Shown here one piece after another: positions 1 to 21,659 of a stretch of DNA of 21,659 bases (position 1 is the first letter of the stretch; each line of letters begins with the position of its first letter). This stretch comes from a virus. The position numbers were made by a program, and so were the translations under genes. The DNA is taken from IMG/VR virus record IMGVR_UViG_3300042987_001352, positions 1-21,659 of that record; one strand, given 5' to 3'. Below the pieces are notes generated by a model. The model was not told the DNA's origin, made no database searches, and worked only from the letters and a program-made list of their open reading frames with translations.

Positions 1-803
1 CCTAAAGCAACAGAGTTAGCGGCAACTGTAGCATTAAGAGTTGCACTACCTAAATTAGTAATTGTAACGTTACCAGTTAAATCACCACCAAGAGTTATGG
101 TAAAGTCAGCAACATCAAGACTAAGAGTAGCATTAGCATCATCATAAGATGCAGCAATACCGCTATGTGTAGCGGTAGTGAAAAGCGAAGCAACAGCATC
201 TTGAGCGGCTTCAGTAAAATCAGTAACGGCAGTAGATGTGATACTGATAGCAGAGTTGCTAGCAGAACTGATACGACCATCTGTGCCAACAGTAAATGAA
301 GCACTATGAGTTGCGTTTCCATGCGAACCGGCCGAAACACCCGTTGTTGTCAAAGAAAGATCAATAGCGCCATCGCCAGCGTCATCATAAGAAGCAGAAA
401 TTCCTGTGTGAGAGCCGTTTGTAACAAACTGACCACCAACAATATCCTGAACCTGCTCTGTACTAACTGTTGCTCCAGAAACAGCGGCATCAACATAAGC
501 AGTAGTAGCAACAGTTGTACTGTTATTGTTAGCGGAAGGAGTTGTAGCGGTAGCGCTAGAACCTAATGCAACTAATCCAGAAAAAGTTTTATTGCCAGTA
601 ATAGTCTGAACACCGGAAAGGGTAACAAAAGTACCTGAACCGCCAATCGCAACGACGGTGTTAGCATCACCATTAATATCGGAACCTTTACCATAGTAAA
701 GTGTGTCATCAACTTCATTGAATGCAAGCTCAGCATTCTTTAGAGAACTAGGAGCGCCGGCTGAACCCGTCGCCCTTCTCTTAATCCGAATTGTATTCGC
801 CAT
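1..803 (-). CDS. Phage tail fibre protein, partial (C-terminus off the window)
   Basis: Open reading frame of 267 codons with no stop before the left edge, so the 3' end is missing. The start ATG at 803-801 has a strong GGAGGAAA ribosome site about 8 bases upstream. The N-terminus (MANTIRIKRRATGSAGAP, then ELAFNEVDDTLYYGKG at residues 25-40) is the opening typical of tail-fibre and structural proteins of T4-like marine phages and cyanophages. Residues 60-95 have a 'VTLSGVQTITGNKTFSG' repeat-like fibre segment. Two copies of a (S/T)H(T/S)GI(S/A)ASYDDA unit lie near residues 132-144 and 212-224, which suggests a repeated beta-structured shaft. The stop of the upstream gene directly abuts the start, so the two are co-translated. 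Role inferred: host recognition or attachment at the virion tail. Confidence 0.85.
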   Translation of the reverse strand, partial: MANTIRIKRRATGSAGAPSSLKNAELAFNEVDDTLYYGKGSDINGDANTVVAIGGSGTFVTLSGVQTITGNKTFSGLVALGSSATATTPSANNNSTTVATTAYVDAAVSGATVSTEQVQDIVGGQFVTNGSHTGISASYDDAGDGAIDLSLTTTGVSAGSHGNATHSASFTVGTDGRISSASNSAISITSTAVTDFTEAAQDAVASLFTTATHSGIAASYDDANATLSLDVADFTITLGGDLTGNVTITNLGSATLNATVAANSVAL

Positions 804-1097
804 TTAAAAATTTCCTCCATTAACGGTATGACCTGTTGACGGGTGAACATGATCAGACCTTGATACTGTTAAAGCAACCCCAGCAGTCCCAGTATTAGCC
901 AGTTCTGTTGGAATTGCATTACCAAGTTGTAAACTACTTGGTACTGTAATTGTAGCAGAAGATGTATTCAAAATAGTAACATCTCTATTAGTTGTTGTAT
1001 TAGTACCAGTTTGAATAATAGTAATATCGCTAGACGTAACAGTTAAACTGGTAATATCGTTACCTCTAATTGTAAGGGTTGTTACATCAGCTGCCAC
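804..1097 (-). CDS. Short tail-fibre-type protein with SDHVHP motif
   Basis: 97 residues. It starts at a GTG with GCGAGG six bases upstream and overlaps the upstream gene by 11 bases. Its stop codon is directly followed by the ATG of the next fibre gene, so it sits tightly inside the tail operon. The sequence is Thr/Ser/Ile-rich and predicted mostly beta. Near the C-terminus it has GTAGVALTVSRSDHVHPS, a motif that recurs in many phage fibre and baseplate proteins, where HVHP-like histidines often precede a collagen-like or trimerising part. No longer fibre follows within this ORF. It could be a fibre connector or a small baseplate/tip subunit; the exact role cannot be read from sequence. Confidence 0.75.
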   Translation of the reverse strand: MAADVTTLTIRGNDITSLTVTSSDITIIQTGTNTTTNRDVTILNTSSATITVPSSLQLGNAIPTELANTGTAGVALTVSRSDHVHPSTGHTVNGGNF

Positions 1098-1425
1098 GTG
1101 TAACCTCGCCTTGAACCGTCGCTTTGCCGGCTACAAGAGTGGTTACAACGGTATTATTCGTTTCTTGAAGATCATAAAAATAGACACCGCTAGTGATATT
1201 GGAAGTCACATTCGGCTCTAAACTGAACTGCATTACTCCGTTTGGGCCATCGGTGATTTGGGTGGTAAAAGTAGCAATAATTGTATTAGAAGTCTTTGTT
1301 TTTCTAACCTGTCCTGTATAAGTCCGGGTCGAAATATTAATATTGGCATTAGCGGAATTACGGAGACGTAATTCGTGAATATAAGTATCTCCTTGATAAA
1401 TGATAATATTTCGTTCCGCAGCCAT
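1087..1425 (-). CDS. Putative baseplate/tail beta-sandwich protein
   Basis: 112 residues, ATG at 1425-1423 with GAGG seven bases upstream. The pattern 'IYQGDTYIHELRLRN' near the N-terminus, then 'YTGQVRKTKTS' and 'GVYFYDLQ', is like short virion proteins of marine T4-like phages and the N-terminal domain of BppU-type baseplate proteins. These carry a polymer-like beta-sandwich used for attachment to the tail. The assignment rests on remembered family resemblance, not a search. It overlaps the downstream gene by 11 bases and is separated from the upstream gene by two bases, which fits one translated unit. Confidence 0.65.
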   Translation of the reverse strand: MAAERNIIIYQGDTYIHELRLRNSANANINISTRTYTGQVRKTKTSNTIIATFTTQITDGPNGVMQFSLEPNVTSNITSGVYFYDLQETNNTVVTTLVAGKATVQGEVTRGS

Positions 1426-1427
1426 GA

Positions 1428-1808
1428 TTATTCCTCATTTAATAATACTTCAATTTCATCCCAACAGCAATTTGTTTCATTCCATTCATAATTTTTACCA
1501 TCATTAGGATAAGGAATGGGTGCTACCCAATGGCAAGTCTCTTCATCAAGAATCCAAGAATCAAAATATTTGGGCGGAATAAAAGCATCACGAACTTCAT
1601 CATAAGTGTAGCCAATTCCAGCATAGTTTTTGCGAAATGGAATACCCCCATCTAAGTGAGCGCCAGCATAAGTGTTGTATGAAGTTTTAATCCAACGACC
1701 ACCAAGGTTTTCCACAAACCAATAGTACCCCTCATCAGGGGAATCGTTTGACCCAACAAGGACACGAACCACAATATTATTTTCGTCTATTTCAGCCCAA
1801 TGACTCAT
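1428..1808 (-). CDS. Conserved marine-phage virion-associated protein
   Basis: 126 residues, starting with MSHWAEIDENNIVVRVLV. The core (RKNYAGIGYTYD, FIPPKYFDSWILDE, then CHWVAPIPYPNDG) closely recalls a short protein found beside tail-fibre genes in cyanophages and other marine phages, where the same RKNYAGIGYTYD...FIPPKPF...W.LDE pattern occurs. Its function is unknown; the neighbourhood points to the virion tail or to a fibre assembly factor. The start overlaps the stop of the upstream polyglycine gene (ATGA), a sign of translational coupling. The sequence is aromatic and acidic, with no signal peptide or membrane segment. Confidence 0.75.
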   Translation of the reverse strand: MSHWAEIDENNIVVRVLVGSNDSPDEGYYWFVENLGGRWIKTSYNTYAGAHLDGGIPFRKNYAGIGYTYDEVRDAFIPPKYFDSWILDEETCHWVAPIPYPNDGKNYEWNETNCCWDEIEVLLNEE

Positions 1809-2695
1809 GTTATATACCTAATTATAACAATACCAGAACCACCAATTCCTCCTAAATATGGTAAATTAGCGGCACCACCACCACCGCCTCCTCCAGTATT
1901 TGCAGTGCCGTTAAGAGCAGTAATATTTGATGCACGATGAGCACCTCTACCACCACCACCAGAACCACCAGTTGCAGTTGTACCAGTATTAGTGCCGCCA
2001 TAACCACCACCACCGCCTCCGCCGTATGTTACCCCATTTAATGTAGCAGTTGCACCATTTCCGCCATTTCCACCTCTAGATGGGCCTACAGCACCGCCAG
2101 CAGCCCCGGCACCACCACCGCCACCACCTTGCGATGCTGACCCAGCACTACTACCACTAAAACCAGAATATCCAGAAACAACTCCACCGCCAGCAGTAGA
2201 TGGGGAACCACCACCTCCACCACCTGCAACACCATCACGACCGGATAGCCCTGCCGCCCCGTTACCCAACGCACCACCTCCACCACCACCTTGAGGTGGG
2301 GCAGATAGAGAAAAACAAATTGATTGAAAGCCATTCGAGCCGCGAGAAGCAGGGGTACCGGGCATGGACGCATTGCCACCTCTTGAACCACCAGCACCAA
2401 CAGTTACTGCATGAGTTCCAGCACTAACAGAAGCAGTAGATTCAAAAATATAACCTCCTCCACCACCGCCAGAACCGCCAGTGCTAGTACCACCGCCGCC
2501 TCCACCGCCGCCTCCACCAACTAACAAAACATCAACAGTTTTAGAACCATCACCTGTCACTACAAAGTTATCTGAGGCTGTAAAAGTGTGAATAGTGTAA
2601 ATACCACTAGTAGTGATAGTTCCACCAGTAGCAGTCCAAGGTGAACTGGAAGTAAAGCCAAATCCTTTAATACCAAAAGATGAAACTCTAGGCAT
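1805..2695 (-). CDS. Glycine-rich (polyglycine II-type) tail adhesin
   Basis: 296 residues. The N-terminal 50 residues are ordinary Ser/Thr-rich beta sequence. From residue 54 the protein reads VDVLLVGGGGGGGGGG, and then nearly the whole length is built of Gly runs of 4-10 separated by short variable loops (for example STGGS, SAPPQ, NTGTTATG). It ends GGIGGSGIVIIRYIT. This architecture is seen in phage adhesins with polyglycine II helix bundles (for example S16 gp38), where the Gly runs form the core and the loops contact the receptor, and in other 'glycine-rich domain' surface proteins. Role inferred: receptor-binding tip. It sits between two fibre-related genes in one operon. The antisense frames are open only because GGN codons give CCN runs. 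Confidence 0.8.
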   Translation of the reverse strand: MPRVSSFGIKGFGFTSSSPWTATGGTITTSGIYTIHTFTASDNFVVTGDGSKTVDVLLVGGGGGGGGGGTSTGGSGGGGGGYIFESTASVSAGTHAVTVGAGGSRGGNASMPGTPASRGSNGFQSICFSLSAPPQGGGGGGALGNGAAGLSGRDGVAGGGGGGSPSTAGGGVVSGYSGFSGSSAGSASQGGGGGGAGAAGGAVGPSRGGNGGNGATATLNGVTYGGGGGGGYGGTNTGTTATGGSGGGGRGAHRASNITALNGTANTGGGGGGGAANLPYLGGIGGSGIVIIRYIT

Positions 2696-2697
2696 AA

Positions 2698-3699
2698 TTA
2701 ACTTCCAAATTTAGTTTGAGATGCAAAAACCGTAAATGCATTAGCCCCAGTTTTAATAATATTATATACATAAATATCATTACTACTAGCATTACCGCCA
2801 GTAGGAGCAGTACCGCCTTGCCATTTAGGTGTCACGGTATTGCCATCAATTTTAAATACACTAGGCCAATAAGCAGTTGCACCATTTTGTATAATTATAG
2901 CAAACGTAGCACATTCACCAGTAAGCATTTTTGAATCTAATGTACCAGAAGTATGAGTATAGTAAAGATTAATATTTGAATTAGCAGTAGCATCAGCATT
3001 ATAATAATAAATAGAAGCAGTACTCAAACTTATATTTGATTCTGCAGCTAAACCTGCACCTGTAACACTTATTTTTTCTTTAGAAAATGTTGTTACAAGA
3101 TTAGGCAAAGCGGAAGTAGTTGTTGTACCTGTAGTAATATATGAAACTAAAGCTTCACCAGAAACATCAAGAGTTGTTGTTGGTGAAGCCGTGCCAATAC
3201 CAACTCTATTATTAGCAGAATCAACAAATAAAGTATTAGTATCAATTGTAATATTTCCAGATACTGTTAAATTAGATAATGTTCCAACAGAAGTAATATC
3301 GGATAAATTTCCGGTCGTTACAATTGTGCCATTAGCATCTGGGACAGTTAATTCTCTATTAGAAGATAGAGTAGTTGGCTTAAGAGTAGCATTATAAGAA
3401 GATGAACCACCGGCACGACCAGCAATTATTAGTCTATCCCAAGTAGAAGCATTTCCAGCAGTAATATAACTAGTTGCTTCTATATTTCCATTTACACCTA
3501 AACCATAAGTATAAGTAAAACCACTGTTAATACTATTAATAGTTAAATCACCAGCATTAGTGATAGTAACAGTAGGTGATCCACCAACATTAGAAAACTC
3601 AAGAAAGTTTACTGCGCCGGCTGATTTAATTTCTAAAATTGTAGATTTATTTGATACTGCACTTATTTTTCTTAATTGTTCAGATACAAGTTTGATCAT
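2698..3699 (-). CDS. Phage tail fibre protein
   Basis: 333 residues. The N-terminus MIKLVSEQLRKISAVSNKST is followed by repeated Thr/Asn/Ser-rich beta segments. At about residues 165-182 is NNRVGIGTASPTTTLDVSG, a motif shared by many phage tail-fibre proteins and often found before a trimeric C-terminal region. The C-terminus (TPKWQGG...SSNDIYVYNIIKTG...FTVFASQTKFG) resembles the end domain of marine phage fibres. Upstream GGAG is far (14 bases) from the ATG, so translation probably depends on coupling with the gene ending at 3705. Likely a structural fibre carrying or positioned near the polyglycine adhesin. Confidence 0.8.
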   Translation of the reverse strand: MIKLVSEQLRKISAVSNKSTILEIKSAGAVNFLEFSNVGGSPTVTITNAGDLTINSINSGFTYTYGLGVNGNIEATSYITAGNASTWDRLIIAGRAGGSSSYNATLKPTTLSSNRELTVPDANGTIVTTGNLSDITSVGTLSNLTVSGNITIDTNTLFVDSANNRVGIGTASPTTTLDVSGEALVSYITTGTTTTSALPNLVTTFSKEKISVTGAGLAAESNISLSTASIYYYNADATANSNINLYYTHTSGTLDSKMLTGECATFAIIIQNGATAYWPSVFKIDGNTVTPKWQGGTAPTGGNASSNDIYVYNIIKTGANAFTVFASQTKFGS

Positions 3700-3704
3700 A
3701 ATAA

Positions 3705-4040
3705 CTACGCATACTCCACACCAGATATCGTTATTATAACATCAACATTAGTGTTTGCATAAATAGAATAACCATTACTTAAAATTAATGTTGAATCTAT
3801 TTGCAATGATTCATTTGAAACTATAGCCATATTGCTTATATAAAGATTATTTGAAGCAGCGCTACCAGAAGGAGGAACAATATTCAACACAACTGTTCTT
3901 ACAGTGGTTGTATTAGCATTACAAATATTTATACTTTTGACAATAGTATAATTGCCGGCTGTGCTTCCAACCGTATAAATATTTGCACCAGTACCCGTCC
4001 CATTCCCAACATAAAGAGTTTTAGGAGTTAAAGAAGCCAT
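3705..4040 (-). CDS. Small phage structural protein (beta-rich)
   Basis: 111 residues. It begins MASLTPKTLYVGNGTGTGANIYTVG and is dominated by alternating hydrophobic and Thr/Asn/Ser residues, with no Cys cluster and no membrane segment. Short virion proteins with this kind of opening ('LYxGxGT...IYTVGSTAGNYTIVKSINICN') occur between the capsid and fibre genes of many marine phages and are usually detected in virions. Precise role unknown. Its ATG directly abuts the stop of the preceding gene, and GGGGG lies about five bases upstream. Operon position suggests head-tail joining or tail decoration. Confidence 0.65.
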   Translation of the reverse strand: MASLTPKTLYVGNGTGTGANIYTVGSTAGNYTIVKSINICNANTTTVRTVVLNIVPPSGSAASNNLYISNMAIVSNESLQIDSTLILSNGYSIYANTNVDVIITISGVEYA

Positions 4041-4385
4041 TTACACCCCCGCCCATAATAAAACTTGATTATCATAAGTTGTAGTATTCATATCCTGAAT
4101 AACAGTAGCATCAAGAACATGATCTATTGTTTCGCCGGCCGTGTGAGCAGAAGCAGAAACACCATCATAACCTCTAGAAGCAACAGTCAAAGTATTAGCG
4201 GCTCTAGAAGTAATAAGAATTTTTTCTTCAGTCAGTTGACCTCTATTAATAATAATTGTAAAAGGAGCAGTTGCTCCAGTAGGAAATGTTGAACCATCAG
4301 TTAAATCAATAGATGTAGCTGAGTTATTGATATTGGAAGCTAAAGTTGTACTTAAAACACTACCAATAATTTCTCTTCTTTCCAT
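4041..4385 (-). CDS. Small phage structural protein
   Basis: 114 residues, MERREIIGSVLSTTLASNIN at the start. The pattern 'ATSIDLTDGSTFPTG...FTIIINRGQLTEEKILITSR...LTVASRGYDGV' is a recurring beta-barrel motif in short phage tail and baseplate proteins: a domain binding 'DGSxFP' plus 'EEKILI...RGYDGT'. The last part, DATVIQDMN, is also usual there. The ATG overlaps the upstream stop by one base (TAATG). Likely part of the virion, but which part cannot be decided from sequence. Confidence 0.7.
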   Translation of the reverse strand: MERREIIGSVLSTTLASNINNSATSIDLTDGSTFPTGATAPFTIIINRGQLTEEKILITSRAANTLTVASRGYDGVSASAHTAGETIDHVLDATVIQDMNTTTYDNQVLLWAGV

Positions 4386-4768
4386 TAGTCCAAACTCACC
4401 GTCAACGCTCCGCTGGATATTCTCACAGCGTCACCACTAGTAACAGATCGACTTGTTGTTAAAGTACCCCAATAAAGCAAGTTTCCGCTGGTCAGGTTAT
4501 CTAAAATTGCAACAGCAACAACAGTACAAGTAGGCATATTAGTAAAATCAACATTGGCACTATTACTTGCAGAACCACTAGATGCAGCACCAAATGTAAT
4601 TGTTTGACGAGCATAAGAACCACCAGTAACTTCTGTTCCAGCAGTTGAATCAGACGGAGCAACAGTATATAAAGCGGCATATACAGTTGCAGGCATTGTG
4701 AAAGAAGTGGTGCCAAGAGAATGATCAATAAGTTTATTCTCTAAATAATCAGATGCGGAACCCGCCAT
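4385..4768 (-). CDS. Conserved phage tail/virion protein (SDYLENKLIDH family)
   Basis: 127 residues. The N-terminus SDYLENKLIDHSLGTTSF followed by 'PATVYAALYTVAPSDSTAGTEVTGGSYARQTITFG' is a widespread phage protein signature (S.YLEN.LLDH.L......P...Y.ALYT..P.......EV....YARQ...F). Homologues are generally annotated as tail-fibre or hypothetical virion proteins and lie downstream of the capsid gene. Remainder: a predicted beta-sandwich ending with SGALTVSLD. A GGAG ribosome site lies eight bases before the ATG. Family identity is fairly certain; biochemical role is not. Confidence 0.75.
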   Translation of the reverse strand: MAGSASDYLENKLIDHSLGTTSFTMPATVYAALYTVAPSDSTAGTEVTGGSYARQTITFGAASSGSASNSANVDFTNMPTCTVVAVAILDNLTSGNLLYWGTLTTSRSVTSGDAVRISSGALTVSLD

Positions 4769-4770
4769 AT

Positions 4771-5079
4771 TCAGTTCTCCTTAGCGTAATCTTCTAGTTC
4801 AAGTTGATCTGGTAATCTAAAATTGTCTAACTTAAGAAGTCTATCTGCTTCTTCGACTGGAAGCAAATAAATAGGATTATCTCTAGTAAACCTAAATCCA
4901 TCCGCAGTCACATATGCAACACCAGAAGAAAAATAGACAAATTTATAACCATCAGGTGCCGTAGCAATCACCTTGTCTCTATCGTTTACAACTTTTTTAA
5001 TTTTAGGTTCTGCTTTAGTAGCAGTCTTTTTTGCCGGCTTGGGAGCGGCGGCATCAGAAGTAACAACGTTTCTACTCAT
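4771..5079 (-). CDS. Small protein downstream of the capsid gene
   Basis: 102 residues. The first 30 are low-complexity Ala/Lys/Pro (AAAPKPAKKTATKAEPKIKK), followed by a compact acidic domain (YKFVYFSSGVAYVTADGFRFTRDNPIYLLPVEEADRLLKL). Not recognised with certainty. Small proteins of this size just after the major capsid gene are often head-tail connectors or capsid decoration proteins. It is the first gene after the capsid terminator and has its own promoter-like TACAAT nine bases before the ATG plus a GAGG ribosome site, so it may begin a separate tail transcript. Confidence 0.65.
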   Translation of the reverse strand: MSRNVVTSDAAAPKPAKKTATKAEPKIKKVVNDRDKVIATAPDGYKFVYFSSGVAYVTADGFRFTRDNPIYLLPVEEADRLLKLDNFRLPDQLELEDYAKEN

Positions 5080-5116
5080 AGTACCTCAATTGTATCATAA
5101 AAACCTTTACATACAA
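5080..5116 (-). promoter_or_regulatory. Likely promoter of the tail-gene unit
   Basis: On the minus strand TACAAT (5094-5089) lies nine bases before the ATG at 5079, with a weak TTGTAT (5116-5111) 16 bases further upstream. The predicted start of transcription would leave a leader of only a few bases. It follows directly on the capsid terminator, which argues that the tail genes are re-initiated here. Confidence 0.45.
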
Positions 5117-5117
5117 A

Positions 5118-5143
5118 CACAAGACCCCGGCTTTCGCCGGGGC
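5118..5143 (-). terminator. Intrinsic terminator after the major capsid gene
   Basis: A perfect 7-bp stem (5125-5131 with 5136-5142, CCCCGGC/GCCGGGG) closes a four-base loop that reads GAAA on the minus strand, a GNRA tetraloop. It is followed on the minus strand by TCTTGTGTTTG, a modest T-rich tail. It lies 41 bases past the capsid stop codon and is correctly oriented for that transcript. Confidence 0.7.
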
Positions 5144-5162
5144 CAAGTGCCGAACGTAATAT

Positions 5163-5182
5163 GTAACTATAACGTCCTAAGG
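5163..5182 (+). other. 23S rRNA helix 69-like 20-mer in the capsid 3' untranslated region
   Basis: The plus strand reads GTAACTATAACGTCCTAAGG. The universally conserved 23S rRNA segment covering the helix 69 loop (about 1910-1930 in E. coli numbering, also the core of the I-CeuI target) is the same except for one extra G after ACG. The capsid mRNA is made from the other strand, so it would carry the antisense of this rRNA segment directly after its stop codon and before the terminator hairpin. The match is from memory of the rRNA sequence; function unknown. Confidence 0.6.
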
Positions 5183-5183
5183 A

Positions 5184-6215
5184 TTACAGGGTACGAAGCT
5201 TGACGTTCTTCGCAATCACATACGACTCAGCGTTCTCAATGTTGGACGCAATCCGCATGAACTGTGTGTACTCAATTGTGTCAGTCTTCGGCTGGAACTG
5301 GCGATACACTGTAATGTCACGATGCAGACCAACAATCTTGTTGTTCGGCTGTGTCAACTCAATGTAACCATGAGAACCAGCGGCACCCGAATAGTCACCC
5401 GAAACAGTTTCGGGCATCAACGGAACCTCAACCAACGGAATACCAAACGGCGAGATGCCAGTCGCACCAGCACCGCCATTAGCACGCATAGCGCCCGTCA
5501 AGAACGCCGTGTCGCCAATGGTCGAACCGGGCGAAGGGGCACCAGAAGTAGCAGCAGTAGCGCTGTTCGGAGCCGAAAGGCTGAAGATGGTGTCCTGCAC
5601 CACGCCAGAACCAGTGAAGTAACGAAGATCGTTTCTTCTCTGGAGATACTTTGTCGGCATGTTGCGGAGAACACGATCAAATGTCGCACGCGACACGTTG
5701 TTTCCAGCCTCATCAACCACTGTACCGCTAGCAATCGCCAACTTCACAAAGCCATCAAGAGCCTTGAGAAGAGCGTTGCCCGACGAGGTGTTGCCATTGA
5801 TAAGCAGATCGTCAAGGTCATTGGCAGTCTGGCGAGCCATAACCTGCGCAATGTGATCCTCAAGCGACGGGCCTTCAATGTTATCCTCTAACGACTCAGT
5901 GCTGATCTCCCAATCCAGACGCAATTTAACGCTGGACAGCGAAACCTTTGTGAATGTAACGGCGGCGTTAGAACCATCGTCAGTCGCCTCCGAAGCCTTG
6001 CGAAGAAGACGAGTCCCCACCGCAAGTTTGTCAATTTCCATTGACGGTGTGCGCATACGCACGACACGTGCGTTCTGCATAAGAACAGACTGATCGACCA
6101 CAAAATCTAAGAACCGATTCGCCTGCTCAGCATTCAGAAGACCACCCGAAGCAGCACCGACAACGCTAGTTGTCACCTCGTTAGCCTTCGCTAAAATTTC
6201 CTCTTGAGTTGCCAT
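5184..6215 (-). CDS. Major capsid protein, HK97 fold
   Basis: 343 residues. The pattern QANRFLDFVVDQSVLMQNAR, then 'VRMRTPSMEIDKLAVGTRLLRKA' and 'VKLRLDWEISTESLEDNIEG', followed by 'ARQTANDLDDLLINGN', is that of HK97-fold phage major capsid proteins (the P2/phi-type group with an N-terminal arm, E-loop and P-domain helix). The middle has a Gly/Ala/Ser-rich insertion (about 215-265). A strong AGGAGG precedes the ATG. It lies directly downstream of the protease-scaffold gene, the classic order. Base composition is visibly more GC-rich than the tail genes, as expected of a highly expressed gene with selected codons. It forms the procapsid lattice on the scaffold and is matured by the protease. 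Confidence 0.92.
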   Translation of the reverse strand: MATQEEILAKANEVTTSVVGAASGGLLNAEQANRFLDFVVDQSVLMQNARVVRMRTPSMEIDKLAVGTRLLRKASEATDDGSNAAVTFTKVSLSSVKLRLDWEISTESLEDNIEGPSLEDHIAQVMARQTANDLDDLLINGNTSSGNALLKALDGFVKLAIASGTVVDEAGNNVSRATFDRVLRNMPTKYLQRRNDLRYFTGSGVVQDTIFSLSAPNSATAATSGAPSPGSTIGDTAFLTGAMRANGGAGATGISPFGIPLVEVPLMPETVSGDYSGAAGSHGYIELTQPNNKIVGLHRDITVYRQFQPKTDTIEYTQFMRIASNIENAESYVIAKNVKLRTL

Positions 6216-6233
6216 ATTATATTTTCCTCCTAA

Positions 6234-6593
6234 TCAAGACTTATAGCCAAGGGACTTAACCAGCGCCTCTGGCAGATAAACATTACCCCAGAACGACTTG
6301 GACTCCGACTTGCTAAGCTCCTCAGCATCGTCTTCATCCTCCGGGTCAACACTCTTTTTAATAGCACCAGCGCTTGCATAAGCCTCAACCTTCTCGGTCT
6401 GCTCAGCAAGAGCCTTCTCCGCCGAAGCGAGCTTCTCAGCCAGCTCAGCGCTCTTATCTTCAAATCCCTTAGCAAGTTCATTGATTTTAGTGGTCACGCT
6501 AGCGTCAACCTCTTCCTTAATAGAAGCGGCGAAATCGGTAAGCCTCTGATCAATGACGGTGCCAAGAGCTTCTTTTAAGATATCAATATCCAT
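6234..6593 (-). CDS. Internal in-frame scaffold protein start within the protease gene
   Basis: In-frame ATG at 6593-6591 (Met400 of the fusion) is preceded by AAGGAGGA (6608-6601) with seven bases between, the best ribosome site in the neighbourhood. The product would have 119 residues: MDIDILKEALGTVIDQRL, a long helical stretch with heptad-like Ala/Leu/Glu/Lys pattern (ELAKGFEDKSAELAEKLASA and on), an acidic DPEDEDDAEE segment and a basic/aromatic tail ending VKSLGYKS. This is the arrangement known from lambda C/Nu3, where the scaffold is an in-frame internal product of the protease gene. Separate translation would give many scaffold copies per protease copy. It is inferred from sequence only. 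Confidence 0.7.
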   Translation of the reverse strand: MDIDILKEALGTVIDQRLTDFAASIKEEVDASVTTKINELAKGFEDKSAELAEKLASAEKALAEQTEKVEAYASAGAIKKSVDPEDEDDAEELSKSESKSFWGNVYLPEALVKSLGYKS

Positions 6594-7790
6594 ATATTCA
6601 TCCTCCTTGGTGTCATTCTCCGCTTCAACGGTTTCGGTTGAAGCAATTATATCGGTTTCTTCAGACTTAGAAACTTCCTCATCTGGAATCAACCAGTTAA
6701 TGAATCTTTTCATCAACGAAAGTTTGTTTTCTACAGATGAATCCATATTATTCACCGTATCATAATTAACATCATTTTGCAAATTAATGTCATTTTCCGA
6801 TTCAAGCATTTCCAAAATCATTAGCAGCTCAGTATCGTCCAAACTTTCTTTCAAAGACTCAAGTTCTTTAATCATATCATAGTCATTGCACGTTCCGCAT
6901 CCACATGAACATGTTTTTTCAAAAGCATCATCAAAATCTAATCCTTTTGTGCAGTTATCTAACTGACGAACTTTTGATCTAGCCCAAACCCATCCCGGTG
7001 TACCGCCCCAAAGATTCCAAGCAATACGACCATTTGACGGATAGCCATCTTCACCCGGGTCTGCCCCTGTCGCTCTAAGATCAACAGCATGGCGGGGGAA
7101 GTAACGAGCAACCTTTCTAACGAATTCAGGACTCGCATTACCACCAGCAGCAAGACGACGAGCGGAACCCAAACCGACGCTGGTTCCACCACGACCATGT
7201 TCTCTACGCTGTTTTAAGCCAACTTCTGCCATACGCTGGACAGATTCAGGAATTGAAAGATCAATATCACCACAGGCAATCTTTAAAATATAATCAAGAT
7301 TTCCATCATCAGAACGCTTAATAATATCAATTGCAGCATTCTGATTAGCGGGGTTATCAACAAGGCTTAACTCACCAAGAACATATTTCTTAATAACAGA
7401 AACAGGTCTTCCTCTAAACATCTTTTTAGTATCAATCTCTTTCTGAATAATCTTCCCGCCAATAGAAAAACCACGGAGAGTTCCATCAAGAACTTTTTCC
7501 CAAGTATCTTGTGCGCCTTTAGAAATATAAGCAGAAACCTTGATAGCATTATATTCTTGCCCATCATCACCTTTGATAATGACGGGTTCATAATCTACAG
7601 CCCGACCAACGGCGATAGGAGCATGCATTTCTCTGATATTGCCTGCCCAGTCTTTAAACGCCTCAACAGAAGCATTAAAATCAACTATATCGCCGGTTTT
7701 ATCAACATTATCAGCTGTTGCTATTCCAACGACAATACGCTCTTCACGCTTAACCATTGAAATAGGAAATACTAAATTAAAATTTTCCAT
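6234..7790 (-). CDS. Prohead protease fused to inserted domain and C-terminal scaffold
   Basis: 518 residues, AGAGG before the ATG. Residues 15-155 are an HK97-type (S78) prohead protease: GIATADNVDKTGDIVDF, His56 in NIREMHAPIAVG, Ser109 in LRGFSIGGKI and Glu140 in GELSLVDNPAN, consistent with a His-Ser-Glu triad. Residues 185-278 form a separate module (EHGRGGTSVGLGSARRL..., YFPRHAVD, PGEDGYPSNGRIAWNLWGG) found in various phage proteins. Residues 280-301 hold five Cys (C280, C294, C296, C298, C301), possibly a metal site. After an acidic linker, residues 400-518 are a coiled-coil-rich scaffold. The protease would free the scaffold and clip the capsid protein during head maturation. A strong internal ribosome site at 6601-6608 implies that the scaffold is also made alone. 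Confidence 0.9.
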   Translation of the reverse strand: MENFNLVFPISMVKREERIVVGIATADNVDKTGDIVDFNASVEAFKDWAGNIREMHAPIAVGRAVDYEPVIIKGDDGQEYNAIKVSAYISKGAQDTWEKVLDGTLRGFSIGGKIIQKEIDTKKMFRGRPVSVIKKYVLGELSLVDNPANQNAAIDIIKRSDDGNLDYILKIACGDIDLSIPESVQRMAEVGLKQRREHGRGGTSVGLGSARRLAAGGNASPEFVRKVARYFPRHAVDLRATGADPGEDGYPSNGRIAWNLWGGTPGWVWARSKVRQLDNCTKGLDFDDAFEKTCSCGCGTCNDYDMIKELESLKESLDDTELLMILEMLESENDINLQNDVNYDTVNNMDSSVENKLSLMKRFINWLIPDEEVSKSEETDIIASTETVEAENDTKEDEYMDIDILKEALGTVIDQRLTDFAASIKEEVDASVTTKINELAKGFEDKSAELAEKLASAEKALAEQTEKVEAYASAGAIKKSVDPEDEDDAEELSKSESKSFWGNVYLPEALVKSLGYKS

Positions 7791-7811
7791 ATTAGACCTC
7801 TATAATAATAT

Positions 7812-7832
7812 ATTTGTATTTAAAATACAAAT
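7812..7832. repeat. AT-rich palindrome before the protease gene
   Basis: ATTTGTATTT and its complement AAATACAAAT flank a single central A, a perfect 10-base inverted repeat between the small gene ending at 7832 and the protease start. No T tract follows, so it is a poor terminator. It may be an mRNA processing or stability hairpin that sets protease level relative to portal. Confidence 0.5.
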
Positions 7833-8095
7833 CATCCTATTGCATAAACAGCAAGTGTAACGCCGGCAGTTAAAACTTCATACTTTGTATAGTCACCATC
7901 AATTTCATGATATACATGGCTACCATTCGCAGGTGAGTGAGGTATTAAAACCGTAAACTGATTATTAAGTTTAACTTCAGCACTAGTTGTATTGTTGGTA
8001 TTAAAAAACGCTATTTTTATTGTATGCCTTCCTATACTGACAACACTATCTGCGCTTGTTACAGCAGTATCGGAATAGACAAGTGTTCCGTTCAT
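7832..8095 (-). CDS. Small protein between portal and protease
   Basis: 87 residues, MNGTLVYSDTAVTSADSVVS then a basic-hydrophobic beta pattern (RHTIKIAFFNTNN, VKLNNQFTVLIP) and a C-terminal GVTLAVYAIG. Its ATG overlaps the portal stop (ATGA), and GGAGG sits 6-7 bases upstream, so it is clearly translated in the head operon. Not recognised. The all-beta pattern and the location would suit a capsid accessory or decoration protein, but nothing in the sequence decides this. Confidence 0.65.
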   Translation of the reverse strand: MNGTLVYSDTAVTSADSVVSIGRHTIKIAFFNTNNTTSAEVKLNNQFTVLIPHSPANGSHVYHEIDGDYTKYEVLTAGVTLAVYAIG

Positions 8096-9702
8096 GAATT
8101 TCCTCCGTTATTATTGCCGGCATCTTGTTGCTCACCACGTTCGGCTCTGCCTGTTGTTGCATCAAGATTGCTAGCACCTGCTTCAGTATCCACCCTTGCT
8201 CTGGGAGGATTAGAGCTTTGATTATTACTATTCATCGGAGGGGCACCCGGCCCTTCCTTCTTAATCTTTGTGGGGAAAGGAAGCACAATATCGCCATCCT
8301 CTCTTTCGGGAAGACCAAGTTCGCTTCTAACCTCATTAGGACTGATTACTTCTGTACGAAGGTATCTGTCGTAAATTCTAGACATAATATCTTCATCAAC
8401 AAGATCAATCCTCTTAAATCTTAACACAAGAAGATCAGTAAACTCTTGAATAATTTTATTCATTCTCTTTTCAATTACAGCCTGATCGGGGCCGATAACT
8501 TGTGTCTTGAAAGTCTTATCTGCATCTCTAGAAACAGCCAAGTTAGCATTATCATAAACTCCAACTTTTGGAGCCGGCACTCTGTTAGCAACAAGAATTT
8601 CATCACGATTTGATTTTCTATACTTATCAAATGATGCATCTTGAATATTTGCTTCTAACTTTTCAAATCTAATGTCAGCATCTGAACCAATAGAAGAAGG
8701 AATAGGAATAACTAATGTACCGTGATTACGACCCTTAACTTCATTTCTAAAATAGTTAATTAGTTCTTGCTTAGATTTAGCACTAAGTTTTGCGCCTTTA
8801 AGAATAATCGCATATCTAGGAATTGCTTTATTTTCAAAGTAATCAATATTATATTCTTTAGCATACTTATCTCCAACAATTGCCGCTGCAGCAGACACCG
8901 AAGGAGGAATACCATAATAAGTATTATTTGGAGAATAAACTTTAAAATGAATCAACTCATTAGGATTAGGGTCTCCATTAATCGGGTCTGGCGTTTCAGA
9001 ATCTTGAAAGTTTCTAAAGAATACAGCCTGAATTTTATTGCTTTTAGCAATTTGTACATAACCATCACGCTTACGTCTAACACGAACTAAAGTTGCTGGC
9101 ACATGACCTATATAGCCAATCTGACCGGAGTTTGTTCTACCAATTTCAAGGTAGCCATTACCGACAGTCATAGCATCAAGCCAGACTTTAATCATAGTTT
9201 CCAGAAAGGTTTCTTCATCATTTAAATTTTCAAATAAATCATCAAGACGCTGTTTTTCGTTTTGAATAATTTTTCTTGTTCTATTTAACTTTTCAGGAGA
9301 ACCTTGATTCTTTTCAAGTAAACGTCTAGCTTTAGTTGTTTCAATAAACTCATAACCTAAACCAACAGTGTTCATAACTCTAGCATTAACGCTAGCATTA
9401 TGAATAGCACTTTGATCATAAAGATTCGCAAGAGTATCTTGATCGTATGGCGGAGTCACAACATCATAAAGAGAGTATCCATCGACTTCTTCTGGATCAA
9501 CATATTTTGTTCCAACAGCATCTGGTTCGCCAGTTAATCTTTTCTGAAGATTATAAAACCTTCTTTTCATCTTTGGAGAAAGGCTTGCTGTCTTAATTTT
9601 CTTGAAAGGATCAACTTTTTCTAGTTCTGTTAATATCTGAAGATATGTGAGTTCATCAATCTCAATACCGTCTTGATCATCTTGAATGTGTGTAGCTACC
9701 AT
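8092..9702 (-). CDS. Phage portal protein
   Basis: 536 residues from the ATG at 9702, which has AAGAAGAGG five bases upstream; an in-frame GTG two codons earlier is too close to that site. Typical portal features: 'DAMTVGNGYLEIGRTNSGQIGYIGHVPATLVRVRR' (wing/stem entry), 'FGxxYSPNNTYYGIPPSVSA', then YFENKAIPRYAIILKGA, the signature of PBSX/HK97-type portals, and 'VISPNEVRSELGLPEREDGD' near the C-terminus, where portals end their clip and crown. The last 50 residues are disordered Asn/Gly/Ser-rich. Forms the dodecameric DNA channel at one head vertex. First large gene of the head operon; the terminase would be expected upstream but is not in this window. Confidence 0.92.
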   Translation of the reverse strand: MVATHIQDDQDGIEIDELTYLQILTELEKVDPFKKIKTASLSPKMKRRFYNLQKRLTGEPDAVGTKYVDPEEVDGYSLYDVVTPPYDQDTLANLYDQSAIHNASVNARVMNTVGLGYEFIETTKARRLLEKNQGSPEKLNRTRKIIQNEKQRLDDLFENLNDEETFLETMIKVWLDAMTVGNGYLEIGRTNSGQIGYIGHVPATLVRVRRKRDGYVQIAKSNKIQAVFFRNFQDSETPDPINGDPNPNELIHFKVYSPNNTYYGIPPSVSAAAAIVGDKYAKEYNIDYFENKAIPRYAIILKGAKLSAKSKQELINYFRNEVKGRNHGTLVIPIPSSIGSDADIRFEKLEANIQDASFDKYRKSNRDEILVANRVPAPKVGVYDNANLAVSRDADKTFKTQVIGPDQAVIEKRMNKIIQEFTDLLVLRFKRIDLVDEDIMSRIYDRYLRTEVISPNEVRSELGLPEREDGDIVLPFPTKIKKEGPGAPPMNSNNQSSNPPRARVDTEAGASNLDATTGRAERGEQQDAGNNNGGNS

Positions 9703-9704
9703 AT

Positions 9705-10034
9705 TCACCTCTTCTTAAAATGACTATCTAATACATCTTCATATGGGTCTGGTGTGAAACCATCTGCAAGGCGTGCTTTCTGATCATCTAATTCTGAAGC
9801 AGTCACCTTTCTAGCACCGGGCACCCAAGCGGCATATCCTTCATCAGAGCCTGTCCAATATTTAGCCGCTTTAGCAACACGTAGTTCAACATCGGGATCA
9901 TTAACCAATCCCTCTGCTGATAAATATCCATCACCATCAGAAAGAGGTTTGCCATTTGGCATAATCCAAATACAAACACCATAAGGACGTTCTGGAACCC
10001 ACAACTGTTTGTCTTTAATAAAATTTGTAGCCAT
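9705..10034 (-). CDS. Conserved small protein upstream of the portal gene
   Basis: 109 residues from the ATG at 10034 (MATNFIKDKQLWVPERPYG). A longer frame back to 10094 exists, but it would run through the terminator of the RNR gene and has no ribosome site. The pattern 'PERPYGVCIWIMPNGKPLSDGDGYLSAEG', 'AAKYWTGSDEGYAAWVPGARKVTASELDDQ' and 'DGFTPDPYED' recalls a short protein commonly encoded beside portal genes in phages; its function is not known to me. The ATG is preceded by TATCAT seven bases away and no Shine-Dalgarno, so it looks leaderless and probably starts the head operon. Confidence 0.7.
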   Translation of the reverse strand: MATNFIKDKQLWVPERPYGVCIWIMPNGKPLSDGDGYLSAEGLVNDPDVELRVAKAAKYWTGSDEGYAAWVPGARKVTASELDDQKARLADGFTPDPYEDVLDSHFKKR

Positions 10035-10047
10035 CCGAGATATGATA
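10035..10047 (-). promoter_or_regulatory. Leaderless promoter (-10 TATCAT) of the head operon
   Basis: On the minus strand TATCAT (10047-10042) is followed by ATCTCGG and then the ATG. With transcription starting about seven bases after a -10 box, the mRNA would begin at or next to the start codon. No Shine-Dalgarno is present. The same layout recurs at four other genes in this window. Confidence 0.55.
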
Positions 10048-10080
10048 CACGATATTGAATAAAAAAGCACGGAAAGATGC

Positions 10081-10107
10081 AAAAAGCGTACCAAGATTGG
10101 TACGCTT
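10081..10107 (-). terminator. Intrinsic terminator downstream of the RNR gene
   Basis: Perfect inverted repeat AAGCGTACC (10084-10092) and GGTACGCTT (10099-10107), extendable inward by AA/TT. Read on the minus strand, the stem runs into TTTTT. It lies about 30 bases past the RNR stop and separates the nucleotide-metabolism transcript from the head operon. Confidence 0.85.
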
Positions 10108-10135
10108 CTCGCAGATTTCTTATGAAATCATAACA

Positions 10136-12064
10136 CTACTTAATCGGGCAAGCACCACCTTCGCATTCAAGACTATCAATTGTCATATTGCTAGATGTGT
10201 CAACGAATGACATGGTATCAATAATGCCGGCTTTAAGTGAAATATACTGTTCTTTTGTAATTTCTTCATATGGTGCAAGAGAAAAACCATGATCACTATG
10301 CAAAAGGAATGAAACAGATTTAATCTTATTAGAATAATTCTTAGACAACCATTCCTTAATCTCAGGCAACTCTTCTTTTCTATAATAGACAGTAACACTT
10401 ACATTATTATCAGCCCAGAAACTTTGTGCTTTTACAACCCATTCAAGTTGCTGTACTGCTGTAAGTTCTTTGGCAAGAGTTGCATGTTCAGGTGTTTCAC
10501 AAGGAAAGTCAACAACACAAATTGTGTGATTTTCTTTTCCATCCAACCCAATATCATAAACGACATTGTATCCCTTTTCACGACAATAATGAACCAATGG
10601 ATCATTACTACCCATACGAACACGACGAATATAGTATTTAGCATAAGCAGGGTGAATTCCCGGTGTAACGCCGGCTAGCAAACTAAGAGTTCCACTAGGT
10701 TTAACGGTAGTAAGTTTAATTGAAGGATTGATTCCAAGTTCAGCCGACCACTTTTTATCAAAGTCTTTTAAGGCTTCATAAGCCTTTCCAACCCAACCAA
10801 TTTGTTCCTCTGTAGCCTGAAGCCATCCTGTAACACCTTGACCAAGCCGGCGATTTCTAGCAATAACATCACGGCTCTTCTTATATGGATAATATAAAGT
10901 TGTAATTGCTTTTTGTGTTTTGTAAAGTAGTTTACTTAAATCAATAAATTCATCAAGCGATGTAATATTAGGTAAAAAGACTTCTGCTAAGTTACACGGC
11001 TCACCATCCTCAAGACCAATCTCTCCACAAGGATTAGTTCCAATCACTTTAGAATCATTAACTTTTTCACCAAGACGACCATACTTTCTAATCAACTTTC
11101 TATTGATAAGACCATACGGCTCGCCAGAACCATCATAACCTTTCCAAAATTCATCTGTCATCTTATCAACAGAATCGGCAAAAATTGAGTTGTTAGAGTT
11201 TGCTCTCCAAGCAGGAATATCGCCTTGCCCCCAGTTCTTAGCACGCAAGAACAAAACATCATCAGGGTCTCCAATGGCAATCTGGGCAGACCGTCGCGCA
11301 GAGCCAGCAACAACAATCTTTCCAACAATATTTGCAATATCAAGAGCATCAACAGAACGCATTTCACTACCGACACGCTTATTCAAAATATTGCAAATAT
11401 CAGCAATACCTTCAATAAGAATCTCAGGGCCAGAAGCAGTCCCACCAAACGTCTTTAAAGGCGCTCCAAATCCTCTAATAAGCAAGGTGCTGTATGTGAA
11501 CGACTCCCCTGTTTCAAAATAACTACGGAGCACTTTACCAAGCAATTGTGACCATCCATGACGAGAGTCTGGCACAATGAAATCAGCATCGCTTGTTTTC
11601 TCATGCCGAATAAAATCAACATGCTTAACTTCTGGCATTTTATAAACTACAGAACGCTCAACAGAGAATCCAACACCTCCGCCAACCATCAAATGATCCA
11701 TTAAAAACTGAAAGTCCTCAACTGAAGAAATTGTTGTCATCCAACAATTAACTAAAGAAACACCGCTCATTTTTTGAACAAGCGGAGTACCTAACTGCCA
11801 TAAGCATCTGCCGGCAAAGATACCTTTCAGATTGAAAATATAATCAAAGAGCCTTTCAGCTTCTTCCTGTGTATAATTAGCGCCGATATCCTGCGCACCA
11901 TTAATGCATCTAGCGATTGTTTCATTCCATTCCTCTTTTCTACCAAGATGTTCAATATCTCTAGAATATGTTCTTTTATAAACTATTTCTCCAAGCCCAT
12001 TAAATCCCCAAGGGGGTGTTTTCCCTGAATAGGAATCAACAAACTCGTCTGAAAGAATACCCAT
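10136..12064 (-). CDS. nrdJ: Class II (adenosylcobalamin-dependent) ribonucleotide reductase
   Basis: 642 residues, with AGGAGG before the ATG. It reduces ribonucleotides to deoxyribonucleotides using a B12-derived radical, independent of oxygen. The monomeric class II type (as in Lactobacillus leichmannii) is indicated by PPWGFNGLGEIVYKRTYSR at the N-terminus. Catalytic residues are all present: Cys107 (VNCW), the radical Cys346 and Glu348 in NPCGEIG, Cys357 in EPCNLAE (eleven residues on, as in the family), the KPSGTLS segment and the C-terminal thiol pair Cys634/Cys639 (CEGGACPIK) that is re-reduced by thioredoxin. It is about 100 residues shorter than the Lactobacillus enzyme, and no ATP cone is seen. 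It lies in one transcript with a glycosyltransferase and is followed by a strong terminator. Confidence 0.95.
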   Translation of the reverse strand: MGILSDEFVDSYSGKTPPWGFNGLGEIVYKRTYSRDIEHLGRKEEWNETIARCINGAQDIGANYTQEEAERLFDYIFNLKGIFAGRCLWQLGTPLVQKMSGVSLVNCWMTTISSVEDFQFLMDHLMVGGGVGFSVERSVVYKMPEVKHVDFIRHEKTSDADFIVPDSRHGWSQLLGKVLRSYFETGESFTYSTLLIRGFGAPLKTFGGTASGPEILIEGIADICNILNKRVGSEMRSVDALDIANIVGKIVVAGSARRSAQIAIGDPDDVLFLRAKNWGQGDIPAWRANSNNSIFADSVDKMTDEFWKGYDGSGEPYGLINRKLIRKYGRLGEKVNDSKVIGTNPCGEIGLEDGEPCNLAEVFLPNITSLDEFIDLSKLLYKTQKAITTLYYPYKKSRDVIARNRRLGQGVTGWLQATEEQIGWVGKAYEALKDFDKKWSAELGINPSIKLTTVKPSGTLSLLAGVTPGIHPAYAKYYIRRVRMGSNDPLVHYCREKGYNVVYDIGLDGKENHTICVVDFPCETPEHATLAKELTAVQQLEWVVKAQSFWADNNVSVTVYYRKEELPEIKEWLSKNYSNKIKSVSFLLHSDHGFSLAPYEEITKEQYISLKAGIIDTMSFVDTSSNMTIDSLECEGGACPIK

Positions 12065-12135
12065 ACTACCTCCTAAAAATGTGTAAATTCAATCCTACCA
12101 AGCCGGTGAGCTAAAGCAAAGTGGTAATGCTTAGG
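12065..12135 (-). other. Short intergenic region with imperfect hairpin
   Basis: Holds an imperfect inverted repeat (CTAAAGCA at 12111-12118 with TGCTTAG at 12128-12134) and the RNR ribosome site near its left end. It contains the AAGCAT element that also recurs in the 13.4-kb control region. There is no T tract and no room for a cobalamin riboswitch. Confidence 0.35.
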
Positions 12136-13149
12136 CTAATTAAAACTTTTTTCAAAGTCAGCGAGGCGGGCGATCATCATATCAGCAATATTCGCCCAAC
12201 TCATCTCGGCGTGGATTATTTTTGCGGATTTGAGAGTATATTTTTTAAATTCGTCATATTCGTTAACGACGTGCTCCATCAAATCCAGCAAATCATCATA
12301 ACTAGGGATAGCCCATTCTCCAACATCGCAAGCATACAGATGTTCATGAAAATCTGATTTGCCCCATGTAGCTGGCAGAGGAATGGACATTTCAGCAAAA
12401 TCAGAACAACCTGTAAGGTTTGTACAAATTGTAGGAAGTCCTGTAGCAATTGCCTCAAATGGAATCATTCCAAATCCTTCTCCGCTTGTTGGATAAACAA
12501 GACAATGACACTTGTGATATAACCTAACAAGTTGATCAACAGAGAATTGTTCTGGAATACCTATAATCTGAGGATGTTGATGAGCCGGCACAATTCGACC
12601 ATCAACATATGTTTCAGCAAAACAAAATTTATTGTACTTAAGAATTAATTGATAATCATCATCGCCTTCATACAAATCTAGAAAAGCATCAACAACCATC
12701 TGGGCGTTCTTTCTTTTAGAATCACCACCGATATGAAGAAAGTTAAACTTTCCTATTAACTCTCTTTCATAAATAGAAAACTCATCTGAAATACCATGAG
12801 GTATCACATGAACATTTGCATGAATGTTATTTTTAATATAAACATCTTTTACAAAGTTAGATGTAGCCCAAATCTCAGAACACTGAGACATATTGAATTT
12901 CCAAGTATTAGGAACAACAGTTGATTCCCAAGGTGTATATCCAACATTAAACTCATTGTTTAACTGATAGTAAATAGGCGGACAAAAGTTTATATGGAAA
13001 GGTATTTCTTTCCTATTATAAAAAACACCTACACCTTTATCCTGTAAAGCAAGGATTGAATTAACAGCAGCATTTTGATAGCCTTGGCTAAACCAAGACT
13101 CTCCACTAGCATCTGTGTTATTTAGGCTAAACCAGCTAACTTTCCTCAT
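12136..13149 (-). CDS. Glycosyltransferase, GT4-like (GT-B fold)
   Basis: 337 residues. The C-terminal donor-binding half is clear: HVIPHGI (114-120), FLHIGGDSKRKNAQ (137-150), and PTSGEGFGMIPFEAIATGLP (220-239) with the EX7E motif (Glu224, Glu232) of retaining GT4 enzymes. The N-terminal half (WFSLNNTDASGES, GYQNAA) would form the acceptor domain. It transfers a sugar from a nucleotide-sugar donor; the acceptor could be phage DNA, a virion protein or host surface glycan and cannot be read here. Its ATG lies 14 bases inside the upstream small gene and has no good ribosome site, so it is probably coupled to that gene. It shares a transcript with the RNR. Confidence 0.88.
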   Translation of the reverse strand: MRKVSWFSLNNTDASGESWFSQGYQNAAVNSILALQDKGVGVFYNRKEIPFHINFCPPIYYQLNNEFNVGYTPWESTVVPNTWKFNMSQCSEIWATSNFVKDVYIKNNIHANVHVIPHGISDEFSIYERELIGKFNFLHIGGDSKRKNAQMVVDAFLDLYEGDDDYQLILKYNKFCFAETYVDGRIVPAHQHPQIIGIPEQFSVDQLVRLYHKCHCLVYPTSGEGFGMIPFEAIATGLPTICTNLTGCSDFAEMSIPLPATWGKSDFHEHLYACDVGEWAIPSYDDLLDLMEHVVNEYDEFKKYTLKSAKIIHAEMSWANIADMMIARLADFEKSFN

Positions 13150-13375
13150 AGAATGTACTTAGATTCTGCTTTTCAATATCCAGACATTGTACACCCTTTT
13201 CAAGCAAAGCAAAGGCATCTTCTTTACTAATTTCACAGGTGATCGGAGTATTTCTATAAGCACAACGGGTAGCAGCCAAATATAAATCACCGACTTTCAT
13301 AACTGAAATTAAATCAGCATCAGTAATCACAAAAGGGCCGCAGTCGTCAGACTCGGCTATAGCGATAATTTCCAT
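13136..13375 (-). CDS. Small protein, first gene of the RNR-glycosyltransferase unit
   Basis: 79 residues, MEIIAIAESDDCGPFVITDA..., rich in acidic residues, with three Cys (12, 38, 47) and 'KEDAFALLEKGVQCLDIEKQ' as a likely helix. Not recognised. TATAAT lies six bases before the ATG with no Shine-Dalgarno, so the gene looks leaderless and starts the leftward transcript out of the divergent control region. The 14-base overlap with the glycosyltransferase suggests coupling. As the first gene after the operator-like repeats it is a possible small regulator, but that is only a guess from position. Confidence 0.6.
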   Translation of the reverse strand: MEIIAIAESDDCGPFVITDADLISVMKVGDLYLAATRCAYRNTPITCEISKEDAFALLEKGVQCLDIEKQNLSTFYEES

Positions 13376-13571
13376 AAAATAATTATACTCCGATTCCTAT
13401 AATAAGCATACTTAGCAATCAAGCATGCCAGCGTGCTTAGCGTGCTTATACACTTAGAGTATTTGCTTGCTTCGCTAGTATAAGCACACTAGCATACGTT
13501 CATGAATTCGTGAGGAAAAATCAAATCTTTTTTTTGCACAACGGTTCGCTTCGTGTGCTAGAGTGCTTCGT
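13376..13571. promoter_or_regulatory. Divergent promoter and operator-like repeat region
   Basis: Leftward: TATAAT (13387-13382) six bases before the ATG at 13375. Rightward: TTGCAC (13534-13539) and TAGAGT (13559-13564), 19 bases apart, then seven bases to the ATG at 13572. Between them are an 18-base imperfect palindrome (13421-13438, AAGCATGC/GCGTGCTT), a 9-base tandem repeat GCGTGCTTA (13431-13439, 13440-13448), a 14-base inverted repeat with one mismatch (13438-13451 and 13478-13491, core GTGCTTATAC/GTATAAGCAC) and the palindrome TCATGAATTCGTGA (13500-13513). The density of related half sites suggests a regulator array controlling both directions. Confidence 0.6.
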
Positions 13572-14333
13572 ATGAGAAACCGCCCTACATTAAAAATTAA
13601 AGATATTCAAACAATTAATCACAAGCATGAGTCTAAGAATTACATTTATAAAGAAAATGTACTTAATGCTGGTGAAGTTTCATTAATTGAATATATTGGC
13701 AATGATTTAAGCATTGTTAATGCCGCAAGAGTATCATTTGCTTCTTATGATACTGAAATGACTGAACGATCTGAGGGATTAATTAATTATCTGATAAAGA
13801 ATAAGCACGCTACTCCATTTGAACATGCTGTGTTTAAGTTTCATGTTAAGTGCCCAATTTTTATTGCAAGAGAGTGGTTTAGACATAGATGGTCATCATT
13901 TAATGAAATGAGTATGAGATATCATGTTCCAGAAAAATTAGAATTTTTTATACCAGAAACTCATACAATTAGAAAACAAGTTGGAAAACCCGGTGCTTAT
14001 TTCTTTGAATCTTTTACAGACACTGAAGTTATTGCAGATGAAGTCGAGTATCAGTTTGGCTTAGTTTATACAGTAGCAGAAAAAGCCTACAGAACTTTGC
14101 TTGAAAAAGGTGTAGCTAAAGAGTTGGCACGCTCTGTTCTCCCTGTAGGACAATACACAGAATTTATCTGGACTGTAAATGCTAGAAGTTTAATGAATTT
14201 CTTATCTCTTAGAAATGATTCACATGCTCAATATGAGATTGCCGCTTATGCAGAAGAAATTGAAATGATGTTTGCAAGTTGCTTGCCAAGTACATATACT
14301 GCTTGGATTCAGAATGGAAGAGAAGCAATATGA
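13572..14333 (+). CDS. thyX: Flavin-dependent thymidylate synthase
   Basis: 253 residues from the ATG at 13572; an in-frame GTG nine bases earlier is possible but would lie inside the -10 box. It carries the ThyX signature RHRxxSxNExSxR exactly (Arg104-Arg116, RHRWSSFNEMSMR), together with HATPFEHAVFKF and 'KELARSVLPVGQYTEFIWTVNARSLMNFLSLR' (dUMP- and FAD-binding residues including Arg187 and Gln194). It methylates dUMP to dTMP using methylenetetrahydrofolate, with FAD and NADPH. The N-terminal 35 residues are an extra basic extension. Its stop overlaps the next ATG (ATGA). Together with the RNR and dCMP deaminase it forms the phage's dTTP supply. Confidence 0.96.
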   Translation: MRNRPTLKIKDIQTINHKHESKNYIYKENVLNAGEVSLIEYIGNDLSIVNAARVSFASYDTEMTERSEGLINYLIKNKHATPFEHAVFKFHVKCPIFIAREWFRHRWSSFNEMSMRYHVPEKLEFFIPETHTIRKQVGKPGAYFFESFTDTEVIADEVEYQFGLVYTVAEKAYRTLLEKGVAKELARSVLPVGQYTEFIWTVNARSLMNFLSLRNDSHAQYEIAAYAEEIEMMFASCLPSTYTAWIQNGREAI

Positions 14334-14500
14334 AATACATTAATTTTATAATTATATATTTAACAATAATTTTTAGTTTTGCATTCTTATTTAAAATGGG
14401 AATCCAGCTTTCTTTTGATATTGATACCGGGTATCTTGGCCCAATTGCTCTATTCCATGCAATGTTAATCATTGCCGGCTTAAAAGGTTCAAATAATTGA
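14330..14500 (+). CDS. Small membrane protein
   Basis: 56 residues, starting at the ATG that overlaps the thyX stop (ATGA). Two hydrophobic segments: residues 4-22 (INFIIIYLTIIFSFAFLF) and about 33-50 (LGPIALFHAMLIIAGL), separated by a short polar loop with FDIDTGY. Likely a two-pass inner membrane protein. Not recognised; it could be a holin-like or superinfection-related protein, but nothing specific is visible. Confidence 0.55.
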   Translation: MKYINFIIIYLTIIFSFAFLFKMGIQLSFDIDTGYLGPIALFHAMLIIAGLKGSNN

Positions 14501-14739
14501 AAATTACACCATACACTGATAAAGTTGATTTAGAAGATATAAATAGTTTATATATTTTAATTAAAGGCGTTCCGCATGAAAATGGTTATGCGCCGGCAAT
14601 GGTTATTGTATCACCTGATAATAATTATCAATTAACTTTAGATGAACTTCATTCTTTAATGGATGGAATAGAAATCGCCCAAGAAAAGGTTAGTGAAATT
14701 ATTGATTACATTATCAATAATAAAACATTCGGAGTCTAA
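14497..14739 (+). CDS. Small acidic hypothetical protein with TTG start
   Basis: 80 residues. The only start at the right place is a TTG whose last bases form the upstream stop (TTGA overlap); AAAGG lies nine bases upstream. The sequence is acidic (KVDLEDINSLYILIKGVP, then DELHSLMDGIEIAQEKVSEI as a probable helix). Not recognised. Tight packing with neighbours on both sides (it ends one base before the next ATG) supports that it is translated. Confidence 0.55.
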   Translation: MKITPYTDKVDLEDINSLYILIKGVPHENGYAPAMVIVSPDNNYQLTLDELHSLMDGIEIAQEKVSEIIDYIINNKTFGV

Positions 14740-15027
14740 ATGCTTATTGGAAGAGTTATTCCAGATTTTCCATACCCAGAAAAAATATGTCCATACTGCA
14801 ATAGTTTACTTAAAATAGTAAATGCTATTCATTATGAAAATGATAAATATCATTTTAAGGCTCTATATTTAGACCCAAACCCTAAATGTCCGGTCTATGA
14901 TGAAGGTGCTATGAAAGCCTATGCAAGAATCTATTATTCTTCAGAAGAGGCATTTGAATACTTTAGAGATGTAAAAATACCAGTTCAACGCTGGACACAA
15001 GAAAATCTTTATACAATTTATCAGTAG
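14740..15027 (+). CDS. Small cysteine-containing hypothetical protein
   Basis: 95 residues, GGAG five bases before the ATG. It has CPYC near the N-terminus (Cys17, Cys20) and a later Cys50 (NPKCPVYDEGAM), with three His/Tyr-rich segments between. This is consistent with a small metal-binding fold, though a fourth ligand is unclear. The C-terminal half is helical (SSEEAFEYFRDVKIPVQRW). Not recognised. Its start abuts the previous stop, so it belongs to the thyX operon. Confidence 0.6.
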   Translation: MLIGRVIPDFPYPEKICPYCNSLLKIVNAIHYENDKYHFKALYLDPNPKCPVYDEGAMKAYARIYYSSEEAFEYFRDVKIPVQRWTQENLYTIYQ

Positions 15028-15047
15028 TATGATAATATATTAGAACT
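15028..15047 (+). promoter_or_regulatory. Leaderless promoter (TATATT) before the four-cysteine protein gene
   Basis: TATGAT and TATATT boxes overlap at 15028-15041. TATATT ends six bases before the ATG at 15048, and no Shine-Dalgarno is seen. This fits an mRNA starting at or just before the ATG. Confidence 0.45.
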
Positions 15048-16463
15048 ATGCCTATAAATTCCTGTTCTGACAATGGCAAACCCGGATATAAATGGGGCGA
15101 TGCTGGTAAATGCTATATTTACAATCCTGATAGTGAAGAATCAAAGAAAACTGCACGAAAAAAAGCTCTAGCACAGGGAATTGCAATAGGTGATATTGAT
15201 ATCACAAGGGCAAATGAAATCACCACGACTTCTATGGGGTCTGGAATAAAAAAGCCGCAGCAGGGTTATCCAAAGAGGAAGAAAAAGATTAAAAAGGTAG
15301 CCGAAGACCTTACACAAGATGAGGCAATGCTTGCAATGGCTCTTGCGGCCATCGCCCAGAAATATGGAAAGTTTAATGAAGATGGTACAGGCATCTGGGC
15401 TGGCTATGAAAGTCCTGAAGAGAACGATGAAAAAGAAATTGGTGTTAAATGTGCCAATTGCGTCCTTTACGAAGGCAATAATGTTTGCAAAATTATAGAG
15501 CAAACAGTCAATCCTGAAGGTAAATGCAGATTTGCTGTTATTCCAGACGGAGTTGTTGATATGGATGGTGATGATTCCGACATGGAAGACGAAACAAAAT
15601 ACGATTTTCTTAATGAATTCCTTCTTGAACAAGAAGTTGAGTCTTACGAAAAGTTTTTAGACTCTTTTGATCTTGCCGATTTAGTTTTAATTAGCATGAT
15701 TGATTCAGAAGAAGAAGAAAATGATGAAGAAGATGGTGAAGAAGAGGAAGAAGATGAAGAAATGTCTGAACATCCCAATTTATCGCCTATGCAGTCAGCT
15801 CAATATGAAGGTTATGAAGACATTGTTGAAAAATATGGCAAGTTTGACCAGTCAGCCGGCCGAAATGGCGCTCATTATGCATCAGCAGAAAAAAATCCAT
15901 TCAAAAATGAAGGGTTAATTTGTGCAAATTGTGTATTTTATGAAGGTGGACAAGGTTGTGAGATTGTTTCTGGTCAAATTGAACCAAATGCTATCTGTAA
16001 ACTATGGATTATTCCTGAAAATTTGATCGGAGAAGCCGGCTCTGAGGTAGAAAAAGTTACTTATGGTCGCCCCGGCCCTAATGACCCTAGAAAAACGCCG
16101 GCTAAGCCTTCTGAGAGGCGCAGAGGCTCTACAAGAAACAAGCCCGGCTCCGCACAGTCGGGTGGTTCTGTTACATTTGGAGGCTCAGTTACAGCGTCTC
16201 TGAAAGCAAAAATGGAACAACACAACAAAAAGCACGGCGACAGTGCCGGCAAAAAGGCTACAATGGGTGCATTAAAGGCTGTTTATAGGCGTGGTGCTGG
16301 CGCATTCTCAACTTCTCACCGTCCGGGTATGACAAGAGGTGGTTGGGCAATGGCTAGAGTTAACGCTTATCTCTATCTTTTGAGAAATGGCAGACCTTCT
16401 AACCCTAACTACACAACGGATAATGACCTTTTACCCAAGGCTCATCCCAGAAGTACTAAATAA
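15048..16463 (+). CDS. Multidomain phage protein with duplicated four-cysteine module
   Basis: 471 residues. Residues 8-45 (NGKPGYKWGDAGKCYIYNP, then a basic helix) form a motif common in phage proteins. Residues 102-170 and 259-327 are an internal duplication: 'KYGKF', then CANCVLYEG/CANCVFYEG with Cys135, 138, 147, 160 and Cys292, 295, 304, 317, both spaced C-x2-C-x8-C-x12-C, then a closing IP. This looks like an iron-sulphur or zinc site, similar in kind to HiPIP-like modules in phage head proteins. Residues 221-239 are almost all Glu/Asp. The C-terminal domain (KKHGDSAGKKATMGALKAVY, RRGAGAFSTSHRPGMTRGGW, AMARVNAYL) is a conserved phage domain of unknown function. Leaderless start. Role unknown; head-associated or DNA-associated are both possible. 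Confidence 0.8.
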   Translation: MPINSCSDNGKPGYKWGDAGKCYIYNPDSEESKKTARKKALAQGIAIGDIDITRANEITTTSMGSGIKKPQQGYPKRKKKIKKVAEDLTQDEAMLAMALAAIAQKYGKFNEDGTGIWAGYESPEENDEKEIGVKCANCVLYEGNNVCKIIEQTVNPEGKCRFAVIPDGVVDMDGDDSDMEDETKYDFLNEFLLEQEVESYEKFLDSFDLADLVLISMIDSEEEENDEEDGEEEEEDEEMSEHPNLSPMQSAQYEGYEDIVEKYGKFDQSAGRNGAHYASAEKNPFKNEGLICANCVFYEGGQGCEIVSGQIEPNAICKLWIIPENLIGEAGSEVEKVTYGRPGPNDPRKTPAKPSERRRGSTRNKPGSAQSGGSVTFGGSVTASLKAKMEQHNKKHGDSAGKKATMGALKAVYRRGAGAFSTSHRPGMTRGGWAMARVNAYLYLLRNGRPSNPNYTTDNDLLPKAHPRSTK

Positions 16464-16473
16464 GGAGATAAAA

Positions 16474-16842
16474 ATGATTATTCAACTTCCCTATGACAAC
16501 GTTCAGGTTGTTAAAAGAAAGCATGATGCTATGAAGGCTTGGCATGAAGATATGGCTAAGTCGCATCTTACTGCCGCCGAATGGCATGCCGAGCAGTCGG
16601 ATGAGCTTGGAAAGGCTATGAAAGAAGTTCCTCTTAATCCTGAGAAGAAGCAGGGTGCCAATATTGGTACAAAGGGCACATCGACAGACAGCCCTGACCC
16701 CGCAGCGCCGGCTCCGACGAAAGTTCCTCTTGACCCGGTTAAAAAGGCTGATCTTATTCAGATTCTGAAAGACCATGTTGAAGAGTACGGCGATTTTGAG
16801 TTAACTCCCGAAGAAATCGTTGATAAAATCTTTGGAGAGTGA
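16474..16842 (+). CDS. Small hypothetical protein
   Basis: 122 residues from the ATG at 16474, with GGAGA seven bases before it (the frame is open upstream but overlaps the previous gene). The N-terminal part is helical and basic (NVQVVKRKHDAMKAWHEDMA). The middle is disordered (GTKGTSTDSPDPAAPAPTK), flanked by two related segments, VPLNPEKK and VPLDPVKKA. The C-terminal helix pair (LIQILKDHVEEYGDF, LTPEEIVDKIFG) resembles a small SAP- or EF-hand-like helical end, without calcium ligands. Not recognised. Confidence 0.6.
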   Translation: MIIQLPYDNVQVVKRKHDAMKAWHEDMAKSHLTAAEWHAEQSDELGKAMKEVPLNPEKKQGANIGTKGTSTDSPDPAAPAPTKVPLDPVKKADLIQILKDHVEEYGDFELTPEEIVDKIFGE

Positions 16843-16845
16843 CCC

Positions 16846-17049
16846 TTGGATGCGGCTCTTGCCTCCATCCTTGTCGCCTGCATTGCGACAATGGGCACAG
16901 TGGTTGTAGCAATAATTGAAAAGTTTAGAAAAGAAAATAAACAAGATCATGATAGTGTTATGACATTCTTAGCCGATTTACATGAAGATGTAGAAAAAGT
17001 TGACAAAAAATTAGATAACCATATTCATTGGCATTTAGACAAAAAGTGA
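16846..17049 (+). CDS. Holin-like small membrane protein
   Basis: 67 residues, TTG start with GGAGAG seven bases upstream. Residues 3-24 (AALASILVACIATMGTVVVA) are one hydrophobic membrane helix. It is followed by a basic turn (EKFRKENKQDHD) and an amphipathic coiled coil (LADLHEDVEKVDKKLDNHI) ending HIHWHLDKK. This layout (short N-terminus out, one helix, charged coiled coil ending in H-WH) is like the small membrane proteins near lysis genes of actinophages, which are often called holins. No endolysin is seen next to it, so a holin role is only suggested. Confidence 0.6.
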   Translation: MDAALASILVACIATMGTVVVAIIEKFRKENKQDHDSVMTFLADLHEDVEKVDKKLDNHIHWHLDKK

Positions 17050-17055
17050 TACAAT
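17028..17055 (+). promoter_or_regulatory. Sigma70-like promoter for the structured leader
   Basis: TTGGCA (17028-17033) and TACAAT (17050-17055) are 16 bases apart, at the end of the holin-like gene. Transcription would start near 17062, exactly where the inverted repeat of the leader begins. Confidence 0.6.
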
Positions 17056-17061
17056 GGTCGC

Positions 17062-17135
17062 AGGAGCGGCTCTTGGCTGTAGGGAGTACGAAAGTTTCTT
17101 TATGGTGCAGGGGCCGCTCCTAACATTGGAGGCTT
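17062..17135 (+). ncRNA. Structured 5' leader (possible cis-regulatory RNA)
   Basis: A perfect 9-base inverted repeat, AGGAGCGGC (17062-17070) and GCCGCTCCT (17113-17121), encloses a second short pairing, CTGTA (about 17077-17081) with TGCAG (about 17106-17110), and a loop with GGGAGTACGAAAG. The promoter upstream would place the first stem at the very 5' end of the RNA. The GGAGG ribosome site at 17128-17132 lies just after the stem, so folding could gate translation of the gene at 17136. No T tract follows, so it is not a simple terminator. No known riboswitch consensus is recognised. Confidence 0.5.
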
Positions 17136-17522
17136 ATGAAAAAGAATCGCCCTGCTATGCCGCCGATTGTAGAAATCTTTTGGGAAGATCACTACAGCCT
17201 TGGTGACGACTGGTTTGACCAGACACATAAACATGAACTTTTAATTTTATCCGCAATCGGTTATCTCGTTGCAGAAGATGATAAATATTATTATGTCGCC
17301 TGCACTTACGAAATTGACACAGGAAAATATTCCGCTGGAACCGCCGTGCTGAAGAATTGTGTGGTAAAGTTCCGGTACTGCTTACCACAGGAAACGGCAA
17401 CCGCTTCCAATGTCAGTAGCATTCAAGTAAAGAAGATTCCAGCAAGAAAGAAGGTATCCAATGCTAACAAGTCAACAGGTCGAAAGACACCTACAAAGTC
17501 TACCCAAGGAAGCAACAGGTGA
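17136..17522 (+). CDS. Hypothetical phage protein with basic tail
   Basis: 128 residues, GGAGG directly before the ATG (short spacing). The core 'VEIFWEDHYSLGDDWFDQT', 'ELLILSAIGYLVAEDDKYYYVAC' and 'KFRYC' resembles short phage proteins of unknown function. The last 30 residues are Lys/Ser/Thr-rich and likely disordered. The last 62 bases overlap the start of the next gene in another frame. Controlled by the structured leader just upstream. Confidence 0.65.
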   Translation: MKKNRPAMPPIVEIFWEDHYSLGDDWFDQTHKHELLILSAIGYLVAEDDKYYYVACTYEIDTGKYSAGTAVLKNCVVKFRYCLPQETATASNVSSIQVKKIPARKKVSNANKSTGRKTPTKSTQGSNR

Positions 17523-17886
17523 AGATCACAGAGCAGCCTGCTGTATTGTCTATGGTGTTAGAGATGGTCGTTCTTTAAAAGAAATTAAATCCTACTATTC
17601 TCTCTCAGAAGAGATGGCTGTTAAATGGTGGGATTACTTTAACTTTGGTGAGATTGCTAAAGTAGATAAAAAGAAGCGTGGTTCCAAAACAAATGTTTTG
17701 GATACCTATATTAAAGATAACATTGGTAAAATTTTGACTTCAAATTCCATTATTGAATCATGCCAGATTTCTACACCTACGTTATATAATTACATTAATG
17801 CCAATAGAGGCTACTTTCATCGTGTTGCTAGAGGGACATACAAGATTACTGATCCAGTTGAAGAAAGAGCTAAAGATAAGTCGTGA
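17461..17886 (+). CDS. Probable DNA-binding (helix-turn-helix) protein
   Basis: 141 residues. The ATG has AAGAAGG six bases upstream, inside the end of the previous gene. Residues 10-60 are helical ('AACCIVYGVRDGRSLKEIKSYYS'). A basic turn (KVDKKKRGSKT) leads to residues 90-130, which look like a helix-turn-helix or winged helix: ILTSNSIIESCQISTPTLYN with YINANRGYFHRVARGTYKI as recognition helix and wing. Likely a transcriptional or replication regulator; the target is unknown, although the repeat-rich control region at 13.4 kb is an obvious candidate. Identity is inferred from pattern only. Confidence 0.6.
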   Translation: MLTSQQVERHLQSLPKEATGEDHRAACCIVYGVRDGRSLKEIKSYYSLSEEMAVKWWDYFNFGEIAKVDKKKRGSKTNVLDTYIKDNIGKILTSNSIIESCQISTPTLYNYINANRGYFHRVARGTYKITDPVEERAKDKS

Positions 17887-18119
17887 ATAATCTTCCTGAA
17901 AAACTTAGAGAAGTATCAGATTCATATTATGACACTATAACCACAGGTTCTTCTAATACATGGGATGCCCCTATTCTTATGTATGCAGCCGCCGACGAGA
18001 TTGAACGACTGCGCAAAGCCATCGTGGACTATGTGATGACAATCAGCGACTGCTACGCCACCCCCGCAACAGACAGCGATGCGCTGGAACTATTGAAACA
18101 GGCGGTGCGTGGTGACTGA
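17883..18119 (+). CDS. Short coiled-coil protein, degenerate first copy of the AADEIERLR family
   Basis: 78 residues, GTG start overlapping the upstream stop (GTGA). It carries the AAADEIERLRKAI half of the family motif shared by the next three genes, but its N-terminus (LPEKLREVSDSYYDT) only distantly matches DDIVTRLR. Its first 80 bases are AT-rich like the genes before it; from about 17985 it becomes GC-rich. It therefore looks like a junction between the local genome and the GC-rich family. Function unknown. Confidence 0.6.
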   Translation: MNNLPEKLREVSDSYYDTITTGSSNTWDAPILMYAAADEIERLRKAIVDYVMTISDCYATPATDSDALELLKQAVRGD

Positions 18120-18381
18120 CGACATTGTGACCCGACTTCGGAACAGCGTAAAGAACATTTGGGCCGATTACAGCGCCGCAACAGGTAAGTGGGCGATGGA
18201 AGAAGCCGCTGATGAGATTGAGCGACTGCAAGAACAAGTGCGGTGGGCATCCGACAGGGCATCGGAATGGAAGTTGGAAACCTACGAACTCAACACCGAG
18301 ATTGAACGTCTACGGGAACAGAACGAGTACCTGAAAGCAAATGTTGAAATGCTGTTGGCAGAGGCAAAGGCGGTGAAGTGA
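18112..18381 (+). CDS. AADEIERLR-family coiled-coil protein, copy 2
   Basis: 89 residues from the GTG at 18112 (a second GTG sits one codon earlier). It begins MTDDIVTRLRNSVKN and has EAADEIERLQEQV in the middle. It then continues with a second heptad run (ELNTEIERLREQNEYLKANV), making a longer coiled coil than its siblings. The first 30 bases nearly repeat those at 18381 and 18694. Small proteins with this D.VxRLR...AADEIERLR layout occur in many phages, and their function is not known to me. It overlaps both neighbours. Confidence 0.65.
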   Translation: MTDDIVTRLRNSVKNIWADYSAATGKWAMEEAADEIERLQEQVRWASDRASEWKLETYELNTEIERLREQNEYLKANVEMLLAEAKAVK

Positions 18382-18701
18382 TGAGCGACGACATCGTGAC
18401 CCGACTGCGGGAAGATTTTTGTGATTTCGGACAATGGGAAAACTCATGCACCCCCGAAGGGAAATGCCCGTGCTGTCTTGCCGCTGACGAGATTGAACGG
18501 CTACGTCTTGAATCTCTTCAGTTACAGGGACTTGTCCGAGCGCATGAGGGAATGTATGTGCGCGCCGCCGAACAGATTGACCAGCAACGTAACTGGCTGG
18601 AACGCTTATATCGTTTGACTGTTGGGCATGGCCCCAACTGGGGAGTGTTCGACAGTTGGGAAGATGCGATAACGGCCTACGAGGAGACCCGCTGTGACTG
18701 A
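18381..18701 (+). CDS. AADEIERLR-family coiled-coil protein, copy 3 (Cys-containing)
   Basis: 106 residues. The ATG at 18381 shares one base with the upstream stop; a GTG one codon earlier is an alternative. It starts MSDDIVTRLREDF, has an inserted four-Cys stretch (Cys24-type CTPEGKCPCC) before AADEIERLRLE, then helices and a C-terminal part (GPNWGVFDSWEDAITAYEE). The Cys cluster is absent from the sibling genes and could bind a metal. Confidence 0.65.
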   Translation: MSDDIVTRLREDFCDFGQWENSCTPEGKCPCCLAADEIERLRLESLQLQGLVRAHEGMYVRAAEQIDQQRNWLERLYRLTVGHGPNWGVFDSWEDAITAYEETRCD

Positions 18702-18960
18702 CGACATCGTGACCCGACTACGGGAAAGAGCGATAGTTCTCTTTAGTAATGGGGCGGATGGAAATGCCTTCATTGACGAACACGCCGCTGATGAGATTGA
18801 ACGTCTGCGAGTTGAAATTATGCTGCTTGAGGCATCTTGTTATCCAGCAGTTGGAGTAAGAAAAAAACTAAATATATTATTCAACAAGTTTCGTCAAAAC
18901 TCTCAAAGGAAAAAATCAAAATATTTTTTATGTAGAATTTGTGGTAAAGAACATGCATAA
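18694..18960 (+). CDS. AADEIERLR-family protein, copy 4, fused to an AT-rich zinc-knuckle tail
   Basis: 88 residues, GTG start inside the previous gene. Residues 1-44 follow the family (MTDDIVTRLRERA, HAADEIERLRVEI). From about codon 50 (base 18845) base composition switches from GC-rich to AT-rich, and the protein becomes basic (KKLNILFNKFRQNSQRKKS), ending LCRICGKEHA, a possible C-x2-C-x3-H zinc knuckle. It looks like a family member joined to an unrelated local 3' end. A terminator follows within two bases. Confidence 0.6.
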   Translation: MTDDIVTRLRERAIVLFSNGADGNAFIDEHAADEIERLRVEIMLLEASCYPAVGVRKKLNILFNKFRQNSQRKKSKYFLCRICGKEHA

Positions 18961-18999
18961 AAACTTAGATTATCTAAAATAGATATACTAAGTTTTTTT
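18959..18999 (+). terminator. Intrinsic terminator before the tRNA gene
   Basis: AAAAACTTAG (18959-18968) pairs with CTAAGTTTTT (18988-18997). An inner TATCTA/TAGATA stem closes a three-base loop, and seven Ts end the run. It ends the small coiled-coil gene cluster and abuts the tRNA; because both sides are A/T-flanked it may also work on the other strand. Confidence 0.8.
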
Positions 19000-19072
19000 G
19001 CCGAATTAGCTCAGTAGGTAGAGCAACCGCCTTGTAAGCGGTAGGTCACGGGTTCGATTCCTGTATTCGGCT
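19000..19072 (+). tRNA. tRNA-Thr, anticodon UGU
   Basis: 73 bases with a full cloverleaf: acceptor GCCGAAT with ATTCGGC, D-arm GCTC...GAGC, anticodon stem ACCGC/GCGGT around the loop CTTGTAA (anticodon TGT at 19033-19035), T-arm with TTCGATT, and T as discriminator base. The 3' CCA is not encoded. It reads the ACA codon, which is frequent in the phage tail genes and in the A/C-rich right-hand genes, so it may support their translation. Confidence 0.93.
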
Positions 19073-19102
19073 CTGATGGGAAATTATGTGAGGTTATGTA
19101 AT

Positions 19103-19444
19103 ATGACAATGGAAAATATATATAAGAAAATGGGTGCTGATCGGTATCTACCTGAAGCCGGCTGGAACGATATTTTAATTAGGTTAGATAGAAAACTATC
19201 TATGCTTGACCCAGACTATCAGGTTCTTCAAATCAAAGAAAAGTTTGGGGCTTTAAGGTTCTATTATGCAACCGATGTGAAAGAAACCGCCGTGCTGGAG
19301 GCTATGGACAGATATGTTCGTGAAGCAGAACATGAATCTGCTAAAACATGTGAAATGTGCGGTAAACCCGGCCGGCAAAGAGAAAACGCCAAACGTTTAA
19401 AAACGTTATGTGAAGAACATGCTTCTGCTTGGATGAACGGCTAG
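19103..19444 (+). CDS. Conserved zinc-binding hypothetical protein
   Basis: 113 residues from the ATG at 19103, which has GAGG nine bases upstream; an earlier in-frame ATG at 19076 lacks a ribosome site and almost touches the tRNA. The pattern 'PEAGWNDILIRLDRKLSML', 'QVLQIKEKFGALRFYYA' and 'CEMCGKPGRQR...TLCEEHA' is a conserved protein family in phages and bacteria, with a C-x2-C...C-x3-H metal site. Its function is unknown. Confidence 0.75.
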   Translation: MTMENIYKKMGADRYLPEAGWNDILIRLDRKLSMLDPDYQVLQIKEKFGALRFYYATDVKETAVLEAMDRYVREAEHESAKTCEMCGKPGRQRENAKRLKTLCEEHASAWMNG

Positions 19445-19457
19445 AATATAAAGATGA

Positions 19458-19469
19458 TAGAATGGGTTC
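19458..19469 (+). promoter_or_regulatory. Leaderless promoter (-10 TAGAAT)
   Basis: TAGAAT (19458-19463) lies six bases before the ATG at 19470, with no Shine-Dalgarno between. No convincing -35 box is visible. Confidence 0.45.
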
Positions 19470-19712
19470 ATGGAACATCATGTTTGTCCTTCATGCAAAA
19501 CATCTTTAAAAGGACAATACATCCCCGATATCGCCATCAACAAAGGCTTCTATCCAGAGACGTGCGTCACGTGTGGCGACCGAAACCACTGGCTCAACCT
19601 ATGGGTTTTGGAACGTCACGATTCTTTATATGAGGTGATGTGTCAAAAATGTGGTTACGTGTGTTTCATGTCGGGTGAACATGTTGATAGAAATAACGAA
19701 AGGTTAATATGA
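19470..19712 (+). CDS. Zinc-ribbon protein
   Basis: 80 residues with three CxxC pairs: CPSC (Cys6/9), CVTC (Cys32/35) and CQKC (Cys58/61), plus a further CF and a His-rich N-terminus (MEHHVCPSC). Two pairs would form a zinc ribbon or zinc-beta-ribbon fold as used for nucleic-acid or protein binding. Not recognised beyond that. It appears leaderless, and its stop overlaps the next start (ATGATGA). Confidence 0.65.
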   Translation: MEHHVCPSCKTSLKGQYIPDIAINKGFYPETCVTCGDRNHWLNLWVLERHDSLYEVMCQKCGYVCFMSGEHVDRNNERLI

Positions 19713-20311
19713 TGAAAAGTAATTGGGTTTCTGATTCTTGGGAAACTGTTTGTTCCCGCCAGTTAGGGGACATATATGATCACTATTATGGATGGTACAC
19801 AGGGTTAGATAGATTAGAATCTATCAACCCGATTGTAGAAATAGAAAACCATCTGAACTATATTATAGAATACACAGAAGGATTCACTAAACCGATCACC
19901 CCGGCCGTATTGAGTGGTTTAGATAATAATTACATTTTTTTTGATATCGCCGCATACGCCATATTTATGGTAGACGCATTAGAAGATTTTGTTATAGACC
20001 GACACCATATATGTGAAATATTAATAAAAAAACAAAAAGATTACGGCCCGGCAAACATCATGAAATTTGGCCCCACCGGAATCATCATACGGCTATACGA
20101 CAAAATAGCACGACTATGGAACCTCACCGAAAACACCGGCAACATCAACCTATACATCAAACTCAACAACCACCACAACGAATCCATCATAGACACACTC
20201 ATAGACATAATCGGATACTCAACCATCGCCCTCATGGTCTTAGACCCCGACCCCATCCACAAAAACAAATTCCTCACCCCCATGAACCAAAACAACCACC
20301 AACAATGCTAA
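19709..20311 (+). CDS. DUF1599/Nmad1-like nucleotide-modification-associated protein
   Basis: 200 residues, all helical. The segment KKQKDYGPANIMKFGPTGII (about 106-125), then RLYDKIARLWNLTE, and later NESIIDTLIDIIGYSTIAL match the 'K..DYG..N...G..G...R..DK..R..NL....ES..D...D..GY..I' pattern of the Nmad1 (DUF1599) domain, related to all-alpha NTP pyrophosphatases and often encoded near thymidylate synthases in phages. Likely role: handling a (modified) pyrimidine nucleotide. The first half of the gene (to about 20040) is AT-rich like the phage; the second half is extremely A/C-rich. The protein family motif spans this switch without any break. The stop overlaps the deaminase ATG by seven bases. 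Confidence 0.78.
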   Translation: MMKSNWVSDSWETVCSRQLGDIYDHYYGWYTGLDRLESINPIVEIENHLNYIIEYTEGFTKPITPAVLSGLDNNYIFFDIAAYAIFMVDALEDFVIDRHHICEILIKKQKDYGPANIMKFGPTGIIIRLYDKIARLWNLTENTGNINLYIKLNNHHNESIIDTLIDIIGYSTIALMVLDPDPIHKNKFLTPMNQNNHQQC

Positions 20312-20815
20312 CCGACACACAAGCCCAAAAATGGCTACACATAGCCCAAAACATCGCACAAACACTATCCACCTGCAACAAAAAACAATACGCAGCCATC
20401 ATCCTCAACCAACACAAACGAGTCATCAGCATCGGATACAACGGCTCACCCCCCGGCCACCCACACTGCACAAACGGACACTGCCCCCGATACTGGGAAA
20501 ACACACCGAATGGCCAAAACTACGACAACTGCATCGCCAACCACGCAGAAACAAACGCCCTCCTATGGGCCGACCCAGCCCAACTACACAACGCAACACT
20601 CATCATCAACGGGCCACCCTGCTACACATGCACCAAACTCATCTGCACCAGCGGAATCACCCAACTCATACACCACCCAGACCCAACATACCAACAATGG
20701 CCACAATGCCAACAAACCCTACAAACCAGCGGAATCACCATCACCACCATCCCCCACCCCACAACCACCCCAACCACCACCACCTACAACCCCAACCCCA
20801 AAAACCAACGCTAAC
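20040..20815 (+). other. Segment with extreme amino (A+C) strand bias
   Basis: By direct counting, 102 of 114 bases at 20701-20814 and 48 of 60 at 20341-20400 are A or C on the plus strand, against 35 of 60 at 19470-19529. Third codon positions are almost all C or A. The change is abrupt, near 20040, inside the Nmad1-like gene. The encoded proteins keep their family motifs, so this is a coding-compatible base bias and not decay. Confidence 0.85.
20305..20814 (+). CDS. Deoxycytidylate (dCMP) deaminase
   Basis: 169 residues from the ATG at 20305 that overlaps the previous stop. The cytidine-deaminase-type zinc site is intact: His80-Ala-Glu82 (HAETNALLWAD) and Pro105-Cys106-x2-Cys109 (GPPCYTCTKL). 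The upstream SIGYNGSPPGHPHCTNGHCP is the substrate loop of dCMP deaminases, with the extra Cys/His ligands seen in phage T4 gp CD (second structural zinc). It deaminates dCMP to dUMP, the substrate of ThyX. A 25-residue Pro/Thr/Asn-rich tail follows the fold. Codon use is extreme (A/C in third positions), which makes the tail partly a by-product of base bias. Confidence 0.92.
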   Translation: MLTDTQAQKWLHIAQNIAQTLSTCNKKQYAAIILNQHKRVISIGYNGSPPGHPHCTNGHCPRYWENTPNGQNYDNCIANHAETNALLWADPAQLHNATLIINGPPCYTCTKLICTSGITQLIHHPDPTYQQWPQCQQTLQTSGITITTIPHPTTTPTTTTYNPNPKNQR

Positions 20816-20984
20816 CCAAAAAAAACAAAAAATTGAGTATATAGTTTTAGAGGGTAAGGCTTGAAAGAAAGCTCCCGCACGCTGGGATTTCGACCCCGGT
20901 CAAACGATTACCCCTTGCGTTCTCTAACGGTGTCCCGTAGTGTTCCGGTCGTCGGCAACCGCCGACCGAACGAAAGGGAAAGCA
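20815..20984 (+). other. Intergenic junction into GC-rich segment
   Basis: A 170-base stretch with no gene. It starts with an A-rich run and TATATAG (possible -10) and changes around 20870 to GC-rich sequence. It includes an imperfect hairpin (20946-20968, CGGTCG/CGACCG with inner CGG/CCG) and AAAGGGAAA before the next ATG. No attachment site or integrase trace is seen. Confidence 0.5.
20946..20968 (+). repeat. Leader hairpin of the GC-rich gene
   Basis: A 23-base imperfect palindrome: six paired bases (CGGTCG with CGACCG), a T/C mismatch, three more pairs and the loop CAA. It sits 16 bases before the start codon, upstream of the ribosome site, so it may be a regulatory or stability hairpin; no T tract follows. 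Confidence 0.45.
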
Positions 20985-21416
20985 ATGCGACAGGCAGAGG
21001 TAGTGCTGGCGAAGCCCAGCAAGGCGCAGAAAGCGCAAGCGTTCCGGGAGGCTACGGCTCACGCCGTTGCGAACCGGGCAAAGGGCGGGGCGCTCGTCCG
21101 AATCTCGGACGGCACCCGGACTCACGAGGTTCCCCGAATCACGGCGGTGCGGTTCGCCGTCATTCTCGCAAACCTCACCGGCGAGGCGGTTGAGGTCACC
21201 GACCTCTTCATCGTCACCGGCGACGAATACAGCGCCGACCGTTCGGCTCTCTACCATCTCACGCACCGGGCGACCGGGGCGGTGGAATCGGCGCACGGCG
21301 CACGAATCAAGGTCACGGCGTTCCTCGCCGGCACCGTCACCCGGAAGGGTCGCACCCTCGCCGGAATCACCAGCACGAAGGGTGAATGCGAGGCGGTGGT
21401 CATCAGCCTCGCATAA
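20985..21416 (+). CDS. Hypothetical protein in the GC-rich terminal segment
   Basis: 143 residues. The ATG at 20985 is preceded by AAAGGG at a good distance (the frame is open further upstream but without signal). The composition is Ala/Arg/Thr-rich: MRQAEVVLAKPSKAQKAQAF, then 'GTRTHEVPRITAVRFAVILANLTGEAVEVTDLFIVTGDEY' and 'RKGRTLAGITSTKGECEAV'. Third positions are mostly G or C, as in a high-GC bacterium. Not recognised. The gene is followed 26 bases later by a strong terminator, so it is a self-contained unit unlike the rest of the window. Confidence 0.65.
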   Translation: MRQAEVVLAKPSKAQKAQAFREATAHAVANRAKGGALVRISDGTRTHEVPRITAVRFAVILANLTGEAVEVTDLFIVTGDEYSADRSALYHLTHRATGAVESAHGARIKVTAFLAGTVTRKGRTLAGITSTKGECEAVVISLA

Positions 21417-21441
21417 CCGAACCGGGTCGGGTCGGGAGCAG

Positions 21442-21473
21442 GAGCCGGGGCGAAAGCCCCGGCTCTTTGCTTT
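21442..21473 (+). terminator. Strong intrinsic terminator with GAAA tetraloop
   Basis: A perfect 10-bp stem GAGCCGGGGC (21442-21451) with GCCCCGGCTC (21456-21465) and loop GAAA, followed by TTTGCTTT. Same design (C/G stem, GAAA loop) as the terminator after the capsid gene. Confidence 0.85.
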
Positions 21474-21520
21474 CCCCGGCACGGCGGCCGCGGGCGGGTC
21501 GGGAACCGGGAACCGGGGCG

Positions 21521-21579
21521 AGAGCCGGGTCGAGCGTTCGTCCCCTTATTGGGGAACCACTTTCAGAGCCGGGTCGAGC
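21521..21579 (+). repeat. 15-base direct repeat
   Basis: AGAGCCGGGTCGAGC at 21521-21535 and again at 21565-21579, with a partial third copy (GGTCGAGCC) at 21592-21600. They lie between the terminator and the DnaA-box-like cluster and could be iteron-like sites. Confidence 0.6.
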
Positions 21580-21600
21580 CGTGCCGCGCAAGGTCGAGCC

Positions 21601-21654
21601 TGTGGATAAACCTGTGGACGACTGTGGATAACCTCGCTATCCACAGAATCCACA
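21601..21654. other. DnaA-box-like cluster (origin-like)
   Basis: Two perfect complements of the TTATCCACA box (TGTGGATAA at 21601-21609 and 21623-21631), TGTGGACGA at 21613-21621, CTATCCACA at 21637-21645 (one mismatch) and GAATCCACA at 21646-21654 (two mismatches), in both orientations within 54 bases. The window ends here. Such density is typical of bacterial chromosomal origins, dnaA promoters or plasmid origins. Confidence 0.6.
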
Positions 21655-21659
21655 GGGGT

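Follow-up and report, generated by a model that had tools for sequence, protein, structure and literature searches.

The 3' untranslated region (3'UTR) of a phage capsid gene carries a conserved RNA hairpin, present on the mRNA strand, that complements helix 69 (H69) of 23S rRNA through its loop and 5' arm. On the strength of sequence and structural conservation, we think it probable, though well short of certain, that this hairpin belongs to a phage antisense-RNA module directed against H69, which would bind the free 50S subunit and, we infer, lower or redirect translation. The window analysed here is the whole 21,659-nucleotide stretch of the IMG/VR record IMGVR_UViG_3300042987_001352, and its features, together with the coordinates of related RNAs in other phages, are collected in Table 1. 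The capsid protein of the window is about 50% identical to the capsids of Stanwilliamsviridae, which are phages of Streptomyces.

Table 1. Features of the window and of related phage RNAs
Feature	Position	Strand	Basis or remark
Major capsid protein gene	5184..6215	-	343 aa; PHROG phrog_1623, E 1e-85
Anti-H69 segment in the capsid mRNA 3'UTR, CCUUAGGACGUUAUAGUUAC	5163..5182	-	Complement of 23S H69 with one rRNA G bulged
Hairpin presenting the anti-H69 loop, GGACGU(5177-5172)/ACGUUC(5157-5152)	5152..5177	-	Fold, and covariation in relatives
Predicted intrinsic terminator, directly downstream	5113..5144	-	Stem 5144-5123, then a T-rich tail
Single tRNA gene	19000-19072	+	Rfam RF00005, 73.8 bits
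tRNA-array ncRNA loci in other phages	L239, L408, L418, L419, L431, L447, L472, L479, L502, L507, L510
Endolysin-downstream ncRNA, Streptomyces phage Angela	L552:1433-1575

The original prediction held that the 20-mer at this place equals the H69 region of 23S rRNA minus one G, and comparison with the Salmonella 23S gene (L404) bears this out. The gene reads CGUAACUAUAACGGUCCUAAGGUAGCG, with the matching block at 1951; GUAACUAUAACGGUCCUAAGG occurs in it once, at that position, and the 20-mer of the window lacks one of its two Gs. The rRNA stretch complemented by CCUUAGGACGUUAUAGUUAC is approximately 1910-1930 of 23S in E. coli numbering. The plus-strand sequence GTAACTATAACGTCCTAAGG at 5163-5182 is the sole match in the window at up to three mismatches, and none of 100 shuffled sequences contained one. 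The match is not due to chance, as had also been proposed. The expected placement of the complement in the capsid mRNA agrees with the coordinates: it begins one base past the stop codon TAA and lies before the terminator. The 3'UTR folds far more stably than its shuffled versions (z = -4.9), and its layout, in which an intrinsic terminator comes directly after a conserved segment for pairing, is the one that characterizes terminator-tailed and 3'UTR-derived small RNAs. Rfam families gave no match to the element at or near the gathering score. Elsewhere in the window, the GC skew between 20000 and 21659 reaches about -0.5 at a dCMP deaminase gene, and the GC content is 0.65-0.69 from position 20,900 on, compared with about 0.4 before; the stretch 20000-21659 is possibly a chimeric or foreign contig end.

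The same element recurs after the capsid genes of related phages, as the original prediction had anticipated. To survey it, we gathered capsid relatives first and read their 3'UTRs afterwards, a procedure that avoids the bias of motif-based searching. Family A comprises the relatives of the window's capsid (related to the Stanwilliamsviridae of Streptomyces), and family B is a second, unrelated capsid family, assigned to a different PHROG and found on contigs of up to 150-177 kb. In this capsid-anchored survey of IMG/VR contigs, which are partly redundant and fragmentary, the element stands 3' of the capsid gene in 21 of 77 family-A relatives and in all 79 family-B relatives. When IMG/VR was scanned with a pattern whose centre was any zero to three bases, 64 loci were returned, most of which immediately follow the stop codon of a capsid gene and precede a terminator, with the element starting 0-6 nt past the stop codon in most cases; under the strict pattern, 17 long records contain at most one copy per genome. 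Several matches to the broad pattern are probably chance (L026, L028, L035, L043, L045/L051, L055, L058 and L009). A further locus family (L019, L020, L021, L032, L044 and L061) carries CCTTAGGAGTTATAGTTACCCCCGG, with a zero-base centre, on contigs of up to 134 kb.

Within the family-A tree the carriers fall into two clades, which requires at least two gains or losses of the element. The 3'UTR of the window resembles that of the smaller carrier clade (L093/L107), whereas its capsid belongs to the larger clade, and this mismatch suggests that the element moves by recombination. Among isolated phages, a search with the 20-mer yielded nothing beyond genuine 23S contaminants and weak matches due to chance, and the isolated capsid relatives lack the UTR element; for Bacillus phage KLEB27-3, 27 relatives were found, and all 15 of the 3'UTRs read were without it.

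To assess the complementarity against the rest of the rRNA, we scanned all 2,921 21-nt windows of 23S with G-U pairs allowed, because an exact 13-mer scan is too strict for an element whose centre varies. The capsid 3'UTRs pair at 20 or more of 21 positions at H69 and at no other 23S window, with 16 of 64 distinct family-A UTRs and 28 of 42 family-B UTRs reaching this level. H69 is likewise the best duplex site in the whole of 23S for each of the 89 distinct elements, with a mean duplex energy of -30.3 kcal/mol, compared with -17.5 at the best other site and -18.2 for shuffled sequences; the predicted duplex with H69 is about 20 bp long. In family A, all seven variable positions of the 21 change only from C to T or from A to G relative to the perfect complement, so that pairing with the rRNA is kept as G-U, and three of the seven are loop positions, on which the hairpin places no constraint. 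In family B, pairing survives just 5 of the 12 kinds of change. Taken together, the duplex energies, the window scan, the arm identities (given below) and the substitutions indicate that complementarity to H69 is unique within 23S and kept by selection, and H69 as the putative target is well supported.

The two arms of the hairpin have evolved very differently. The 5' arm is conserved at an identity of 0.96 in family A and 0.92 in family B, and the loop at 0.93 and 0.98, whereas the zone of the 3' partner arm has drifted to 0.40 and 0.48, the same as the flanking sequence. The partner arm still pairs despite this drift: helix pairing with a locus's own arm scores 6.48, compared with a mean of 5.57 and a maximum of 5.79 when partner arms were swapped among loci 500 times. 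A hairpin acting alone would leave both arms free to vary, and the conservation of the 5' arm and loop therefore indicates that these serve something else.

Where a family-A phage lacks the UTR element, its genome often encodes an anti-H69 RNA at another place. Of 17 such records with a length of 20 kb or more, 10 have an intergenic small RNA that contains CTTRGGACCGTTATAG followed by a strong terminator; a reversed control pattern also matched at up to three mismatches in the wobble-pattern search of family-A genomes, and we therefore restricted the count to the ten places where the 16-mer occurs exactly. In G187, the small RNA is preceded by a TATAAT-like box and agrees with the anti-23S sequence at 27 of 28 nt, with a single G-U. 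Phage tRNA arrays harbour another non-coding RNA, 75-126 nt long, with a long closing stem that differs in sequence between loci; it contains CTTAGGATGTTATAGTTAC, and since this exact pattern was used to find the loci, that it is conserved among them follows by construction. A capsid gene was found in four of the tRNA-array records and is of family A in all of them; the three with a readable capsid 3'UTR lack the UTR element. The searches for the intergenic and tRNA-array RNAs were both motif-based and were run after the motif was known. In one metagenomic phage (L003, L006 and L008), the full 20-mer complement lies 24 nt past a ribonucleotide reductase gene, before a terminator.

Cultured phages provide a further case. 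In 126 records of cultured Streptomyces phages, the endolysin gene and the gene that follows it flank an unannotated ncRNA, and 11 diverse representatives share CTTAGGATGnGTTATAaTTAC just before the terminator, with covarying hairpins upstream. Their anti-H69 segment is degenerate, with indels and one mismatch, and because of this imperfect match we grade targeting of H69 by the Streptomyces-phage ncRNA as probable and not firmer. A search for anti-H69 RNA in Rhodococcus phages Dorin and Weasels2 and in Bacillus phage KLEB27-3 found none. That related phages keep the complement in small RNAs of several unrelated kinds suggests a use by phages of antisense RNA against the very ribosome of the host.

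The central bases of these elements can be compared with the H69 alleles of bacteria. The sampled genomes from the phylum of Catenulispora have three H69 types at the centre of the block, GGU, CAU and CGU, with CAU being the type of Streptomyces (Streptomyces sp. BHT-5-2). The family-A elements have R-Y-Y at this place, which complements GGU, and all 19 family-A elements compared prefer GGU to CAU; many family-B elements have A as the third central base, which mismatches the GGU type. The ncRNAs of Streptomyces phages read AUG opposite CAU and favour CAU over GGU by 4-8 kcal/mol, with CGU about as good as CAU. The central bases thus appear to fit the H69 allele type, GGU in the metagenomic phages and CAU in the Streptomyces phages.

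A sense copy of H69 (TCGTAACTATAACGGTCCTAAGGTAGCG) also exists outside 23S, in a structured RNA-like gene of many bacterial phyla (L364, L348, L350, L353, L356, L393, L363, L399 and others). In several genomes it lies within tRNA arrays, on the same strand, and no Rfam match was obtained at the sense-H69 loci scanned. This RNA could be an H69 decoy. A scan of genomes for the phage-type element returned none, only 23S genes and these sense-H69 RNAs.

H69 forms intersubunit bridge B2a and contacts the A- and P-site tRNAs. Because it is buried in the 70S ribosome, access by an RNA would be limited to free or immature 50S subunits. We propose that, during the late phase of infection, the capsid transcript, which would be abundant, or a piece of it ending in the terminator, would dock on H69 of the free 50S, first through loop-loop contact between the phage hairpin and the complementary loop of H69, after which the 5' arm, complementary to the 3' strand of H69, would extend the duplex to its full length. 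Bridge B2a would then be masked, so that joining of the 30S would be blocked or 50S subunits held back; a 50S unable to join the 30S seems the likeliest result, and host or late translation would be damped. Further possible outcomes are that assembly of new 50S would be stopped, H69 protected, or 23S exposed to RNase III. The 3' end of the capsid mRNA might plausibly be released as a small RNA. That this helix is functional is seen in mutations such as A1912G and A1919G, which block translation (PMC1190176), and in the inhibition of E. coli growth by a peptide nucleic acid (PNA) against H69 (PMC7038079). Several considerations count against the proposal: H69 is hardly accessible in the 70S ribosome; a phage late in infection still needs ribosomes, which would make strong inhibition costly; the family-B changes and third central base often fail to keep the pairing; the Streptomyces-phage version is imperfect and suits CGU about as well as CAU; and two-thirds of the family-A relatives are without the element after the capsid gene.

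Pairing with the ribosome might instead serve the capsid mRNA itself. A 50S subunit released at the stop codon would find its complement a few bases downstream, and the hairpin, working only in cis, could aid recycling, prevent re-initiation or read-through, or stabilise the message. The close spacing to the stop codon in most loci and the single copy per genome fit such a role, yet the same module stands in intergenic small RNAs, in tRNA arrays and 3' of endolysin genes in Streptomyces phages, and in one case 24 nt past a ribonucleotide reductase gene, and we consider the cis-acting explanation unlikely. Given these stand-alone siblings, the RNA is more likely to act in trans than on the capsid mRNA only. 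The earlier suggestions of pairing with ribosomes and of membership in a small RNA are supported as possibilities, and the siblings favour an RNA that would act on the ribosome. Such an RNA might also shield H69 from a host nuclease directed at it, or it might form a duplex that RNase III cuts, destroying the 23S. We know of no bacterial H69 nuclease in these hosts, and rate this protective or degradative pairing as quite unlikely, even though the duplex length suits it and the sense-H69 RNAs encoded in bacterial tRNA arrays might serve as decoys in such a conflict. Nucleases that cut H69 do exist, as exemplified by Ribocin, which acts on eukaryotic ribosomes (PMC13189344).

There are two other explanations. 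The conserved loop and covarying stem are also what a protein-binding site would look like, and the hairpin might bind a protein or another RNA, its resemblance to H69 being incidental; given that the match is unique among the 23S windows, that the same complement appears in several unrelated architectures and that the centre fits the H69 allele, we regard this as very improbable. The original prediction had further raised the possibility of a relic of a homing endonuclease target, according to which an rDNA-derived endonuclease or intron site of the I-CeuI type landed 3' of the capsid gene. The segment overlaps the known I-CeuI core, and HNH endonuclease genes occur in related phages. The hairpin covaries, however, and its helix is better on the mRNA strand in 57 loci and on the opposite strand in 12; the centre varies in both sequence and length, the family-A changes keep G-U pairing, the allele fit would be unexplained, and no intron is present at the site. 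An I-CeuI-type site was rejected in particular because the DNA core is not intact, with a one-base deletion in the window and variable centres in relatives, while RNA pairing is kept. A DNA-level origin is hence hardly tenable.

Returning to the antisense module, a broader reading, to which we would give an even chance, is that small RNAs pairing with host H69 may constitute a widespread phage strategy, tuned to the H69 allele, realised in at least four RNA architectures and controlling ribosome availability during infection, with the sense-H69 RNAs of bacterial tRNA arrays perhaps being opposing decoys. H69 is a universal and drug-relevant site, and the Streptomyces-phage ncRNA 3' of the endolysin gene is conserved, is without annotation in the records examined and is carried by phages in culture.

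The element resembles the 3'UTR-derived small RNAs of bacteria, including phage candidates such as the 3'UTR ncRNA of phiKZ PHIKZ298 (PMC8545117), in that an mRNA closes with a brief conserved stretch for pairing and then an intrinsic terminator; those known pair with mRNAs or have no known target, whereas the phage element complements a functional core of 23S. It shares its target with the anti-H69 peptide nucleic acids (Kulik et al. 2017, cited in PMC7038079). These are synthetic, whereas the phage element is a natural, structured and phage-encoded RNA. With the kissing antisense hairpins of ColE1 (RNAI/RNAII) and R1 (CopA/CopT) it has in common the complementary loops and a possible loop-loop start, but those act in the regulation of plasmid RNAs, while the partner here would be rRNA. 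Archaeal and eukaryotic guide RNAs of the C/D and H/ACA types are natural RNAs that pair with rRNA, H69 included; unlike the phage element, they direct rRNA modification with protein partners, and to our knowledge they do not occur in bacteria or phages. Phages are known to attack the ribosome with proteins, and neither Rfam nor the open-access literature searched contains a description of a natural antisense RNA against a functional rRNA helix. Thus, the format of a terminator-tailed antisense RNA is familiar, and what is new is the kind of target, a functional helix of rRNA.
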